IMG/VR virus record: IMGVR_UViG_3300037427_000838
Coordinates: 1-64,000 of that record
DNA: 64,000 bases
Source: a virus
Reading direction: 5' to 3' (one strand)
The position numbers and the translations under genes were made by a program. Of the stretch, positions 1-64,000 are shown piece after piece. Numbering within the stretch: the stretch's first letter is position 1; every line of letters starts with the position of its first letter. The notes below the pieces were generated by a model. It was not told the origin of the DNA. It ran no database searches and saw only the letters and a list, made by a program, of their open reading frames with translations.

Positions 1-156
1 AAAGATGGAACAGTATTGGATCCATTTGCAGGTACAGGTACTACTGGTGAAGCGGCGTTATTAGAAGGTCGTAAGTATTACTTGATAGAAAGAGAAAAGA
101 ATTATTTTAAAGACATAGAGAAGAGATTAAAGAAAGTGAATCCGTTTTTTGTATGA
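1..156 (+). CDS. DNA methyltransferase, C-terminal fragment (cut by window edge)
   Basis: The first 51 codons are the end of an open frame that continues upstream of the window. They contain DPFAGTGTTGEAALLEGR, the SAM-binding motif I (FxGxG) of amino-methyltransferases, followed by a short basic tail. Motif I close to the C-terminus is the order of beta-class N6-adenine/N4-cytosine DNA methyltransferases, in which the DPPY catalytic motif comes first; that part is not visible. A second methyltransferase gene follows immediately. Likely role: modification of phage or host DNA. Target specificity cannot be read. Confidence 0.8.
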   Translation, partial: KDGTVLDPFAGTGTTGEAALLEGRKYYLIEREKNYFKDIEKRLKKVNPFFV

Positions 157-248
157 CAATTTTATTATCAATGTTATTTGTAGTATTAATTTATGCAATA
201 CCTTTATGTTTATTATTAATGTGGAACAATGAAAAACCTAGACCTTAA
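153..248 (+). CDS. possible 31-residue membrane peptide
   Basis: Short frame whose ATG overlaps the TGA of the methyltransferase fragment (ATGA) and whose end overlaps the next gene by 20 bases. The product is almost entirely hydrophobic (one helix, about residues 3-23) with a short polar tail. No ribosome-binding site is evident beyond coupling. It could be a real micro-membrane protein, of which this genome has several, or a chance frame. Confidence 0.35.
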   Translation: MTILLSMLFVVLIYAIPLCLLLMWNNEKPRP

Positions 249-1458
249 ACAATTCGCAGACGAAAATAGATTGCCTATAATGGATTCTATTCAATTTAAA
301 AATTGGACAGATGAAATAGGTAAAGAAAAATTTAGAGAACTATTATCAGAATATATTGCTGAACATAGACCAGCATTTCCTTTAAATCATATTTCATATG
401 AAGATATGAAAAACAATATAATACAATTAAGTAAATTTAATACTAGTAAAATTTGTACACCTAAAGAACAAAGTCATAAAGATGTCTTTGAAAAATATGA
501 TGACTATAAGTATCCATATTCAAAATATGGTTTAGGAATAATTGACGCTCCTTCAACATATAATAAGTGCAGTAATTATTTTCATCAAGAGTTAAGATTA
601 AATTGTTCAAGTTATAGTTTTAGAGCACCAATTGAAGTTTTTAAAAATGGCAATGCAAGAGATATATGGAAGTGTTTAGGTGCATTATGGAGAGGTGTGA
701 ATAGTAGTAAAGATTTATCACCAAATAGTTATAGAGAAGCAATAAGATTAGGTACATATATTGCAACACAATTTAAACCAGTTGTTGCAAAAACAATATA
801 CGATATGACCGAGGCAGAAACAGTATTAGATACCAGTTGTGGTTGGGGAGATAGACTAGCTGGTTTCTTTGCCAGTAATGCAACACACTATTATGGTTGC
901 GATCCTAATCCAAATACATATAAAAATTATCAAAAACAAATAGAAGAGTATAGTAAATTCTTTAAAAACAAAACTGTTAAGATATGGAATTGTGGTGCAG
1001 AAGACTTACCTTATAATGAACTACCAAATATAGATTGTGCATTTACAAGTCCACCTTACTTTAGTACTGAACAATATAATAAAGGTGGTGAGAAAGAAGA
1101 GAATCAATCTTGGTTTAAGTTTAATGAATATGAACAATGGAGAGATAATTTTTATCTTCCAGTTGCAGAAAAGACTTTAAGTAAATCAAAATATATGTTT
1201 GTTAATATTATGGATCCAAAAATTAAGACTGTAAGATATAGGTCAAGTGATGAACTAGTTGATAGATTTAAAGATAAGTTTTTAGGTCAGATTGGTATGA
1301 GAATTATGCAAAGACCACAAGGTAATAAGAAATTTAAGACTAAAGAAGAGTTAAATATCTTTATGGCTATGACTTATATTGAAAATGTATGGTGTTTTGG
1401 TGAGAAGATAGACCTATTTAAGAATTCAAGATTAGGGACGCTAGAGGCATTTATATAA
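229..1458 (+). CDS. DNA methyltransferase with TSPPYF catalytic motif
   Basis: 409-residue SAM-dependent DNA methyltransferase. Motif I (VLDTSCGWGDRLAGF, about residues 199-213) precedes the catalytic motif IV (TSPPYF, about 273-278), a form typical of enzymes methylating the exocyclic amino group of adenine or cytosine. The N-terminal 190 residues contain no motif I recall and may recognise the target. Two methyltransferase genes in tandem, together with the strong depletion of CATG and of most GATC contexts in this window, suggest a history of restriction pressure. Which sites it modifies is unknown. Confidence 0.8.
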   Translation: MKNLDLKQFADENRLPIMDSIQFKNWTDEIGKEKFRELLSEYIAEHRPAFPLNHISYEDMKNNIIQLSKFNTSKICTPKEQSHKDVFEKYDDYKYPYSKYGLGIIDAPSTYNKCSNYFHQELRLNCSSYSFRAPIEVFKNGNARDIWKCLGALWRGVNSSKDLSPNSYREAIRLGTYIATQFKPVVAKTIYDMTEAETVLDTSCGWGDRLAGFFASNATHYYGCDPNPNTYKNYQKQIEEYSKFFKNKTVKIWNCGAEDLPYNELPNIDCAFTSPPYFSTEQYNKGGEKEENQSWFKFNEYEQWRDNFYLPVAEKTLSKSKYMFVNIMDPKIKTVRYRSSDELVDRFKDKFLGQIGMRIMQRPQGNKKFKTKEELNIFMAMTYIENVWCFGEKIDLFKNSRLGTLEAFI

Positions 1459-1464
1459 ATATGT

Positions 1465-1638
1465 ATGAGAATAACAGTATATAGAAGATATAATGATTAC
1501 ATTAGTCAAAATTTTCTACCAACGGAACTTGACTCGGTAAGAGAATTATGTTATATTAACAACATCAAATGGTACACAATAAGTTATACGGAAGAGGAGT
1601 GGAACGAATATGAAAGACTTTCTAAAAGAAATAATTAA
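1465..1638 (+). CDS. small hypothetical protein, 57 aa
   Basis: Fills the only gap between the methyltransferase and uvsX and overlaps the start of uvsX by 29 bases. The product begins [11 protein letters not shown], is rich in Tyr, Asn and Glu and has no signal or membrane segment. I do not recognise it. Support is the overlap packing and an intact frame only. Confidence 0.5.
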
Positions 1639-2635
1639 AGAAACAGGAAATGAATTTGCTAGTTTAGCAAGTGATGGAATCACAGCAGGTGATGTAACTT
1701 CATTTATAGATACAGGTTCTTATTCTTTTAATGCTCTCTTATCAGGTTCAATTTATGGTGGACTACCAGGCAACCGTATAACAGCAATCGCAGGCGAGGC
1801 CGCAACTGGTAAAACATTTTTTGCATTAGGTATTTTAAAAAATTATTTAGATAAAGACAAAGACGCAGGCGTTGTTTTATTTGAATCAGAAAATGCAGTA
1901 TCAAAAGATATGATAGAGGCAAGAGGTGTTGATAGTTCCAGAGTTGTAGTTGTACCAGTATCAACAGTACAAGAATTTAGAAGTCAATCAATAAAAATAT
2001 TAGACAAGTATTTACAACAATCAGATTCAGAAAGAAAACCTTTGATGTTTGTATTAGATAGTTTAGGTATGTTATCTACTACAAAAGAAATGACAGACAC
2101 AGCAGAAGGTAAAGAAACAAGAGATATGACTAGAAGTCAAATAGTCAAATCTACATTTAGAGTTTTAACACTTAAACTAGGACAAGCAAATGTTCCTATG
2201 TTAATGACCAATCACACTTATGATGTTATTGGTTCTATGTTCCCACAAAAAGAAATGGGTGGCGGTTCAGGATTGAAATACGCTGCCTCTACAATCATCT
2301 ATCTAGGTAAACGAAAAGAAAAAATCGGTACAGAAGTAGTTGGTAATATTATTCATTGCAAAACCTATAAGTCAAGAATCACAAAAGAAAATTCTCAAAT
2401 TGATGTTAAGTTAACATATAAAAGAGGACTAGATAAACATTATGGTCTTCTTCAACTTGGTGAAGAGGCAGGTATCTTTAAGAAAGTATCAACAAGATAT
2501 GAAATGCCAGATGGTTCTAAAGTATTTGGTAAAGCAATCAATGATGAACCAGAAAAATATTTTACAAAAGAAGTATTAGAAAAAATAGATGAACACGCAA
2601 GACAAAAATTCACATACGGATCAGACGAAGAGTAA
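1610..2635 (+). CDS. uvsX: UvsX RecA-like recombinase
   Basis: 341-residue RecA/RAD51-family strand-exchange protein of the T4 UvsX type. It forms a filament on single-stranded DNA and drives recombination-dependent replication and repair. Walker A is GEAATGKT (about 62-69) and Walker B is LMFVLDSLG (about 145-153); a glycine-rich loop (MGGGSGLKY) follows, in the position of the DNA-binding loop. Length is slightly below T4 UvsX. It is followed by a small conserved gene and the helicase gene, the usual T4-like replication neighbourhood. Confidence 0.95.
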
Positions 2636-2915
2636 AAGATTCACCTATGCTCAAAGAGAAGGTGATGATTTTTCTTGTATAAAACTTAAAGAAGGTAAGT
2701 ATAGAGGTGTAATATATCATTATGGCAAACTTGGATTTGCTAAAGATGAAAATCCTGATGGTACTTTACCTATGAAGTTTGATTTTGTTGTTAAAGTAAA
2801 TCCTACAGATGAAGTATTGAACGTTGACAATAATGAGTTTGTGGAGTATATTGGTGATATATTAATAGAAATTTTAGAAACACAATTAAAAGATGGTACA
2901 GCAGTCATTTCATAA
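2589..2915 (+). CDS. conserved phage protein between uvsX and the helicase gene
   Basis: 108-residue acidic protein, starting inside the end of uvsX (47-base overlap) and running 23 bases into the helicase gene. The N-terminal 15 residues are polar and may not be translated if an internal start is used, but no better start is visible. A gene in this position is usual in cyanophage-like genomes; I know of no assigned function. Coupled translation with uvsX suggests a replication/recombination role (inference). Confidence 0.7.
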
Positions 2916-4287
2916 TTCAGATAGATTAGAAACAACTATCTTAAATAATCTTTTCTTTCACGAAGATTATGCTAGAAAAGTATTACCTTTCTTAAAAGAA
3001 GATTACTTTCCATTACGAACTGATAAGATTTTATTTACAGAAATATATAAGTTTGTTGAGAAGTATAATAATATACCAACAAAAGAATCTATTACAATTG
3101 AATTAGGGCAAAGAAAAGATATTAATGAAGATGAAATTAATACATTAAAAGATAATATTAATTCTATAACTAAAATAGATTCCGATCCTAAATGGTTGTT
3201 AGATGTAACTGAAAAGTTTTGTAAAGATAGAGCAGTACATAATGCTGTATTAGATGGTATTAGAATTTTAGATAAGAAAGATACTAAAAGAACACCAGAA
3301 GCAATACCTAGTATATTAGCAGACGCATTAGCAGTATCTTTTGACCAACATATAGGTCACGATTATATAGATGACGCTGATAGAAGATTTAAATGGTATC
3401 ATACTAAAGAAACAAAATATCAATTTGATTTAGATTATATGAATAGAATAACCAAAGGTGGTATTCCAAGTAAGACTTTGAATATTGCATTGGCAGGCAC
3501 AGGTGTAGGTAAGTCTTTGTTTATGTGTCATTGTGCAAGTGCTTATTTGGCACAAGGTTTAAATGTATTGTATATCACTTTAGAAATGGCAGAAGAAAGA
3601 ATTGCTGAAAGAATTGACGCAAACTTATTAGATGTAACTATGGACGATTTACATACAATGCCAAAAGATTTATATGATAATAAAATAGAGAAGATAAGAC
3701 AGAAGACTGGTGGTAAATTAATTATTAAAGAATATCCAACAGCGTCTGCTCATAGTGGACACTTTAGAGCATTGTTTAATGAACTTGCATTAAAGAAAAG
3801 TTTTAAACCAGATGTAGTGTTCATAGATTATTTAAATATATGTGCGTCAAGTAGATTTAAAGGTGGTAATATAGGTTCTTATTTCTATATCAAAGCAATT
3901 GCAGAAGAATTAAGAGGACTTGCAGTAGAATTTAATGTACCATTGTTTTCTGCTACACAAACAACAAGAACTGGTTTTATGAGTACAGATATAGGACTAG
4001 AAGATACAGCAGAAAGTTTTGGATTACCAGCAACAGCAGACTTTATGTTTGCAATCATATCAAATGAGGATTTAGAAGCATTAGGACAGTTAAAAATTAA
4101 ACAATTGAAGAATAGATATAACGATCCAGGTATTAATAGGTCATTTATTATAGGTGTTGATAGAGCAAAAATGAGATTGTATGACGTAGGTCAACAAGCA
4201 CAAAACATAGTTGACTCAAATCAACAAGAAGAACAACCAAAAGAAAAAGATATCGCTTACGATAAGTTTTCGGATTTTAAAGTATAA
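2893..4287 (+). CDS. 41: DnaB-like replicative helicase (gp41 type)
   Basis: 464-residue hexameric 5'-3' helicase of the DnaB/T4 gp41 family, which unwinds DNA at the phage fork and pairs with the primase at 28.2 kb. The N-terminal helical domain (residues 1-150) is followed by the RecA-like ATPase: Walker A AGTGVGKSLF (about 201-210) and Walker B VVFIDYLNI (about 310). The C-terminal tail is acidic and polar. The start overlaps the preceding gene, and its stop overlaps the next ATG by one base (TAATG). Confidence 0.95.
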   Translation: MVQQSFHNSDRLETTILNNLFFHEDYARKVLPFLKEDYFPLRTDKILFTEIYKFVEKYNNIPTKESITIELGQRKDINEDEINTLKDNINSITKIDSDPKWLLDVTEKFCKDRAVHNAVLDGIRILDKKDTKRTPEAIPSILADALAVSFDQHIGHDYIDDADRRFKWYHTKETKYQFDLDYMNRITKGGIPSKTLNIALAGTGVGKSLFMCHCASAYLAQGLNVLYITLEMAEERIAERIDANLLDVTMDDLHTMPKDLYDNKIEKIRQKTGGKLIIKEYPTASAHSGHFRALFNELALKKSFKPDVVFIDYLNICASSRFKGGNIGSYFYIKAIAEELRGLAVEFNVPLFSATQTTRTGFMSTDIGLEDTAESFGLPATADFMFAIISNEDLEALGQLKIKQLKNRYNDPGINRSFIIGVDRAKMRLYDVGQQAQNIVDSNQQEEQPKEKDIAYDKFSDFKV

Positions 4288-4838
4288 TGGATACTCAACC
4301 AATTTTTACACTAGATATATGGAAGAAATATAATTTTTTAAATGATGATGAAATAGATTTAGTAACTAATAGTATTTTACAAAAAGATTTATTAGATTAT
4401 AATTTCTTTAAAGGTTCTGCTAAGTCAACATACGTTGCTATGCAAGAACAAAACCCTAACATTTTAGATTTTCATAGTGATATACAAAAAAAAATTTTAA
4501 AAGAAGTACCAATAGCTGCACCTAATCAAAGAATGGCAGACTCTTGGTGTAATATACAAGGTAGAGATAGTACATTAGAGTGGCATAATCATCCTAATTC
4601 AGTTATTTCTGGTATTATATTTCTAAAATGTGATGAACATAGTAGCAAGTTAGTCTTTAAAAATCCACTTACTCCAAGGCCACCAACTGCTGTTTCACCA
4701 CACGAACAAATTTATGAATTAACACCTGAAAAAGGACTATTGGTAATGTGGCCTAGTTATTTAATGCACGGTTCAGGTGGTAGTGTTAATCAAAGTGATG
4801 AAAGGATAGTATTAAGTTTTAATACGTACTGGAAATAA
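4287..4838 (+). CDS. 2OG-Fe(II) oxygenase family protein
   Basis: 183 residues. Recognised as the small putative 2-oxoglutarate/iron oxygenase family common in marine phages: WHNHPNSVISG carries the first iron ligands, LVMWPSYLMHG the distal histidine, and DERIVLSFN the C-terminal strand with the 2OG-binding arginine. Such enzymes hydroxylate proteins, nucleobases or small molecules; the substrate is unknown. It directly follows the helicase gene (TAATG overlap). Three more genes of this superfamily lie at 34.8, 45.7 and 59.0 kb. Confidence 0.8.
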   Translation: MDTQPIFTLDIWKKYNFLNDDEIDLVTNSILQKDLLDYNFFKGSAKSTYVAMQEQNPNILDFHSDIQKKILKEVPIAAPNQRMADSWCNIQGRDSTLEWHNHPNSVISGIIFLKCDEHSSKLVFKNPLTPRPPTAVSPHEQIYELTPEKGLLVMWPSYLMHGSGGSVNQSDERIVLSFNTYWK

Positions 4839-4839
4839 T

Positions 4840-4995
4840 ATGGGCAGACCTAGATTTTATAAGAGTAATAAAATGGTTCCTACTAAAGAATATAAAGCTA
4901 ATTGGGAAGATATTTTTGGGGATAAAAAGAAAAAGAAAAATGGCAAAACAAAAAGTAAGGTTCAGCAGAAACGACAAGAGACCAGCAAAGTATAA
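4840..4995 (+). CDS. small basic hypothetical protein, 51 aa
   Basis: Starts one base after the preceding stop and overlaps the next gene by 56 bases. The second half is lysine-rich (KKKKK at about residues 34-38), suggesting nucleic-acid binding or simply disorder. Not recognised. Support comes from tight spacing and an unbroken frame. Confidence 0.5.
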   Translation: MGRPRFYKSNKMVPTKEYKANWEDIFGDKKKKKNGKTKSKVQQKRQETSKV

Positions 4996-5203
4996 GTATA
5001 CACTTTCTTACGAAACGAAACCAGTTAAGAAAGGTAGAAAGATACTTTGGCAGGTAGTAGAGAAACCTACAGGCTCTATTATATCAGAAACGTTTTTTGA
5101 AGAAGACGCAGATAAATTAGCAAAATTTCAAAACAAACATAAAGTCTGGCAAGAAAATGGTGGCGTTGTCAAGCACTTATGTGTTCGTGTTCAGCCCAAA
5201 TAG
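4940..5203 (+). CDS. hypothetical basic protein whose 3' end overlaps tRNA-Thr
   Basis: 87 residues from ATG 4940 (an upstream TTG would add eight basic residues but has no better support). Begins MAKQKVRFSRND, basic N-terminus, then a compact beta-rich looking domain with TyrThrLeuSerTyr and TrpGlnVal strands. Unknown function. The last codons and the TAG stop are formed by the first ten bases of the tRNA gene, so the message and the tRNA precursor share sequence. Confidence 0.65.
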   Translation: MAKQKVRFSRNDKRPAKYKYTLSYETKPVKKGRKILWQVVEKPTGSIISETFFEEDADKLAKFQNKHKVWQENGGVVKHLCVRVQPK

Positions 5204-5269
5204 CTCAATTGGTAGAGCAACTGATTTGTAATCAGTAGGTTGGAGGTTCAATTCCTTCTTTGGGCACCA
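5194..5269 (+). tRNA. tRNA-Thr (anticodon UGU)
   Basis: Cloverleaf can be drawn: acceptor stem GCCCAAA/TTTGGGC, D-arm containing AGCTCAATTGGTAGAGC, anticodon stem ACTGA/TCAGT with loop TTTGTAA (anticodon TGT, reads ACA), T-arm GGAGG-TTCAATT-CCTTC, and an encoded CCA at 5267-5269. ACA is a favoured Thr codon in this AT-rich genome, so it probably supplements host decoding. The 5' end lies inside the preceding CDS and the last bases abut a late promoter. Confidence 0.95.
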
Positions 5270-5277
5270 TATAAATA
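5270..5277 (+). promoter_or_regulatory. T4-type late promoter for the 5.3 kb gene
   Basis: Exact TATAAATA, immediately after the tRNA CCA. Transcription would begin about six bases downstream, leaving a leader of about 12 bases with a purine-rich AGAGAGAG ribosome-binding stretch before ATG 5295. The octamer is the -10 element recognised by T4-like late sigma (gp55) with gp33. Confidence 0.7.
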
Positions 5278-5294
5278 GTTATAAAGAGAGAGAT

Positions 5295-6680
5295 ATGGCA
5301 TACGAAGCTTCAGAAATCTGTACAGCGGCAGCATTAATGTTTACTACAGATGAACTAAAAAAATTACAAGTAGGTTTTAATTCAAACAAATTAGATAGGG
5401 ATGATTTAGTTGAAAAACTAGAAGAAGCTAAATCACTTATGAAAATTGGTAGACCTAAAGCTAAAGTTGGCCAGGTTGTTTTTGCAGATGGTTCGCAAGA
5501 ACAAGGGTTTATGAAAATACTTGATTCAAGTAATGATAAAATCTTAAGCGATTTTGCTGTAGGTATATCAGCTGCATTAGGTATTCGTGGTTTTGCTAGA
5601 AAAAAAGGCGACAATCAACCAACTAAAAAAGTTTTTATGACTGGCTCTAAATGGCCTAGTGAGATTGAAAAGTTTTCTTTACCTGAAGGTGGAGGATATC
5701 AATATAATTCTGCTGATATAATGGTTGAAAATAATTCTGCTAAAGCAAGAGTAAAAAAATATTACGGCATTTCTTTAAAGAAAAAATCAACTCAAAAGGC
5801 TACCCCACCACCACTTATTAATAAAGCATTTGATAGACTTATAGAAGGTGATTCAACCTTTAATAAATTAATGAAAGATGTTGATGAGTTTAAGTATAAA
5901 TTTTTTGCTGATAGATTAAAGCAAGCAATTACCAATAAAATTATAAAAATAAAAGGCTTTTCATTACCATCAAACAATAAAGAAATATTTTATAAAACAA
6001 TTAAGCATCCTTATAAAACAGGAAACATAAAACTAATTGATTTAAAAGGTGAAGGAGTAATAAAAAATAACTTTGATATTAAAAAGGCAGCAGATAAAAT
6101 TTTAATTCAAAAATTATTTGCAAAAAATAAAGATGGCTCAGGAGATTTACCAAATACACAATGGAAATTGAGAAAGTTTATGAACGAATCTTTATATGGT
6201 GGTTCTAAAAGTAAATATTGGCAAGGTGTATTAAAACTTATGAATGAATATGCTGAAAAATTTGCAGAAGGTCTTATTGATGTTATTTTAAAAGTTAATT
6301 TATTCAATAAATTAAAAAAGAAAGATATAGATGAAGCGGAATTTGATTTTCAATTGACAACAGGTGTAGGTAATGTTACCTCAAAGGGTAATGTAACTGT
6401 AGGCAATTCAGTTGACTTTCAAGTTAATACTTTACTTTGTGGCTATCATAGAATTGAGAAAAAAATGAAAGGTAAGAAGTGGGAAATTGTTATGAGGGAT
6501 GAAAGTGTTAAAGGTGATTCTGTTGAAGAAGCAGCTAAAATTAAAATGTGGTTAAAGAGAGGTAATGTTAAAATATTTAATTTAGAATTAAGATATAAAG
6601 GTGCCTTCGGATCACAACCACAATTTACAGGAACTCTACATCCAGAATTTAAAGAATTGTTAGAGAAAGAATGTACATAA
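5295..6680 (+). CDS. large late protein, probable virion-associated, unknown function
   Basis: 461 residues, lysine-rich, no signal peptide or membrane segment. Starts MAYEASEIC and ends in a domain rich in beta-strand-like segments. It begins the late block behind a TATAAATA promoter, so I infer a virion or assembly role, similar to large unassigned proteins in cyanomyophages. No catalytic motif seen. A DNA-processing enzyme expressed late cannot be excluded. Confidence 0.75.
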   Translation: MAYEASEICTAAALMFTTDELKKLQVGFNSNKLDRDDLVEKLEEAKSLMKIGRPKAKVGQVVFADGSQEQGFMKILDSSNDKILSDFAVGISAALGIRGFARKKGDNQPTKKVFMTGSKWPSEIEKFSLPEGGGYQYNSADIMVENNSAKARVKKYYGISLKKKSTQKATPPPLINKAFDRLIEGDSTFNKLMKDVDEFKYKFFADRLKQAITNKIIKIKGFSLPSNNKEIFYKTIKHPYKTGNIKLIDLKGEGVIKNNFDIKKAADKILIQKLFAKNKDGSGDLPNTQWKLRKFMNESLYGGSKSKYWQGVLKLMNEYAEKFAEGLIDVILKVNLFNKLKKKDIDEAEFDFQLTTGVGNVTSKGNVTVGNSVDFQVNTLLCGYHRIEKKMKGKKWEIVMRDESVKGDSVEEAAKIKMWLKRGNVKIFNLELRYKGAFGSQPQFTGTLHPEFKELLEKECT

Positions 6681-6683
6681 ATA
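6676..6683 (+). promoter_or_regulatory. weak late-promoter-like octamer
   Basis: CATAAATA, one mismatch from TATAAATA, overlapping the preceding stop codon. It lies 64 bases upstream of ATG 6748. The octamer is within coding sequence (CAT-AAA-TAG across codons), so it may be coincidental. Confidence 0.3.
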
Positions 6684-6747
6684 GTATTATATGATTTGTT
6701 AATGGATATTTGAAGATAGATTATACTAATGGAATAAATGAGGAATA

Positions 6748-7962
6748 ATGTTTAGTTTTAAAGGTTTTACCACAAACGACAAGAATACACACCTAGAACA
6801 CCTAGAAGATGATATAATCAATAGAGGTTCATCTGGTGGAGTTAATGCAATTAACTTTCTAAAATCAGTAAGAGATATGCTCGCAGGTCACTCGGGAGCA
6901 AAAATCAATACTACTGTTAAATGGGATGGCGCACCTGCTATTATATGTGGGGTCAATCCTGAAAACGGTAAATTCTTTGTTGGTACTAAATCAATATTCA
7001 ATAAAACTCCTAAAATCAATTACACAACAGCAGACATAAGACAAAACCATTCTGGTGCTGTCGCTCAAAAACTAACAGTATGTCTTGCTCATCTATCTAG
7101 TTTAAATATTAAACAAATTTTACAAGGTGATTTATTATTCACTAACGATACAAAATCAGCTTCAATTGATGGTGAAAAAATGATAACCTTTACACCAAAT
7201 ACAATCACATATGCAGTACAGGCAAGTAGCAATATTGGTAAGAAGATTGCTCGTGCTAAAATGGGTATAGTATTTCATACAATGTATACTGGTAAAGATA
7301 TGAAAAGTTTAAATGCAAGTTTTGGTAATGTTAGAGGATCAGGTAATTCAAGAGTATGGGTAGCAAGTGCTTCTTATAAAGACGATTCTGGTTCTATTAC
7401 TTTTACTAAAACAGAATTGAATACATTTAATGCTCAATTAAGAATGGCAGAAGGTTCATTAAGTAGAGCAAGTAAAGTATTAGATGAAATGACAAGTCGT
7501 GCTAGTGACCCTTTATCTGTAGGGTTTAGATTAAAAGCATTTTTCAATCATTACATTAGAAATAATAAAGGTAGTATGGCAAAGGTTAAAGTCTTACAAG
7601 ATATGTTTAGAGATTATTATGAGAACGTTTTGAAGACAGAAATAGACCAAAGAAAAACTGAAAAAGCAAAACAAAAATATAGAGATATATTAGCAAATGG
7701 ATTAAGATTTATTAATCAAAATAAATCAGGTTTATATATGGCGATAGCAAGTCACGTAACTTTAGGCAATGCGAAGAACACATTGATACAAAAGATGAAT
7801 CAAATTCAACAGATAGGACACTACATTAAAACTGGAACAGGTTATAGAGTAACAGCACCTGAAGGATATGTTGCAGTAGATAGAGTAGCGGGTGCAGTAA
7901 AAATAGTAGATAGATTAGAATTTAGTAGGGCAAACTTTACGTTGCCAAAAGGATGGAAATAA
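6748..7962 (+). CDS. DUF6267-like phage protein with nucleotidyltransferase/ligase-like motifs
   Basis: 404 residues, a family I recall from cyanomyophages as an unassigned conserved protein. The N-terminal half shows TTVKWDGAPAI (about 55-65), matching motif I (K-x-D-G) of the ATP-dependent DNA/RNA ligase and capping superfamily, then GKFFVGTKS, LQGDLLF (motif III/IIIa-like) and MGIVFHTMY (motif IV-like, cf. EGIVFK). The C-terminal half is helical. I infer a nucleotidyltransferase fold; whether it ligates is unknown. It precedes the kinase/NMNAT-like fusion gene with no gap (TAA-ATG). Confidence 0.75.
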   Translation: MFSFKGFTTNDKNTHLEHLEDDIINRGSSGGVNAINFLKSVRDMLAGHSGAKINTTVKWDGAPAIICGVNPENGKFFVGTKSIFNKTPKINYTTADIRQNHSGAVAQKLTVCLAHLSSLNIKQILQGDLLFTNDTKSASIDGEKMITFTPNTITYAVQASSNIGKKIARAKMGIVFHTMYTGKDMKSLNASFGNVRGSGNSRVWVASASYKDDSGSITFTKTELNTFNAQLRMAEGSLSRASKVLDEMTSRASDPLSVGFRLKAFFNHYIRNNKGSMAKVKVLQDMFRDYYENVLKTEIDQRKTEKAKQKYRDILANGLRFINQNKSGLYMAIASHVTLGNAKNTLIQKMNQIQQIGHYIKTGTGYRVTAPEGYVAVDRVAGAVKIVDRLEFSRANFTLPKGWK

Positions 7963-10695
7963 ATGAAGTTTAAAGAATTTTTATTACAAGAAGGTTTATA
8001 TGACCCAGGTATATTTAAAGCTTTCTTTATGGCAGGAGGACCTGGTAGTGGTAAATCATTTATCGCTAGTAATACTTTTGCAGGTTCTGGATTAAAATTT
8101 GTAAATTCAGACCAAGTATTTGAAAGAGGTTTAAAGAAGGCAAATCTTTCAGATAAAATGCCTGACCAAGAAAAATATTTTAGAGATATTATAAGAAATA
8201 ATGCCAAAGGTACAACAAAAAGACAATTAGATACTTATGTAACTGGTAGATTAGGTTTAGTTATTGACGCAACTGGAAGAGATTATGGAAGAATAAGTGC
8301 AGAATATAATCAACTACACTCATTAGGTTATGATTGTTATATGATATTTGTTAACACAACATTACCTGTTGCGTTAGAAAGAAATCAAATTAGAAGTAGA
8401 ACTATACCAGAATATATTGTTAAATCATCTTGGGAAAAAGTACAATCTAATATAGGTAAGTTTCAAAGATTATTTGGTCAATCAAATTTTATTGTAGTAG
8501 ATAACAATAGGTCAGATAAAGAACTAGTGTCACAAACTTTACAAAACTGTGACAGATTAGTTAGACGATATATGAGGCAGCCAATTAAAAGTTATCTTGC
8601 AAAAACTTGGATGACAAAAGAAAAAATGTACAGAAACAAATTAAACGAAAGTATTATAGACGCTCCTAGAAATACATATGCACCTGGAGTTTTTGATGAC
8701 TATGAAACTAAAACACCTAGAATTAAACCTAGTGTTAGAGAAATAGTTGACAATCAACTTAAAGAATTTGGTAAAGAATATCCAGTTTTAAAAGTTAGTT
8801 TAGTAGGTTCTATACTTACAAAGAGATATAGAAAGGACGCAGATTTAGATTTTAATGTACTGTTTGATGTACCTGTAGATAAACAAGAAGAAGAAAGATT
8901 AAGATTATCTCATAAGTATCTATCTGCTAAAAGTCCAGAAAAGATTAATGGTAAATTAATACCTGATACACAACACCCTATTAACTATTACATCATTACT
9001 GATCCTATAACTCATCAAGACCAAGAGGATAAAGCAGACGCAGTATTTGATTATAGAGGTAATGTATTTACTAAAAGACCAGCAGACTATACGTTTGATA
9101 TGAAATTATATATGTCAGCATATCAAAGAAAGGTACAAGAGATAGATGTAGTTAAAGGAGAATTAAAAAGAGATATTATAGACTATGATGAATTAAAAGA
9201 TTTACAACCAGATGATATTTTAAACTTACAAGAAAAGATTAATGAGAAGTTAGAAGAGATTGAACAATCTATAAAAGATATTGTTGATATTGGAGATGAT
9301 GTATTAACTGCTAGAAGAGCTGCGTTTGATTCTGATATGACACCAGAACAAATTAAAACGTTTAGTATTAAAAATAGATTACCTAAAAATGTAGTCTATA
9401 AGTTATTAGAGAAATATCATTACTTAAAATTCTATAAGAAATGTAAAGAGATATTAGATGATAATAAAGTTACAGACGCTGAGATAGATAGTTTAAAATC
9501 TGAAGCAGTTGCTGATAAGTCTATTGCAATTACATTTGGAAGATTTAATCCACCTACAATAGGTCACGAAAAACTTATTAATAAAGTTGTAAGAGCAGAT
9601 AGAAATTATAAAATCTATATCAGTAGGTCAGAAGATAGTAAAAAGAATCCATTATCTGCTAGAGAAAAATTATCTTTTATGAAAAAGATGTTTCCACAAT
9701 ATGCTAGAAACATTGAAATCAATACAACAAATATGATTTTAGATTTAGCTACTATGTTATATAACAAAGGACATAATATTTTAAAATTTGTTGTAGGTAG
9801 TGATAGAGTAAGAGAGTTTGATACTATACTTAAAAAGTATAACGACCAGAAAAATAGACACGGATACTATAACTTTAAAACAATAGATGTTATATCTGCT
9901 GGAGAGCGTGATCCAGACGCTGAAGGCGCTTCAGGTATGAGTGCGAGTAAGATGAGGGATGCTGCTCAAAAAGGTGATGTGGCGTCATTTAAGAGAGGAC
10001 TACCATCTCAATTTAGAGATGTTGATGGACTGTTTAAAGCGGTCAGAAAAGGTATGGGTATAAGAGAAGACTATAAACCAGATATTTCAAAACCTGTTAT
10101 GACATTAGGACAGTTTGAACAGAAACAAGTTAGAGACCTATACGTTAGGGAGATGATATTCAATATCGGAGACCAGGTCAAGTATCTTAAAGAAGATAAA
10201 CAAGGTAAAGTAGTACGAAGAGGTACGAACTATGTTGTATTAGAAGATACAAATAATAATTTACACAAATGTTGGATATGGGATTGTATTCCAGTTGCCG
10301 CTGATAAAGAACCAATGTTAAGAGAGTACAACCTAGATATTGATTATGGATTTGAAGCAGTTGAAACAATACCAGTACCAAAACCATACTCACAAATTAA
10401 AGATAGTTATGAAATAGGTGCTGATTATGCTAATCATTGTAAGCAAATGACACCAGGAGAGAAAGAGGACGCACCTCCTGTTGACTCAAAAGACCGTGGA
10501 AAACCTACTGATACATACATATCACGACCAGGTAAGGCTACGGATGCTAAAGTTGGTGAGGATAAATTAACTAAAAATGAAGTAAAAGAATGGGCAACTT
10601 CAGATTCAGTAATAGATAAATATAAGGAACGTTATAAAGAAGAGTGGAAAGCGAAACTAAACGAAGTAGTCGCAAAGATGATTGAGAAACTTTAG
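7963..10695 (+). CDS. P-loop kinase / nucleotidyltransferase / NMNAT-like fusion protein
   Basis: 910 residues with three recognisable catalytic modules. (1) P-loop kinase, GGPGSGKS at about 25-32, like polynucleotide or zeta-type kinases. (2) Pol-beta-type nucleotidyltransferase, GS at 282-283 with DADLDF (Asp 294/296). (3) Cytidylyltransferase/NMNAT-like module near 522-670, with FGRFNPPTIGH (HxGH-like) and SGMSASKMRD (ISTxxR-like). A small beta domain (FNIGDQVKYL) and a charged tail follow. Cyanophage relatives are often labelled cytitidyltransferase. Position among late genes suggests packaging in the virion. Substrates are unknown. Confidence 0.8.
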   Translation: MKFKEFLLQEGLYDPGIFKAFFMAGGPGSGKSFIASNTFAGSGLKFVNSDQVFERGLKKANLSDKMPDQEKYFRDIIRNNAKGTTKRQLDTYVTGRLGLVIDATGRDYGRISAEYNQLHSLGYDCYMIFVNTTLPVALERNQIRSRTIPEYIVKSSWEKVQSNIGKFQRLFGQSNFIVVDNNRSDKELVSQTLQNCDRLVRRYMRQPIKSYLAKTWMTKEKMYRNKLNESIIDAPRNTYAPGVFDDYETKTPRIKPSVREIVDNQLKEFGKEYPVLKVSLVGSILTKRYRKDADLDFNVLFDVPVDKQEEERLRLSHKYLSAKSPEKINGKLIPDTQHPINYYIITDPITHQDQEDKADAVFDYRGNVFTKRPADYTFDMKLYMSAYQRKVQEIDVVKGELKRDIIDYDELKDLQPDDILNLQEKINEKLEEIEQSIKDIVDIGDDVLTARRAAFDSDMTPEQIKTFSIKNRLPKNVVYKLLEKYHYLKFYKKCKEILDDNKVTDAEIDSLKSEAVADKSIAITFGRFNPPTIGHEKLINKVVRADRNYKIYISRSEDSKKNPLSAREKLSFMKKMFPQYARNIEINTTNMILDLATMLYNKGHNILKFVVGSDRVREFDTILKKYNDQKNRHGYYNFKTIDVISAGERDPDAEGASGMSASKMRDAAQKGDVASFKRGLPSQFRDVDGLFKAVRKGMGIREDYKPDISKPVMTLGQFEQKQVRDLYVREMIFNIGDQVKYLKEDKQGKVVRRGTNYVVLEDTNNNLHKCWIWDCIPVAADKEPMLREYNLDIDYGFEAVETIPVPKPYSQIKDSYEIGADYANHCKQMTPGEKEDAPPVDSKDRGKPTDTYISRPGKATDAKVGEDKLTKNEVKEWATSDSVIDKYKERYKEEWKAKLNEVVAKMIEKL

Positions 10696-10703
10696 AGAGA
10701 GAA

Positions 10704-11126
10704 ATGGCAACTAAATTCAAAGATTACGTACACAACCTATACATTGCTGAAAGCTCGGCTATGGTTTTAAAAGGGGTTGACGATTACCTTAAAATTGCTA
10801 GGGAAAAAATTAAAAGACACCCACAATTTGCTAATTTATATAGAGACCAAAGACGTGATGTAGCTACTAGTATAGGTGGCAAGTACATTAAAATTTGGGA
10901 TACTGAACGAGGACAAAGAAGAGCTATACACGCTTTTGTAGATAAAATTACAGGAGATGTTTTAAAGGCGGCTGGTGTTAATGCTCCAGCAAAAGGTGCC
11001 AGAGGAAATGTTTTAGACAAAAAGTATATGGACTCATTAAACCGTGTATTTGATACACACGGTGGACATTTATACAGTAGACATAGTTTATCATATAATT
11101 TTAAAAGAGATAATAGATTCAAATAA
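10704..11126 (+). CDS. conserved late hypothetical protein, 140 aa
   Basis: Starts eight bases after the preceding stop with a GAGAGAG ribosome-binding stretch. Basic protein without signal or membrane segments; central helical part followed by a Gly/Arg/His-rich C-terminus. Probably virion-associated by position; no motif recognised. Confidence 0.7.
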   Translation: MATKFKDYVHNLYIAESSAMVLKGVDDYLKIAREKIKRHPQFANLYRDQRRDVATSIGGKYIKIWDTERGQRRAIHAFVDKITGDVLKAAGVNAPAKGARGNVLDKKYMDSLNRVFDTHGGHLYSRHSLSYNFKRDNRFK

Positions 11127-11127
11127 A

Positions 11128-12558
11128 ATGGGCGACTTAAAAGAAGAATTAGCAAAGTGGAAAAAAAGTAGGTATCAAAAACCTATGAGCGTTGCTCTTG
11201 CGGAAGTAAGAGAAAGACACGATTGCTCTAAAGTACACCCAGGTAAAAGACACCAAGAGTGGATGAATACCGAACCTGTTAAAACAGTTAAAGAAGAAAT
11301 GTTTGATGAAGGACGTATGAAGGACATCTATACGTTAGATTCAGAAGGCAAATCTGCTCAAGAGATTGCAAAGAGATTAAATTTAAGAGTATCAACAGTT
11401 AAATCCATTTTAGGAGAAAACGTTGAAACATTACACGAATTTTCAGACAGTCAAATATCACAACTTAAAAAAGAATACGAACCATTAAGAGGTAAAACAA
11501 TTAGTGGAACAAATGCTAATAAGTTGATGAAAATATTTGATAAGTTTGATAAGAATAAACAGCTTTTAATTAAGATATTAAAAGCAAATATTCCATTTGT
11601 GTCAATGTTAGCGCAAGCAAGACTCATTTCAAGACACGGAGCAAACGCTTCCCAGTTGGCACAAATGAGAAAAGAAGAATTAGAAGAAGCAAAAGCACCT
11701 TTCAGATTATCTTATGACGACAAGTATGGAAAACACGCAGGTTTTGAAGACGCAAAAACATTACAAGATTTACAAAACAAAGCACAGAAATTAAGAGCTA
11801 AAGGATTTAAGATTAATAAAATGGGTAGAAATACATCACCTGTTGAACAAAAACTACCAGAACCAGAAGGTAAAACAGAAGTACCAGAAGCGTTTGCTGT
11901 ACAAGTTACTAAAATGGATGGTGGTAAATTTATACACGGCAGTTATAAAACTAAAGCAGAAGCAGAAAAATGGATTAAGTGGTATAAAACTGGTGACGTA
12001 AGACAAACTAAATCAATAGAAATTGTTAAAGAAGATACTGGATATTTACAAAGTAAAATGAGTGATAAACAAATTGCTAATATTAAAAACGTATGGAAGA
12101 ATAAAAAAGCAACAGATGTAACCGACGCTGTTAAACAAATGATTAAGAGAATGGATATACCTACTCAACTAGCAATTAAACACGCAGACATACCACATAT
12201 ATCAAAATTAATTGAAGGTTCAAATGAAGAATTAATAGAAGCTTGTTGGAAAGGTTATACGCAAGTTGGTATGAAAGAAAAAGACGGAAGACAAGTACCA
12301 AATTGTGTTCCAAATAAAGACGGTGATATTCCTAAACAACGAAAAGAAGACAACGATAAAGCATATGCAATAGGTATGGCAAAAGCAAAAGAGATTAAAA
12401 AAGACCACGGAACACCATTGAAAAAATCAACAGTAGAAAAAGGTCACGAAATTGCTAAGGCAATTAAAAAAGATGAACAAGTAGTTGGTGTAGGTCCTAA
12501 AGCAACCTTTGAAAGATTGTGGTTGAAACATAAGCGAGGAGATAAAGCAGGTAAATAA
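11128..12558 (+). CDS. late structural-type protein with HTH-like segment and CWKGYxxxG motif
   Basis: 476 residues from ATG 11128; the frame is open 84 bases further upstream, but that would overlap the neighbour deeply. Features: a helix-turn-helix-like stretch (SAQEIAKRLNLRVSTVKSIL, about 68-87), an insert DGGKFIHGSYKTKAEAEKWI, and ACWKGYTQVGM followed by VPNCVPNKDG, a short motif I recall from several cyanophage structural proteins. Highly charged, alanine/lysine-rich linkers. Likely a virion or scaffold-type protein rather than a regulator. Confidence 0.7.
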   Translation: MGDLKEELAKWKKSRYQKPMSVALAEVRERHDCSKVHPGKRHQEWMNTEPVKTVKEEMFDEGRMKDIYTLDSEGKSAQEIAKRLNLRVSTVKSILGENVETLHEFSDSQISQLKKEYEPLRGKTISGTNANKLMKIFDKFDKNKQLLIKILKANIPFVSMLAQARLISRHGANASQLAQMRKEELEEAKAPFRLSYDDKYGKHAGFEDAKTLQDLQNKAQKLRAKGFKINKMGRNTSPVEQKLPEPEGKTEVPEAFAVQVTKMDGGKFIHGSYKTKAEAEKWIKWYKTGDVRQTKSIEIVKEDTGYLQSKMSDKQIANIKNVWKNKKATDVTDAVKQMIKRMDIPTQLAIKHADIPHISKLIEGSNEELIEACWKGYTQVGMKEKDGRQVPNCVPNKDGDIPKQRKEDNDKAYAIGMAKAKEIKKDHGTPLKKSTVEKGHEIAKAIKKDEQVVGVGPKATFERLWLKHKRGDKAGK

Positions 12559-12561
12559 CCT

Positions 12562-12569
12562 TATAAATA
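12562..12569 (+). promoter_or_regulatory. T4-type late promoter, predicted leaderless
   Basis: Exact TATAAATA in the 16-base gap between two genes. The predicted start point, about six bases downstream, coincides with the ATG at 12575, so the transcript would have no leader unless an internal start codon is used. Confidence 0.65.
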
Positions 12570-12574
12570 GTACT

Positions 12575-14065
12575 ATGACATATTTAAAACAAAAACCAGG
12601 TAGTGTTGAAGAAGTAATTGCTAAACAGCAATCACAATATCAAGACCCTAATTACAAAGCAAAATTTGACGAAGCATTAAAAAACTCTATGGGTGGAATT
12701 GGTTCAATGACACCTAAAGAAAAGTCAGAATTTTTTAATAAGTTAGACACAGTTAAAAAAGAAGACGCAAAAAAAGCTCAGAAGCAAAACGTTGATAGTA
12801 AAAGAGAATTAAAAAAAGAAGAATGGAAACCTTCTAATGGAAAACACGCTGATGAAACATTAATGAAAGACTTTATTGACAAAGGCGGAAAAGTAGAAAA
12901 GATACCTGAAGGTAAAACTGCTTACATAGGTAACAAAATTAAACCACATCTAGCAAACGAAAGAAATTTAGAACGTCAAAAACAAATGACAGAAGAAACT
13001 ATTTCTGAAAGAGGTGGTGCCAATACATCTTCAAAACAAGGTAGTTTTGCTAAAAGTAGAAAACCAAAATATAGATTTGGATATAGAGTTGCAGAAAAAC
13101 AACCTAAAGGTGATGATATAGAAGAATCATTTTCTCAACAACAAATCAAACAAGCATACGGTATATTAAACGACCCTAGATACAAAGCAGGTAATTATTC
13201 AGGTGCAGTTGCAGCTATTGAAAAACTTGCAAAAGGATTATCAAAACATCCAGATGTTGCTAACGCATTAAAAAGAGCAAATGAATCAGTAGACCACGAT
13301 AGTGCTTTTGCTATTTCAGGTGTAGAAACACAAAGACCTACAGAAGATATGCAAGAAACTATTGACGCAGGCGAAGTATCTAAAATGAAAGACAAGAAAA
13401 AAGAAGTTGATTTTAAAACTGCTAACGTATCTACTACAGAAGATAAAAAAGATCCAAAAAAAGAAGTTATTGGTAATGAAAAACCAGAAACAAATTTAGA
13501 AAATACTATTAGAAATATTTGGAATAAAGCAGCTAATGAAACAACAGAAAGAGGAGACTCTGTACTGTTACCTACAAGAAATGAAAGTAAAATTCCACCT
13601 ATTGAAAAAGATAATAAACCAGGTGTTAAAATTGCAAAGATAAGAGCGACAAGAGATAAAGAAGATGGACAATCTGATGGTGCAAAAGACCCTACAGCAA
13701 TGGAGAAACAAATTTTAACTTTGCAAGGTCAAGTAAATGTTTTAAAAGCAAAATTAGAAAATGAAAAAGGTAAAGTAATTAAACCTGTTGCAGATAAAGA
13801 AACAGGTCAAGTTCCTTTAACAGTTGGAATTGCAAACAAACTTTTACGAGATAAAGCAGAAAAAGAAGCTGATAAAAAAGAAATTAAAAAAGAAGCAGTC
13901 AGTCCTTACAAATTAAAATATGAAACTTTGAGAGCAAGACTTAAAGAAAAAGCTGAAAAAGAAAAACTTGCTAAGAAAAAAGATGAACCTACCAAGGGTA
14001 GAACAATGACTGGAAATCCTGCTTCAAAAGTAAATACAGATCCAGAGATAAACTATAATACCTAG
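12575..14065 (+). CDS. lysine-rich late protein, probable virion or scaffold component
   Basis: 496 residues, extremely rich in Lys, Glu, Asp and Gln, with long predicted helical or disordered stretches (two KEKAEKE-type runs near the end). No enzymatic motif. Its own TATAAATA promoter and its position support a structural or assembly role. The start ATG has no Shine-Dalgarno sequence in front of it. Not recognised beyond similarity in style to cyanophage late proteins. Confidence 0.65.
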   Translation: MTYLKQKPGSVEEVIAKQQSQYQDPNYKAKFDEALKNSMGGIGSMTPKEKSEFFNKLDTVKKEDAKKAQKQNVDSKRELKKEEWKPSNGKHADETLMKDFIDKGGKVEKIPEGKTAYIGNKIKPHLANERNLERQKQMTEETISERGGANTSSKQGSFAKSRKPKYRFGYRVAEKQPKGDDIEESFSQQQIKQAYGILNDPRYKAGNYSGAVAAIEKLAKGLSKHPDVANALKRANESVDHDSAFAISGVETQRPTEDMQETIDAGEVSKMKDKKKEVDFKTANVSTTEDKKDPKKEVIGNEKPETNLENTIRNIWNKAANETTERGDSVLLPTRNESKIPPIEKDNKPGVKIAKIRATRDKEDGQSDGAKDPTAMEKQILTLQGQVNVLKAKLENEKGKVIKPVADKETGQVPLTVGIANKLLRDKAEKEADKKEIKKEAVSPYKLKYETLRARLKEKAEKEKLAKKKDEPTKGRTMTGNPASKVNTDPEINYNT

Positions 14066-14079
14066 GAGGCAATTAGATT

Positions 14080-14568
14080 ATGCCTCTTCCTAAACTCTAT
14101 TGTGATATGGATGGTGTCTTGGCAGACTTTAAAAAAGGTGCTGAGAAAGCAACTGGCGTCCCTATCAGTAAATGGATGAGCCTCACAAAACAAGACAAGT
14201 GGAACCCAATTATGAATGATAAAACTTTTTGGGAAAAACTACCGTGGATGTCAGATGGTAAAACATTATGGAACTATATCAAAAAGCATTCACCAGATAT
14301 TCTATCAGCATATACAGATAGAGACCCAAATTGTAAACCTGGTAAAAGTAAATGGTGTAGAAGTCAATTAGGTATAAGTGGTGCAAGAGTTAATCTTGTA
14401 AAGAGAAGTCAAAAACAAAACTATGCTCAAACAGGATACAGAAGTCCTGCTGTATTAATTGATGATTATAAACCTAATACGGATCAATTTACAAGACGAG
14501 GTGGTATTGGTATCTTTCATAGAAATACATCAAATACTATCCGAGAACTAAAAAAGCTAGGTTTCTAG
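14080..14568 (+). CDS. 5'(3')-deoxyribonucleotidase-like HAD phosphatase
   Basis: 162 residues. YCDMDGVLADF (about 7-17) is HAD motif I with the nucleophile and acid/base aspartates; VLIDDYKPN near residue 127 is the motif IV metal-binding pair. Size and motif order fit the NT5C-type nucleotidases that dephosphorylate dNMPs. A good GGAGG site lies 11 bases before the ATG. Could recycle host nucleotides or modify pools; a second HAD protein is encoded at 36.4 kb. Confidence 0.8.
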   Translation: MPLPKLYCDMDGVLADFKKGAEKATGVPISKWMSLTKQDKWNPIMNDKTFWEKLPWMSDGKTLWNYIKKHSPDILSAYTDRDPNCKPGKSKWCRSQLGISGARVNLVKRSQKQNYAQTGYRSPAVLIDDYKPNTDQFTRRGGIGIFHRNTSNTIRELKKLGF

Positions 14569-14581
14569 CACACCTTCCCAT

Positions 14582-14589
14582 TATAAATA
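14582..14589 (+). promoter_or_regulatory. T4-type late promoter
   Basis: Exact TATAAATA, 55 bases before ATG 14645, in a true intergenic gap. An AAAGGAGAG ribosome-binding site follows. Confidence 0.8.
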
Positions 14590-14644
14590 TACACATATAT
14601 TAAGAATTGAGTACTTTAACATAAAATTTAAAGGAGAGAATAAT

Positions 14645-14935
14645 ATGTCAAGTCATACAAATAAAGACGAAGCAGCTGGAGCACCATTATGGGCAACAGC
14701 AGCAATCAGAAAAGAATGGTCTAGTGCTAACCGTACTGACCTTTTTAATGACGCAACTGCTGACAATTTCATCACAGGTGTTACTATTGGTTTGTTTAAT
14801 TACAAAGATAGTGAAGTATCAGATGGAAAAGTTGCTCACGCAGGTTGGAACCTAAAAACAACTGGTTCTGGTGGCAGAGCAGGTCGTGTATCACACGAAA
14901 CATTAGTCGTATTGACTAATTCAGCTGACGCTTAA
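14645..14935 (+). CDS. small late virion-type protein, 96 aa
   Basis: Starts MSSHTNKDEAAGAPLWA, neutral and rich in Gly, Ala, Thr, Ser. It stands alone between its own late promoter with strong ribosome-binding site and a hairpin terminator, the arrangement expected for an abundant structural protein (head decoration or similar). No family assigned. Confidence 0.75.
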   Translation: MSSHTNKDEAAGAPLWATAAIRKEWSSANRTDLFNDATADNFITGVTIGLFNYKDSEVSDGKVAHAGWNLKTTGSGGRAGRVSHETLVVLTNSADA

Positions 14936-14950
14936 TAATCAATAACGTAG

Positions 14951-14974
14951 GGGCAATCCTCTATAGGGTTGCCC
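14951..14974 (+). terminator. hairpin terminator between two late units
   Basis: Nine-pair stem GGGCAATCC/GGGTTGCCC (one G-T pair) with a six-base loop, starting 15 bases after the stop codon. The following bases are AT-rich but not a pure T-run, and the next late promoter begins two bases later. Confidence 0.65.
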
Positions 14975-14975
14975 T

Positions 14976-14983
14976 TATAAATA
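14976..14983 (+). promoter_or_regulatory. T4-type late promoter
   Basis: Exact TATAAATA immediately after the hairpin, 62 bases before ATG 15046; a TAGGAG ribosome-binding site lies in the leader. Confidence 0.8.
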
Positions 14984-15045
14984 ATATTATGATGTAGTCA
15001 ACTGGCTACAGTAGCATTCCCGAAAGGGTTAATAGGAGAAAACAA

Positions 15046-15507
15046 ATGGCAGATAAAAAAGTCACACAGCTTACCGATTTAGGTAACGCATTAGCGAGTG
15101 TAGACCTGTTTCACGTAATAGATGATCCATCAGGCACACCGATAAACAAAAAAGTATCAGCGGCAAATGTATTTAATAACGTACCAACGTTTTTAGGTCT
15201 TGCTCAAGCATCCCAATCATTAACAGGCACAGGTTCTGGAACTTTAGTTGCAGATGTAGAAAGTGCAGTTACAGAAGTAGAAGCAACTTCAGGAACAGCG
15301 GCAGTATCTTTAGCAGACGGCACAAGCGGTCAAGTTAAAACGTTTATAGATACAGCAACAGCAGGTACTAACGCAATAACTATAACACCAGCAAATTTAA
15401 GAGGCGGAACAACCGTAACTTTAAATGCGCCAGGTGAAACAGTTACTTTATTATTTAAAAATTCAAATTGGAACGTAATTGCAGGTCACGGATACGCAGT
15501 TGCATAA
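15046..15507 (+). CDS. late virion-type protein, beta-rich, 153 aa
   Basis: Begins MADKKVTQLTDLGNALAS, a signature seen at the start of many phage appendage and fibre-associated proteins (VTQL..L....D.F.VID). The rest is Thr/Ala/Gly-rich with alternating beta-strand pattern. Probably an exposed virion protein. It has its own late promoter and ribosome-binding site. Confidence 0.75.
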   Translation: MADKKVTQLTDLGNALASVDLFHVIDDPSGTPINKKVSAANVFNNVPTFLGLAQASQSLTGTGSGTLVADVESAVTEVEATSGTAAVSLADGTSGQVKTFIDTATAGTNAITITPANLRGGTTVTLNAPGETVTLLFKNSNWNVIAGHGYAVA

Positions 15508-15528
15508 TATATAATATAGGAGATAATT

Positions 15529-15750
15529 ATGGATATAAATTTGGAACAACTTACCTCGGAGAAACTTGGTCTACAAAAAGACTTTGATACTTTAGGTAAA
15601 AATATAAAACAAGTTGAAACTGATTTGGGTCAGATGAAAGCAAATTTAAATGCAATCAATGGCGCTATTCAACAAGTTAATAAATTAATAGGAATGGCTG
15701 GAGGAGATACAACAAATCCAGTTAAAAAAGAAGATGATAAAAAAGTTTAA
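15529..15750 (+). CDS. small coiled-coil late protein, 73 aa
   Basis: Heptad-like Leu/Ile spacing from residue 5 to 57, ending in a Lys/Asp tail. A TAGGAG site precedes the ATG. Probably a small virion or chaperone protein made with the preceding gene. Confidence 0.65.
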   Translation: MDINLEQLTSEKLGLQKDFDTLGKNIKQVETDLGQMKANLNAINGAIQQVNKLIGMAGGDTTNPVKKEDDKKV

Positions 15751-15862
15751 GATTTTTTATGAAGATAAAGACTTGGACGATTTTGAGGAAGAAGTAATCG
15801 CTGATTGTCCTGAAGAGGACACAGCAAAAGAAAAGGAAAAAACAAAAAATGAAAACGTTTAA
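15734..15862 (+). CDS. acidic 42-residue ORF overlapping both neighbours
   Basis: Begins MIKKFKIFYEDKDLDDF and is acidic to the end. It overlaps the preceding gene by 17 bases and the following one by 14, the pattern of translational coupling used throughout this genome. Not recognised; may be real. Confidence 0.45.
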   Translation: MIKKFKIFYEDKDLDDFEEEVIADCPEEDTAKEKEKTKNENV

Positions 15863-16274
15863 ACAACATATTACAGAAGACGGCAAGATGGTTGGCACAG
15901 CTACATCTAACGCTGTTGAAGATGGTAATTTAGGCGCTCATAACATTTCCGATCCAGAAGTATTAAATAGAGTTAATGCTTTTGTAGGTTCTATTGCAGA
16001 CGTAGAATTCATTAAACCACAACAAGCGGTAGATAGTTTAAGAGAAAAACTAAACCGAATAGGTTTAACTGTTTCTCCAGTTACAATGGAAGGAACATCT
16101 GGAAAAGTTAGTGCGAAAGTTAGTCAATTTGGTGGAAGATTTGGGAAAGATACTGATGGTTCTGATTTAAATGATGATGGTATATCACACAAAAAATCTG
16201 GCGGTCTAAATTTAGAAGTTAGTTATGAAACTTTAAAGAACGGTACATCCAAGGTCTACGCTAAGTTAGTGTAG
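15849..16274 (+). CDS. conserved late hypothetical protein, 141 aa
   Basis: Begins MKTFKQHITEDGKMVG; middle part contains a helical segment ending in SLREKLNRIGL, then glycine-rich beta-like repeats. The short N-terminal motif (M-K-x-F-K-x-x-I) recurs at the gene at 17.4 kb. Probably virion-associated; function unknown. Confidence 0.7.
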   Translation: MKTFKQHITEDGKMVGTATSNAVEDGNLGAHNISDPEVLNRVNAFVGSIADVEFIKPQQAVDSLREKLNRIGLTVSPVTMEGTSGKVSAKVSQFGGRFGKDTDGSDLNDDGISHKKSGGLNLEVSYETLKNGTSKVYAKLV

Positions 16275-16280
16275 GTCAAA

Positions 16281-16643
16281 ATGTTTGAAGAGATAACCAA
16301 AGATAATTGGTTGCTATTTGCAAGCAAAAATTATAGTAATCCTACATTGGAAACCAATGTAGAGTTTTTGGAAGATATTAAAAGATTTAAATATCTTAAA
16401 AGGTTATTTCGTAAGTATAAGACTACAGGTGAAGTTAAAATAAGATTAATTATTAATCACATTGTAGTATTACAAAATGTTTTTAGTGCAGATGTAGCGA
16501 TAACTTTATTATTATTTAAGATAGATAGAGAATATTGGTCAGTATTAAAAACAGTATTGAACTATCTTAAATTACTTTATGAACACGAAATGGGTGATGT
16601 TGAAGAAGATGAAAAGATAAAACAAATGTTAAAGGAACTTTAA
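16281..16643 (+). CDS. conserved helical protein, 120 aa
   Basis: Begins MFEEITKDNWLLFA and is strongly helical with Arg/Lys-Leu repeats; a small family of this type sits beside the late genes of cyanomyophages. No catalytic motif. The next gene starts on its last base (TAATGG). Confidence 0.7.
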   Translation: MFEEITKDNWLLFASKNYSNPTLETNVEFLEDIKRFKYLKRLFRKYKTTGEVKIRLIINHIVVLQNVFSADVAITLLLFKIDREYWSVLKTVLNYLKLLYEHEMGDVEEDEKIKQMLKEL

Positions 16644-17122
16644 TGGCTAGTAGAGCAGTAGATATGTTAATAACTTACCGAGTAGTTAAACTATTGGTAA
16701 CACCTTGGGAGAAGCAAGAAGCATTTAAACAAGGTATTATTGATAAAAAAGGTACTGTATTAAGACCTAATAAGACATTAAAAACAACTAAAGATAAAAA
16801 AGCATATACTTATTTACATAGATTTGTTTTTAATATGAAAAGACTATTTGCAAAAGTAGGATTAGGTAGTAAGTTTGGTTCTTTTTTTGGTGCTATGGCA
16901 ATGATATTGAGAGAAGATAATAGATTAATGACACACAAAGACGCTATAGAAGCAGGTGTTGTTTCATATTTAAAAGAAACTAATCAGTATGATAATATGT
17001 TAAATGAAGTAAGAGATATACCAGACATAGAAGATGAACCTGTGATGACTTGTTTAGGTGTGGGTATCTATGAACAAAATAATAAACTAGTATCGGAGTA
17101 CGAATATGCCAAAACATTATAA
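16643..17122 (+). CDS. conserved phage protein, 159 aa
   Basis: Begins MASRAVDMLITYRVVKLL; basic, with a glycine-rich GLGSKFGSFFGAMAM segment that could contact a membrane or another protein. Translationally coupled with both neighbours. Resembles unassigned cyanomyophage proteins; role unknown, structural by position. Confidence 0.7.
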   Translation: MASRAVDMLITYRVVKLLVTPWEKQEAFKQGIIDKKGTVLRPNKTLKTTKDKKAYTYLHRFVFNMKRLFAKVGLGSKFGSFFGAMAMILREDNRLMTHKDAIEAGVVSYLKETNQYDNMLNEVRDIPDIEDEPVMTCLGVGIYEQNNKLVSEYEYAKTL

Positions 17123-17438
17123 AGATATGATGGATGAAATCATCAACAAGATTGATGAAGATGATAAAAAAGAAGTCAAAAAAGAAGACGCACCAGCAAA
17201 TGCAGTAGCACACGGTGGCGTAGATATGAATCCAACAGGTAAGAAAAGAGTTATGGGTACTTTAAAAAGAAAAGTACAAGAGAGTGATGATAACAATAAT
17301 GTTGTATTGAAAGGTGTTTATAGTGTACTAAATAAACTTGAAGAAAAGATTGATGAATTAAGTGGAGTTGTGAAAGAAGAAATTAAAATTGAAACACCTA
17401 AAAGAAAAAAGACTATTAAAGAAAAAGCAAGACTATGA
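17106..17438 (+). CDS. charged coiled-coil protein, 110 aa
   Basis: Starts 17 bases inside the previous gene. Acidic N-terminus, then a central disordered stretch and a C-terminal coiled coil (VYSVLNKLEEKIDELSG) with a basic end. Likely virion-associated or a scaffold; not recognised. Confidence 0.6.
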   Translation: MPKHYKDMMDEIINKIDEDDKKEVKKEDAPANAVAHGGVDMNPTGKKRVMGTLKRKVQESDDNNNVVLKGVYSVLNKLEEKIDELSGVVKEEIKIETPKRKKTIKEKARL

Positions 17439-17716
17439 AAAGTTTTAAAGAATTTATAGGTACAACAGGTGTTAGAATAGGAAACTATTCAAATGTACAA
17501 CCTATAGCAAGTTTAGGTGATGTGCCACCTAAAAAAAGAGCGGGTGGTAAAAATGTTAGGGGTGTTGGATTACACGCAAATTATACAAGTGCTATGAATC
17601 AAAGACCTTTTACAAATGCTGCTCCGAAAAAAAAGAAAGACGAAAATACTATGGGTGGTATGGTTCACGTAAGAGGTGCCCAACCAACATCTAGTATGAG
17701 AACAAGGAAAAAATAA
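17435..17716 (+). CDS. basic Gly/Asn-rich protein, 93 aa
   Basis: Begins MKSFKEFIGTTGVRIGN. Rich in Gly, Asn, Lys and Arg, ending MRTRKK; looks disordered. ATGA overlap with the preceding gene. Possibly a minor virion protein with DNA affinity (inference). Confidence 0.6.
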   Translation: MKSFKEFIGTTGVRIGNYSNVQPIASLGDVPPKKRAGGKNVRGVGLHANYTSAMNQRPFTNAAPKKKKDENTMGGMVHVRGAQPTSSMRTRKK

Positions 17717-18298
17717 ATGGAACTAATAATAAGTTTAGCAATTAAATTTTGGATGTGGTCAATAGTAATTTTAGTTATTATATTAGGATTAATTATCAAT
17801 TTATTTGATAAGAAAAAACCAAAGTGTCATAATTTTAGTTATAAAACAATGCCAGTAATGAGACCCATACCAATAAGAACAAAAGGCAAAGGATTTTTTA
17901 AAGGAATACTTTTATGGTTACTCGGTGTTAGACATTGGGAAATTGTAGAAGATTTTAACTACGAAATAAATGACGTTAAATACGTTATACCAGCAGGTTT
18001 TAAATTTGATGGTGCAAGTATACCAAAATTCTTGCATACATTTTTATCACCAGTTGGAGTACTTTTAATGGGTGGATTGGTACACGATTATGCTTATAAG
18101 TATCAGACACTATTAAAAATAAATAAGGCAGATACCCTTGGTATTATATCTCAAAAAAGAGCAGACGAAATCTTTAGAGATATTAATATTGGCGTAAATG
18201 GTTTCTATCTTATGAACTACTTAGCATACTGGTCGTTAAGACTAGGTGGCTTTGTTGCGTGGAATAAACACCGTAAAGTCAACGCTAAGATTAAGTAA
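17717..18298 (+). CDS. DUF1353-family membrane-anchored protein
   Basis: 193 residues. One N-terminal membrane helix (about 8-32), a basic linker, a second hydrophobic patch (FFKGILLWLLG), then the DUF1353 signature: FKFDGASIP, HDYAYKY and RADEIFRD. The family is common in phages near lysis genes; activity is unknown, although conserved Asp/His residues suggest a hydrolase. It opens a cluster with holin-like and spanin-like genes. Confidence 0.75.
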   Translation: MELIISLAIKFWMWSIVILVIILGLIINLFDKKKPKCHNFSYKTMPVMRPIPIRTKGKGFFKGILLWLLGVRHWEIVEDFNYEINDVKYVIPAGFKFDGASIPKFLHTFLSPVGVLLMGGLVHDYAYKYQTLLKINKADTLGIISQKRADEIFRDINIGVNGFYLMNYLAYWSLRLGGFVAWNKHRKVNAKIK

Positions 18299-18313
18299 AA
18301 AGGAGAAAAACTA

Positions 18314-18472
18314 ATGGAGTTTATAACAGGAAGAATTAAAGAACTAACATCTTTACACGGTGCAGTATTAATCGGTTTAGGTGTTGTGGTTTTATTTTTT
18401 AGTCCCATTGCTAAAATTGCGGCTTGGGCTGCAATTGCTTACGGCGCTTGGGCAATTTTAAAGAAAGACTAA
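18314..18472 (+). CDS. holin-like small membrane protein, 52 aa
   Basis: Preceded by AAGGAG. One or two hydrophobic helices (about 16-32 and 33-48) and a C-terminal LKKD. Size, topology and position between a DUF1353 gene and spanin-like genes fit a holin or holin accessory. No sequence family recognised. Confidence 0.55.
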   Translation: MEFITGRIKELTSLHGAVLIGLGVVVLFFSPIAKIAAWAAIAYGAWAILKKD

Positions 18473-18476
18473 AACA

Positions 18477-18953
18477 ATGTTTGGCACAATGAAAATGGTA
18501 ATGGTTGTAATAATGATAGGCGGACTTGCTGGAGCAGGTATGTATGTTATGAAATTACGATCCGATAATGCCATTTTAAAAGCCAATCAAATTAAACTTG
18601 AAGAAGCGGTCAGCTCTCAAAAGGAGCTGATTGCTAAACAGCAAGAAGACTTTAAAGAAATTTTAAAAGCAAATAAAAAATTTAATGAGTTAGTGAACGC
18701 TCTTAAAAAAGATATAGATGATTTAGATAATAGATTTAACAAAGGTGGAAGAGATTTTGGTAAACTTGCAATAGAAAAAACAGAAGCAATTGAAAGAATA
18801 GTTAATGGCGCAAGTGATAAAGCAATCAGATGTGTTGAGATAGCAGGTGGGTCACCACTTACAGAAGAAGAAATCAACGCAACAAAAAAATCAGAAATTA
18901 ATAGAGAGTGTCCGTCAATAGCGAACCCAAATTATGTACCGTATAATAATTAG
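18477..18953 (+). CDS. putative inner-membrane spanin (Rz-like)
   Basis: 158 residues: N-terminal membrane anchor (about 5-25), long coiled coil (27-120), C-terminal globular tail with one cysteine near 121 and one near 146. The next gene, a lipoprotein, starts inside its 3' end in another frame, as in Rz/Rz1 pairs. I infer an i-spanin that would disrupt the outer membrane at lysis. Confidence 0.55.
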   Translation: MFGTMKMVMVVIMIGGLAGAGMYVMKLRSDNAILKANQIKLEEAVSSQKELIAKQQEDFKEILKANKKFNELVNALKKDIDDLDNRFNKGGRDFGKLAIEKTEAIERIVNGASDKAIRCVEIAGGSPLTEEEINATKKSEINRECPSIANPNYVPYNN

Positions 18954-19308
18954 TATCATTGCTGTTTTAATACTTACTGGTTGTTCAATCGGTGAGAAAC
19001 GACTTAAAATATTTAAGTTAGAAGAACCTAGGCAGGAGTTAGACTTACAGAAACCTACAATGCCTGAACTAGAAAAGTTGAGATGGATTATTATTACTTC
19101 TGACAATGCAGAAGAAGTATTCCAAAAGATGGAAGCAGAAGGACTTGATCCAGTATTATTTGGATTAAGTGATAAAGACTTCCAATTAATTGCAAAAAAC
19201 TTTGCTCAAATAAGAGCACATTTAAAACATACAAATGATTTACTTGAACAATATAAAGAATATTATGAACCAAGTGATGAGAAAAAAGAAGAAAAGGAGA
19301 GTGAATAA
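18934..19308 (+). CDS. lipoprotein, putative outer-membrane spanin partner
   Basis: 124 residues with a lipoprotein signal ending in LILTGC (Cys about 17). The mature part is helical and highly charged, not proline-rich as in Rz1. The start overlaps the putative i-spanin gene by 20 bases. Either the outer-membrane half of the spanin pair or an unrelated lipoprotein. Confidence 0.55.
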   Translation: MYRIIISIIAVLILTGCSIGEKRLKIFKLEEPRQELDLQKPTMPELEKLRWIIITSDNAEEVFQKMEAEGLDPVLFGLSDKDFQLIAKNFAQIRAHLKHTNDLLEQYKEYYEPSDEKKEEKESE

Positions 19309-19520
19309 TGACCGATTCATATAAAGGCGCAGACGGCAATGAAATATATTTTATAGACCATAGATATGACTCAAAATTAAAAAAAAGAGTTGCAGAAAAA
19401 CGAACCCCTAGAGCTAAAACTGCTATCTATAATTTACAAGGTCTAGCTATGCAACCTGAAGTTAAAAAACAAGAGCAGAAAATTATAACAGCAGTTGAAG
19501 ACAGTAAAAAAGGAAAGTAA
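19308..19520 (+). CDS. small hypothetical protein, 70 aa
   Basis: Begins MTDSYKGADGNEIYFID; basic and probably mostly disordered after residue 40. Starts on the last base of the preceding stop. Not recognised. Confidence 0.6.
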   Translation: MTDSYKGADGNEIYFIDHRYDSKLKKRVAEKRTPRAKTAIYNLQGLAMQPEVKKQEQKIITAVEDSKKGK

Positions 19521-19523
19521 ACA

Positions 19524-20720
19524 ATGAAAATATTATGTATATTATATGATGACCCAAAAGACGGAATGCCAAAATCATATCCAGTCAAAGACTTACCAAA
19601 ATTAGAAAAGTATCCAGATGGTATGACATTACCATCTCCTAAAGGAAGAGATTTCAACGCAGGAGAATTATTAGGTTGTGTTTCTGGTGAATTAGGATTA
19701 AGAAAATTTTTAGAAGACGCAGGACATACTTTAGTAGTTACGTCTGATAAAGACGCTGATGGTTGTACAGCAGATAAAGAATTAGTTGACGCAGATGTAG
19801 TCATTTCACAACCATTTTGGCCTTACTATCTAACAAGAAAAAGAATAGAGAGTGCTCCAAAATTAAAGATGGCAATTACAGCAGGAATTGGTTCTGACCA
19901 CGTAGATTTACAAGCGGCTATGGATCATAAAGTTGATGTAGTTGAAGTAACTTATTGTAATAGTAGAAGTGTTGCGGAACATATTGTTATGATGATACTA
20001 GCACTAGTTAGAGATTATCACAATCAATATAAAATAGTTAACGAAGGTGGTTGGCATATCGCAGACGCAGTTAAACGTTCTTATGATGTAGAAGGTATGC
20101 ATATAGGAACAATTGCCGCTGGTAGAATTGGTTATGATATGTTAAGAAAAATGAAACCATTTGATGTACACTTACATTACTTTGATAGACATAGATTGCC
20201 AGAAGAAAAAGAAAAAGAATTAGGTTTAATCTATCACGAATCAGTAGAAGATATGGTTAAAGTTTGTGATGTAATTAATATAAGTTGTCCTTTACATCCT
20301 GAAACTGAACATATGTTTAATGATGATTTAATTAGTAAGTGTAAAAAAGGTGCTTACATAATTAATACAGCAAGAGGAAAGATTTGTGATAAGGATGCTA
20401 TTGCAAGAGCAGTAGAGTCAGGACAATTAAGTGGCTACGCAGGTGATGTATGGTTTCCACAACCAGCACCTAACGACCACGTATGGAGAACAATGCCTCA
20501 TCACGGTATGACACCACACACTTCAGGTACTTCACTATCAGCGCAGACTAGATATGCAGATGGTGTAAGAGAAATACTTGAATGCTTTTTTGATGGTTCA
20601 GAAATTAGAAATCAATATCTAATTGTTAAAGATGGAGACCTTGCAGGTATGGGTGCTCACTCTTACTCAAAAGGAACTGCTACTGGTGGTTCAGAAGAGG
20701 CGGCAAAGTTTAGGAAGTAA
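19524..20720 (+). CDS. fdh: NAD-dependent formate dehydrogenase
   Basis: 398 residues, full length for the D-2-hydroxyacid-dehydrogenase-type enzyme (formate + NAD+ to CO2 + NADH). Landmarks recalled from the Pseudomonas enzyme are all in place: QPFWPYY (about 96-102), GIGSDHVDL, Asn146 in EVTYCN, the NAD-binding AAGRIG (198-203), Asp221 favouring NAD+, Arg285 in NTARGK, and His332 in TPHTSGTS. It looks intact and catalytic. Probably an auxiliary metabolic gene giving reducing power from C1 metabolism, which is important in SAR11. It sits outside any recognised replication or virion cluster. Confidence 0.93.
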   Translation: MKILCILYDDPKDGMPKSYPVKDLPKLEKYPDGMTLPSPKGRDFNAGELLGCVSGELGLRKFLEDAGHTLVVTSDKDADGCTADKELVDADVVISQPFWPYYLTRKRIESAPKLKMAITAGIGSDHVDLQAAMDHKVDVVEVTYCNSRSVAEHIVMMILALVRDYHNQYKIVNEGGWHIADAVKRSYDVEGMHIGTIAAGRIGYDMLRKMKPFDVHLHYFDRHRLPEEKEKELGLIYHESVEDMVKVCDVINISCPLHPETEHMFNDDLISKCKKGAYIINTARGKICDKDAIARAVESGQLSGYAGDVWFPQPAPNDHVWRTMPHHGMTPHTSGTSLSAQTRYADGVREILECFFDGSEIRNQYLIVKDGDLAGMGAHSYSKGTATGGSEEAAKFRK

Positions 20721-20721
20721 A

Positions 20722-20886
20722 ATGGACGCAGATATATTATTAATGATAAGTAGATTATGGCCGATTTTTGTAGCATTTATATTATTAATAGTTACTTTAG
20801 CACAAGCACACTATAGAATTAAAGTGTTGGAAGAAAAAGTTAAAGTAGCATTTGAACTTATTAATAAGTTAACAGACAGAAAATGA
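20722..20886 (+). CDS. small membrane protein, 54 aa
   Basis: ATG two bases after the formate dehydrogenase stop. One membrane helix (about 12-30) followed by a short coiled coil (YRIKVLEEKVKVAFELINKL). Unknown. The next micro-gene overlaps its stop (ATGA). Confidence 0.6.
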   Translation: MDADILLMISRLWPIFVAFILLIVTLAQAHYRIKVLEEKVKVAFELINKLTDRK

Positions 20887-20972
20887 AGACAGTATATACC
20901 TTAGCGGGTATTGTCGCAGTATTAGGAATTGTTATAGGTATAAGTGGTTATTTTATATTTCTACTTATTTAA
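20883..20972 (+). CDS. 29-residue membrane peptide
   Basis: Single hydrophobic helix with glycines (VLGIVIGISGYF). Overlaps the preceding gene by four bases, and its last eight bases overlap the end of the minus-strand cyclase gene, tail to tail. Possibly real given several similar peptides here. Confidence 0.4.
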   Translation: MKTVYTLAGIVAVLGIVIGISGYFIFLLI

Positions 20973-22593
20973 TAGAATAACAATTAATCTTTTCTTTTTT
21001 ACCTTTTACGGTACAAATACCTAGTTTATAAAACTTAAAGTCTAAATCTTTTTTAGTATTTTGAGATATTACTATTGTAGTATTGAAATCTTTACTCTTA
21101 CCTTCTAATCTACTTGCCAAATTAACAGCGTCACCAATGACAGAATAATCAAAACGTTGTTCAGACCCCATATTACCTACAAGACACTCGCCAGTATTGA
21201 TACCTATACCAATGTTTAAAGGTGGGTCAAACTCTCTACTCTTATTCATTTTTCTAACTGTTTCTCTCATTTCGTATGCAGATAATACTGCTAGTTTTTT
21301 GTGTTGAGGTGTATCAAGTGGTGCGTTCCAAAATGCCATTATACAATCGCCCATATACTTATCAATAGTACCACCATTTTTTAATATTATACCCGTCATT
21401 GCAGTTAAAAATTTGTTAACATATCGGGTAAGTTTTTCTGGATTACCTTTCATAGATTCCGATATAGGAGTAAAGCCACGTATATCAGAAAATAAAAACG
21501 TCATTTCTTTTCTTTCACCACCAAGTTTTAATAGAGATGGATTCTTTTGTAGTTTCTTAACCATATCAGGAGATAGGTAGTGTTCAAATTGTTTCTTAAT
21601 TTGTAGTCTTAATTTATTTTCTTTTGCATAGTTTTGATACGTTAATTGACCCCATATAATAGAACCTATTACAAGAGGACTAAACCAATCAGTTATGATT
21701 AAGTGTTGTGTCCATAGATAAGAACTTGCAAGTGTTAAATCAAATAAGTATCCACCAAACCATATCGCAGACCATATCACACTACATCTAGGTATAACTA
21801 TGAGAAAGAATAGAGCACCTAATATTATAAATGCTAATTCACTATGTGGTAACCAATAAGGTCTACTAATAAAATTACCTGACAATAAAGTTTCTGTACT
21901 GATTGCCATAATTTCGTGTGTGTTCTTTAAACCATTCGGAGTAGTTACAAACGTTGAACCTTTGAACGTTGTACCTATGAAAACTATTTTACCTTTTACA
22001 GACGACCAATCTTTATCAGTAAAATCTATTCTAGGAATATGGTGTCTGAAATCTATCCAAATAGTATCTTCTGCTGATGTTTTTGCATTGATAACTTTTA
22101 AGATAACATCAGGTATGGATTTATCAAGTGGTAATTTTCTTATAGTACCATCTATATCAACTGGTACAGATACATTACCTATTGCAAGTGCTTTACGTGA
22201 AATACTTTGTAGATTTTTTACTTCATCCGTTTCAGTAAGTATGACTGGATATTTTGAAATCATTTTTAAAAATACTTCATCACCACCTAATCTATCTTTA
22301 TGTGGGAAGACTACTTGAAGAACTACTAGAGCGGCACCATTTTTATATGCGTTAATTATAACACGACCAAGTAAATCTCTTTTCCACGGCCATTGTCCAT
22401 TCTTTTTTAATGCTTTATCTGAAATGTCTATTAGAACTAAACTCCTTGATTCATAATTCTTACCAAATGATTGGTAGAAATCAAAGGTGTTTAGCTTTGC
22501 TGTCTGTAGCAGTACTGGATTTGATAAGTATATTCCTAGCAATATTATCAAAGTTAGATATACAGTCCACGATTTAGCCAATATTTTAATCAT
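20965..22593 (-). CDS. CHASE2-domain adenylate/guanylate cyclase
   Basis: 542 residues, the only convincing minus-strand gene of the window. Membrane helix (about 8-28), a CHASE2 sensor (about 30-245, with the WPWKRDLLGRVI signature) predicted outside the cytoplasmic membrane, three further helices (252-317), then a class III cyclase domain (363-540). Catalytic residues are present: metal ligands Asp370 (FSDIRGF) and Asp416 (KYMGD), and Asn492/Arg496 (DAVNLASRLE); Lys412 suggests ATP as substrate, giving cAMP. No Shine-Dalgarno is visible before the ATG. Cellular CHASE2 cyclases often neighbour FecR-domain genes, as here. Confidence 0.93.
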   Translation of the reverse strand: MIKILAKSWTVYLTLIILLGIYLSNPVLLQTAKLNTFDFYQSFGKNYESRSLVLIDISDKALKKNGQWPWKRDLLGRVIINAYKNGAALVVLQVVFPHKDRLGGDEVFLKMISKYPVILTETDEVKNLQSISRKALAIGNVSVPVDIDGTIRKLPLDKSIPDVILKVINAKTSAEDTIWIDFRHHIPRIDFTDKDWSSVKGKIVFIGTTFKGSTFVTTPNGLKNTHEIMAISTETLLSGNFISRPYWLPHSELAFIILGALFFLIVIPRCSVIWSAIWFGGYLFDLTLASSYLWTQHLIITDWFSPLVIGSIIWGQLTYQNYAKENKLRLQIKKQFEHYLSPDMVKKLQKNPSLLKLGGERKEMTFLFSDIRGFTPISESMKGNPEKLTRYVNKFLTAMTGIILKNGGTIDKYMGDCIMAFWNAPLDTPQHKKLAVLSAYEMRETVRKMNKSREFDPPLNIGIGINTGECLVGNMGSEQRFDYSVIGDAVNLASRLEGKSKDFNTTIVISQNTKKDLDFKFYKLGICTVKGKKEKINCYSIK

Positions 22594-22617
22594 ATACTAT
22601 ATTTAGTACAGATATCT

Positions 22618-22625
22618 TATAAATA
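22618..22625 (+). promoter_or_regulatory. T4-type late promoter for the curli-like operon
   Basis: Exact TATAAATA in the 56-base divergent region between the minus-strand cyclase and csgF. Predicted start near 22631, then GAGAGAGA ribosome-binding stretch and ATG 22650. It implies late expression of the whole curli-like unit. Confidence 0.7.
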
Positions 22626-22649
22626 TATACATCAACGAGAGAGAGAAAA

Positions 22650-23108
22650 ATGAGATTAATTAGTTTTATTTTAGCAGTATTATTGTTCGTTCCTAGTGCC
22701 TACGCAAGTGAATTGGGGTTTAAATTTCATAGTCCATCATTTTCAGGTCAAGGTAAGTCTTCACACTATCTAACGATAGAGAACATTGAAAAGACTAGGA
22801 AAGACGCCATAAAAGCAGCCGAAAAAGCGGCGGCAGATAAAGTAATAGCAGACGCTAAAAATACAGCAATAGCAAAATTCAAAGCAAATGTTGAATCAAG
22901 ATTTTATACAGCACTTGCTAAACAAATTACAGACAACGTTTTTGGTACAGATGGTCTACAACAAGACTCTGGAACATTTACATCACCTATTGGTGGTGAA
23001 GTTGTTGAGTGGACAACACCATCAGGTACAGGTAATGTAGTTGTAACTGTTACAGAATCAGACGGAACTGTAACGACATTTACAATGCCTAAAGAGGATA
23101 ACTCATAA
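22650..23108 (+). CDS. csgF: CsgF-like curli assembly protein
   Basis: 152 residues with a signal peptide (cleavage after about AYA, 19). The mature N-terminus ELGFKFHSPSFSG matches the CsgF segment that inserts into the CsgG channel (aromatic/PSFGG). A lysine/alanine-rich helical part follows, and the C-terminus VVVTVTESDGTVTTFTMP resembles the CsgF terminal strands. In curli systems CsgF sits at the mouth of the CsgG pore and templates fibre nucleation. It starts the late operon and overlaps csgG by one base. Confidence 0.8.
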   Translation: MRLISFILAVLLFVPSAYASELGFKFHSPSFSGQGKSSHYLTIENIEKTRKDAIKAAEKAAADKVIADAKNTAIAKFKANVESRFYTALAKQITDNVFGTDGLQQDSGTFTSPIGGEVVEWTTPSGTGNVVVTVTESDGTVTTFTMPKEDNS

Positions 23109-24277
23109 TGTTTAAATACATAGGAATATTCCTACTTTCTTTAATGTTAGTGGGTTGTGCAGGTAAGCCAAAGTTTGATGTAAGAACTCAAACAGTTGCT
23201 TATAAAGATTTGTCAGTTATATCAGCACCGAAAGGCGATCCTGTTATAATTGCTGTCTATGACTTTTTAGATATGACAGGTCAAAAGAAACCTGGAGGAA
23301 ACTTTGCGTCTATGAGTACAGCAGTAACTCAAGGTTCATATCAGTTGTTGATTAAAGCATTACAAGACGCAGGAGAAGGCAAATGGTTTAGAGTAGTAGA
23401 ACGAGCAAGTTTGCCAAGTTTATTACAAGAAAGAAAATTAATACGTTCTACAAGACAATCAATTAATGGAGAAGGTGCAGAACCATTACCACCATTATTA
23501 TTTGCAGGTGCATATATAACAGGTGGTATTGTAGGATATGATAGTGATATTAAATCAGGTGGTTTAGGTGCTAGAATATTAGGTATTCAAAGCAACAAAC
23601 AATTTAGACAAGATATAGTTACTATTATATTAAGACTAGTTAATGTACAAACTGGTGAAGTAGTTATAACAACTACTGTTGAAAAGACTATTGTTTCAAC
23701 AATGACAGGTGGAGATATATTTAAGTACTTTGATACTGATACAATGTTATTAGAAGTTGAAGCAGGATATGCTAAAAACGAACCAGTAACTTTTGCAGTA
23801 AGAAAAGCAATAGAAAAAGGTGTAGTAGATTTAATTAATCAAGGTGCAGAAAAAGGACTATGGGAGTTTGAACCAATAGTTGAAGTGCCTGAAATTAAAG
23901 ACTACCTAGATGAAACTGGTACAAGTGATATTAAAGTTGATATGGGTGAAGTAAAACCAGAAAAAACATATGAAGATTTTAAGAAAGAAAAGAAAGCTAG
24001 AAAAGAATTAAAGAAAGCACAAAAACTTGAAGTAAAAAATTATAATAAAAAACACGGTACAAAATTTAAAACTTGGGACGAATATCAAGCACATTTAGCA
24101 CACTTAATAGCAATTGAAGCTAAAGAAGTAGAAAAAGAAAACCGTAAGAACGGTATACAAGAGAAAATAACTGAAGAAGAAGAGTGGAACCAAGTAGACA
24201 AAGATACAGAAACAAAGGAGAATGCTGATGAAAAAGATAATGATAGCGATAGTGATTCTTCTGGCGACAACGATTAA
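23108..24277 (+). CDS. csgG: CsgG-like outer-membrane secretion channel lipoprotein
   Basis: 389 residues. Lipoprotein signal MLVGC (Cys17), then a CsgG domain to about residue 255: VIIAVYDFLDMTGQ, the WFRVVERASLPSLLQERKLI stretch and an AGAYITGGIVGYDSD segment, followed by the transmembrane hairpin region (ITGGIVGYDS to VTIILRLVNVQTGEVV). CsgG forms the nonameric curlin export pore. The last 130 residues are a charged, disordered extension not found in standard CsgG of about 270 residues. Partners: CsgF upstream and curlin-like protein downstream; no CsgE or CsgC seen. Confidence 0.92.
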   Translation: MFKYIGIFLLSLMLVGCAGKPKFDVRTQTVAYKDLSVISAPKGDPVIIAVYDFLDMTGQKKPGGNFASMSTAVTQGSYQLLIKALQDAGEGKWFRVVERASLPSLLQERKLIRSTRQSINGEGAEPLPPLLFAGAYITGGIVGYDSDIKSGGLGARILGIQSNKQFRQDIVTIILRLVNVQTGEVVITTTVEKTIVSTMTGGDIFKYFDTDTMLLEVEAGYAKNEPVTFAVRKAIEKGVVDLINQGAEKGLWEFEPIVEVPEIKDYLDETGTSDIKVDMGEVKPEKTYEDFKKEKKARKELKKAQKLEVKNYNKKHGTKFKTWDEYQAHLAHLIAIEAKEVEKENRKNGIQEKITEEEEWNQVDKDTETKENADEKDNDSDSDSSGDND

Positions 24278-25304
24278 AAGTTTCGCAGGTAATTCGGTCT
24301 GGATTCAACAAAATAACCAAGATAGCGACGGATCAGTCTTTATAAAACAAGATGGTACTGGTAATAAAGTAGGTATATCTACTTCAGCACCATTTGTAAT
24401 AGATGGTGAGAACTTAACACTTATTATCAGACAAATAGGTGACAATAATGTAACCTCAATGTCTTCACACCTTGAATTGTTTGGTGAAGATATGACTGTA
24501 GATTTATATATCAAAGGTGACGCTAACGTATTAAGATTAGAAGGTGATACAGATTCAACTGGTCATTGGTATGATTTTGATGTAACTGGCAATTCAAATA
24601 CAATGAGAGTTGATGGTAATGATGATGACAATACTCATAAGACTAATATTGATTTAGATATTGTTGGAGACTCAAATGAGTTTTGGTTAAAAAGTAGAGG
24701 TGATGGTCACTTCATCTATGTTCTTATGTCAGGTGATTCAAACCGAGTACATTTTTATACTCATACAGACTCAGCAGGTTTCAATACAAACTCTAACGTA
24801 TCAATTGGTCCTAACGTTGCTTCACACGGACAGTTTGCAGACACTTCAGGAAGTGAAGGTGCAACACTTGACGCATACATAATAGGAAATTCAAACAGAT
24901 TAGATAGTTCCTCATACGGCACAGGTAACTATCAAGTACACGACATTATAGGTAATTCAAATATTATAGACTTACACGCTTCTCATAGTGGCGACTATGA
25001 TTTAGCTACAATTAAAGGTAACAATAACTATTTAAAAACTGTTATCAATGGCAACAGTAATGTTTTAAGAATACATCAAGAAGGTGGTAGTAATACTGCT
25101 AGAATTTATGTTTATACTTCTGAAGCAGCTGTTAATATGGCACAAACAGGTGGTAGTAATACATCAAACATTACCATATCAGGTGATTCAATTTACGATT
25201 ATACATTAAACTTTACACAAAACGGTTCAGATAATTGTACATATTCATTTAATAGAAACACACAAACAGCAGACGTAACAGCAACAGTAGCTAATGGGTG
25301 TTAA
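24228..25304 (+). CDS. curlin-like repeat protein, secreted
   Basis: 358 residues from ATG 24228 (AAGGAG seven bases upstream; ATG 24222 is too close). Signal peptide ending about SFA. The mature protein is built of irregular 20-30-residue beta repeats with G(N/D)SN turns (about ten copies) and curlin-like I-x-Q-x-G-x-x-N motifs (FIKQDGTGNKV, IIRQIGDNN). This predicts a beta-solenoid or amyloid subunit exported by the neighbouring CsgG/CsgF. It is longer and less regular than CsgA, and has cysteines at its C-terminus. It overlaps csgG by 50 bases. Confidence 0.8.
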   Translation: MKKIMIAIVILLATTIKSFAGNSVWIQQNNQDSDGSVFIKQDGTGNKVGISTSAPFVIDGENLTLIIRQIGDNNVTSMSSHLELFGEDMTVDLYIKGDANVLRLEGDTDSTGHWYDFDVTGNSNTMRVDGNDDDNTHKTNIDLDIVGDSNEFWLKSRGDGHFIYVLMSGDSNRVHFYTHTDSAGFNTNSNVSIGPNVASHGQFADTSGSEGATLDAYIIGNSNRLDSSSYGTGNYQVHDIIGNSNIIDLHASHSGDYDLATIKGNNNYLKTVINGNSNVLRIHQEGGSNTARIYVYTSEAAVNMAQTGGSNTSNITISGDSIYDYTLNFTQNGSDNCTYSFNRNTQTADVTATVANGC

Positions 25305-25439
25305 ATGAAAGCATTTTTAACTTTCATTTTAATATTCGGTGGTATATGTTTAGCAAGTGGTATAATATGTACTATAATATCCTTATACTGGCCAGAAAAA
25401 TGGAAAAGAAAGAAAAAAGAAGTTAAATTTAAAAGATGA
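25305..25439 (+). CDS. small membrane protein, 44 aa
   Basis: Starts directly after the curlin-like gene stop and overlaps the FecR gene (ATGA). One membrane helix (about 4-28) with two cysteines, then a very basic tail (WKRKKKEVKFKR). Unknown; a local partner of the module is possible. Confidence 0.55.
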   Translation: MKAFLTFILIFGGICLASGIICTIISLYWPEKWKRKKKEVKFKR

Positions 25440-27580
25440 AAAAATTATTATTTTTAGTATCGTTTCTAGTACTCTTCTGTACTAGTGTATTTTCTCAAAC
25501 TGTAGGAACAGTTATAGGACAAATGGGTACAACTTGGAATGAAAGAGGTGGTCAAATCCAAAATACTACAATGGGTTATGAGTTGCAAATGTTTGACTTT
25601 CTACAAACTGGTGAAGATGGTGGTATGATATTAAAGTATGCTGATAATACTAAATTTACAATGGGACCAGGTACAGAATTAACTATTGATGAATATTCTT
25701 TTGATACTTCTGTTATACCAATTCAACTTGCAATGAACGTATCAGTTAATGTTGGTACATTTACATACGAATCAGGACAAGTATCTACTTTAGGTGGTGA
25801 AGTTAATATAACTGCTGGTAATGCCACAATTACAGTACAAGGTACTGCTTTTTCAGGAACAGTTGACTCAATGGGTGGGGCAACAATTACTTTACTACCT
25901 GATAGTAATGGTGAAGTAGGACAAGTAACTGTATCTAATGACGCAGGTTCTCAAACAATAACTAACGCTTTCAATTCAGTAACCGTTATATCAAATGATT
26001 TAGCACCAACACCTCCAAAAATAGAAACTAATAAACAAAATATTATTGAGTTAGATAAATTTGAAGAAGAAATAAAAGATGAATCACAAAAGACTTTTGG
26101 TGATGTAGAAAAAAAATCTGAAATGTCTAAAGAAGAAACTAAAGCACAGGAGATGGAAGAGGCAATCATTGCTGAAGAAGCAAATATAGTAGAAGATAAT
26201 AATACAATTGTTGCTACAGACTTATCTGTTGGTGAAACAGACGCAATAATTGAAATGGAATCAGTAGAAGAAAGTAATTTAGTTGAAGTTATAGAAGAAG
26301 TTGATACATCTTATTATGATTCCTGGGAAGAAGATTTAAAAGATTGGGGTTATATAGATGAAGATAATCAGATTTCAGTTTGGGATGCTGAAGGTGAACA
26401 AACTATGGATTGGGATGACGCAAAGAAAATGTATGCAGAAATGGATCAAGCATACTTTGACGCCATTGATTGTTCAGATTGTACTTGGGATACTATTAAT
26501 TGGGATGAGGTAGATTGGGACGCAGTTGATTGGGATGCTTACTATGACGAGTATAATGAATTATTAGAAGCATATGGATTAACTTCTTGGGCAGTTGAAG
26601 AAGAAGAGGTTAACGTAGTTGAAGAAACTAAAGAAGAAACAGAAGCTAGTACAGTTGAAGGATATACTTGGGAAGATTTTGCTTTAGATGATGACTACTA
26701 TAACAATGCAGAATACAAAGCGGCAGGTGGTCCTCCAACATTAACTGTACAAAACTATTGTGAGTACAATGGATACGAAGACTATTGGTGCAACCAAGAC
26801 TATGTTGATTACTTAAATGATTGGTATAAAAATGACTGGACTTTAAAAGTAACTAACGATAGTTGGACTAAAGAATCTAAAAAGATATGGGGTAAATTAT
26901 ATGGTTGGTGTGGTAGTTATCCTAATTATAAAATGTGTGAAAATCAACCTAGACCTTGGAAGATGAAAGACTTAAAAAATATGTATGTAACTGACTGGAG
27001 TTGGTCAGATTGGAGTACATATTGGGACGCAGTATATGATTGGTGGTACACAGGTTATGATTATAACAATGAAGATGACCAAAGTAATTGGGAAGATGAA
27101 TATAATTATGAAGATGATTATGATATAGACGCAGAATTAGAATTGTTATTAGCAAGTTATGATAAAGAAGACTGTTTAAATTATGGATACTATTGGGACA
27201 ATGCCAAGTCTAGTTGTGGTACTGAATGGGTAGACAATAGTGGTTCAGAAACGCAAGTAACTGCTAGTGGTGAAACATTAAACTATTCTACTGGAGATGT
27301 AACTCAAACCTTAACTACAACAGATGGTGTAACAGGTGCGACTTCAAGTGCAACTTCAACAGGAAGAGTATCAACGTTAGACAATGATTTTAATGCTCAA
27401 GCGTCAACTTCTGGTGATTACACAATCATAAATAGATATAACGACAACCATAGAGCTTATATAAAGACTGAAACGAGTAAAGAAGCAGATATACAGATTT
27501 TACAAGATTCAGAAGCTCAACACATTGACGTAGGGAATTCCACTACACAAAATAATATTACAATAATACAAACGGATTAA
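25436..27580 (+). CDS. secreted FecR-domain protein with Trp/Asp-rich middle and curlin-like end
   Basis: 714 residues. Signal peptide (about 1-20), then a FecR domain (about 20-170): DFLQTGEDGGMILKYAD, FTMGPGTELTIDEY and a final VQGTAFSGTV. A long acidic coiled stretch (190-290) and an extraordinary Trp/Asp/Tyr-rich region (about 300-600, many W-D-x-x-D/N-W units, several cysteines) follow. The C-terminus is Ser/Thr-rich and ends with curlin-like strands (DIQILQDSEAQHIDVGNS, then NNITIIQTD). Probably a periplasmic or surface component exported with the curli module; FecR domains often pair with CHASE2 cyclases. Confidence 0.85.
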   Translation: MKKLLFLVSFLVLFCTSVFSQTVGTVIGQMGTTWNERGGQIQNTTMGYELQMFDFLQTGEDGGMILKYADNTKFTMGPGTELTIDEYSFDTSVIPIQLAMNVSVNVGTFTYESGQVSTLGGEVNITAGNATITVQGTAFSGTVDSMGGATITLLPDSNGEVGQVTVSNDAGSQTITNAFNSVTVISNDLAPTPPKIETNKQNIIELDKFEEEIKDESQKTFGDVEKKSEMSKEETKAQEMEEAIIAEEANIVEDNNTIVATDLSVGETDAIIEMESVEESNLVEVIEEVDTSYYDSWEEDLKDWGYIDEDNQISVWDAEGEQTMDWDDAKKMYAEMDQAYFDAIDCSDCTWDTINWDEVDWDAVDWDAYYDEYNELLEAYGLTSWAVEEEEVNVVEETKEETEASTVEGYTWEDFALDDDYYNNAEYKAAGGPPTLTVQNYCEYNGYEDYWCNQDYVDYLNDWYKNDWTLKVTNDSWTKESKKIWGKLYGWCGSYPNYKMCENQPRPWKMKDLKNMYVTDWSWSDWSTYWDAVYDWWYTGYDYNNEDDQSNWEDEYNYEDDYDIDAELELLLASYDKEDCLNYGYYWDNAKSSCGTEWVDNSGSETQVTASGETLNYSTGDVTQTLTTTDGVTGATSSATSTGRVSTLDNDFNAQASTSGDYTIINRYNDNHRAYIKTETSKEADIQILQDSEAQHIDVGNSTTQNNITIIQTD

Positions 27581-27582
27581 AT

Positions 27583-27675
27583 ATGGACTACGGAACTATC
27601 AATTTATTCATAATTTTTGGATTACTAATTTATATGGACTGGTCTATTTACAGATGGATAGATAGAGAATTCTAA
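27583..27675 (+). CDS. 30-residue membrane peptide
   Basis: One hydrophobic helix (INLFIIFGLLIYM) then a Trp/Arg tail. Its stop overlaps the ATG of the next gene (TAATG). Low-level support only from packing. Confidence 0.4.
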   Translation: MDYGTINLFIIFGLLIYMDWSIYRWIDREF

Positions 27676-28088
27676 TGCCTGATTTACAAGTAGATATAGC
27701 AAAACTAAAAAAAGATATAGAGCAGGTCAATAATATCAATTCACGTTTAGACACAGCAATAGATAAATTAACAGATGTTTCAACGTCTATTAAGTCTATG
27801 TTGGCTGTACACTCCGAAAAAATTGCTAGACAAGAACAAGTTGATGAAATAATATTTGAGAAACTTAAAGATAGAGCAGGTGAAATAGACAAAGTAAAAT
27901 CAGATTTATCTAGTGAATTATACAACGTAGAAAAAAGACTATTATTAGAGATTAAAGCAATAAGAGTAGATATAGGTCAAAGAGTTGGTATGTTAGAAAA
28001 ATACAGATGGATTATACTAGGTGGTGCTATAGTAATAGGATGGATAGTATCTAATAATTTTGAAGCAATAATGAAGCTAATGAACTAG
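27675..28088 (+). CDS. coiled-coil protein with C-terminal membrane anchor, 137 aa
   Basis: Long coiled coil (residues 5-105) and a single membrane helix (IILGGAIVIGWIVS, about 111-126). Tail-anchored proteins of this kind are common in cyanophage-like genomes; function unknown. It closes the late unit in front of a strong terminator. Confidence 0.7.
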   Translation: MPDLQVDIAKLKKDIEQVNNINSRLDTAIDKLTDVSTSIKSMLAVHSEKIARQEQVDEIIFEKLKDRAGEIDKVKSDLSSELYNVEKRLLLEIKAIRVDIGQRVGMLEKYRWIILGGAIVIGWIVSNNFEAIMKLMN

Positions 28089-28106
28089 AGAAAAATTGTT
28101 AGCTTT

Positions 28107-28137
28107 TAGCCCTGGAAAATACGCAGGCTATTTTTTT
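28107..28137 (+). terminator. Rho-independent terminator
   Basis: Stem TAGCC(C)TG/CAGGCTA, seven pairs with one bulge and a nine-base loop, followed directly by seven T. It ends the curli/FecR transcription unit before the primase promoter. Confidence 0.85.
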
Positions 28138-28161
28138 GTTATGGACCTTTTTCGTACAGAC

Positions 28162-28190
28162 TTGACTATTTTTGTTAAATGATGTATATT
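28162..28190 (+). promoter_or_regulatory. sigma70-like promoter for primase/nrd unit
   Basis: TTGACT, 17 bases, TATATT. Predicted start near 28196, only about eight bases before ATG 28204, without a Shine-Dalgarno sequence. Confidence 0.75.
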
Positions 28191-28203
28191 ATGAGATAGT
28201 GTT

Positions 28204-29199
28204 ATGTCAAGTTATATAGATTTAAAGTATATTAATTCAATCTCTTCAGGATTGGATAAGTTTAAAAAGAAAACAGATTATCTTTTCAATTTTAGGTGTC
28301 CACATTGTGGAGACTCACAGAAAAGTAAGACTAAAGCAAGAGCATATCTTTATAGAGTAAAAAACGATATGTTCTTTAAATGCCACAATTGTGGTATGGG
28401 TCAGAATTTAGCAAATTTCATTAAATTCTTGGATCCTAAAAAATACGGAGAATACTTATTAGAGAGATACAAGGGATCGGCACCATCCACGCCCCAACCT
28501 AAATTTGACTTTAAACCTACAAAATTTGAAGAAACAAATTTATTAGATTCCTGTACTAAAGTAAGTACGTTAAAAGACGGACATCCTGTAAAGGAGTACG
28601 TAAAGAAAAGATTGATACCTCCACAATATTATGAGATAATTTATTTTGTTGACAAATTTCACAATTTTGCCAATAAAGTGAAACCAGGAACTTTTAAAGA
28701 AAGATATGAACACCCTAGATTAATTATACCTTTCTTTGATGTAACTGGTAAGTTGTTTGCATTTCAAGGCAGAGCTTTTGGAAAAGAACAACCAAAATAT
28801 GTTACTATTAAACTTGATGAAACAAAACAAAAAGTATATGGACTTGAACGTGTAAATTATCAAAAACATATTTACATAGTTGAAGGACCACTTGATAGTT
28901 TGTTTTTAGATAATTGTTTAGCGGCAGGTGGTGCTGACTTAACATTGAGAGTGTCAAGTGACCAAGTTACATATATATTTGACAACGAACCTCGTAATAA
29001 AGAAATCATAAAAAGGATGTACGCAGTAGTTGAAAAGGATTACAACGTAGTTGTTTGGCCAAATGATGTGCAACTTAAAGATGTAAATGAAATGATTATG
29101 AGTGGTATGAAAAGAGAAGAGTTAATAGATATTATAAGTAAGAATACATTTAGCAAATTAGAGGCATTAACGAAATTAAACTATTATAAGAAATGTTAG
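28204..29199 (+). CDS. 61: DNA primase (gp61 type)
   Basis: 331-residue DnaG-like primase. N-terminal zinc-binding domain with CPHCGDS (Cys 32/35) and CHNCGMG (Cys about 60/63); TOPRIM domain with IYIVEGPLDSLFLDN (about 220-234) and DNEPRNKE. It makes RNA primers at the fork with the gp41-type helicase encoded at 2.9 kb. First gene after a terminator and early promoter. Confidence 0.93.
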   Translation: MSSYIDLKYINSISSGLDKFKKKTDYLFNFRCPHCGDSQKSKTKARAYLYRVKNDMFFKCHNCGMGQNLANFIKFLDPKKYGEYLLERYKGSAPSTPQPKFDFKPTKFEETNLLDSCTKVSTLKDGHPVKEYVKKRLIPPQYYEIIYFVDKFHNFANKVKPGTFKERYEHPRLIIPFFDVTGKLFAFQGRAFGKEQPKYVTIKLDETKQKVYGLERVNYQKHIYIVEGPLDSLFLDNCLAAGGADLTLRVSSDQVTYIFDNEPRNKEIIKRMYAVVEKDYNVVVWPNDVQLKDVNEMIMSGMKREELIDIISKNTFSKLEALTKLNYYKKC

Positions 29200-29215
29200 G
29201 AGTGTGTAAATAAAA

Positions 29216-31531
29216 ATGGTGAATGAGAATATAAGTGTAGTGAAGCGAAATGGTAGAGGTAAGGAATCTCTAAACATTGAAAAGATACATCAAATGGTAG
29301 AATATGCGTGTGAAGACATAACGCAAGTTTCTGCTTCTTCTGTAGAAATGAATAGTGGTCTACAATTTTATGATGGCATATCAACAAACGAAATTCAACA
29401 AATCTTAATTAAATCAGCAAACGATTTAATCACTTTAGAAAATCCAAATTATCAATATGTTGCCGCTAGACTATTACTCTATAGTTTAAGAAAACAACTA
29501 TTTCATAAAATGTGGGATCATCCACATATTTACGACCACGCAAAAAAATGCATTGAGTTAGGTGTTTATGATAAAGAAGTTTTAAATTGGTATGATAAAA
29601 AAGATTTTGATAGAATGGAAAATTGGTTAAATCACGAAAGAGATTATACTTTTACATATGCAGGTTTAAGACAAGTCATTGACAAATATCTAGTGCAAGA
29701 TAGAAGTACAGGACAAATTTTTGAAACACCACAATTTATGTATATGATGATATCTGCTACATTATTTGCAAAATACCCAAAGAACAAAAGGATGAGTTAT
29801 GTTAAAAAATATTATGACGCTATTTCACGTTTTAAAATCAATATTCCAACACCTGTTATGGCTGGTGTACGAACTCCTATTAGGCAGTATGCGAGTTGTG
29901 TCTTGGTGGATGTTGATGATACTTTGTCTAGTATCTTTTCTAGTGATATGGCCATTGGTAAGTATGTTGCCCAAAGAGCAGGAATTGGTATCAATGCAGG
30001 AAGAATTAGAGGGATCAACTCACGTATTAGAGGTGGCGAAGTACAACATACTGGCGTTATTCCTTTTCTTAAAAAATTTGAAGCAACTGTTAAGTGTTGT
30101 ACTCAAAACGGAGTACGAGGAGGGTCGGCAACTGTTCACTTCCCTATTTGGCACAAAGAAATAGAAGATATAATTGTTTTAAAAAATAATAAAGGTAGTG
30201 AAGATAATAGAGTAAGAAAATTAGATTACTCTATACAGTTATCAAAATTATTTTATGAAAGATTTATTAATGATGAAGAGATAACTTTATTTTCACCACA
30301 CGAAGTACCAGAATTGTATGAAGCGTGGGGAACAAAAGAATTTGACGAACTATATACAACGGCAGAAAGAAAAACTAGTGTATGGAAAACTAAAATATCA
30401 GCACAACAATTGTTTATGGCAATTTTAAAAGAAAGAGCAGAAACAGGTCGTATTTACATTATGAATATAGACCATTGTAATACACACTCTAGTTTTAAAG
30501 ATAGAGTTTATATGTCTAACTTATGTCAAGAGATTACTTTACCTACAGACCCAATAAGTCATATAGATGGTGAAGGAGAAATTGCATTATGTATTTTATC
30601 AGCAGTTAATGTAGGACTTTTAAAAGATTTAGATGAATTAGAAACCTTATGCGATTTAGCAGTAAGGTCATTAGACGAAGTTATAGACCATCAAAGATAT
30701 CCAGTTAAAGCGGCAGAAATTTCTACAAAAAGACGAAGAAGTTTAGGAATTGGATATATAGGTCTTGCTCACTACTTAGCAACATTAGGACTTGGTTATG
30801 AAACTAAAACTGCTTGGAAAGAAGTAGATAAGTTATCAGAAGCATTCCAGTATTATCTATTAAAATCTAGTAATGAATTAGCAAAAGAAAAAGGCAAGTG
30901 CGAAGCATTTGACAAAACAAAGTATTCAGATGGTATCTTACCAATAGACACCTACAAAAAAGAAGTTGATGAGATTGTATCTCGGAAACTTTCATATAAA
31001 TGGGAAGACTTGAGGAAAGATATTAAGGAATTTGGGTTAAGACATAGCACACTCACGGCTCAAATGCCTTCTGAAAGCTCTAGTGTGGTTTGTAATGCCA
31101 CAAACGGCATTGAACCACCTAGAGATTATATTTCAGTTAAGAAGAGTAAGAAAGGTACTTTAAAACAAGTTGTACCTGATTACAAAAGATTAAAAAATAA
31201 TTATACGTTATTATGGGATATGAAAAGTAATGAAGGATATATAAACATAGTAGCAGTAATGCAAAAATATTTTGACCAATCAATTAGTGGTAATTGGTCA
31301 TATAATCCTGAAAATTATGATGAAGGAGAAATACCTTTATCAATAATGGCAGAAGATTTATTAACAACTTATAAATTAGGTTGGAAGACTTCTTATTATC
31401 AAAACACATATGATAGTAAGAAAGATGTTGAGGAACCTGTACATCCTATCGGTTGGAAAGATGATGTACCAGAATCTAAAACTATAACGGAGATAAAAGA
31501 CGAAGAAGAATGTGAAACCTGTGTAATTTAA
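29216..31531 (+). CDS. nrdA: ribonucleotide reductase, class I large subunit
   Basis: 771 residues, full length. N-terminal ATP-cone (VVKRNGRGKESLNIEKI), active-site cysteines in YASCVLVDVDD, and NLCQEITLPT (N-x-C-x-E), the second redox cysteine in GGIEPP context upstream motif PSESSSVVCNATNG, and the C-terminal redox pair CETC. Reduces NDPs to dNDPs with NrdB; glutaredoxin at 52.1 kb is a likely electron donor. An unassigned gene separates it from nrdB. Confidence 0.96.
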   Translation: MVNENISVVKRNGRGKESLNIEKIHQMVEYACEDITQVSASSVEMNSGLQFYDGISTNEIQQILIKSANDLITLENPNYQYVAARLLLYSLRKQLFHKMWDHPHIYDHAKKCIELGVYDKEVLNWYDKKDFDRMENWLNHERDYTFTYAGLRQVIDKYLVQDRSTGQIFETPQFMYMMISATLFAKYPKNKRMSYVKKYYDAISRFKINIPTPVMAGVRTPIRQYASCVLVDVDDTLSSIFSSDMAIGKYVAQRAGIGINAGRIRGINSRIRGGEVQHTGVIPFLKKFEATVKCCTQNGVRGGSATVHFPIWHKEIEDIIVLKNNKGSEDNRVRKLDYSIQLSKLFYERFINDEEITLFSPHEVPELYEAWGTKEFDELYTTAERKTSVWKTKISAQQLFMAILKERAETGRIYIMNIDHCNTHSSFKDRVYMSNLCQEITLPTDPISHIDGEGEIALCILSAVNVGLLKDLDELETLCDLAVRSLDEVIDHQRYPVKAAEISTKRRRSLGIGYIGLAHYLATLGLGYETKTAWKEVDKLSEAFQYYLLKSSNELAKEKGKCEAFDKTKYSDGILPIDTYKKEVDEIVSRKLSYKWEDLRKDIKEFGLRHSTLTAQMPSESSSVVCNATNGIEPPRDYISVKKSKKGTLKQVVPDYKRLKNNYTLLWDMKSNEGYINIVAVMQKYFDQSISGNWSYNPENYDEGEIPLSIMAEDLLTTYKLGWKTSYYQNTYDSKKDVEEPVHPIGWKDDVPESKTITEIKDEEECETCVI

Positions 31532-31540
31532 AGGAGCCAA

Positions 31541-32212
31541 ATGGCGTTTTTATGTGCAAATGTTCCTCATATAGAGGTACTAGTTAAAAAACAATACCTT
31601 TACGATTTGAAGAAAGGTCACGGAGAGTTTGAACCAGGTATCTGGTGTACAGTTAAAAGTATTCAAGGTAGAGCATTATATTTTGAAACATATCTGTATG
31701 AAAGCGGAGCATTATATGATAAGTTGCCTATAAATGCTTTTGTATGGAAAGAAACGAAAGAGGATATAAAATTGAGTGAATTACAGTTATGGGATTGTTT
31801 TGATTATGATATATCAGTTATTGAGAAACAATTAGTAAGTGGAAATAGATGTACATATTTGTCGCCATCTAAAAAAATGTTTGAAGGAAATTATATGTTT
31901 AGTATAGATAGTTGTAGTGCAACGAATAAAGAGTTGAACGTAGGATATAGTGAAACTCCTTCTCAACATAAATCATTTAACATAATAAAATTAGATAATG
32001 GTCATTTTGCCGCTCAACCAAACAATAGAGTTTTATTTTATGACAAGTCTTTAACACCAAGTAAACCAAAAAGACCTGATTATAAAGTATCTACTAGAGA
32101 ATATAGTGTAGATAATATTGATAAATGGACAGCAGGTGATAGTGATGAACACCATTATAAATTAACAGAATCAGAAAGATTACAAAACGAGTTAGAACCA
32201 ATAAATGACTAA
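31541..32212 (+). CDS. conserved phage protein between nrdA and nrdB, 223 aa
   Basis: Begins MAFLCANVPHIEVLVKK, preceded by AAGGAG. Mixed alpha/beta composition with Trp-rich central part; no catalytic signature. Genes of this type occur in marine T4-like phages near nrd; the role is unknown. It overlaps nrdB by eight bases. Confidence 0.75.
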   Translation: MAFLCANVPHIEVLVKKQYLYDLKKGHGEFEPGIWCTVKSIQGRALYFETYLYESGALYDKLPINAFVWKETKEDIKLSELQLWDCFDYDISVIEKQLVSGNRCTYLSPSKKMFEGNYMFSIDSCSATNKELNVGYSETPSQHKSFNIIKLDNGHFAAQPNNRVLFYDKSLTPSKPKRPDYKVSTREYSVDNIDKWTAGDSDEHHYKLTESERLQNELEPIND

Positions 32213-33308
32213 AAGCGTATTTAATACAGAAAAAAAATTAGACTATACTAAACAACCTATGTTTTTTGGTCAAGATTTACAAGTACAAAGATATGATGAA
32301 ATGAAATATCCTATCTTTAATAAACTCTTTCAACAACAATTAGGTTACTTCTGGAGACCAGAAGAAGTATCTTTACAGAAAGATATATCAGACTATAAAG
32401 AGTTAAATGAACAACAAAAGTTTATCTTTACATCTAATTTAAAATATCAAACAATGATGGATAGTGTGCAAGGACGAGGACCGGCTTTAGCATTTTTACC
32501 TTTTGTTTCAATACCTGAATTAGAGAGTTGTGTTCTTGCGTGGGACTTTTTTGAAAACATACACTCTCACTCATATACATATATCATTAAAAATTTATAT
32601 TCAAATCCTAGTGAAGTTTTTGATACTATAATTTCAGATGAAAAGATTGAGAAAAGAGCAATTAGTATAACACAAAGATATGATGATATGATAAATTTAG
32701 GTTATAAATGGCAATTAAAACCAGATAGTGTTGATATGTATGAGTTGAAAAAGAAATTATATTTAACATTGATGACTGTTAATATATTAGAAGGATTAAG
32801 ATTTTATGTTTCTTTTGCGTGTTCGTTTGCATTTGGAGAATTAAAAATGTTAGAAGGTTCTGCTAAAATATTATCATTAATAGCACGTGATGAAACTTTA
32901 CATTTATCAATCTCACAAAGAATACTTAATAACTATCGTGATAATGAAAATGATAGAATTATGAATAAAGTGATGAAAGATACAGAAAAAGAAGTTTATA
33001 CAATGTATGAAAATGCAGTAGGACAAGAGAAACGTTGGGCGACTTATTTGTTCTCTAAAGGTTCTATGATAGGATTATCAGAAAAACTATTACATCAATT
33101 TGTAGAGTATATGGCAAATAGACGTATGAGAGCAATAGGATTAGAACCACAATATGACCAAAAAGTAAATCCATTACCTTGGGTTGACCATTGGTTAAAT
33201 AGTAGGTCATTACAAAATGCACCACAGGAAACAGAAATTGAAAGTTATGTCATAGGTGGCATTAAACAAGATGTACAAAAGGATCAGTTTAAGAAATTTA
33301 AATTATAA
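32205..33308 (+). CDS. nrdB: ribonucleotide reductase, class I small subunit
   Basis: 367 residues. Metal-site residues are visible in W-D-F-F-E-N-I-H-S-H (Glu/His ligands) and in LSLIARDETLHLSIS (Glu and His ligands), with the helical bundle between. Provides the tyrosyl radical or equivalent to NrdA. C-terminus FKKFKL is the expected interaction tail position. Confidence 0.96.
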   Translation: MTKSVFNTEKKLDYTKQPMFFGQDLQVQRYDEMKYPIFNKLFQQQLGYFWRPEEVSLQKDISDYKELNEQQKFIFTSNLKYQTMMDSVQGRGPALAFLPFVSIPELESCVLAWDFFENIHSHSYTYIIKNLYSNPSEVFDTIISDEKIEKRAISITQRYDDMINLGYKWQLKPDSVDMYELKKKLYLTLMTVNILEGLRFYVSFACSFAFGELKMLEGSAKILSLIARDETLHLSISQRILNNYRDNENDRIMNKVMKDTEKEVYTMYENAVGQEKRWATYLFSKGSMIGLSEKLLHQFVEYMANRRMRAIGLEPQYDQKVNPLPWVDHWLNSRSLQNAPQETEIESYVIGGIKQDVQKDQFKKFKL

Positions 33309-33322
33309 AAAAGTATATTATT

Positions 33323-33505
33323 ATGGAAGATGAAATAGTAAAGAGTATTAGGTTAAGTTGTGGCAATTGCAAGGTGACTTATACTATAAAGTATGATGAA
33401 GAAGAAACAGATATGAAACCTATGTCTTGTCCATTTTGTAGTTATGAAATAGATGAAGAAGAAGATGATATTGGAGATGAAAATGAAGAAACTAGTTGGG
33501 ATTGA
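33323..33505 (+). CDS. small zinc-ribbon protein, 60 aa
   Basis: CGNC at about 13-16 and CPFC at about 35-38 form a four-cysteine zinc ribbon; the tail is strongly acidic. Could be a transcription- or RNA-polymerase-binding factor, or a partner of the following resolvase. Overlaps the next gene. Confidence 0.65.
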   Translation: MEDEIVKSIRLSCGNCKVTYTIKYDEEETDMKPMSCPFCSYEIDEEEDDIGDENEETSWD

Positions 33506-34040
33506 TTATAGTTTAACAAGTCCTGCCATATGTGTTACAGATGACTTTAAGTTTGAAAATAGTCATTTCTATTTTCTTACTAATAAGAAAAAACATATGG
33601 GCAAATTTGGTAATATAATTGGTTATGAACATCAACCTTATACAGACCCTATCCAAAGATTTACTCAAATTTCTGATTGGGTTTTAAAAGTATTAAAATT
33701 AAATCACTCTAAAGACAATATAGATACATTAGCAATAGCAATAGAAAACTATTCTTATGGTTCTAAAGGTCAAGCATTATTTCAAATAGCAGAAAATTGT
33801 GGCATACTTAAATATAGATTAGCAGAACAAAAATACAAATATAGTGTTATTGTACCAAGTGTTGTTAAGAAACTTGCTACAGGTAAGGGTAATGCAGATA
33901 AAGAAATGATGTATGAACAATTTTCTAAAGATACAAAAACAGATTTAAAGAAATTATTAGACACAACAAAAGCAGGCAATCCAGTATCAGATATAGTTGA
34001 TAGTTGGTATATAGCAAAGGCACATTATGGGCGACTTTAA
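33483..34040 (+). CDS. RuvC/RNase H-fold Holliday junction resolvase
   Basis: 185 residues from ATG 33483 (TTGGAG upstream; the longer frame from 33453 has no such site). LVGIDYSLTSPAI carries the first catalytic Asp, AIENYSYGSKGQ the Glu, and SDIVDSWYIAKAHYG the C-terminal Asp pair, the RuvC-like order seen in phage resolvases. Likely resolves branched DNA before packaging. Confidence 0.8.
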   Translation: MKKLVGIDYSLTSPAICVTDDFKFENSHFYFLTNKKKHMGKFGNIIGYEHQPYTDPIQRFTQISDWVLKVLKLNHSKDNIDTLAIAIENYSYGSKGQALFQIAENCGILKYRLAEQKYKYSVIVPSVVKKLATGKGNADKEMMYEQFSKDTKTDLKKLLDTTKAGNPVSDIVDSWYIAKAHYGRL

Positions 34041-34344
34041 AATATTAATACTTGCATATCTAATTGGGCATAGTCCAATAGAAACACAACAAACTTTTCA
34101 AATGGAAGGTTGGTATAAAAGTATGGAAGAGTGTAAAAAAGAATTACTTTTACAAAAACCAGATGGAAGATACGAAGTGATGAACGAGTTTGTTGTAGAT
34201 GGAGAGTTTAAATGGGATTGGTTAGTTGCAGGTTGCAAAAGTGATACAACAGGAGAAGAATTCCAGATTTGGCCTGACTACCCTAAAGGTAAACCAAAAG
34301 AGTTAGAAGGCATTGAGTTTGATGTTTTTGAATTAAATATATGA
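34027..34344 (+). CDS. hypothetical protein, 105 aa
   Basis: Begins MGDFKILILAYLIGHSP: the hydrophobic start may be a weak signal or membrane anchor. The remainder has two cysteines (about 36 and 69) and an acidic end. Overlaps the resolvase gene by 14 bases. Not recognised. Confidence 0.6.
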   Translation: MGDFKILILAYLIGHSPIETQQTFQMEGWYKSMEECKKELLLQKPDGRYEVMNEFVVDGEFKWDWLVAGCKSDTTGEEFQIWPDYPKGKPKELEGIEFDVFELNI

Positions 34345-34784
34345 AATTATTAAAAGCAAGACAATATGTAATCTGTCAACACGCACCATTAAAAGGAATA
34401 AAACCTAAAGTTACAATAGTGCCTGTTAAAGATATAATGTTAACTGCTGATTATGAATGGATGATAAAAAGATATCCTGCTTTTAAAACTAGTATTGAAA
34501 GTGCAGGTATGAAGTTTCCTATTATCTATACAGATTTAGAACATTATTGGTTGAAAAGAAGATGGAAGAAAGACGAAGAAGGAAATTGTATACCTGGTTT
34601 ATCAGTACATACAGGTAATAAAAGAGTGTATTGGGCAAAGAGAAATGGGTTTACCCATATAGAAGGATACTTTGTTAATAATAAAGATGAACAAGCGGCA
34701 ATAGTTAGACAAACATTTTTAGCACCTGCTAGTTTTCCAACTACAAATGCTCGTGCATATCAAGAGGAGGTTAATAAAATATGA
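34341..34784 (+). CDS. hypothetical protein, ParB-like in style, 147 aa
   Basis: The segment GLSVHTGNKRVYWAKRNG followed by FTHIEGYFV resembles the core of ParB-like domains (G-N-x-R-x-x-A-x-x-x-G). It lacks other clear ParB motifs, so the assignment is tentative. The gene opens the sugar/metabolism island and overlaps its neighbours by four bases. Confidence 0.5.
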   Translation: MKLLKARQYVICQHAPLKGIKPKVTIVPVKDIMLTADYEWMIKRYPAFKTSIESAGMKFPIIYTDLEHYWLKRRWKKDEEGNCIPGLSVHTGNKRVYWAKRNGFTHIEGYFVNNKDEQAAIVRQTFLAPASFPTTNARAYQEEVNKI

Positions 34785-35431
34785 CTTTACCAGATTTAGC
34801 TAATTTTTCACCAGATGAATTAGACAATTTTGCTCAAAATAATTTTATGATATATAATTGGGCAATGCCACCTGAAGATTGTGAAATGATTATTAAGAAA
34901 TTTGAACAGGTAGTCAAATATGATAAAACACAGGTAGATGAATTTAAGACTGGTCGTAAAAACTTTACTGAAATAGATATAGACAAATATGGTGATTCAG
35001 ATTTTTGGAGAGAACCTAAAAAGAAATTTGTTGCAATGATGGAAGAATATAAAACAAGATTTATGAAAAATTTGGCTATAAAGGATATTCATTTTCCACC
35101 AGTAATAGATATGGAAAATATAAGAATAAAAAAATATATGCCTAATGACGAAGACCAATTTAAAGTCCACGTAGATGTTGTTCGTTCTATGGGTGATTCA
35201 GCAAAAAGATTTTTAGTTTTTATATTATATCTTAATGATGTTGAAGATGGTGGTCATACAATGTTTCCAAAACCTAATATATGGGTAAAACCAAGAGCAG
35301 GAAGATTGTTAGTGTTTCCACCTTTTTGGACTCACCCACACGCAGGATTAAAACCATTAAGTGGTCCAAAATATGTTATGATGTCTTATTTACATTATGG
35401 GGACGCAGATGATCCGAGGTATAAAAAATAA
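34781..35431 (+). CDS. 2OG-Fe(II) oxygenase (prolyl-hydroxylase-like)
   Basis: 216 residues. FKVHVDVV gives the HxD iron ligands (about 128-130); GGHTMFPKPN and WTHPHAGLKP give the distal His; the 2OG-binding region follows. Fold class of prolyl 4-hydroxylases. Target could be a protein, a sugar or a nucleotide; its neighbours are sugar-nucleotide and SET-domain genes. Confidence 0.85.
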   Translation: MTLPDLANFSPDELDNFAQNNFMIYNWAMPPEDCEMIIKKFEQVVKYDKTQVDEFKTGRKNFTEIDIDKYGDSDFWREPKKKFVAMMEEYKTRFMKNLAIKDIHFPPVIDMENIRIKKYMPNDEDQFKVHVDVVRSMGDSAKRFLVFILYLNDVEDGGHTMFPKPNIWVKPRAGRLLVFPPFWTHPHAGLKPLSGPKYVMMSYLHYGDADDPRYKK

Positions 35432-35715
35432 TGTATCAACCATTACCAAGAGAAGTGCAAATTAAAATGAGCAAAATTCACGGAGAAGGATTATTTGCAA
35501 AAGAAGATATTGATGACAATACAAAGATAGGATTAGGTTGGTTGATTGTAGGTCCTGAATTAATAAGAACTCCATTAGGAGGTTTCATTAATCATAGTGA
35601 TGAACCAAATACAATAAAAATAAAAAAAGATAATAGATATTATCTCTATACAATAAGAGATATAAAAAAAGGTGAAGAGTTAACTTTAAAATATACTTTT
35701 TATAGTGTGAAATGA
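35431..35715 (+). CDS. small SET-domain protein
   Basis: 94 residues containing a compact SET fold: KIHGEGLFAKEDI at the start, GGFINHSDEPNT (the NHS-x-x-PN motif that binds SAM) and KKGEELTLKYTF (the GE-E-L-T-x-x-Y motif). The family methylates lysines in proteins. About the minimum size for a SET domain, with no pre- or post-SET region. The substrate in a bacterium is unknown. Confidence 0.85.
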   Translation: MYQPLPREVQIKMSKIHGEGLFAKEDIDDNTKIGLGWLIVGPELIRTPLGGFINHSDEPNTIKIKKDNRYYLYTIRDIKKGEELTLKYTFYSVK

Positions 35716-36455
35716 GCAAATTAACTGTTATATTACCAGCGGCTGGAAAAGGAACTAGATTAAATCTACCATATCCAAAAGAAATATTACGATTAGATAA
35801 TGATAATGCTTTGATTGATAATTGTTTTAATTTTTTTAGAGATTATGGAAGAAATGATGTTGAATTTATAGTTATTATTAATGAAGACAAACCAGAACTA
35901 TTAACTTATTTAGCAAAATATAAAAGTAAATTTAACATATCATTTATATATCAAAATCCTTTTCATCAAGAATATACAGGTGCAATTAAAAGTGCTAGAC
36001 CTTTATTTGGAGAACATAATATAGTTTTATTGCCTGATACATTAATGACATTACAACCAAATCAAGATTTATATACTTTAATTATGTCAGCATTACAAGA
36101 AACAGGATTTACATTTTTATATAAAGAAGAATTAGATGATTCAGTATTAAAAACTAAAGGTGCATTAAATATAAATGCTGAAAATTTAGTTTTAGATTAT
36201 TGCGATAAACCTGAAAATAATAAATTAGGTATATATAATGCGTTTTGGTGTGCATTTGGATTTAGAAGACGAGTATTTGATACTTGTATGAGTTTTATGG
36301 AAAAATCTACGTTAAAAATGAAAGTAAATGGTAAAGATATAAAATCAACACCTATCTATGGTAGTAAAGCAATTAAAGTAAAAGACTATGTTGATTTAGG
36401 AACTTGGAGTGAAATAAGGAGATTATTAATAAATTATGAAAAAGATAATAACTGA
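35712..36455 (+). CDS. sugar-nucleotide transferase (RfbA/GlmU-like)
   Basis: 247 residues. LPAAGKGTRLNLPYPKE is the signature of sugar-1-phosphate nucleotidylyltransferases (G-x-G-T-R and PK), LLPDTLM holds the metal Asp. It would activate a sugar phosphate with NTP for the downstream Gmd/dehydratase/glycosyltransferase genes. Substrate unclear. Overlaps the next gene by 20 bases. Confidence 0.8.
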   Translation: MSKLTVILPAAGKGTRLNLPYPKEILRLDNDNALIDNCFNFFRDYGRNDVEFIVIINEDKPELLTYLAKYKSKFNISFIYQNPFHQEYTGAIKSARPLFGEHNIVLLPDTLMTLQPNQDLYTLIMSALQETGFTFLYKEELDDSVLKTKGALNINAENLVLDYCDKPENNKLGIYNAFWCAFGFRRRVFDTCMSFMEKSTLKMKVNGKDIKSTPIYGSKAIKVKDYVDLGTWSEIRRLLINYEKDNN

Positions 36456-37008
36456 CTGTGATGGTGTCCTTTTAGACTGGTGTTTTGCTTTTGACATTTG
36501 GATGAGTGAACAAGGATATACTAGAATGCCTGAAACGGATCATTACTTTAGTCAATCAAAACGATATAACATACCCGAAAAAGAAGCATTAGAACAAGTT
36601 AATTTATTTAATCAAACAGGAGTGTTAGGATTTGTACCAGCATATAAAGATAGTGTTGAGTATGTAACTAGATTGGCAAGAGAAGGTTATAGATTTGATG
36701 TTATTACTATGATTGGACCTGACAAGTATGCTCATAAGTTAAGAAAAGCAAATTTAAGACATTTATTTGGTGATGTATTTGATGAAATATATTGTGCAGG
36801 AGATTTTAAACAACCTAAAAAAGAAATTTTAGAAGAAAGATATAAAGGAACAAATTATGTTTGGATTGAGGATAGAGTTGATTATGCAATGCAAGGTGAT
36901 GAAGTTGGTTTAAATACATTTATGATGGATCATCCTTATAATAGAGAATATAAAGGACAACGAGTGAAGAATTGGAAAGAATTATATGACACCACATTTA
37001 GAAGCTAA
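36436..37008 (+). CDS. HAD-family hydrolase
   Basis: 190 residues. ITDCDGVLLDW (motif I), VITMIG (motif II) and WIEDRVDYA (motif IV-like). A phosphatase of small molecules, perhaps a sugar phosphate or nucleotide from its place between a nucleotidyltransferase and a nucleoside phosphorylase. Confidence 0.75.
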   Translation: MKKIITDCDGVLLDWCFAFDIWMSEQGYTRMPETDHYFSQSKRYNIPEKEALEQVNLFNQTGVLGFVPAYKDSVEYVTRLAREGYRFDVITMIGPDKYAHKLRKANLRHLFGDVFDEIYCAGDFKQPKKEILEERYKGTNYVWIEDRVDYAMQGDEVGLNTFMMDHPYNREYKGQRVKNWKELYDTTFRS

Positions 37009-37651
37009 AATTGGTGATTATGCTGATACAGTATTATTACCTGGTGATCCGTTAAGAGCAAAATGGATTGCAGAAACATATTTAGATAATGTAAGACAAG
37101 TTAATAGTGTGAGAAATATGTTAGGCTTTACAGGAACATATAAAGGTAAATCTATATCAGTACAAGGAGGTGGTATGGGTATGCCTTCAAACGCAATTTA
37201 CATACACGAACTTTATAATACGTATAATGTAAAAACTATTATAAGAGTGGGTAGTTGTGGTGGTATTCATAAAAATTTAAATGTAGGCGATATAGTTGTA
37301 GCTACAAGAGCAATTACAGACAACGCAATGATAAATGTATCTGTTGTTGAAGGATCAAGTGATTTGTTAAATGCTTATATGAAAGTTGCACCTGAAAATA
37401 CTATGCAAGGATATATCAAGTCTAGTGATTGGTTTTATAATCCAAATAAAGATTGGTGGAAAGATGAAAATATTGCAATAGCAGTTGAAATGGAAACACA
37501 TATATTATATAATTTAGCAAATAAATTTAACAAGAAAGCATTATCAGTATGTACAGTTGCAGACCATTTTGAAAAACCAGAAGATATGACTTCTAAAGAA
37601 AGAGAAACTAGTTTTAAAGCAATGATAGAGAGTATATTAAAAATATGTTAG
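36986..37651 (+). CDS. deoD: purine nucleoside phosphorylase (DeoD-like)
   Basis: 221 residues. LLPGDPLRAKWIAE, the VQGGGMGMPS phosphate loop, RVGSCGGIH, and AVEMETHILY (ribose contact) match the hexameric PNP family; the TVADHF segment near residue 191 contains the catalytic Asp. Splits purine nucleosides to base and (deoxy)ribose-1-phosphate, feeding salvage. GMP reductase at 43.8 kb acts in the same pool. Confidence 0.85.
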   Translation: MTPHLEAKIGDYADTVLLPGDPLRAKWIAETYLDNVRQVNSVRNMLGFTGTYKGKSISVQGGGMGMPSNAIYIHELYNTYNVKTIIRVGSCGGIHKNLNVGDIVVATRAITDNAMINVSVVEGSSDLLNAYMKVAPENTMQGYIKSSDWFYNPNKDWWKDENIAIAVEMETHILYNLANKFNKKALSVCTVADHFEKPEDMTSKERETSFKAMIESILKIC

Positions 37652-38619
37652 TCTTTGTAACACCTAAAAGAAGTGAAGAACATAAAGTGCCTTATTCTTA
37701 TAGAACAAGAGCAAATATAGTATCGGAGAATATATTTGATAGTAGAGTTACAGATGATATTAAAACTTTACAACAAAATGATGTTGCAGTATTAGGTAAA
37801 AGACATACAAGAGAGGATGCTGAATATTGTATAAAACACGATATTAAATATATTGTTGATGTTGCAGATGATAAGTTTACAATGTTTAAGCATTGGTATC
37901 ATACAATACCAAAAGCAACAGCAGTTACTACAACTTGCCAGCATTTAAGAACAATTATATTAGATGAAGTTGGTAAAGGTTCTGTTATTATACCTGACCC
38001 TACTGAAAGAAAAAGAGGTGTACCAAAGTTTGAAGTAAAAGAAACTATGAAAGCATTTTATTATGGTGCAGAAGGTAATTATAGAAAAATAGATTGGTTA
38101 AGAGTTAAATCAACTTTAAATTCTGTAAGAAAAACTAGAGTTGATATTATGACAAATAAATCAGAAGATCCACCTAAAGCTTACAAATATTTAAATAGAT
38201 ATGGACAATTTTGGTTAACACCAGAAGATAGAATAGCATTACAGAAAGAAGGTGTTAAAGAATATACCAGTTTAATAAATTGGAACTTTGATAAACAAGA
38301 GCAGTTAGTTAATGAATCCGATTTTGTTTTATTACCAGTTACTTCTGATAGAGAATCAAGAAGTAAAGGAAATAATAGACCTATTGACGCATTGCAACAA
38401 GGTAGAATAGTATTAACCAATCCAGGTATAAAGAGTTATGAAGATTTAAAAAAATACTTATATATAGGTGATTTTTATACAACGTATAAATTAATGCTTG
38501 AAAATCCTGAAGAAGTATTATCAAAAATTAGAAATGCTCAAACGTATATAAATGAACATTATACACCAAAAGCAATAGGATTGAAGTGGAAAAGAGTATA
38601 TGACAGACTACATAAATAG
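37645..38619 (+). CDS. glycosyltransferase-like protein
   Basis: 324 residues. C-terminal half has the look of a GT-B fold: SDFVLLPVTSDRES, then NNRPIDALQQGRIVLTNPG, a donor-binding type segment, and a terminal helix NEHYTPKAIGLKWKRVYDR typical of GT4-like enzymes. The N-terminal half is divergent. Likely adds a sugar to a surface polymer or to phage components. Confidence 0.65.
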   Translation: MLVFVTPKRSEEHKVPYSYRTRANIVSENIFDSRVTDDIKTLQQNDVAVLGKRHTREDAEYCIKHDIKYIVDVADDKFTMFKHWYHTIPKATAVTTTCQHLRTIILDEVGKGSVIIPDPTERKRGVPKFEVKETMKAFYYGAEGNYRKIDWLRVKSTLNSVRKTRVDIMTNKSEDPPKAYKYLNRYGQFWLTPEDRIALQKEGVKEYTSLINWNFDKQEQLVNESDFVLLPVTSDRESRSKGNNRPIDALQQGRIVLTNPGIKSYEDLKKYLYIGDFYTTYKLMLENPEEVLSKIRNAQTYINEHYTPKAIGLKWKRVYDRLHK

Positions 38620-38634
38620 AGATAAGGAGTGATT

Positions 38635-39789
38635 ATGAAATATCCATTAGCCTGTGATACTTGGGATCAAAAAGAACTAGACGCAATACAAGAAGTTATA
38701 AAAAGTGGCCGATATACAATGGGCCCACACGTCAAGAAGTTTGAGCAAGAGTTTGCTAAATATTTTAGATGTAAAGACGCAGTTATGGTTAATAGTGGTT
38801 CAACCGCCAATCTATTAATGGTAGCATTATTAAAATTAAAATATAAAAAAGGTGGTAATATAATTGTGCCTGCTGTATCTTGGTCAACAACATATTTTCC
38901 ATTACAACAATACGGTTTCAAATTAAATTTTGTAGATGTAGATAGAGAAACTTTAAATATAGACCCTAATAAAGTTAGAGAAGCAATTAATGAGGATACG
39001 TGTGCTATATTTGCAGTTAATCTTTTAGGTAACTCCTGTGACCATTATTCATTAATGCATATTGCTAGAGATAATGGACTTATGTTAATAGAGGATAATT
39101 GTGAGAGTTTAGGTGCTCAGACATATAACTTTGAATATTGTGGAACGTTTGCTGATTTAGGTAGTTTTTCTTTCTTCTTTTCACATCACTTACAAACAAT
39201 GGAAGGTGGTATGATTGCTTGTAGAGATAAAGATGACGCAGATTATTTAAGGTCATTAAGAGCACACGGTTGGTGCCGAGATTTACCAGACGATAATAAG
39301 ATTTATAAGAAGACTGGAGATAAATTTAAAGATAGTTTTACGTTTGTAACTCCAGGATATAGTGTTAGACCATTAGAAATGAGTGGTGCGATAGGTAGTG
39401 TGCAACTTAAAAAAGAATTTGCAATGAGAACACAAAGAATTAAAAATGCTAAATATTTTCAAGAAAGATTTAAAAATAATAAAGATATTTTATTACAGAA
39501 AGAAATAGGAACATCTAGTTGGTTTGGATTCTCACTAGTATTACAAAACAATTTAGAAGGTAAACGTGATGAAGTTGTTAAGAAACTTACAGAAAATGGA
39601 GTAGAGTGTAGACCTATTGTTGCAGGAAACTTTATGAAAAATCCTGTAATAGATTATCTTGAATATTATAGTAATAGTTGTCCTAATGCAGATTATATTC
39701 ATAAGAATGGTTTGTTTATAGGAAATGATATAGGAGATTTAACATTAAACATTGATATGGTATACAGTATAATAAAGGAAGTAAAATGA
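38635..39789 (+). CDS. ColD/RfbH-like PLP sugar 3-dehydratase
   Basis: 384 residues from ATG 38635 (AAGGAG five bases upstream). DegT/DnrJ/EryC1 aminotransferase fold: VNSGSTANLLM binds PLP phosphate and EDNCESLGA holds the PLP Asp-type contact. The usual Schiff-base lysine is replaced by histidine in SFFFSHHLQTMEGGM, the hallmark of the 3-dehydratases ColD and RfbH. With the adjacent GDP-mannose dehydratase the natural substrate would be GDP-4-keto-6-deoxymannose, giving a 3,6-dideoxy sugar (inference). Confidence 0.85.
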   Translation: MKYPLACDTWDQKELDAIQEVIKSGRYTMGPHVKKFEQEFAKYFRCKDAVMVNSGSTANLLMVALLKLKYKKGGNIIVPAVSWSTTYFPLQQYGFKLNFVDVDRETLNIDPNKVREAINEDTCAIFAVNLLGNSCDHYSLMHIARDNGLMLIEDNCESLGAQTYNFEYCGTFADLGSFSFFFSHHLQTMEGGMIACRDKDDADYLRSLRAHGWCRDLPDDNKIYKKTGDKFKDSFTFVTPGYSVRPLEMSGAIGSVQLKKEFAMRTQRIKNAKYFQERFKNNKDILLQKEIGTSSWFGFSLVLQNNLEGKRDEVVKKLTENGVECRPIVAGNFMKNPVIDYLEYYSNSCPNADYIHKNGLFIGNDIGDLTLNIDMVYSIIKEVK

Positions 39790-40826
39790 AAAGAGCATTA
39801 ATAACAGGTATAACTGGACAAGACGGCGCCTATCTTGCTAAGTTATTATTAGAAAAAGGATATAAAGTATTTGGTGGACAAAGACGAAGTACATCACCAA
39901 AACATTGGCGATTAGATGAAATGGGTATTACAGACCAAATAGAGTTTGTTGAACTTGATGTAATAGACCAAGCAAACATAAGAAGAGCAATAGAAGAAAC
40001 TAAACCAGACGAAGTATATAATTTAGCGGCACAATCATTTGTATGGTTATCATTTAAACAACCAGAACTTGCTACTCTAATAGACGCAATGGGTCCTTTA
40101 AGAATACTAGAAAGTATTAGACAAGTAAATCCTAAAATAAAATTTTATCAAGCAAGTACAAGTGAAATGTATGGAAAAGTATTTGAAACTCCACAATCAG
40201 AAACAACAAAGTTTTGGCCAAGGTCGCCATATGGTGTTGCAAAACTATATGCTCATCACATAACAATTAACTATAGAGAAGCATATAATATGTTTGCTTG
40301 TTGTGGTCTTTTATTTAATCACGAAAGTGCTCATAGAGGTGAGGATTTTGTAACTAGAAAGATATCAAAAGGTTTAGCAAAATGGTTGAAAGATAGTACA
40401 CCTATTGTTTTAGGAAACTTAACAGCAAAAAGAGATTGGGGACACGCCGAAGATTTTGTTAGAGGTATGTGGCAAATGCTACAACACGATAAACCAGATG
40501 ACTATGTATTAGCAACTGGTAAAATTCATACAGTAAAACAATTTGCAGATATGGCATTAGATTATAAAGAGATAGAACACTATTGGAAAGATGATGAGTG
40601 TTTTACAAAAGATAATAGATTAATTATAACAACTGATAAGAAACATTTAAGACCTGCCGAGGTTGATGTATTACAAGGGGATGCTAGTAAGGCAAAAAGA
40701 GTATTAGGTTGGGAACATAAACATAACGTGGAGAGTTTAATGAAAGAAATGGTAGACGCTGATTGTGATAGAATAGGTGCAGATAAAGAAATGAATTTAT
40801 GGGATAGTCCAGAGAGGTGTATATAA
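39786..40826 (+). CDS. gmd: GDP-mannose 4,6-dehydratase
   Basis: 346 residues. SDR Rossmann motif GITGQDGAYLAK, the YNLAAQSFVWLSF segment, catalytic STSEMYG and YGVAK (Tyr/Lys), and FNHESAHRGEDFVTRK substrate loop match GMD closely. Produces GDP-4-keto-6-deoxymannose. It overlaps the ColD-like gene by four bases, so the two enzymes form a likely two-step path. Confidence 0.92.
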   Translation: MKRALITGITGQDGAYLAKLLLEKGYKVFGGQRRSTSPKHWRLDEMGITDQIEFVELDVIDQANIRRAIEETKPDEVYNLAAQSFVWLSFKQPELATLIDAMGPLRILESIRQVNPKIKFYQASTSEMYGKVFETPQSETTKFWPRSPYGVAKLYAHHITINYREAYNMFACCGLLFNHESAHRGEDFVTRKISKGLAKWLKDSTPIVLGNLTAKRDWGHAEDFVRGMWQMLQHDKPDDYVLATGKIHTVKQFADMALDYKEIEHYWKDDECFTKDNRLIITTDKKHLRPAEVDVLQGDASKAKRVLGWEHKHNVESLMKEMVDADCDRIGADKEMNLWDSPERCI

Positions 40827-41575
40827 TGGCTGAATATGTTTTTACTACAACATTTAATAGAAAACTTTATGATGACTATGCTCATCAATTAATTGATACG
40901 TTTGTGGCAACAAAGCAGTTAGCAATGATGTATGTTTTTGTTGAAGATAACCCTAATTTTTACCCTAAAGTAGATAGAGTACACTATTATAATATATTTG
41001 ATTACGAACCAGATTTAAAAGATTTTATTGAAAGAAATAAACATAGAAAAGCAAATACTTTTTATGAAGAAGCAATAAGATTTAGTTATAAAGTATTTGC
41101 TCAATCAGCAGCCAGAGCTAGGGGTGAGAAAATAATTTATGTAGATAGTGATTGTAAGTTTATGGATACAATACCTGGCGAATGGTATCAGCAATGTATA
41201 CCAAATTTGAATTTTTTATCATTTTATGATAGACCAAAACAATATACAGAAACAGGTTTACTTGCATTTAATACTAGTCCAAATGGTAATTATAGCATAT
41301 GCAATAGGTTTTTTGAAGAATATAAAAATTGGTATGTAACAGATAAAGTATATTCAATAAACAAATTAGGAAAGAATTTTTGGACAGATTGCCATACATT
41401 GGACGCAACTAGGCAAATGTTTAAAGACGATCCCAATTATAGTGAAAGACCACTAGGGGACGGTGAAAACGGTCATATAATGGCAAGAGATAAGTGGCTT
41501 AATCCATATATAGACCATAGAAAAGGAAAAAGAAAATTTTCCTCAAATAGTCCAGAATGGAGAAAACATAGATGA
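40826..41575 (+). CDS. glycosyltransferase-like protein, 249 aa
   Basis: ATG 40826 overlaps the gmd stop (TAATG). KIIYVDSDCKFM contains a DxD-type metal motif of GT-A enzymes, and LNFLSFYDR and GLLAFNTSPN resemble the conserved parts of GT8-like or capsule-related transferases. Acceptor unknown. Confidence 0.65.
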   Translation: MAEYVFTTTFNRKLYDDYAHQLIDTFVATKQLAMMYVFVEDNPNFYPKVDRVHYYNIFDYEPDLKDFIERNKHRKANTFYEEAIRFSYKVFAQSAARARGEKIIYVDSDCKFMDTIPGEWYQQCIPNLNFLSFYDRPKQYTETGLLAFNTSPNGNYSICNRFFEEYKNWYVTDKVYSINKLGKNFWTDCHTLDATRQMFKDDPNYSERPLGDGENGHIMARDKWLNPYIDHRKGKRKFSSNSPEWRKHR

Positions 41576-41829
41576 CGGATAAAGATGAGTTACAAAAAGC
41601 GTTAGATGGTGAAATGGGTTTACCAACAGAAACATCTAGCGAACACGATAGAACTTATGAGAACGAAGGCGCTAGAGATTACAGTCCTATGGTTCAAATA
41701 AGTATTAAAGAATATGATAAATTAAAAGAACAAAATAAGTATATTACAGACCCTACTTTGATTGGTATGATAGATAAGTTAGAGTTTTTTTTAAAAGAGT
41801 TGAGAAAACACATAGTAAGAAAATTATAA
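41572..41829 (+). CDS. hypothetical protein, 85 aa
   Basis: Acidic N-terminal half (disordered), helical basic C-terminus (LEFFLKELRKHIVRKL). Between two glycosyltransferase genes with four-base and one-base overlaps. Not recognised. Confidence 0.55.
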   Translation: MTDKDELQKALDGEMGLPTETSSEHDRTYENEGARDYSPMVQISIKEYDKLKEQNKYITDPTLIGMIDKLEFFLKELRKHIVRKL

Positions 41830-42506
41830 TGATTAACATTTTTGTTGGATATGATAGTAAAGAAAAGGTAGCATTTAATGTACTTGCATATAGTATATTA
41901 AAGTATAGTACAAGACCTGTATCTATTACACCAATATATCTTCCTAATATAAAAGATAACTTTATTAGAGAAAGAAGTAATATAGAATCAACTGAATTTA
42001 GTTTTAGTAGATTTATAGTACCACACCTTATGAATTATAAGGGTTGGGCATTGTTTATGGATTGTGACCAGTTAATGATGACAGATGTTGCTGAATTATG
42101 GAGATTACGTGATGAGAAATATGCTGTCCAAGTATGTAAACACGATTATATACCAAGAAACTCAAAGAAGTTTTTAGGTCAAACACAAACAAAATATGAA
42201 AAGAAAAATTGGTCAAGTTTTATGTTAATGAATTGTGATAAGTGTACAGCATTAACACCAGATTACGTTAATACTGCTACAGGATTACAATTACATCAAT
42301 TTAAATGGTTAGAGAACGATAGTTTAATTGGAGAACTACCATTAGAGTGGAATTGGTTAGTTGGGGAATATCCTCGTAAAGATGATGTTAAGAATGTTCA
42401 TTTTACAGAAGGTGGACCTTGGTTTGTAGATTATCTACAATGTGATTATTCAGATGAGTGGCACACTCTTAAAAGAGAAACAACTGAAACGAATATGGTT
42501 AAATGA
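41829..42506 (+). CDS. GT8-like glycosyltransferase
   Basis: 225 residues. Starts MINIFVGYDSKEKVAF, then LFMDCDQLMMTD with the DxD metal motif (about 79-81) and VHFTEGGPWF, the conserved HxxGxxKPW-like C-terminal motif. A retaining glycosyltransferase using a nucleotide sugar. Similar in outline to the gene at 46.2 kb. Confidence 0.75.
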   Translation: MINIFVGYDSKEKVAFNVLAYSILKYSTRPVSITPIYLPNIKDNFIRERSNIESTEFSFSRFIVPHLMNYKGWALFMDCDQLMMTDVAELWRLRDEKYAVQVCKHDYIPRNSKKFLGQTQTKYEKKNWSSFMLMNCDKCTALTPDYVNTATGLQLHQFKWLENDSLIGELPLEWNWLVGEYPRKDDVKNVHFTEGGPWFVDYLQCDYSDEWHTLKRETTETNMVK

Positions 42507-43270
42507 TCCAGGGACTATTGACAAGACCAGCGACAGATGATATTGTACAAAATTTTGTTGAAAGTGCAAAAGGAACATTACATAGTGATGGACCTAATTT
42601 TGATACAGTAAACTTTAGTGGAGATATTGCTTGTTTTGGTGTATTAAGAGGTACAAGTGAAGTTATGGCACAGGCGAATAATTTTTATTACTTTGACCAC
42701 GCTTATATGTTTGGTAATAGACATAATAAGTCAAAAATATTTGGTGAAAGAATATACAGATTAACAAAGAACTTTCAACATATAAGAGAAATAAAAAAGT
42801 TGAAAGCAACAGATAGACAAAGAATACAAAAGTATCAACCGTATATTAAATTAAAAGATTGGAAGTATAGTGGAGATTATGTATTAGTGTGTGATATATC
42901 TGAACACGCAAAAAAATTTTATGATAGAACTAATTGGTTAAATGAAACTGTAAAAGAATTAAAGAAACATACAAAAAGAGAGATTAGAGTTAGAAGTAAA
43001 GGCGCTAAAACATCTTTTAAAAATGATTTAAAAAATGCATATGCAGTTGTATCATTTCAATCAACTGTATGTATTGACGCAATGATAAATGGAATACCAA
43101 GTTTTTGTGATAAATTATCAATGGGGCTACCAGTATCACTAGATGATTTAAGTTTAATTGAAGACCCATTATATCCAAGTAATAGACAAGCGTGGATAGA
43201 AAGTTTATTAGCAAATCAATTTACTATGACAGAAATAAAGAATGGAACAGCGTGGAGAAATATACAATGA
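42503..43270 (+). CDS. capsule/LPS transferase-like protein (paralog of 44.9 kb gene)
   Basis: 255 residues. GTSEVM and the segment DLKNAYAVVSFQSTVCIDAM followed by INGIPSFC resemble the CMP/UDP-sugar binding part of capsule (Kdo/GT-B-like) transferases. The C-terminus LLANQFTMTEIKNGTAWR is nearly repeated in the gene at 44.9 kb (MIAENQFTIPEIEDGTAYR), so the two are paralogs. Acceptor unknown. Confidence 0.65.
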   Translation: MIQGLLTRPATDDIVQNFVESAKGTLHSDGPNFDTVNFSGDIACFGVLRGTSEVMAQANNFYYFDHAYMFGNRHNKSKIFGERIYRLTKNFQHIREIKKLKATDRQRIQKYQPYIKLKDWKYSGDYVLVCDISEHAKKFYDRTNWLNETVKELKKHTKREIRVRSKGAKTSFKNDLKNAYAVVSFQSTVCIDAMINGIPSFCDKLSMGLPVSLDDLSLIEDPLYPSNRQAWIESLLANQFTMTEIKNGTAWRNIQ

Positions 43271-43344
43271 GATTAGGTATTGGCGCTTTATTTGTTTTCT
43301 TGTCAAGTATATTTGCTTGGATAATGAAGAGGAAGAAAAGATGA
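43267..43344 (+). CDS. 25-residue membrane peptide
   Basis: ATGA overlap with both neighbours. One hydrophobic helix (LGIGALFVFLSSIFAWIM) with a KRKKR end. Real or not cannot be decided from sequence. Confidence 0.4.
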   Translation: MRLGIGALFVFLSSIFAWIMKRKKR

Positions 43345-43826
43345 AAGTATTAAAAAGTAAATTATCAGATTTTTTTAAATGGGTAAAGGGTACTGAACTT
43401 GTTGAGTTAGATAATATAGACGTATCGGAAGATCCAGTTAGACCTGAATTAACTTTAGGTTGGCGAATAACAAATGGTCGTAAGATATTTGGTTTAAAAT
43501 ATGATGATGAAATTGAAGGTATTATGTGTATAGCATTTACTAATGATGTTCCTTCAAGTATAAAAGAACTAGATATTATGAGTGAGTTAGCACATTTAAA
43601 AAATGAAAAGAAAATTGCTATTGCATATACAGTATGGTCAAGAAAAAGAGGTGCAGGTAAAGAGATAGTAAATAAAGTATTAGAATATGCTAAAAAGAAT
43701 AAAATTGAAAGAGTAATAACGTTGTCCCCATTAACACCTATGGCGACACACTTTCATATTAGAAATGGTGCAAAACAAATTAATATAAACGAGGTAACCC
43801 AAAATTTTGAGTATGAGATTAGATAA
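43341..43826 (+). CDS. GNAT-type acetyltransferase
   Basis: 161 residues from ATG 43341 (GGAAGAAAAG upstream). AYTVWSRKRGAGKEIVNKVL is the acetyl-CoA-binding motif A (R/Q-x-x-G-x-G/A), followed by VITLSPLTPMATHFHIRNGA, which matches motif B. May acetylate a sugar or protein; its neighbours are glycosyltransferases. Confidence 0.7.
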   Translation: MKVLKSKLSDFFKWVKGTELVELDNIDVSEDPVRPELTLGWRITNGRKIFGLKYDDEIEGIMCIAFTNDVPSSIKELDIMSELAHLKNEKKIAIAYTVWSRKRGAGKEIVNKVLEYAKKNKIERVITLSPLTPMATHFHIRNGAKQININEVTQNFEYEIR

Positions 43827-44868
43827 CGAAATAAAATTAGATTACAAAGACGTATTATTAAAACCTAAAAGGTCAACATTATCATCAAGACGTGATGTAG
43901 AAATGACTAGGTCATTTACATTTAGAAATTCTGGTGAAACATATGAGTGTTGTCCAATAATAGCGTCTAATATGGATGGTGTTGGAACATTTAGTATGGC
44001 AAAAGTTATACAAGAGTATAAGATGATGACCACGATTACGAAGACAACAACACTAGAACAATGGAAAAAAGCAGTTGGGGAAGGTATTAAATTAAAATAT
44101 CTATCAGTATGTACAGGCACAGGTAAGTTATGGGATGATGACGCTGAAGATTATTCTACAATGCAAAAAGTATTGAAGAGTTATCCAGATGTTAAATTTA
44201 TTACGATAGATGTTGCAAATGGATATCATACAAATTTTTCAGATTTTGTTGGTGCAGTTAGAGAAGAGTATCCAGATAAAACTATTATTGCAGGTAATGT
44301 AGTAACTGCTGAAATGACAGAAGAACTAATTATACAAGGTGCAGACGTAGTTAAAGTAGGTATTGGACCAGGTAGTGTATGTACGACAAGAACTATGGCA
44401 GGTGTAGGTGTACCTCAATTTAGTGCAGTAGTAGAATGTGCTGACGCCGCTAATGGTGTTGGTGGTCATATTATTGCAGATGGTGGTTGTAATATGCCAG
44501 GAGATATTGCGAAAGCATTTGGTGGTGGTGCTCACTTTGTTATGTTAGGTGGTATGTTAGCAGGACACAATGAAAGTGAAGTAGAAAGTAAAAATGGTAG
44601 AAGAGAATTTTATGGTATGTCTTCTGATAGAGCAAGAGAAGTACACGGAAAAAGAAAAGACGGTTATAGAGGTAATGAAGGACGAGCAGTTATATTACCA
44701 GATAGAGGACCTGTTAAAGAAACGATAGAAGATTTATTAGGAGGTGTTCGTTCAAGTTGTACATATATTGGTGCAAGACGATTAAAAGATATTCCTAAAT
44801 GTGCAAGTTTTGTTAGATGTGTACAACCATTGAATACAGTATTTGAAGCATATGATAGTAACTCATAA
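43813..44868 (+). CDS. guaC: GMP reductase
   Basis: 351 residues from ATG 43813. IMPDH/GMPR family without CBS domains: LDYKDVLLKPKRSTL start, PIIASNMDGVGT, active-site loop VGIGPGSVCTTRTMAGVG (catalytic Cys) and HIIADGGCNMPGDIAKAFGG. The N-terminal pattern matches bacterial GuaC better than IMPDH. Converts GMP to IMP with NADPH, shifting purines from G to A, which suits an AT-rich phage genome (inference). Confidence 0.9.
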   Translation: MRLDNEIKLDYKDVLLKPKRSTLSSRRDVEMTRSFTFRNSGETYECCPIIASNMDGVGTFSMAKVIQEYKMMTTITKTTTLEQWKKAVGEGIKLKYLSVCTGTGKLWDDDAEDYSTMQKVLKSYPDVKFITIDVANGYHTNFSDFVGAVREEYPDKTIIAGNVVTAEMTEELIIQGADVVKVGIGPGSVCTTRTMAGVGVPQFSAVVECADAANGVGGHIIADGGCNMPGDIAKAFGGGAHFVMLGGMLAGHNESEVESKNGRREFYGMSSDRAREVHGKRKDGYRGNEGRAVILPDRGPVKETIEDLLGGVRSSCTYIGARRLKDIPKCASFVRCVQPLNTVFEAYDSNS

Positions 44869-45664
44869 TATACCTTGGGATAAATGTTTAAGTAAACAAT
44901 TGTTTCCTGCTATAGAAAAAGGATGGTCAAGTGAAGGCAGACCTACTCATTTCTTTTGGGGACTTGCAGGTAAAAATATAAAAGGTATAAGAGAGTGCAT
45001 AGAGAAAAATGAAGAGTGGTGGTATGTAGATGTTGGTTATTTAACACAACCAATTACAAGATATCCAGAACCAATTATACACGATTACGATAAGACATAT
45101 TTTAGAATATGTAAAGGTAATTTACATACGATAAGAGGTAAAGTAGGGCCTGGAACACGATTACAGAAACTAGAGCATCTTGGGATAGATGTAGATTTTA
45201 AAGGGTGGAATACTGGAGAAACAACTCATATACTAGTAGCACCTTCTTCTCAAACAGTAACTTACCATATTAATGGAATAAGTCAAGACGATTGGATTAA
45301 ACAAGTTACAGAAGAGATTAAGAAACATACAGATTTACCTATTAAGTTTAGAAACAAACCTAGACCTGGTAATGAGTGGTGGGATACTGATATAAAAGAT
45401 GATTTAAAAAATGCTCATTGTTTGGTAACCAATATGAGTTTAGCTGGTGTTGACGCAATATTAAATCAAGTACCTGTTATATGCCATCAAAGAAATGTAT
45501 GCTCATTTATATCATCAAAGGATATAAAGTATATAAAGAAACCTATGAGAGCAGGAAGAAAGACTGTAAATGAGTGGTTAAAAATGATTGCAGAAAATCA
45601 ATTTACAATACCTGAAATTGAAGATGGAACTGCTTATAGAATATTACAGGAACAAAACGTATGA
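44852..45664 (+). CDS. capsule/LPS transferase-like protein (paralog of 42.5 kb gene)
   Basis: 270 residues. The middle segment THILVAPSSQTVTYHINGI and DDLKNAHCLVTNMSLAGVDA are the donor-site part, and the C-terminus ENQFTIPEIEDGTAYR is shared with the 42.5 kb product. Begins MIVTHNIPWDKCLSKQLFP. Overlaps guaC by 17 bases. Confidence 0.6.
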   Translation: MIVTHNIPWDKCLSKQLFPAIEKGWSSEGRPTHFFWGLAGKNIKGIRECIEKNEEWWYVDVGYLTQPITRYPEPIIHDYDKTYFRICKGNLHTIRGKVGPGTRLQKLEHLGIDVDFKGWNTGETTHILVAPSSQTVTYHINGISQDDWIKQVTEEIKKHTDLPIKFRNKPRPGNEWWDTDIKDDLKNAHCLVTNMSLAGVDAILNQVPVICHQRNVCSFISSKDIKYIKKPMRAGRKTVNEWLKMIAENQFTIPEIEDGTAYRILQEQNV

Positions 45665-46179
45665 TAATTAAACCATTTGGAGAAGAAGGCATTTCTATGT
45701 TGCAAGGTAATAGAAAAGACGTTCCTATAACAGATTATATTTGTGCATTGTTAGAAGAAGAAGGTGGTGTTACACCAGGAGATTTTATAGAAGAGGTACA
45801 AAAAGCAACTATTCAAAATGGAAAAATGAAAAGGGTTCCTTATAATGCAAAAGTAGTTGATTTAATTAATGATATAACATATGAATATGAATCAAAAAAT
45901 AGAAGTATAAAAGAAGTATGGGCAGTTTTAATGAGAGAAGGAGATTTCCATATGCTACATAATCATCAGGAAGTTGGTGGTGTATCTGGTGGTCTTTATC
46001 TAAAAATACCTGAAGTGAAACAACCACAAGGTAATATAAATTGGGTATCAGATAATAAAGTGTTTAGTTGGAGTCCAAAAGATGGAGATTATTTTGTTTG
46101 GCCTTCACATTTAATACACGGAGTTTATCCTTTTAAAGGGTCAGGAAATAGGATAATGATTTCTTGGAATAGTGTATGA
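45661..46179 (+). CDS. 2OG-Fe(II) oxygenase family protein
   Basis: 172 residues, same family as the gene at 4.3 kb: FHMLHNHQEVGGVSGGLYL carries the iron ligands, FVWPSHLIHGVYPF the distal histidine and GNRIMISWNSV the terminal strand. Set between glycosyltransferase genes; the substrate may be a sugar or protein. Confidence 0.8.
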   Translation: MIIKPFGEEGISMLQGNRKDVPITDYICALLEEEGGVTPGDFIEEVQKATIQNGKMKRVPYNAKVVDLINDITYEYESKNRSIKEVWAVLMREGDFHMLHNHQEVGGVSGGLYLKIPEVKQPQGNINWVSDNKVFSWSPKDGDYFVWPSHLIHGVYPFKGSGNRIMISWNSV

Positions 46180-46853
46180 TAAATTTTGTATGTGTATATT
46201 ATGGAACAAAGTATTCACTAGATTATGTACAAGTGCTATACAATATGGTACAACGACATTTAACTATACCACATAAGTTTATATGTTTTTCAGACCACGT
46301 AAAACCTCAAAAGATATTAACAGGAGATATAGAGTTTAGAAAGTTTAAAGATTCACATTATGAAGGTTGGTGGAATAAAATGCAACTGTTTAGAGAAGAG
46401 TCAGACTTAAAAGGTCCTTGTTTATATATGGATTTAGATGTAGTGCTTTTAGATAACATTAATGATTTAGCGACATTTGGTGATGATATGACATTTGGTG
46501 TAATAAACGATTTTAACATATTGACAAAAGAGTATAATTCAAGTATAATGAAATTCAATAATGAAGTTGCAACAGATTTAGTATGGAAACCATTTCTACA
46601 ACAAAAGACAGAATTGATGAAATTGCAAGGTGACCAAAACGCAATGTCAAAATTAGTAAAAGGTAGTCAATACCTAAAAGTTATGCCAGACGAATGGTCA
46701 TATTCCTACAAATGGTTCAGCAGACAAGACCCTAGATTTGATAAGAGTAAATGGACGTTTGAAAAGAAAGATAAAGCTAAGGTTGCAGTATTTCACGGTA
46801 GACCTTTTCCTCACGAATCTACACAGGAATGGGTTAAAAAAGAGTGGAATTAG
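46176..46853 (+). CDS. GT-A glycosyltransferase-like protein
   Basis: 225 residues. CLYMDLDVVLLDNINDL contains a DxD motif (about 88-90); VAVFHGRPFPHE is the conserved C-terminal H-x-x-x-K/R-P type motif. Last gene of the island before a promoter. Confidence 0.7.
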   Translation: MINFVCVYYGTKYSLDYVQVLYNMVQRHLTIPHKFICFSDHVKPQKILTGDIEFRKFKDSHYEGWWNKMQLFREESDLKGPCLYMDLDVVLLDNINDLATFGDDMTFGVINDFNILTKEYNSSIMKFNNEVATDLVWKPFLQQKTELMKLQGDQNAMSKLVKGSQYLKVMPDEWSYSYKWFSRQDPRFDKSKWTFEKKDKAKVAVFHGRPFPHESTQEWVKKEWN

Positions 46854-46907
46854 AACAAAACTAGAACAAATATCTCTAAAAACCGCATAAAATAGTGTTT
46901 TATTTAC

Positions 46908-46936
46908 TTGACTTTTGAGTAAAAAACCTGTATAGT
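46908..46936 (+). promoter_or_regulatory. sigma70-like promoter
   Basis: TTGACT, 17 bases, TATAGT. Predicted start near 46943, about five bases before ATG 46948. The -10 overlaps an 18-base perfect palindrome. Confidence 0.75.
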
Positions 46937-46949
46937 ATACGTATACTAT
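46932..46949 (+). promoter_or_regulatory. 18-base perfect palindrome over -10 and start codon (operator candidate)
   Basis: ATAGTATAC/GTATACTAT, exactly self-complementary, covering most of the -10 element, the predicted transcription start and the first two bases of the ATG. Placement is that of a repressor operator. Confidence 0.55.
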
Positions 46950-47409
46950 GAAAAAAAACACTATGAACAAATCAAAAAAAGTTAAATTAAATAAAGTAGA
47001 CTATACTTTCAACGTATGTTATTTAAGAGAGTATATGGATCCCGAACACGAAGGTGATTTTTTCTACGCATACGAAACAATCTACAGAAACGTTCCATAC
47101 AAATATAAAGATAAATTCAATACAACAAAAATGAAGTTTAAAATTCTTAAACATTGTGATTGGAATTATAAAGAAAATGCTAAGAACTTTGCAAATTCAA
47201 CTAGAATTGAACTAATTGACCAAGACCAATACTATCAAACATATGAACAAGTATTTGGTGATGTTGCAGATAACGATAAACATATGTTTAATGATTACGG
47301 ACAATCTTACGATACAAGACAATCTTTCAGAAAAGATTTTAATCCTAAATTAACATATAAATTAAACCCAATAAAAGCAAAAATAGAAAAAGCGAAAGGA
47401 CTACACTAA
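46948..47409 (+). CDS. hypothetical protein, 153 aa, first gene of early unit
   Basis: Tyr/Asn/Lys-rich soluble protein; begins MKKNTMNKSKKVKLNKVDY. An alternative start is ATG 46963, but neither has a Shine-Dalgarno sequence; the transcript appears near-leaderless. Early promoter and small downstream genes suggest a host-takeover function (inference). Not recognised. Confidence 0.65.
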   Translation: MKKNTMNKSKKVKLNKVDYTFNVCYLREYMDPEHEGDFFYAYETIYRNVPYKYKDKFNTTKMKFKILKHCDWNYKENAKNFANSTRIELIDQDQYYQTYEQVFGDVADNDKHMFNDYGQSYDTRQSFRKDFNPKLTYKLNPIKAKIEKAKGLH

Positions 47410-47594
47410 TGAGTAAAGTAAAACAATGGGCTACAGACGAAGCCGAAAAAGCAGTTGACAAAATATTGTCAGATGTTAAAAGTAATATAATGAGTATTGA
47501 TATTGCTAGAAATAAAATAATGCAAGTTAATAATGTTAACTTAACAGGAATTGATGAGTTTAATGTTGACGAAGTAATAGCGGAGAATATATAA
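47409..47594 (+). CDS. small hypothetical protein, 61 aa
   Basis: Mostly helical, mixed charge. One-base overlaps (TAATG) at both ends show it is in a tightly coupled early operon from 46.9 to 49.1 kb. Not recognised. Confidence 0.6.
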   Translation: MSKVKQWATDEAEKAVDKILSDVKSNIMSIDIARNKIMQVNNVNLTGIDEFNVDEVIAENI

Positions 47595-48061
47595 TGAGTG
47601 ATTTAACAGACGTATATGTAAATAAAGACGATATCGGTAAAAACCTATATAGAAAAAAAACATACTATACATTATGCATTGAGCAAGATGTATTAGCAAA
47701 AGATAAAGATGAAGCAGATAAATTGCTTTCAGATTGCGGAATAGACCACTCAAAAATCAATAGAGAATTAACAGAAGAAAAAAACGGTGTTGAAACTTAT
47801 ATGACAGACGCCAATTATACAGATTCAGATACAACCAAGTATATTGCAAAAGTTGTTTATGATGACTATGACGGTTTAGAAAACGCCAAAGAAAACGGTG
47901 ATGTTGAGTTAGACACATATGCTTTAGAAGATGATACAATTGATCCAGAAACAGGAGAGTGTATGAGTAAACCACTTGATGATTTACACGAAGCATTAAA
48001 TCCAAATAACAAATATGTTTTAAAAGACGGTGAAGTAAAAATCGTGAAAGAGAATCAATAA
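47594..48061 (+). CDS. acidic hypothetical protein, 155 aa
   Basis: Strongly acidic (many Asp/Glu, YTDSDTTKYIAKVVYDDYDG). High negative charge is a feature of some phage DNA-mimic or RNA-polymerase-binding proteins, but no family is recognised. Confidence 0.6.
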   Translation: MSDLTDVYVNKDDIGKNLYRKKTYYTLCIEQDVLAKDKDEADKLLSDCGIDHSKINRELTEEKNGVETYMTDANYTDSDTTKYIAKVVYDDYDGLENAKENGDVELDTYALEDDTIDPETGECMSKPLDDLHEALNPNNKYVLKDGEVKIVKENQ

Positions 48062-48237
48062 TGGATAGTACACATTTAATATTTTTAGGAATTATCGGAA
48101 TGCTTTTAACTGTAATTGGATTTGGTATTGCTTTCTATATTGGAAGTAAATCAAATAAAGTAGAAGTAAAATTAACAGAAGTACAAAAATCATTAAGAGA
48201 TTTAAATAGAATAAATGGAAGGGATGATACTGAATAA
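48061..48237 (+). CDS. small membrane-anchored protein, 58 aa
   Basis: N-terminal helix (LIFLGIIGMLLTVIGFGIAF) then a short coiled coil. Overlaps both neighbours by one base. Not recognised. Confidence 0.6.
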   Translation: MDSTHLIFLGIIGMLLTVIGFGIAFYIGSKSNKVEVKLTEVQKSLRDLNRINGRDDTE

Positions 48238-48503
48238 TGAAATACAACGAAGATAAAATATTAAAAGAAGTTTTAGACTATGTAAAAGGTACATATTCAA
48301 AACACTATTCTACTACTAAAGAAGGATTCCAAGTACAAGATTTATTAAGACATTTAAAGATAGATAAAGATTTCAGTTTATCAAATGCAATTAAATACCT
48401 TTGTAGATACGGTAAAAAAGAAGGTAAAAATAAATTAGATTTATATAAAGCAATACACTATATTGTATTGTTAATTAATAGTGAAGAAAACAATGGCAAA
48501 TAA
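48237..48503 (+). CDS. DUF3310-like protein
   Basis: 88 residues. FQVQDLLRHLKIDKDFSLSN followed by AIKYLCRYGKKEGKNKLDLYK fits DUF3310, a short helical domain found in many phages, sometimes described as nucleotide-kinase-associated. Role not established. Confidence 0.75.
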   Translation: MKYNEDKILKEVLDYVKGTYSKHYSTTKEGFQVQDLLRHLKIDKDFSLSNAIKYLCRYGKKEGKNKLDLYKAIHYIVLLINSEENNGK

Positions 48504-48759
48504 AACAATATACGTAGAACTAAAAAAGAAAACTGTACAATCAGCATATAATCAAGTAAAAATGTTGAGTGATTTAGATTTTCCTAATTTTCAAAAAGGA
48601 GAACCTTTACACAATTTAGTTATGGAAATTAAAAGAGATATAAAAAAACAAATGAAACAACCACCTGCTTGGAGAGAATTTTTAGAATTCTGGCCTTTGA
48701 GTATAGTTATTCCAGGTATGTTAATATTAATATTAATGGCAAATGTATTTCAATGGTAA
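48493..48759 (+). CDS. small protein with C-terminal membrane helix, 88 aa
   Basis: ATG 48493 lies 10 bases inside the previous gene. Soluble helical N-terminus, then a single C-terminal helix (PLSIVIPGMLILILMANVF). Tail-anchored; unknown. Confidence 0.6.
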   Translation: MANKTIYVELKKKTVQSAYNQVKMLSDLDFPNFQKGEPLHNLVMEIKRDIKKQMKQPPAWREFLEFWPLSIVIPGMLILILMANVFQW

Positions 48760-49127
48760 GTAATAAAATAATATACAACAATATGAATTTCTATTATGAC
48801 GTATATAATTTAGATGTATCTATTTACGGTAAAGAGTGGAAACCAGTTGAGTATTTAAGTGATTCAGAAAGAAGAGAGAAAGTAAAACAACATATATTAA
48901 AAAAAGACTTAACACAAAGAATAGGAGGAAAAAAGTATATGGCATTATTAACAGAAAATCAAACAATCAACGGATTTGATAATACAGCAGATGTATTAAT
49001 CTCTATTAAAGAGAACGTTGAGAATAATAATAAAGAAACAGCGATTGATATGCTAAATCAATTAATTGATAATGAGAAGACAGAATCAGATATTGATGTT
49101 GCATTAAATCTACAAAATGATGAATAA
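48753..49127 (+). CDS. hypothetical protein, 124 aa
   Basis: Start chosen at ATG 48753, overlapping the previous stop by seven bases; ATG 48783 or ATG 48939 (which has AGGAGG upstream, starting MALLTENQTINGF) are possible alternatives, and the last would give a 62-residue protein. The C-terminal half is helical and acidic. Not recognised. Confidence 0.5.
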   Translation: MVSNKIIYNNMNFYYDVYNLDVSIYGKEWKPVEYLSDSERREKVKQHILKKDLTQRIGGKKYMALLTENQTINGFDNTADVLISIKENVENNNKETAIDMLNQLIDNEKTESDIDVALNLQNDE

Positions 49128-49231
49128 TCCCGCTATAGCAGACTATCAAAGCAGTTGGAAAAGCTCGCCAGCGACCCTGCTAGGGGCTTGGAAATGCAAA
49201 AAAGTGAGTAAAATAGGGGTTATTTTAAGGA
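49128..49231 (+). other. GC-rich structured intergenic element
   Basis: About 100 bases that are clearly richer in G and C than the surroundings. A hairpin can be drawn at 49168-49191: CCAG(C)GACCCT/AGGGGCTTGG, nine of ten pairs with one bulge, loop GCT. It may be a terminator, a small RNA or a leader element upstream of the next promoter. No riboswitch class recognised. Confidence 0.45.
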
Positions 49232-49260
49232 TTGACATTTCCAGAGTTTTATGTTAGTAT
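49232..49260 (+). promoter_or_regulatory. sigma70-like promoter
   Basis: TTGACA, 17 bases, TAGTAT. Start predicted near 49267; leader of about 22 bases with AAAGGA before ATG 49289. Confidence 0.75.
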
Positions 49261-49288
49261 TAATACAATTGAGAAAGGAACATACATT

Positions 49289-49663
49289 ATGAGTAGTGTA
49301 ATATACAATAAAGAGAACATCTATAAAGAGTTTGATGTAGCAAAACAAAAAGACATTGAACTATCAGATAAAAAAACACCAGAAGAAAAAGAGAACGATA
49401 TCCATACAAACAGGTTACAGTTTTGTAAAGACCATAAAGAACTAAATGAGAAAGACCCAGGTTTATACGATTGTGATATTAAGTGGGACAGTTTAATAAC
49501 TGCTTATTCTTCACCAAATCCTAGAGACCATTTCTATAAAAGTGTGTTCGGTAGAACTTATGCAGAACAAATGGCCTTTGAAACTTCTGAATCAGAATCA
49601 GATGACGGAGGAGAAGATTCGTATTATAGAAGTAGAAGAAAGAACAGAAACTACAAAAGATAA
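49289..49663 (+). CDS. hypothetical early protein, 124 aa
   Basis: Begins MSSVIYNKENIYKEFD; highly charged, with an acidic Ser/Glu/Asp stretch then a Tyr/Arg-rich basic tail (YYRSRRKNRNYKR). First gene behind the 49.2 kb promoter. Looks largely disordered at the end; RNA binding is possible. Not recognised. Confidence 0.65.
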   Translation: MSSVIYNKENIYKEFDVAKQKDIELSDKKTPEEKENDIHTNRLQFCKDHKELNEKDPGLYDCDIKWDSLITAYSSPNPRDHFYKSVFGRTYAEQMAFETSESESDDGGEDSYYRSRRKNRNYKR

Positions 49664-49664
49664 T

Positions 49665-49910
49665 ATGTCAAAACCTAAATTTAAAGAAATTTTTGACCCA
49701 CAACAAACCGTTTGTGATGACTTTCACGAATGGGTGAGATTAGAAACTGAAAAAGTTTCTGATCCCATTATGGTACATATGACAATATTGGGTCAAACAT
49801 TAAAAATTATGAAGTCAGTAATGCCTAGTGCAGATTATGATGGAATAATGGAAACGGTTTATCAATCAAAAGATAGAATTGAACCGTTTAAGAAAGTAAC
49901 TACACATTAA
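49665..49910 (+). CDS. hypothetical protein, 81 aa
   Basis: Begins MSKPKFKEIFDPQQTVCDDF, soluble and helical. ATG one base after the preceding stop. Not recognised. Confidence 0.6.
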   Translation: MSKPKFKEIFDPQQTVCDDFHEWVRLETEKVSDPIMVHMTILGQTLKIMKSVMPSADYDGIMETVYQSKDRIEPFKKVTTH

Positions 49911-49931
49911 TATGAGAGGAGTGATTTAATT

Positions 49932-50162
49932 ATGAAAAAACTATTAATGATTGCTACAGTATTATTTACTACAAATGCTATAGCAGAAGATAAGAAGATA
50001 ACACCACAAGAGTTTGGTACAGCACTTGCTGAAACGCCAGCTAAACTTGTTAATTTTATTAGTGGTGAAGTTGATAAAACAAAAGAGTATCAAAAGAAAA
50101 CTTGGTCAGAAGCAAAAACAAAGTGGCCTTGGAAACATTTATTTAAAACGGATAGTGAATAA
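49932..50162 (+). CDS. small secreted protein, 76 aa
   Basis: Cleavable signal peptide (MKKLLMIATVLFTTNAIAED, cut after about residue 18). Mature part about 58 residues, helical, Trp-rich near the end. GAGGAG ribosome-binding site. First of a row of exported proteins up to 52.1 kb. Unknown function. Confidence 0.7.
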   Translation: MKKLLMIATVLFTTNAIAEDKKITPQEFGTALAETPAKLVNFISGEVDKTKEYQKKTWSEAKTKWPWKHLFKTDSE

Positions 50163-50368
50163 TGATTGGTGATTTTGTTTGTACTAGTGCTAATGATGGC
50201 ACACATTTATTCAGACCTGTTTCTGCTAGAGCACAAACACTTTGGCAGGAAAAAGGTTTTAATAATTATGTAATTGATAATAATGAAGATTATTACATTG
50301 TAAAGAGTGTTAATAGTCAGAAAATATGTGATGAAATACGCAAGAATAATATGGATTTTACTAGTTAG
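50162..50368 (+). CDS. hypothetical protein, 68 aa
   Basis: Begins MIGDFVCTSANDGTHLF; soluble. One-base overlap with the previous gene and 38-base overlap with the next lipoprotein gene. Not recognised. Confidence 0.55.
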   Translation: MIGDFVCTSANDGTHLFRPVSARAQTLWQEKGFNNYVIDNNEDYYIVKSVNSQKICDEIRKNNMDFTS

Positions 50369-50819
50369 TTTAACACTAACTAATTGTGCTAACAGGTCTC
50401 ATACAGGTGCCGTGTTAGGTGCAGGTACAGGAACAACTGTATGTTTAGAATACATATCAGATAATCCTTACTTAATTGCTACGTGTGCTGTAGGGGCTGC
50501 TTTTGCAGGTGCAGAAATTTTATACAATAGTGATAAAGATGTACATAACGCTGTATTCGTAGACCATTTAAATACAAGTGGATACGGTTCAAGTTATACT
50601 AATTGGTATAATAAACAAACAGGTAATAATGGAATTATACACATAACAAGGTCTTATATGGTTGGACCTCTTAAATGTAAAGATTATGACCATACAGTAG
50701 ATATAACAAGTCAATGGCCTTTAATTGGTGTTGGTAATGTTAATAGAAAAGTTGTATTTGGAACTGCTTGTCAGTTGCCAGACGGAAGATGGATTGAAAA
50801 ACCTGAAGGAGTGAATTAA
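50331..50819 (+). CDS. lipoprotein with glycine-zipper segment
   Basis: 162 residues from ATG 50331. Lipobox LTNC (Cys about 19), then GAVLGAGTGTTVCLEY and ATCAVGAAFAGAEILY, glycine/alanine-rich helices like those of the 17-kDa surface antigen group, followed by a Cys-containing beta-rich part. Likely inserted in the outer membrane during infection; superinfection exclusion is one possibility (inference). Confidence 0.65.
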   Translation: MKYARIIWILLVSLTLTNCANRSHTGAVLGAGTGTTVCLEYISDNPYLIATCAVGAAFAGAEILYNSDKDVHNAVFVDHLNTSGYGSSYTNWYNKQTGNNGIIHITRSYMVGPLKCKDYDHTVDITSQWPLIGVGNVNRKVVFGTACQLPDGRWIEKPEGVN

Positions 50820-50820
50820 T

Positions 50821-51321
50821 ATGGATCCCAAAAATTATAAAATTTATATGTATGCAACGTTAATTATGATAACAGTATTGTTATGTATGGAAATGGCTTG
50901 GGGTTGTGTAGATTGTGATTTAAATAAGAAAGCTTTTGATAAAAAGGCTGAAGTAATGGAGATAGAGTGGCATAATCCAGATGGAACTATTCAACGTAGT
51001 ACTAAAGTTGTAGATGGTTCTGAAAAAATATTATATGATAATGTAAAACCAGTAACTAAAAATGATACTGAACAATTTTGTTATGTTAAAGTTATTATTA
51101 AACAAGAAGCAAATGGAAACATTTCTAAAGAAGAGAAATTATATTGTTCCGATGGAAGAAGTGGTGTAGATACACCTTCTTATTGGGAACTTTTTGCCCA
51201 GTTTTACTACCGTGATGTCTATACTCCAGAGTATTGCAGATATTATAGTCGTAAAAGTCACGCTTTTAAATCGTACGGAAAAGTGTGTTTAAATGAGTAC
51301 GGAGAATGGAAGGTAAAATAA
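50821..51321 (+). CDS. secreted cysteine-rich protein, 166 aa
   Basis: Hydrophobic N-terminal helix (about 10-27) acting as signal or anchor, then about seven cysteines (CVDC near 29-32 and others at about 85, 106, 134, 153), suggesting disulfides in the periplasm. Not recognised. Confidence 0.6.
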   Translation: MDPKNYKIYMYATLIMITVLLCMEMAWGCVDCDLNKKAFDKKAEVMEIEWHNPDGTIQRSTKVVDGSEKILYDNVKPVTKNDTEQFCYVKVIIKQEANGNISKEEKLYCSDGRSGVDTPSYWELFAQFYYRDVYTPEYCRYYSRKSHAFKSYGKVCLNEYGEWKVK

Positions 51322-51464
51322 TGATTAAAAATATAATCATACTTACTCTCCTATTGGTTATTGTATATGGAGTTACTGCTGAACAGTTTTTGGGCTATGC
51401 TCAATCCAGCGTTGACTTATTACAAGAACTGTTATATAATGTACAAAGGAGTGTGAAAAACTAA
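51321..51464 (+). CDS. small exported or membrane protein, 47 aa
   Basis: Hydrophobic start ending GVTAEQ may be a cleavable signal; short helical remainder. One-base overlaps at both ends. Unknown. Confidence 0.5.
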   Translation: MIKNIIILTLLLVIVYGVTAEQFLGYAQSSVDLLQELLYNVQRSVKN

Positions 51465-52087
51465 TGAACAAATACATTAAGATTTTATCAGTTGCTGTCT
51501 TTGGTCTGTTATTGACTAATTGTGCAGGAAATTATAAAATCAAAAGTGAAAAAGGTAAAGTAGTTAATACTGTTCCAAAATGGTATATGGCTGATTTTTC
51601 TGAAACTAAAGCTTGTGATATAGCAAGATTTGGTAAAGGTAAAGAAAAGCAATGTATATTTGGAGTTGGTACTAGCGTTTCACCAGACTTGAATCTCGCA
51701 ATTGAGAAAGCTAAAATGATAGCGAAAGCTGAATTAGCAGACATTATCAAAGGGGAGATGAATAAAGAGTCGAAACAATTTATTACTGAAATTGGTAAAC
51801 ATAACAGTAAGAACGTTGTTAGTGAAGTAGAATCTGTATTGGTCAATATTATTAAAGATACACCAGTTAGAGGATATGAAATATTTGAGCAAGATGTAAC
51901 CCTTACAAAAAATGGTTATTATAGAGCTTGGATAGGCTTAAGATTGCCATTAGGTGAATATAATAAAATGTTCAACTATACAATTGCTGAAGCTACAGAC
52001 GCTTATAACTTAAAGTATCACGCTAATAAGTCATTTGAGAAACTTATGAAAAAAGAAGAGGTTTCAGATGGACAAGTTAGTAATTAA
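51464..52087 (+). CDS. LPP20-like lipoprotein
   Basis: 207 residues. Lipobox LLTNC (Cys about 20), then PKWYMAD, FGVGTSVSPDLNLAIEKAKM and AKAELADIIKGEM, the pattern of the LPP20/LPP-type lipoprotein family (W-Y, G-x-G, A-x-x-x-A-x-x-D/E-L). Predicted in the outer membrane. The family is found in many gram-negatives, of uncertain role. Its end overlaps the glutaredoxin gene by 20 bases. Confidence 0.7.
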   Translation: MNKYIKILSVAVFGLLLTNCAGNYKIKSEKGKVVNTVPKWYMADFSETKACDIARFGKGKEKQCIFGVGTSVSPDLNLAIEKAKMIAKAELADIIKGEMNKESKQFITEIGKHNSKNVVSEVESVLVNIIKDTPVRGYEIFEQDVTLTKNGYYRAWIGLRLPLGEYNKMFNYTIAEATDAYNLKYHANKSFEKLMKKEEVSDGQVSN

Positions 52088-52358
52088 AGATATCACAGTA
52101 TATACGAAACAAAATTGTGTATACTGTGTAAAGGCAAAGGCCTTGCTAAAAGGCCTTGGTCTAACTTATACGGAAAAAAGTTTAGAAACAGATTTTAATA
52201 ATGATCCTACAAAGTTAATTGAAGACATTGGTAAAAAAGTAAGAGCAATGCCTCAAATTAAAATAGAAGGTGAACTAGTCGGCGGATATAATCAACTAAT
52301 AGAATATTTTAACAATAAAGGTTTAGTAAATTTTAAAGGTGAGATTACACGTGACTAA
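52068..52358 (+). CDS. grx: glutaredoxin
   Basis: 96 residues. Active site CVYC (about 17-20), TVYTKQNC start, RAMPQIKI (cis-Pro) and VGGYNQL (glutathione-binding GG) are all present. Probably reduces the phage ribonucleotide reductase. Confidence 0.9.
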   Translation: MDKLVIKDITVYTKQNCVYCVKAKALLKGLGLTYTEKSLETDFNNDPTKLIEDIGKKVRAMPQIKIEGELVGGYNQLIEYFNNKGLVNFKGEITRD

Positions 52359-52848
52359 TGATAAAGATAAAAAAGGAAAGATAATTATATTTCCTGAAAA
52401 CAGAATTAAAAAGAAGATAACTCATCCACAGGAATCTCCATTTACAAAACGATTAAAAGAACAACAAACTAGAGAATTTGTTGAAGGTAGTGTAGATGAA
52501 ATTGGATTTGAATTATTAAGAAAATTTAGTGATATGGGATTAAGAACTAATAAAGAAACATTTACAAAAGACCTTGCGTTAGTTATTGATTGTATAAGAG
52601 GTTTAATCTATAGAGATTTTAATATGGCACACGCAGCTCAATTAATGGCAAATAAAATGGTATCAATCAAATTTAATAGAGGTGGTAAGGCAAGTGCCGC
52701 TAGAATAGACTATAATGATTTTATGAAGAAACCAAAAAGACCAAATGTTTTTAATAAAGAATTTAAAGAAGAGTTAAACGATTTACAAGATGGATCAGAT
52801 ATGTTTGAATCTGATATGGATTTAAATGGAGATGATGATAAAAAATAG
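52351..52848 (+). CDS. conserved phage protein, GTG start, 165 aa
   Basis: I place the start at GTG 52351 because AAAGGTGAG lies eight bases before it; an upstream GTG (52339) falls inside that site. Basic N-terminus, then a helical domain (EIGFELLRKFSDMGLR to CIRGLIYRDFNMAHAAQLMA) and an acidic tail. Resembles an unassigned family of cyanophage-like genomes. Overlaps glutaredoxin by eight bases. Confidence 0.65.
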   Translation: MTNDKDKKGKIIIFPENRIKKKITHPQESPFTKRLKEQQTREFVEGSVDEIGFELLRKFSDMGLRTNKETFTKDLALVIDCIRGLIYRDFNMAHAAQLMANKMVSIKFNRGGKASAARIDYNDFMKKPKRPNVFNKEFKEELNDLQDGSDMFESDMDLNGDDDKK

Positions 52849-52984
52849 TTTAATGATATTAGTAATGCTTACTTTTGTAGGTTGTGCAAAAGAAAAACCT
52901 ACACTCAATTCAATGGAGAAATTTTTTGATTGTTTAGGGGATAGTAGTAAGTGTGAGAAATTGAAGAATTCCGTGGAGGAATAG
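52832..52984 (+). CDS. small lipoprotein, 50 aa
   Basis: MMIKNSLMILVMLTFVGC: signal with lipobox at Cys 18, then about 32 residues with two more cysteines. Overlaps the previous gene by 17 bases. Too short for family recognition; may be a membrane-localised inhibitor. Confidence 0.6.
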   Translation: MMIKNSLMILVMLTFVGCAKEKPTLNSMEKFFDCLGDSSKCEKLKNSVEE

Positions 52985-53030
52985 TCCTATGCAGACTTTA
53001 AAAAGCAAAAATAAAGGAGGAAGAAACATT

Positions 53031-53324
53031 ATGTTTTTTTCAAAAAGTAAAGTTGCAACAGCAACTAAAGGCAGAAAAAGACTGTCTAAAACTCAAAAAG
53101 TAATAAACTTATTTGAGAAAGGTGAACCAGTTTCTTGGAAAGTTTTAAGAAACAGATACGACCTTATATCACCAAGAGCGATGGTTGACAAACTACGTTC
53201 AAAAGGTCATATGATTTATATTAATAAATCATCTTCAGGTACATCTTATAGATTGGGTACTCCTACAAAAGCTATTATAGCTGCTGGGATAACTAAACTA
53301 TACGGTACTGACTACGCATACTAA
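53031..53324 (+). CDS. winged-helix-like DNA-binding protein, 97 aa
   Basis: Start ATG 53031 with AAAGGAGG ten bases upstream. Basic start, then helix (SKTQKVINLFEKGEP), turn and recognition-type helix (SPRAMVDKLRSKGH), then a two-strand wing (MIYINKSSSGTSYRLG). Likely a small phage regulator. The next intergenic region carries a palindromic promoter that it or another factor could bind. Confidence 0.65.
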   Translation: MFFSKSKVATATKGRKRLSKTQKVINLFEKGEPVSWKVLRNRYDLISPRAMVDKLRSKGHMIYINKSSSGTSYRLGTPTKAIIAAGITKLYGTDYAY

Positions 53325-53352
53325 TGCGTTAATTGAATCGTAACCAATACGA

Positions 53353-53380
53353 TTGACACAGGCGACCATATATGTATAAA
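53353..53380 (+). promoter_or_regulatory. sigma70-like promoter inside inverted repeat
   Basis: TTGACA, 16 bases, TATAAA. Predicted start near 53387; AAAGGA precedes ATG 53409. Confidence 0.6.
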
Positions 53381-53393
53381 ATTCGCCTGTGTC
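53355..53393 (+). repeat. 11-bp perfect inverted repeat framing the promoter
   Basis: Arms GACACAGGCGA (53355-53365) and TCGCCTGTGTC (53383-53393) separated by 17 bases. The left arm contains most of the -35, the loop the -10, and the right arm the transcription start. May be a double operator or a terminator hairpin for the upstream gene (weak T-run after it). Confidence 0.7.
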
Positions 53394-53408
53394 TTAATAA
53401 AAGGAATT

Positions 53409-53744
53409 ATGAAAGAAGAAAAATTTATAAAATTAAACGATAAAATAAAAGCATTAAATTCAACAAGAGTATTTAAAAAGATTACACCTAAAGGTGATTT
53501 ATCTTGGTATATAAAATGGGTAGCAAGTTTAATGTTAATGATTGCAGTTTGCTTTAGAGCAGCTGACTTTAATCATATGTTTGATTTGTATTTTAGTTTT
53601 ATGGGAACAACTGGTTGGTTAGTAGTAGGATTTTTATGGCACGATAGAGCATTAATATTCTTAAATGCTGTATTATCAACAGTATTATTAATAGGTATAT
53701 TAAAAGAATTAACAACTTGTTCCACTTGTATGATACCATTATAA
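53409..53744 (+). CDS. membrane protein, 111 aa
   Basis: Two to three membrane helices (about 32-50, 58-75, 80-98), C-terminal TCSTC cysteine pair. A family of this type (short phage inner-membrane proteins) is common in marine phages; function unknown. Confidence 0.6.
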   Translation: MKEEKFIKLNDKIKALNSTRVFKKITPKGDLSWYIKWVASLMLMIAVCFRAADFNHMFDLYFSFMGTTGWLVVGFLWHDRALIFLNAVLSTVLLIGILKELTTCSTCMIPL

Positions 53745-53745
53745 T

Positions 53746-54630
53746 ATGAAAACAACTGATTTAACTCCAGTAGAAATTCACAATAAAATATATTATAAAA
53801 GGGATGATTATTATGCTCCCTATGGTAGAGATAATGTTAATGGTGGTAAGACAAGACAGGCAATTTGTTTGTTTGAAGAAGTAAAAGATGATATTGTAAA
53901 AAACCACAATGGTGGTGTAATAACAGGTTCATCTGTACATAGTCCACAAGCACCAATTATAGCTGCCGTTGCTCAAGACTTTGGTTTTAAATGTATTATA
54001 GGTGTAGGTGGTACAAAACCTAATACAATAGATAATCACCATATGATAAGATTATCAAGACACTATGGTGCTGATATTGAAAACGTTGCAGGTCACGGTA
54101 TGACTTCAGCGATAGACGCTAATATTAAAAGAAAATTAATATCTAAAAATGGTTATATGTTAATCAAGTTTGGTAATAGTGCTGCTACGAATCCAGAATC
54201 AATATTTGATAGTGTTGCTAATCAAGTTAAAAACATACCTGATAAGTTAGACAATATAGTAATTGCAGTAGGTAGTGGTATACAGTTTGCAGGTATAGTA
54301 AAAGGTATAGAGAAGTTTAAGAAAAAGGTAAAAAGAATTATAGGGGTCACCTTTGTTGACCGTAGTAAAAAGATTAATGAGTATTTAAATCAATTTAGTA
54401 ATCTTGAATCAGGATTTAAGAAGTATCAAGATTATGAAATGTACAAAACAACTTTACCATACGCAAAACCAGTATGGGAAGATGTGGGTAATGGCTTTAT
54501 TGACGATATATACGAAGGTAAAGCACATAAATGGATGAGAGAGAATATAGATACTACAAAAGAAAAGACGCTATTTTGGAGTATAGGGAGAAGATTAACA
54601 GCGGAACAGGTAGATAAGTTATATAAATAG
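53746..54630 (+). CDS. PLP-dependent ACC deaminase/D-cysteine desulfhydrase-like enzyme
   Basis: 294 residues of the fold-type II PLP family. YKRDDYYAPYGRDNVNGGK includes the PLP lysine (N-x-G-x-K), GSSVHSPQAPIIAAVA the ring-stacking part, and VIAVGSGIQFAGIVKGI the phosphate-binding loop. Family members act on 1-aminocyclopropane-carboxylate, D-cysteine or similar beta-substituted amino acids. The phage role may be nitrogen or sulfur scavenging; substrate not readable. Confidence 0.75.
   Translation: MKTTDLTPVEIHNKIYYKRDDYYAPYGRDNVNGGKTRQAICLFEEVKDDIVKNHNGGVITGSSVHSPQAPIIAAVAQDFGFKCIIGVGGTKPNTIDNHHMIRLSRHYGADIENVAGHGMTSAIDANIKRKLISKNGYMLIKFGNSAATNPESIFDSVANQVKNIPDKLDNIVIAVGSGIQFAGIVKGIEKFKKKVKRIIGVTFVDRSKKINEYLNQFSNLESGFKKYQDYEMYKTTLPYAKPVWEDVGNGFIDDIYEGKAHKWMRENIDTTKEKTLFWSIGRRLTAEQVDKLYK
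54622..54629 (+). promoter_or_regulatory. T4-type late promoter
   Basis: Exact TATAAATA covering the stop codon of the preceding gene, 35 bases before ATG 54665, with TTGGAG as ribosome-binding site. Confidence 0.65.
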
Positions 54631-54664
54631 ATATAATGATTAATATTAAAAATTGGAGTATAAA

Positions 54665-55189
54665 ATGGCAGAAGAACCAAAACAACATCCATCATTAATG
54701 AGTAAGTCTTCTATGCAAGCAATGTCAGCTACGGCTGGTTCAGGTGACTTGTTATTTTCAGAAGTCTTAACTAAAGTAAATAACGCAAAAGATAAAGCTA
54801 AAAAGATAGAGGTCTTAAAAAGATACGACCATCCATCTTTAAGAATGCTTTTAAAAGGATCGTTTGATCCTAGCATTGAGTGGGAATTACCAGAAGGTAC
54901 ACCACCTTTTATGGAAAATCCAGCACCGAAAGGTACTGAGCATACAATCCTTAAAACTGAAGCAAAACGTTTGTGGCATTTTATTAAAGGCGCAGATACT
55001 AAAACTACAAAAACTCAAAAAGAAACTTTGTTTATCCAAATGTTAGAAGGATTACATAGTGATGAAGCAAGACTCTTGCTTAATGTAAAAGATAAAACTT
55101 TACATAGAGCATATAAAGGGTTAAGTGATTCTGTAGTAAAAGAATCTTTCGGATGGAACGAATTGTATCAAAAATTAGAACAAAAATAG
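54665..55189 (+). CDS. DUF6433-like conserved phage protein, probable late
   Basis: 174 residues from ATG 54665 (GGAG at proper distance; ATG 54653 lies before it). Begins MAEEPKQHPSLMSKSS. Soluble, helical, with KLEVLKRYDHPSLRMLLKG-like core (IEVLKRYDHPSLRMLL) that I recall from a conserved cyanophage family. Own late promoter and terminator. Possibly a virion or DNA-associated protein. Confidence 0.7.
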   Translation: MAEEPKQHPSLMSKSSMQAMSATAGSGDLLFSEVLTKVNNAKDKAKKIEVLKRYDHPSLRMLLKGSFDPSIEWELPEGTPPFMENPAPKGTEHTILKTEAKRLWHFIKGADTKTTKTQKETLFIQMLEGLHSDEARLLLNVKDKTLHRAYKGLSDSVVKESFGWNELYQKLEQK

Positions 55190-55204
55190 AACACTTTGTT
55201 AAAA

Positions 55205-55225
55205 AACCCTTATAAAACAAGGGTT
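55205..55225 (+). terminator. hairpin terminator
   Basis: Stem AACCCTT/AAGGGTT (seven pairs), seven-base loop, followed by ATTTGTGCTT. Sits directly upstream of the next promoter. Confidence 0.7.
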
Positions 55226-55233
55226 ATTTGTGC

Positions 55234-55262
55234 TTGACTTTCCTTGTGGATTTGTGTATAAT
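55234..55262 (+). promoter_or_regulatory. sigma70-like promoter, near consensus
   Basis: TTGACT, 17 bases, TATAAT. Leader of about 34 bases with TAGGAGAG before ATG 55303. Confidence 0.85.
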
Positions 55263-55302
55263 AAACACATATAAACAATAAATATTAGGAGAGAAATATA
55301 TT

Positions 55303-55632
55303 ATGAAAAAAGTGATGTTTATTATATTATTGAATTTAGCCCTATGGTTTGGATTAACAAGTCTATCCAATGTAGCTAATGCAAATGATTATAACAAAGC
55401 AGTTATTGGCCACGTTATCAAATCAAGTATTGATAAAACCAATGTAGATACAACTGCTTTAATGGAGCAAGAACTACATAGGTTAGTATACGTTATGATA
55501 AATGAGTTTAGTGGCGTATTACAATCACACCTACCAAATATACTAGAAGGTCTTGCTAGTGAAATCAGACAACAAAATGATAAAGAGTTTAAATGTGCTC
55601 TTTTAAAAGGTAGTAACTATGAGTGTAATTGA
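55303..55632 (+). CDS. secreted protein, 109 aa
   Basis: Signal peptide (cut after about NANA, 28). Mature part about 80 residues, helical, two cysteines near the end (about 98 and 108). Behind a strong early promoter, so probably abundant early in infection; role unknown. Confidence 0.7.
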   Translation: MKKVMFIILLNLALWFGLTSLSNVANANDYNKAVIGHVIKSSIDKTNVDTTALMEQELHRLVYVMINEFSGVLQSHLPNILEGLASEIRQQNDKEFKCALLKGSNYECN

Positions 55633-55813
55633 AAACATAGTTAATACCTTGAACTGGATATATCAATATGTTCCTAAAGAACTATTGATTATAATTTTAT
55701 CAAGTTTAGTAATGTTTATTTTTTTAGAAATAGGAGATAGAAAAAGGAAAAAGCAATGGCTAAAAGAGTTAGAACCAAAACCAGTAAAAGGCAGAAAGTC
55801 AAAAAAAGACTAA
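55619..55813 (+). CDS. small membrane protein, 64 aa
   Basis: Single helix (LLIIILSSLVMFIFLEIG) flanked by an amphipathic N-terminus and a very basic tail (GRKSKKD). Overlaps both neighbours. Confidence 0.6.
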   Translation: MSVIENIVNTLNWIYQYVPKELLIIILSSLVMFIFLEIGDRKRKKQWLKELEPKPVKGRKSKKD

Positions 55814-56193
55814 AGATGGAATTGGCCGAAGTGAAAACTCGTAAGTATAAAACTACATTTAAAGATATTAAAAAGTATTTTAAACTTATTAATAAACACG
55901 TATTTGATGGTAAACTATCTCCGTTTAATGATATTAAAATTAAACAAATAAAGGATAGAGAATATCCTAGAGTGTGGGGTCAAGTTGTTATTAATGACCA
56001 AGAAAGAAAAGGAACTAGAAACTACGTATTAGAAATGATACCTAGTTATAAGAATAAAAAAGAATTTGTGGACACATTAGGACACGAAATGATACACCTG
56101 TTTCAAATGAGTAATTTAGGGGATACAGGAAATCATAATGATATGTTTTATAGCTTTAGACCTAAACTGAATGCTATAGGATTAGATATATAA
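55756..56193 (+). CDS. SprT-like zinc metalloprotease
   Basis: 145 residues; basic start, then NKHVFDGKLSPFNDI, LGHEMIHLFQM (HExxH zinc motif, about 110-120) and a downstream His in GNHNDMFY. Architecture of SprT/Spartan domains, which in cells cut DNA-protein crosslinks. Start overlaps the preceding gene by 58 bases; a later ATG (55816) is an alternative. Confidence 0.8.
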   Translation: MAKRVRTKTSKRQKVKKRLKMELAEVKTRKYKTTFKDIKKYFKLINKHVFDGKLSPFNDIKIKQIKDREYPRVWGQVVINDQERKGTRNYVLEMIPSYKNKKEFVDTLGHEMIHLFQMSNLGDTGNHNDMFYSFRPKLNAIGLDI

Positions 56194-56210
56194 TAAAAAA
56201 AGGATATATT

Positions 56211-56492
56211 ATGGGTGAGGTGAGAAAGACAAAAGAACTAGACCACTATTTAAAGAGAATAATCTTAAAAGTTCCAGACAAAATTCAACAGTTTATAGAT
56301 AATGCAGACGGTGAATTCTCTATGACTTATTATACTGGAGATTGGTCAAAAGACATATATGATAACTTTACTGAATTACAAGCAGAAAAGATATTTAAAA
56401 GTATGGCTAAATTTCAAAACAAAATAAGTTTTGTTCAAAAGAAAAATCAACCATCAATCGGTGGTTATGAGTACAAAGTAGCGAGGTTTTAA
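56211..56492 (+). CDS. hypothetical protein, 93 aa
   Basis: Begins MGEVRKTKELDHYLKR; soluble, alpha/beta. Overlaps the next ATG by one base. Not recognised. Confidence 0.6.
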   Translation: MGEVRKTKELDHYLKRIILKVPDKIQQFIDNADGEFSMTYYTGDWSKDIYDNFTELQAEKIFKSMAKFQNKISFVQKKNQPSIGGYEYKVARF

Positions 56493-57184
56493 TGAAACTG
56501 AAACCAAGTACATCTAATTTTTTCAAAAAAGCATATTGGTGGTTTAAAGCAACATTATTAGTTGTTGCAATATCAACTATAACATATGGTATAGGAACAT
56601 TTACACCTAATCCTATTGCAGTTAAACAAGCAACAGAAGAAGTTAGAATAGAACACGCTGAATGGGCAGAAAAATTAGGATTAAATGAACCTAGTTTTGA
56701 ATATACAAACTCAAAAGAATTTATAATAGAACTTAACAAGTGTGTTGATTTTTTAAATTATCATACACCACCAAGTAAAAGAGTACCTATTCAAATGGTG
56801 ACAGCACAAGCCGCTTTAGAGAGTGCTTGGGGTAAGAGTAGATTTGCTGTAGAAGCAAATAACTTATTTGGTATTAGAGTATTTAAAAGTACTAAAAAAC
56901 ATTTATTACCACAAGGTGTTGATAAGTGGCCAGGTTGGGGTGTTAGAGTATTTGAAACAAAATGTAATAGTGTAAAAGAATACATAAGATTATTAAATGA
57001 ACACCCAGCATATAAAGAATTTAGAGAGTTAAGAGCAAAATTATTACAAGACGGTGAATTACTAGACGCAAAAGCATTAGTAAAAACTTTAGATAAGTTT
57101 TCTACTACAGAAGATTATGACCAAAGAGTTATTAATATAATGGGTAAAGTAGAAAAAGTATTAAACGATATTAAAGAGGAATAA
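56492..57184 (+). CDS. membrane-anchored glucosaminidase (Bax-like), putative endolysin
   Basis: 230 residues. N-terminal hydrophobic helix (about 17-37) as signal anchor; glucosaminidase domain with IQMVTAQAALESAWGKSRFA (catalytic Glu in ALESAWG), NNLFGIRVF and YDQRVINIM. Cleaves the glycan strand of peptidoglycan; the anchor could hold it inactive until membrane collapse, as in SAR endolysins. Followed at once by a multi-helix membrane protein. Confidence 0.8.
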   Translation: MKLKPSTSNFFKKAYWWFKATLLVVAISTITYGIGTFTPNPIAVKQATEEVRIEHAEWAEKLGLNEPSFEYTNSKEFIIELNKCVDFLNYHTPPSKRVPIQMVTAQAALESAWGKSRFAVEANNLFGIRVFKSTKKHLLPQGVDKWPGWGVRVFETKCNSVKEYIRLLNEHPAYKEFRELRAKLLQDGELLDAKALVKTLDKFSTTEDYDQRVINIMGKVEKVLNDIKEE

Positions 57185-58239
57185 TGAGAAATTTGTTTTT
57201 CATTTTAGTAGTACTGTTAAGTGCCATATCTATATCAGGTATAGCAGCTGCATATAGTATTATAGGACTAGCAACTCTTTTTGCTGGTGCGAAGATAGCA
57301 ATTATTGCTATGGGTACTTCATTAGAAGTTGGTAAGTTAGTTGCCGCCAGTTGGTTATATCATAACTGGAAGAATCCAAATCTACCACAATCAATAAAAG
57401 GATATTTAACAACGTCTGTTATTGTATTAGTATTTGTAACTAGTATGGGTATCTTTGGTTTTCTATCAAAGGCACACCTAGACCAAGTAAGACCTACGAG
57501 TGATAATAATGTACAGATACAATTAATAGATAGACAGATTATACAAGAAAACGTTGTTATAGATAGAGCAGAAAATACATTAAACTTATTAGATAAAGCA
57601 TTAGAGGTATATATAGATAAGGAATATGTTAGTAGAGGACTAAAAGAACGTAAGAAACAAAAAGAAGAAAGAGATTTTTTAAATAATGAAATAAGAGTTG
57701 CAATGGATAAGATTGCAAAATTGACATTAGATAAAGGTAATATAGAACTAGAACAATTAAAGATAGAAGCAGATGTAGGTCCACTTAAATATGTTGCAGA
57801 ATTAATATATGGTGATGAAGCAAAAGAACATTTTGATAAAGCAGTTAGATGGATTATCATTGTATTAATATTTGTATTTGATCCATTAGCAGTATTATTA
57901 TTGATTGCCGCTAATATATCATTAAGAGAAAGAAAATTAGCAAATGAAGCGAAAAGTAAGAAAAAAGAAAAAGAAGTCAATTGGCAAAGGGAAGCGACTA
58001 GAGCGAAAACTATATCGCAAGGTCTCCGAGATAAGCAAAAGTTTTACAAAACATTTTTTGCAAAACTAGGTAAGAGAGATTTAAAGAATAGAGATTATGA
58101 AGAGTTTTTTAAGAGTATGGGTACAGAAGAGTTAATGAAACTAGGTTTGGATCCAGATGAAATACGAATCAAACTAGACCAGATAATGGAATGGAATGAA
58201 AAACCAAAAAACTATTTAGAGCCAGGAGTTAAGAAATGA
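57184..58239 (+). CDS. multi-helix membrane protein with coiled-coil loop, 351 aa
   Basis: About four membrane helices: three in residues 5-97 and one at about 222-245, with a coiled coil between (105-205) and a charged cytoplasmic tail. Conserved type in cyanophage-like genomes. May form a membrane platform; neighbouring lysis enzyme hints at envelope function. No enzymatic motif. Confidence 0.7.
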   Translation: MRNLFFILVVLLSAISISGIAAAYSIIGLATLFAGAKIAIIAMGTSLEVGKLVAASWLYHNWKNPNLPQSIKGYLTTSVIVLVFVTSMGIFGFLSKAHLDQVRPTSDNNVQIQLIDRQIIQENVVIDRAENTLNLLDKALEVYIDKEYVSRGLKERKKQKEERDFLNNEIRVAMDKIAKLTLDKGNIELEQLKIEADVGPLKYVAELIYGDEAKEHFDKAVRWIIIVLIFVFDPLAVLLLIAANISLRERKLANEAKSKKKEKEVNWQREATRAKTISQGLRDKQKFYKTFFAKLGKRDLKNRDYEEFFKSMGTEELMKLGLDPDEIRIKLDQIMEWNEKPKNYLEPGVKK

Positions 58240-58631
58240 AAATAATAGACTGGCATAAAGAAAGAATAGAGTGGTTTAAGAAAAAAACTGGTTGTTCTAC
58301 TTATGGAGTATATTGGATATCTTTTATTAAAGGTATTATGATTGGTGCAGTTATTATGTTATTAACAGGTTGTGGTACAGCACCTGCTTGGTTAGCAACT
58401 AGTACTGGTTCTTATTCACAATATAAGGTAACTTCACTTGTTAAAACAGGTACAGACTTGGCATTATCAGCTGCCGATTTACCTACAACTAACGATTGGG
58501 CGTTATCAAAGATAACAGGTTATGATTGTAAAGTAACTAGAGCTATTAAAGAAGGAGTTGAGTATATTTGTAAGAACGTAGAAATACACGCCCCTACAAA
58601 TACTACCATTGACAAAGATGATAAAAAATGA
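58236..58631 (+). CDS. membrane-anchored or lipoprotein-like protein, 131 aa
   Basis: Cytoplasmic start of about 28 residues, helix (ISFIKGIMIGAVIMLLTGC) ending in a lipobox-like LTGC (about 44-47), then a mature part with two cysteines. A long N-region before a lipobox is unusual; it may be a simple anchor. Confidence 0.6.
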   Translation: MKIIDWHKERIEWFKKKTGCSTYGVYWISFIKGIMIGAVIMLLTGCGTAPAWLATSTGSYSQYKVTSLVKTGTDLALSAADLPTTNDWALSKITGYDCKVTRAIKEGVEYICKNVEIHAPTNTTIDKDDKK

Positions 58632-58644
58632 TATTATGATACTT

Positions 58645-58809
58645 ATGAATACACACTTATACGCTTGCCCTAGATGTGCTGATGTTTTAATTAAAAAAGC
58701 AGAAAAAGCATTAGATAGGTCACAAACAGAATGGTCAAAGAACTTTTGGCACGGAGTATGGCAGAAGTTAAGGGCTAAATATCAACCAGAAAAGGTAACA
58801 TATCATTAA
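58645..58809 (+). CDS. small CxxC protein, 54 aa
   Basis: Chosen start ATG 58645 (MNTHLYACPRCADVL); upstream in-frame ATGs exist and no ribosome-binding site decides. CPRC near residues 8-11 may bind metal. Basic, helical. Not recognised. Confidence 0.45.
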   Translation: MNTHLYACPRCADVLIKKAEKALDRSQTEWSKNFWHGVWQKLRAKYQPEKVTYH

Positions 58810-59003
58810 TGAAACAATTAATAATAGACGCAGTTAAACAACACGCTGAAGGTAATATTGCAAAGTCAAAAGCAAACATACAGGTATTTTTAAATAATCC
58901 TGTTGGTGTTGCAACGCATATGGATTCAGTTGAAACAGTTGTTAAAGAATTAAAAGTCATTGCAGATAATAAAGAAATTATTGAAACTCTAAAGGACATT
59001 TAA
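58809..59003 (+). CDS. conserved small helical protein, 64 aa
   Basis: Begins MKQLIIDAVKQHAEGNI; repeated helical pattern with NPVGVATHMD in the middle. I recall similar short proteins in cyanophages without function. One-base overlap with the previous gene. Confidence 0.65.
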   Translation: MKQLIIDAVKQHAEGNIAKSKANIQVFLNNPVGVATHMDSVETVVKELKVIADNKEIIETLKDI

Positions 59004-59008
59004 AATAT

Positions 59009-59581
59009 ATGTTAAATTATGTTTTAAATGGTGGAATAGTAACTCTTCCAGGTTTTTTCCCAGCAGACAAATATTGGGAAATTAAAAAAGATTTAGATAA
59101 TTTACAATGGCGTGAATCACATCAACCATTTAAAAATCATTATGGAAATAGATTACAGGCGTTTCCTTGTTATGAAAGTCCATATGATAAAGAGAACGAT
59201 TTTACTATAAACAAGATAGAAAGTATTTTACAAAATAAAATTACTGATTTCAAGACACTTGCTAGAAAAATTGTATTGAGTGAGATAAAACAATCTCCAC
59301 AAAACTTTGGTAAATATGGTTTCATACATAGAGATACTTCTATAGAAGATAAAGAACCTTTAATAGCAGCAGTTATGTATTTTGACCAAGCATATGATGG
59401 TGGTACGGCATTTTTTCATACTCAAATGGAGAAAACACCAGACATATATATAAGTGCTATTCCAAATAGATTGGTTTTATATAGTGGTGCTAACCAACAC
59501 GCACCTTGTTTAGATTATACTTTTAAAGAAAGAAAAACAATATCTTACTTTTTTAGATTACAGAAAAAAGATGACAAGTAA
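59009..59581 (+). CDS. 2OG-Fe(II) oxygenase family protein
   Basis: 190 residues. FIHRDTSIEDKEPLIAAVMY supplies HxD-type iron ligands (His about 109, Asp about 111), GGTAFFHTQ and ANQHAPCLDYTF the distal His, and RKTISYFFRL the 2OG arginine. Fourth member of the superfamily in the window, of a different subfamily from those at 4.3 and 45.7 kb. Confidence 0.8.
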   Translation: MLNYVLNGGIVTLPGFFPADKYWEIKKDLDNLQWRESHQPFKNHYGNRLQAFPCYESPYDKENDFTINKIESILQNKITDFKTLARKIVLSEIKQSPQNFGKYGFIHRDTSIEDKEPLIAAVMYFDQAYDGGTAFFHTQMEKTPDIYISAIPNRLVLYSGANQHAPCLDYTFKERKTISYFFRLQKKDDK

Positions 59582-59738
59582 AAAGAATATGACAACTAAT
59601 AGAACTCCTAGACGAATTGATAGAAGTGCTGGAGGTAGAAGCAAAGGTGTAATTGCTCCTATGTTAAAGAAATACTTTGCACCAAAAAATGAAGATGAAT
59701 ATAACAAATTGAAAAAGAAATATGAAGTTAAAAATTAA
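59571..59738 (+). CDS. small basic protein, 55 aa
   Basis: Begins MTSKKNMTTNRTPRRIDRSA. Very basic and Gly/Arg-rich at first, helical at the end. Overlaps the previous gene by 11 bases and the next by 17. Not recognised. Confidence 0.5.
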   Translation: MTSKKNMTTNRTPRRIDRSAGGRSKGVIAPMLKKYFAPKNEDEYNKLKKKYEVKN

Positions 59739-59865
59739 AAAATCAGAATATCAAGATATAGCTGATTGTATTCTAATGGAACAAGTATCTGCTCCTGAAA
59801 TAGTGGAGTTATTTGAAGACAAAGGTTTTTATAAGTGGTACAAGAAGAGATATCTTAATGCCTAG
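59722..59865 (+). CDS. small hypothetical protein, 47 aa
   Basis: Begins MKLKIKKSEYQDIADCI. Helical, mixed charge. Overlaps both neighbours, consistent with coupling. Not recognised. Confidence 0.5.
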   Translation: MKLKIKKSEYQDIADCILMEQVSAPEIVELFEDKGFYKWYKKRYLNA

Positions 59866-60178
59866 ATATACGTTTGAAAATAAGAAGACAGGTAAGAAGT
59901 GGACAGATATGATGATGATTTCAGAAATGGAAGATTATCTAAAGAAGAATAAACATATTAGACAAGTACCTGTACCCATAAATATAGTTGCTGGCGTCCA
60001 AGGGATTTCTTATAGAGAAGACGGCGGTTGGAAAGATGTTAAACAAAAAATAGCAGAAGCACACCCAAATAGCTCTTTTGCTAAACATCATAGACGTAGA
60101 GGAACAAAAGAAATTAAAACGGACCAAGCAAGAGCTAGAGCAAGAATAAAAGCTAGACGACAAGGAGTACCAGATTAA
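59858..60178 (+). CDS. conserved phage protein, MPRYTFENKKTG family
   Basis: 106 residues from ATG 59858. The start MPRYTFENKKTGKKW with MMISEMEDYLKKNKHI matches a short conserved phage family (FmdB-like in its first strand but without zinc cysteines). The C-terminus is strongly basic (QARARARIKARRQG), suggesting nucleic-acid binding. Function unknown. Confidence 0.65.
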   Translation: MPRYTFENKKTGKKWTDMMMISEMEDYLKKNKHIRQVPVPINIVAGVQGISYREDGGWKDVKQKIAEAHPNSSFAKHHRRRGTKEIKTDQARARARIKARRQGVPD

Positions 60179-60567
60179 TGAGTAAAGATATACCAGACTT
60201 TATGCGTGGGTTTGATTTAGATAACGATTGGGGTTTCACTCCAGTATCATCTAAACCATCAGACACACCGAGCATTGATCCTAAAGTAGTAGAAGGAACA
60301 AACATTGAACTATCTAAAGTTAAGTCAGATGTTTCTACTATCAAAAGTATGATGAACGAAATTATGCAAATAGTGAACGATAAAGAAACGATAACAAAAG
60401 AAATTAGTGATGAAGAAACTAAAGCAAGGTTTAAAGATATTGAAAAGATTGTGTTACCGTTCTTATATAATTTACAAAAAAGTGATGAACCTTATATACA
60501 TTGGCCTAATAGAGGTCCAATTATTAAGGCGCAAATAGAGAAACTATTAAAACTAACAAGAGGATAA
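60178..60567 (+). CDS. conserved phage protein, 129 aa
   Basis: Acidic, with a disordered first third (MSKDIPDFMRGFDLDNDWGF) and a helical rest ending in IHWPNRGPIIKAQIEKLLKL, a tail I recall from cyanophage relatives. One-base overlap with the preceding gene. Unassigned. Confidence 0.65.
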   Translation: MSKDIPDFMRGFDLDNDWGFTPVSSKPSDTPSIDPKVVEGTNIELSKVKSDVSTIKSMMNEIMQIVNDKETITKEISDEETKARFKDIEKIVLPFLYNLQKSDEPYIHWPNRGPIIKAQIEKLLKLTRG

Positions 60568-60570
60568 TAA

Positions 60571-61041
60571 ATGAAATTAACCGAAAACTTTTCGTTGAAA
60601 GAAATGACTAAAAGCCAGACCGCTGAACGGAATGGTATTAGTAATAATCCTAGTGAAGACCATCAAGATAATTTAAAGAAATTATGTGAGAACATACTAC
60701 AACCAATTAGAACTCATTACGGTAAGGTAGTATCAGTATCAAGTGGTTACCGTTCACCAGAATTATGTGTTAAGATAGGTTCAAGCTTAAAATCACAGCA
60801 CGCCAAAGGCCAAGCCGCTGATTTTGAAATATTTGGGTTACCAAATGCTGAACTAGCAAAATACATCATTGACAATTTAGATTTTGACCAATTGATATTA
60901 GAGTACCACAATGTGGATGAACCTAATAGCGGTTGGATCCATTGCTCATATAAGAATTCAGAAGATAATAGAAAGCAGATATTAAGAGCTTATAGAAATT
61001 CTGATGGAAAGACGATATATGAGCCATATGACCCTAGCTGA
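60571..61041 (+). CDS. peptidase M15-type endopeptidase, putative endolysin
   Basis: 156 residues. VVSVSSGYRSPELCVKIG, SQHAKGQAADFEIF (His and Asp zinc ligands) and SGWIHCSY (third His) form the M15 (peptidase_M15_3) signature. Cleaves peptide cross-bridges. No signal sequence, so either released by a holin or carried in the tail. Second cell-wall enzyme of the window. Confidence 0.85.
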   Translation: MKLTENFSLKEMTKSQTAERNGISNNPSEDHQDNLKKLCENILQPIRTHYGKVVSVSSGYRSPELCVKIGSSLKSQHAKGQAADFEIFGLPNAELAKYIIDNLDFDQLILEYHNVDEPNSGWIHCSYKNSEDNRKQILRAYRNSDGKTIYEPYDPS

Positions 61042-61125
61042 GAGGTAAATACTCTTAATAATGAGCAAATAAAGGAACGTAAGAAACTTACCGACCATTA
61101 TATGCTACACAGGTCTATTTAAGCA

Positions 61126-61154
61126 TTGACAAAGTGCTAATATAATGTTATTAT
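61126..61154 (+). promoter_or_regulatory. sigma70-like promoter, predicted leaderless
   Basis: TTGACA, 17 bases, TATTAT. The start point predicted seven bases after the -10 is the A of ATG 61161. Confidence 0.75.
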
Positions 61155-61160
61155 AAGATT

Positions 61161-61322
61161 ATGAATATACAAAAGCAGATTACAGTATTAAAAGATACAA
61201 TCAAGTGGTTTAGAACTCAAATTGAACCACACGATTGTGGATGGATGTACACAACAATAGACGGTATCAAACACCGAATAAGTGATTTGAGAAAGAAATT
61301 GAGGAAACAAAATGGCAAGTAA
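61161..61322 (+). CDS. small hypothetical protein, 53 aa
   Basis: Begins MNIQKQITVLKDTIKWF; basic, helical. It is the first frame of a transcript that would begin at its ATG, and overlaps the exonuclease start by 11 bases, possibly coupling its translation. Confidence 0.55.
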   Translation: MNIQKQITVLKDTIKWFRTQIEPHDCGWMYTTIDGIKHRISDLRKKLRKQNGK

Positions 61323-62010
61323 ATTTTCTTGGGTTGATTTAGATAAAAATAAACTTCCAAAAACAAAAGGTAGACGTATAAACGGTTTTCGTTTTTATGA
61401 CGTTGATGGTAAAAACTATCCATCTATCACAACAGTTTTAGGTGTACAGAAAAAAGAAGGATTAGATAAGTGGAGAAAAGCAGTTGGTGAAGAAGCAGCC
61501 AATTGGGAAATGGGTAGAGCGGCACGAAGAGGTAAAGCAACTCATACACTTGTTGAACAATATTTAAGAGGTGAAACTCCTAGTATTAGGGACGTACTAC
61601 CTTTGGGTATGTTTAGATTAATGCTACCTTACATAGACCAAATTAATAACATACATTTACTAGAAGAGATTATGTATAGTCATAAATTGACTATTGCAGG
61701 TCAAGTAGATTGTGTCGCAGAATACAATGGCAAGTTATCAGTAATAGATTTCAAAACAGCAAACAAAGAACGACAAGAAAGTTGGATAGAAAACTATTAT
61801 ATACAAACTTGTGCTTATGCAATGATGTATGAGGAGATATTCGGTAAACGCATTGACCAATTAGTTATATTAATGGCAGGTGAAGATGGCACTATGCGTT
61901 CTTTTGTCAAGGATAGAAAATTATTTGAACCTAAACTTGAAGAATCTATAAAGTATTTTTATAAATACTATGAAGAACTAAACAAAGATAAAATCAAGCA
62001 AAATCATTAA
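61312..62010 (+). CDS. PD-(D/E)XK exonuclease
   Basis: 232 residues. RRGKATHTLVEQYL, AGQVDCVAEYNGKLSVIDFK (D ... D-x-K active site, about 129-147) and QTCAYAMMYEEIFG are the RecB/lambda-exonuclease-like motifs, close to the MGME1/cyanophage exonuclease group. Probably degrades host DNA or processes recombination ends. Confidence 0.85.
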   Translation: MASKFSWVDLDKNKLPKTKGRRINGFRFYDVDGKNYPSITTVLGVQKKEGLDKWRKAVGEEAANWEMGRAARRGKATHTLVEQYLRGETPSIRDVLPLGMFRLMLPYIDQINNIHLLEEIMYSHKLTIAGQVDCVAEYNGKLSVIDFKTANKERQESWIENYYIQTCAYAMMYEEIFGKRIDQLVILMAGEDGTMRSFVKDRKLFEPKLEESIKYFYKYYEELNKDKIKQNH

Positions 62011-62045
62011 CAAAGTGGCCTAAATTTTATCCACGAGAGGTCACT

Positions 62046-62453
62046 ATGTACAAGACAATAATATCACTAATTTTTGGAGCATTACTCTTAATGAGTACTG
62101 TTGCTATGGCGGAGCAAACACCAGAAACACCTAATACTATAGAACCATTACAGCCTGAACAAGACCAAATGGCAAAATTATATTGGATGTCAATGCCAGT
62201 TATTTGTGGTAAACAGGAATATGTTGAAGAGTATTTAAAACATCATAAATTTCTAATGGCTAATATGTCAGTTGGAAGAGAGAATGCAAAACCTGAAAAC
62301 CAAATTGTATATTACGTTACCTACTGGATATCAGAAGACTTTTCTCAATCAATAGCAGTAGTAACTAATATGGCAGGTACAGAATCTTGTATGATGTATA
62401 AGTCATTTGATTTACAATGGACTGAACCACCAAGATTAGGGAAAGATTTATAA
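62046..62453 (+). CDS. secreted protein, 135 aa
   Basis: Signal peptide (cut after about AMA, 22) and a soluble domain with two cysteines (about 54 and 117), similar in layout to other exported proteins of the phage. ACGAGAGG upstream. Not recognised. Confidence 0.65.
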   Translation: MYKTIISLIFGALLLMSTVAMAEQTPETPNTIEPLQPEQDQMAKLYWMSMPVICGKQEYVEEYLKHHKFLMANMSVGRENAKPENQIVYYVTYWISEDFSQSIAVVTNMAGTESCMMYKSFDLQWTEPPRLGKDL

Positions 62454-62454
62454 T
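62449..62454 (+). promoter_or_regulatory. possible -10 for the tmRNA precursor
   Basis: TATAAT overlapping the preceding stop codon; start predicted near 62461, just before the acceptor piece. No good -35 at 17 bases, so the assignment is weak. Confidence 0.3.
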
Positions 62455-62460
62455 GAATTT

Positions 62461-62705
62461 GACGTTGAAGAATAGATAATAACTAGTGAGGACGTGGGTG
62501 CGATTCCCACCACCTCCACCAATTCAAAACACATATAATAGTGTGCTTTAAGGGGGTGAGTTAGATTCGACTACTACTAAAACTATTTGGAGTTAAATCG
62601 CTGATAGCGTACTATCAAAACTATAAAAGCAAACGAAAGTTTAGCTCTTGCTGCCTAGTTACTAGGCAAACGGCGTTGTGTAGTACGTGGCAACAGAAAC
62701 TACAC
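62461..62705 (+). ncRNA. ssrA: circularly permuted (two-piece) tmRNA gene
   Basis: Order is reversed relative to one-piece tmRNA. Acceptor piece first: T-arm GTGGG-TGCGATT-CCCAC (62494-62510), acceptor 3' strand CACCTCC (62511-62517), ACCA (62518-62521). A 30-base spacer with a hairpin follows. Coding piece: acceptor 5' strand GGGGGTG (62552-62558, pairs with CACCTCC), TAGATTCGAC (D-loop), a helix-2 strand, pseudoknot at 62599-62616, tag ANESLALAA (62629-62655) with TAG stop in a GCCTAG-TTA-CTAGGC hairpin, and an H-type pseudoknot at 62675-62704. This layout is typical of alphaproteobacteria. It would rescue stalled ribosomes with SmpB. Mature ends are estimates. Confidence 0.9.
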
Positions 62706-62707
62706 AC

Positions 62708-62736
62708 TTTACATTTACTAGAAAATATGTTATAGT
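62708..62736 (+). promoter_or_regulatory. sigma70-like promoter, predicted leaderless
   Basis: TTTACA, 17 bases, TATAGT; predicted start coincides with ATG 62743. Overlaps the end of the tmRNA coding piece. Confidence 0.65.
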
Positions 62737-62742
62737 AACACA

Positions 62743-62958
62743 ATGAACTCAAAAGAATTTTCACTAATTATAGAGGACATAGTAAAGAAGCATAAAGAAC
62801 TATCTTATGTGGATGCTATTGTTAAATATTGTGATGAAAATAATATTGAAATTGAAACTACAGCACGTCTAATTACAAAACAACTCAAAGAAAAAATACA
62901 ACATCAATCAGCACAACTAAACCTGTTAAAAGGTGGTAAACCTGGAATGTTGCCATAA
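62743..62958 (+). CDS. gp33-like late transcription accessory protein (tentative)
   Basis: 71 residues. The pattern MNSKEFSLIIEDIVKKH, SYVDAIVKYCDENNIEIE, LITKQLKEKI and QLNLL resembles short cyanophage proteins annotated as T4 gp33-like co-activators, which bridge late sigma, polymerase and sliding clamp. The TATAAATA promoters in the window require such a factor. Assignment from recalled pattern only. Confidence 0.5.
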   Translation: MNSKEFSLIIEDIVKKHKELSYVDAIVKYCDENNIEIETTARLITKQLKEKIQHQSAQLNLLKGGKPGMLP

Positions 62959-63212
62959 TGAAGAAGTATAAAAACTATCAAGCATTTAAAGAATCACTAT
63001 TAGGTTTTAAATTACCTGATTTGTCTTTAGATATAAATGGTCTTAAAAGAATTTCTATACCTACAAGTGATACAATACCAGGTGCGTGTGTAAAAAGAAC
63101 TTTACCTAAAGTTACATTACCTGAAGGCAAGACAATTGGTCTAGCATATAACAAAGGTAATTATCAAGTTGTAGATAAATCAGATTTTGAAACTATGGGT
63201 AGAAAGATATGA
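62958..63212 (+). CDS. hypothetical protein, 84 aa
   Basis: Begins MKKYKNYQAFKESLLGF; basic, with Pro/Thr-rich middle. One-base and four-base overlaps with neighbours. Not recognised. Confidence 0.6.
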   Translation: MKKYKNYQAFKESLLGFKLPDLSLDINGLKRISIPTSDTIPGACVKRTLPKVTLPEGKTIGLAYNKGNYQVVDKSDFETMGRKI

Positions 63213-63826
63213 AAGTAGATTTTATAGATAAAATGGGAAGTGACCTATCAGTAGTAAACGCTGCTAGAGTATCATTTGCAAAAAGAAAAGAAGTACTTGA
63301 TGAGAAAGATGATAAGTTAATTAAATATTTGGCACATTGGGGTCATTGGTCACCATTTGCTCACGCTACAATGTCATTTAGAATTAAGGCACCAATATTT
63401 GTTGCAAGACAATTAGTTAAACATCAAGTTGGTTTAAGTTGGAATGAAGTGAGTAGAAGATATGTAGATGATGATCCAGAATTTTATATGATAGATGAGT
63501 GGAGAAGTAGACCAAAGAAGTCTATCAAACAAGGTTCAGGTGATAAACTTATAAAATTTGATATTACTCACGCTGTTGATACAGCAAAAGGAACATATCA
63601 CTATATGTTAGAGGAAGGTATTGCACCTGAAATGGCACGTATGATATTACCTCAAAATATGATGACCGAATGGATATGGTCTGGTAGTGTATATGCTTTT
63701 AGTAGAGTATGTAATTTAAGAACTAAATCAAACGCACAAAAAGAAACAGGAAGTGTAGCTGAACAAATGGCAAGTATTATGAGAGAACATTTTCCATTAT
63801 GCAGTAAGTATTTGCTTGACAAATAG
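63209..63826 (+). CDS. thyX: flavin-dependent thymidylate synthase
   Basis: 205 residues. ThyX motif as KHQVGLSWNEVSRRY (about 71-85; RHQxxSxNExSRRY with Lys for the first Arg), plus FAHATMSFRI and LRTKSNAQKE. Makes dTMP from dUMP with FAD and methylene-tetrahydrofolate. Complements nrdAB for dNTP supply. Confidence 0.93.
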   Translation: MKVDFIDKMGSDLSVVNAARVSFAKRKEVLDEKDDKLIKYLAHWGHWSPFAHATMSFRIKAPIFVARQLVKHQVGLSWNEVSRRYVDDDPEFYMIDEWRSRPKKSIKQGSGDKLIKFDITHAVDTAKGTYHYMLEEGIAPEMARMILPQNMMTEWIWSGSVYAFSRVCNLRTKSNAQKETGSVAEQMASIMREHFPLCSKYLLDK

Positions 63827-63844
63827 CAGTTATTGGTATATAAT
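63816..63844 (+). promoter_or_regulatory. sigma70-like consensus promoter
   Basis: TTGACA, 17 bases, TATAAT, starting inside the end of thyX. Predicted start about three bases before ATG 63854, so near-leaderless. Confidence 0.85.
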
Positions 63845-63853
63845 GAGAGATAT

Positions 63854-64000
63854 ATGAATATATTTTACCTAGATAAAGACGTTAATAAATCAGCAGAATA
63901 TCACAACGATAAGCATTGTGTTAAAATGATACTAGAGTATGCTCAATTACTATGTACTGCTCATTGGGAATTAGATGTATCAAATACAGTAATGAATAAT
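63854..64000 (+). CDS. conserved phage protein, N-terminal part (cut by window edge)
   Basis: 49 codons visible: begins MNIFYLDKDVNKSAEYHNDK and continues HCVKMILEYAQLLCTAH. I recall this N-terminus from a conserved, unassigned cyanophage family (pattern D-K-H-x-V-K-M-x-L-E-x-A-Q-L-L). The His/Asp/Glu pattern suggests an enzyme, but the rest lies outside the window. Confidence 0.75.
   Translation, partial: MNIFYLDKDVNKSAEYHNDKHCVKMILEYAQLLCTAHWELDVSNTVMNN

Follow-up and report, generated by a model that had tools for sequence, protein, structure and literature searches.

A curli-module adenylate cyclase gene relocated once and inverted in a lineage of SAR11-type phages, with a putative late-type promoter of its own

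The cyclase gene and the adjoining curli module

The window analysed here is a stretch of 64,000 nucleotides, in which an adenylate cyclase gene on the minus strand stands back to back with the plus-strand genes csgF, csgG, a curlin-repeat gene and a gene for a FecR-like secreted protein (Table 1). It comprises nearly the whole of a 64,675-base IMG/VR virus record, itself a genome fragment. The source is an ocean phage akin to those that infect Pelagibacter, a SAR11 bacterium; judged by its primase and ribonucleotide reductase genes, which share 76–77% DNA identity with those of the SAR11 phages Mosig and HTVC008M, the record is a pelagimyophage-like fragment.

Table 1. Features of the cyclase and curli region; coordinates refer to the window unless a locus is named.
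Feature	Position	Strand	Basis or remark
54-aa membrane/coiled-coil ORF (sm)	20722..20886	+	marks the site before csgF in tail-type phages
29-aa membrane ORF, convergent with cyclase	20883..20972	+	8-nt tail overlap, 20965–20972
CHASE2–class III adenylate cyclase (AC)	20965..22593	-	542 aa, ATG start; Pfam domains, catalytic residues
Class III cyclase catalytic domain, residues 362–541	20971..21510	-	Pfam PF00211 Guanylate_cyc, 3.7e-24
CHASE2 periplasmic sensor region, residues 15–262	21808..22551	-	Pfam PF05226, 1.3e-27
Divergent intergenic region, 56 bp	22594..22649	.	between AC start and csgF start at 22650
ACTAAATA, late-type variant box, Aeh1-like a/gCTAAATA	22600..22607	-	6 nt before AC start
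TATAAATA, T4-type late promoter box for csgF	22618..22625	+	also upstream of csgF in relatives
csgF	22650..23108	+	Pfam CsgF, 1e-11
csgG	23108..24277	+	Pfam CsgG, 5.5e-49
Curlin-repeat protein	24222..25304	+	Pfam Curlin_rpt, 2e-5
FecR-like secreted protein, 714 aa, curlin-like C-terminal tail	25436..27580	+	phrog_37870, 1e-20
Empty ancestral AC site, 2 nt from FecR stop to next ORF	27581..27582	.	tail types have AC there
30-aa ORF MDYGTINLFII...	27583..27675	+	directly 3′ of AC in tail types L098, L102, L019, L023, L094
NATAAATA-type late box examples	L318:7549, 31119, 49747 (L318–L320 = HTVC008M); window 12562		near-start spacing

Both Pfam matches of the cyclase, to CHASE2 and to Guanylate_cyc, exceed the curated cut-offs, and its nearest solved structures are the adenylate cyclases 6fht, 3r5g (CyaB) and 2w01. 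Hydrophobic segments, read from the sequence, lie on either side of CHASE2 and ahead of the cyclase domain. Class III cyclases are characterized by a base-specifying lysine paired with threonine, aspartate or serine, two metal-binding aspartates, and a transition-state asparagine and arginine. The window protein contains D370, D416, K412, S484, N491 and R495, which we take to be the two metal aspartates, the base-specifying lysine and serine, and the transition-state asparagine and arginine, respectively. By its domains and residues the gene encodes a genuine CHASE2–class III adenylate cyclase, and cAMP production is predicted. The active site is intact in 74 of the 76 cyclases compared, the exceptions being that of phage Melnitz and one incomplete row with gaps. 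The Melnitz cyclase (L003, locus 8935–10986) is the sole complete one of the 76 in which N491 is changed to serine, and aspartate replaces S484; judging from these substitutions it may be altered or inactive.

As originally predicted, the gene lies on the minus strand exactly 56 nt from csgF and overlaps by 8 nt the tail of a convergent ORF; this overlap with the stop end of the cyclase gene is conserved in several relatives. The prediction that it is the only minus-strand gene also held among ORFs of at least 60 aa in the window, where no other minus-strand ORF survived scrutiny. Two such ORFs lie clear of the accepted plus-strand genes, the cyclase and an ORF at 58775–58999, and the latter was rejected because it mirrors a 64-aa plus-strand gene at 58810 (phrog_1811, 3e-20) and its minus-strand reading matches nothing. 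Eight longer minus-strand ORFs that overlap plus-strand genes gave no PHROG match. Since HTVC008M has further minus-strand blocks and the window is a fragment, the uniqueness applies to the window alone. Within it, GC skew falls below zero over the cyclase gene only. A further minus-strand ORF at 62621–62764 was discarded because it overlaps a tmRNA (62407–62749, plus strand) of the permuted, alphaproteobacterial form (Rfam RF04321/RF01849); the Rfam scan of the window returned tRNA and tmRNA only.

In the window the CsgF, CsgG, curlin-repeat and FecR-like genes are contiguous, the content by which a curli (type VIII secretion) module is recognized. A Pfam search at 0.001 returned nothing for the 714-residue FecR-like protein; its gene is homologous to, and syntenic with, the FecR genes of the related phages, including the one annotated as FecR domain protein in Melnitz. 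The series csgF-csgG-curlin-FecR-curlin-AC of HTVC008M and Melnitz ends with the cyclase, the whole set lying on one strand; many uncultivated relatives likewise have the same cyclase last and co-directional, and it occurs in dozens of IMG/VR contigs. The window cyclase is 34% identical to that of the HTVC008M module over 95% of its length. These comparisons place it, as the adenylate cyclase, in the known curli module of pelagiphages, for which the order HK-CsgF-CsgG-CsgA/B-FecR-curlin-AC and a source in Alphaproteobacteria have been published (PMC9599517). The co-directional order with the cyclase last is not found in the window, where the cyclase comes first and diverges; we treated the published order as the usual one and not as a strict criterion.

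The window thus shares with the module of HTVC008M and of HTVC023P-type podophages (PMC9599517, PMC7029224) adjacent csgF, csgG, curlin-repeat, FecR-like and CHASE2-cyclase genes, but its cyclase is divergent at the front, whereas theirs is co-directional and last, and it has one long FecR-like protein with a curlin-like tail in place of FecR and a second curlin. In the podophage module a histidine kinase precedes csgF; the front genes seen in the window, among which no histidine kinase was identified, are the 29-aa and 54-aa ORFs, a formate dehydrogenase and spanins. The curli operon of Melnitz, a phage of OM43 (PMC9004378), resembles the window in its csgF-csgG-curlin-FecR-curlin-AC gene set and differs in having its cyclase at the tail and without the conserved active-site asparagine. 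The formate dehydrogenase is NAD-dependent (19524–20720, plus strand; NF005750, 652 bits against a cut-off of 329) and adjoins the curli module, a neighbourhood common to several relatives; formate dehydrogenase is listed among the unique genes of a deep-water pelagimyophage ecotype (PMC7029224). The spanins form an overlapping, Rz-like pair (18477–19308, plus strand; phrog_739 and phrog_812), which places lysis genes just before the cyclase and curli region.

Relocation of the cyclase from the tail to the front of the module

About 200 IMG/VR loci were fetched and compared; the counts that follow are counts among these contigs and not population frequencies. Two layouts dominate. In the tail type the order is sm-csgF-csgG-curlin-FecR-AC-q-primase-nrdA, and in the divergent type, to which the window belongs, it is sm-[AC reversed]-csgF-csgG-curlin-FecR-q-primase-nrdA. 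Of 101 distinct csgF haplotypes, 59 had both flanks available and so offered complete neighbourhoods; the module cyclase was at the tail in 38 and divergent in 21, and none had it in both places or in neither. The position that the cyclase occupies in tail types is cleanly empty in the window, because the 30-aa ORF that directly follows the cyclase in tail types begins 2 nt after the FecR stop codon. In some divergent phages (L009/L166, L161 and L181) an ORF that comes after the cyclase in tail types (MTQLQKKK, MTLLQKKK-like) has moved along with it. A third layout was seen in L074 (4263–5237, minus strand in csgF orientation), where the cyclase of an HTVC008M-like module lies behind FecR on the opposite strand and is convergent with it.

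In a tree of 52 cyclases rooted on the HTVC008M-like ones, all 28 divergent cyclases formed one clade nested within the tail-type cyclases (UFBoot 93, SH-aLRT 99; recovered in 92% of bootstrap trees), which indicates a single derived event in the direction from tail to front. Together with the gene orders, this shows that the cyclase moved once, from the tail of the module to its front, and was flipped, leaving the module complete and the old site empty. An entire lineage of related phages has retained the divergent arrangement. We found no description of this single-origin arrangement in the text, as distinct from the figures, of the literature examined, the cyclase itself being a known member of the module.

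A single divergent clade was rejected by the csgG tree (AU p 9e-7) and by the FecR tree (p 1e-85), on which five and nine layout changes, respectively, would be needed. The core genes have therefore been swapped between phage types, while cyclase allele and cyclase position stayed linked; the divergent haplotype could have spread by recombination and not strictly by descent. The flip itself is not recent, because the third-position AT skew of the cyclase gene depends on its strand: the values are −0.013 for divergent cyclase genes that oppose their flanks and +0.064 for tail types (p 4e-9, uncorrected for kinship), and +0.054 for the divergent phages whose cyclase follows the flanks, the csg genes being the exceptions there.

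Late-type boxes on both sides of the 56-bp gap

Most short-family phages, divergent and tail-type alike, also have the T4-type box TATAAATA before csgF. It occurs at eight sites in the window, all on the plus strand, six of them within the 3,363 intergenic bases that make up 5% of the sequence. The box before the cyclase, ACTAAATA, resembles the late consensus of phage Aeh1, a/gCTAAATA (PMC2988020). It contains the sole intergenic CTAAATA of the window, and because no intergenic copy exists on the plus strand we called it a variant and rejected CTAAATA as the general late promoter of this phage. All 32 unique divergent cyclase leaders contain the TAAATA core, against 4.0 expected, as do 18 of 20 tail-type leaders, against 2.2 expected. 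Across the divergent leaders the box is kept while the remaining gap sequence diverges and the spacing varies. The tail-type box overlaps the stop codon of FecR, and part of its conservation there could be coding; the Melnitz box has no such overlap and argues otherwise.

The early and middle transcripts of T4 all run in one direction, whereas its late transcripts run in either (PMC2988020), and the annotation of HTVC008M includes a late sigma factor and a late co-factor. Combined with the T4 rule, boxes on both strands suggest that the 56-bp gap is a putative back-to-back late promoter for the cyclase and csgF. The pair agrees with T4-type late promoters (TATAAATA; Aeh1 a/gCTAAATA; PMC2988020, PMC2984593) in its boxes, in their placement before late genes and in the use of both strands; it differs in that the two window boxes stand back to back within 50–60 bp and in that transcription is predicted to start on or beside the AUG. 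A T4-type late promoter has TATAAATA or an accepted variant ahead of a late gene, about one helical turn before the transcription start; the boxes here fit in sequence, strand bias and enrichment, the start positions being predictions. The conserved box in all 32 divergent leaders supports, as we infer, the original prediction that the cyclase is under its own control. The companion suggestion of expression at a different time finds no support in the sequence, where T4-late-type boxes flank both sides of the gap.

In HTVC008M, 18 late boxes of the NATAAATA type have a start codon nearby, and for 9 of these the distance to an open ATG is exactly 5 nt; given the T4 geometry, such transcripts would start at the A of the AUG and so be leaderless late mRNAs. 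A literature search for pelagimyophage transcript maps found none, and a pelagiphage RNA-seq paper (PMC12753301) concerns two other phages and leaves curli and cyclase unmentioned. Some tail-type phages (L017, L025, L026, L109 and L196) have strong hairpins with T runs, resembling terminators, ahead of the late promoter of csgF; no such hairpin was found near the end of the cyclase gene in the window.

A proposed envelope-to-cAMP circuit and its alternatives

SAR11 phages carry curli genes that their hosts are reported to lack, which raises the question of what these genes do. CHASE2 domains face the periplasm, and the phage cyclase may be an inner-membrane receptor whose periplasmic CHASE2 region reads an envelope signal. 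The likeliest signal would come from the FecR-like protein that the module itself secretes, from the state of the CsgG pore, or from both; in the simplest circuit, either could report envelope or curli status to CHASE2, and the cyclase would make cAMP in the infected cell. From its own T4-late-type promoter the cyclase would be fired in the same phase as csgFG-curlin-FecR, and the divergent arrangement would uncouple cyclase dosage from read-through of the operon. As a whole, the explanation that we consider probable is that of a known curli-module cyclase, relocated once and flipped, with its own late-type promoter and acting in an envelope-sensing cAMP circuit.

Related bacterial systems offer parallels. 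In Campylobacterota, genes for CHASE2 cyclases are clustered with genes for outer-membrane proteins that carry a FecR domain (PMC9239204), so that a FecR-domain protein is encoded alongside the cyclase as in the window, and in Sinorhizobium sensing by a CHASE2 cyclase depends on an outer-membrane barrel (PMC13001267). These enzymes, including CyaD1, CyaD2 and CyaK of Sinorhizobium, share with the window protein the combination of CHASE2 and a class III cyclase; the window system differs in being phage-borne and tied to curli genes, with no linked phosphodiesterase or CRP seen. A FecR-like ORF lies within 6 kb in 24 of the 80 closest cellular homologues of the cyclase, a raw count without a control rate. 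A literature search on a Pelagibacter cAMP receptor yielded nothing usable.

As a single-copy, obligate member of the module that was kept through relocation and has its own late-type promoter, the cyclase argues that cAMP signalling is part of the module's job. Natural phage pairs that differ mainly in cyclase position make a direct comparison of regulation possible. It is conceivable, and we put it forward tentatively, that two haplotypes, with the cyclase at the tail or divergent at the head, coexist in ocean pelagimyophages under selection for exactly one module cyclase per genome, because the cyclase and the secreted FecR and curli proteins would form an envelope-to-cAMP circuit that is sensitive to dosage and driven by a back-to-back late promoter.

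An equally tentative alternative is that the flip was neutral: recombination moved the cyclase, its position has no regulatory meaning, and it persists by linkage. The free recombination of the core genes, the existence of the convergent L074 layout behind FecR and the common rearrangement of the hypervariable region (PMC7029224) would all fit. Against neutrality stand the late-type box, invariably present before divergent cyclases though the gap otherwise diverges, and the occurrence of exactly one module cyclase in every complete neighbourhood, where single core crossovers would be expected to yield products with two cyclases or none.

It is rather improbable that the cyclase is timed differently from the late curli operon, in the early or middle phase from a host sigma-70 promoter. 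The gene does have its own promoter region on the opposite strand, and a sigma-70-like match (9/12) lies at 22623–22596 on the minus strand, but that site would initiate inside the cyclase gene. A sigma-70 promoter for the cyclase was rejected, such sites being no commoner than in shuffled sequence (19 against a mean of 23.9). The conserved element before the gene is a late-type box, and transcription against the prevailing flow is a late feature in T4 (PMC2988020).

Independent acquisition, meaning transfer of the cyclase from a bacterium apart from the curli genes and its insertion in minus orientation, was part of the original prediction and is now very unlikely. Besides its unique strand, the gene has, at 1.32 bits per codon, the least typical codon choice of the 21 long window genes compared, the others ranging over 0.94–1.29. 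The strand-dependent skew may explain this slightly unusual codon choice, so that of the compositional argument the oddity stood, but the need for a foreign source did not. Its closest relatives are phage cyclases of the same module, whereas the best cellular ones, mainly from Alphaproteobacteria, are just about 30–43% identical. The proposed synteny and phylogeny comparisons, carried out here, point to relocation within the phage lineage and not to bacterial acquisition: the divergent cyclases are a single derived clade within phage tail-type cyclases, and nothing is left at the old site behind FecR. The original refuting condition, ancestry of the gene to the whole phage group, nearly holds for the curli-bearing phages; a search of Mosig for the cyclase gave no match.

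Least probable of all is a Pycsar-like enzyme that defends against other phages: PADLOC PycC models match the catalytic domain (best 6.6e-28), but this match is to the generic class III domain, effector models (PycTM/PycTIR) match none of the five neighbouring proteins tested, and the enzyme differs in its membrane architecture with CHASE2 and in having curli partners.

One divergent-type locus among the 21, L176, carries a second, distant CHASE2 cyclase (12961–14886, minus strand; 38% identity) that is convergent with FecR, and a relative of this second cyclase is present in L010.
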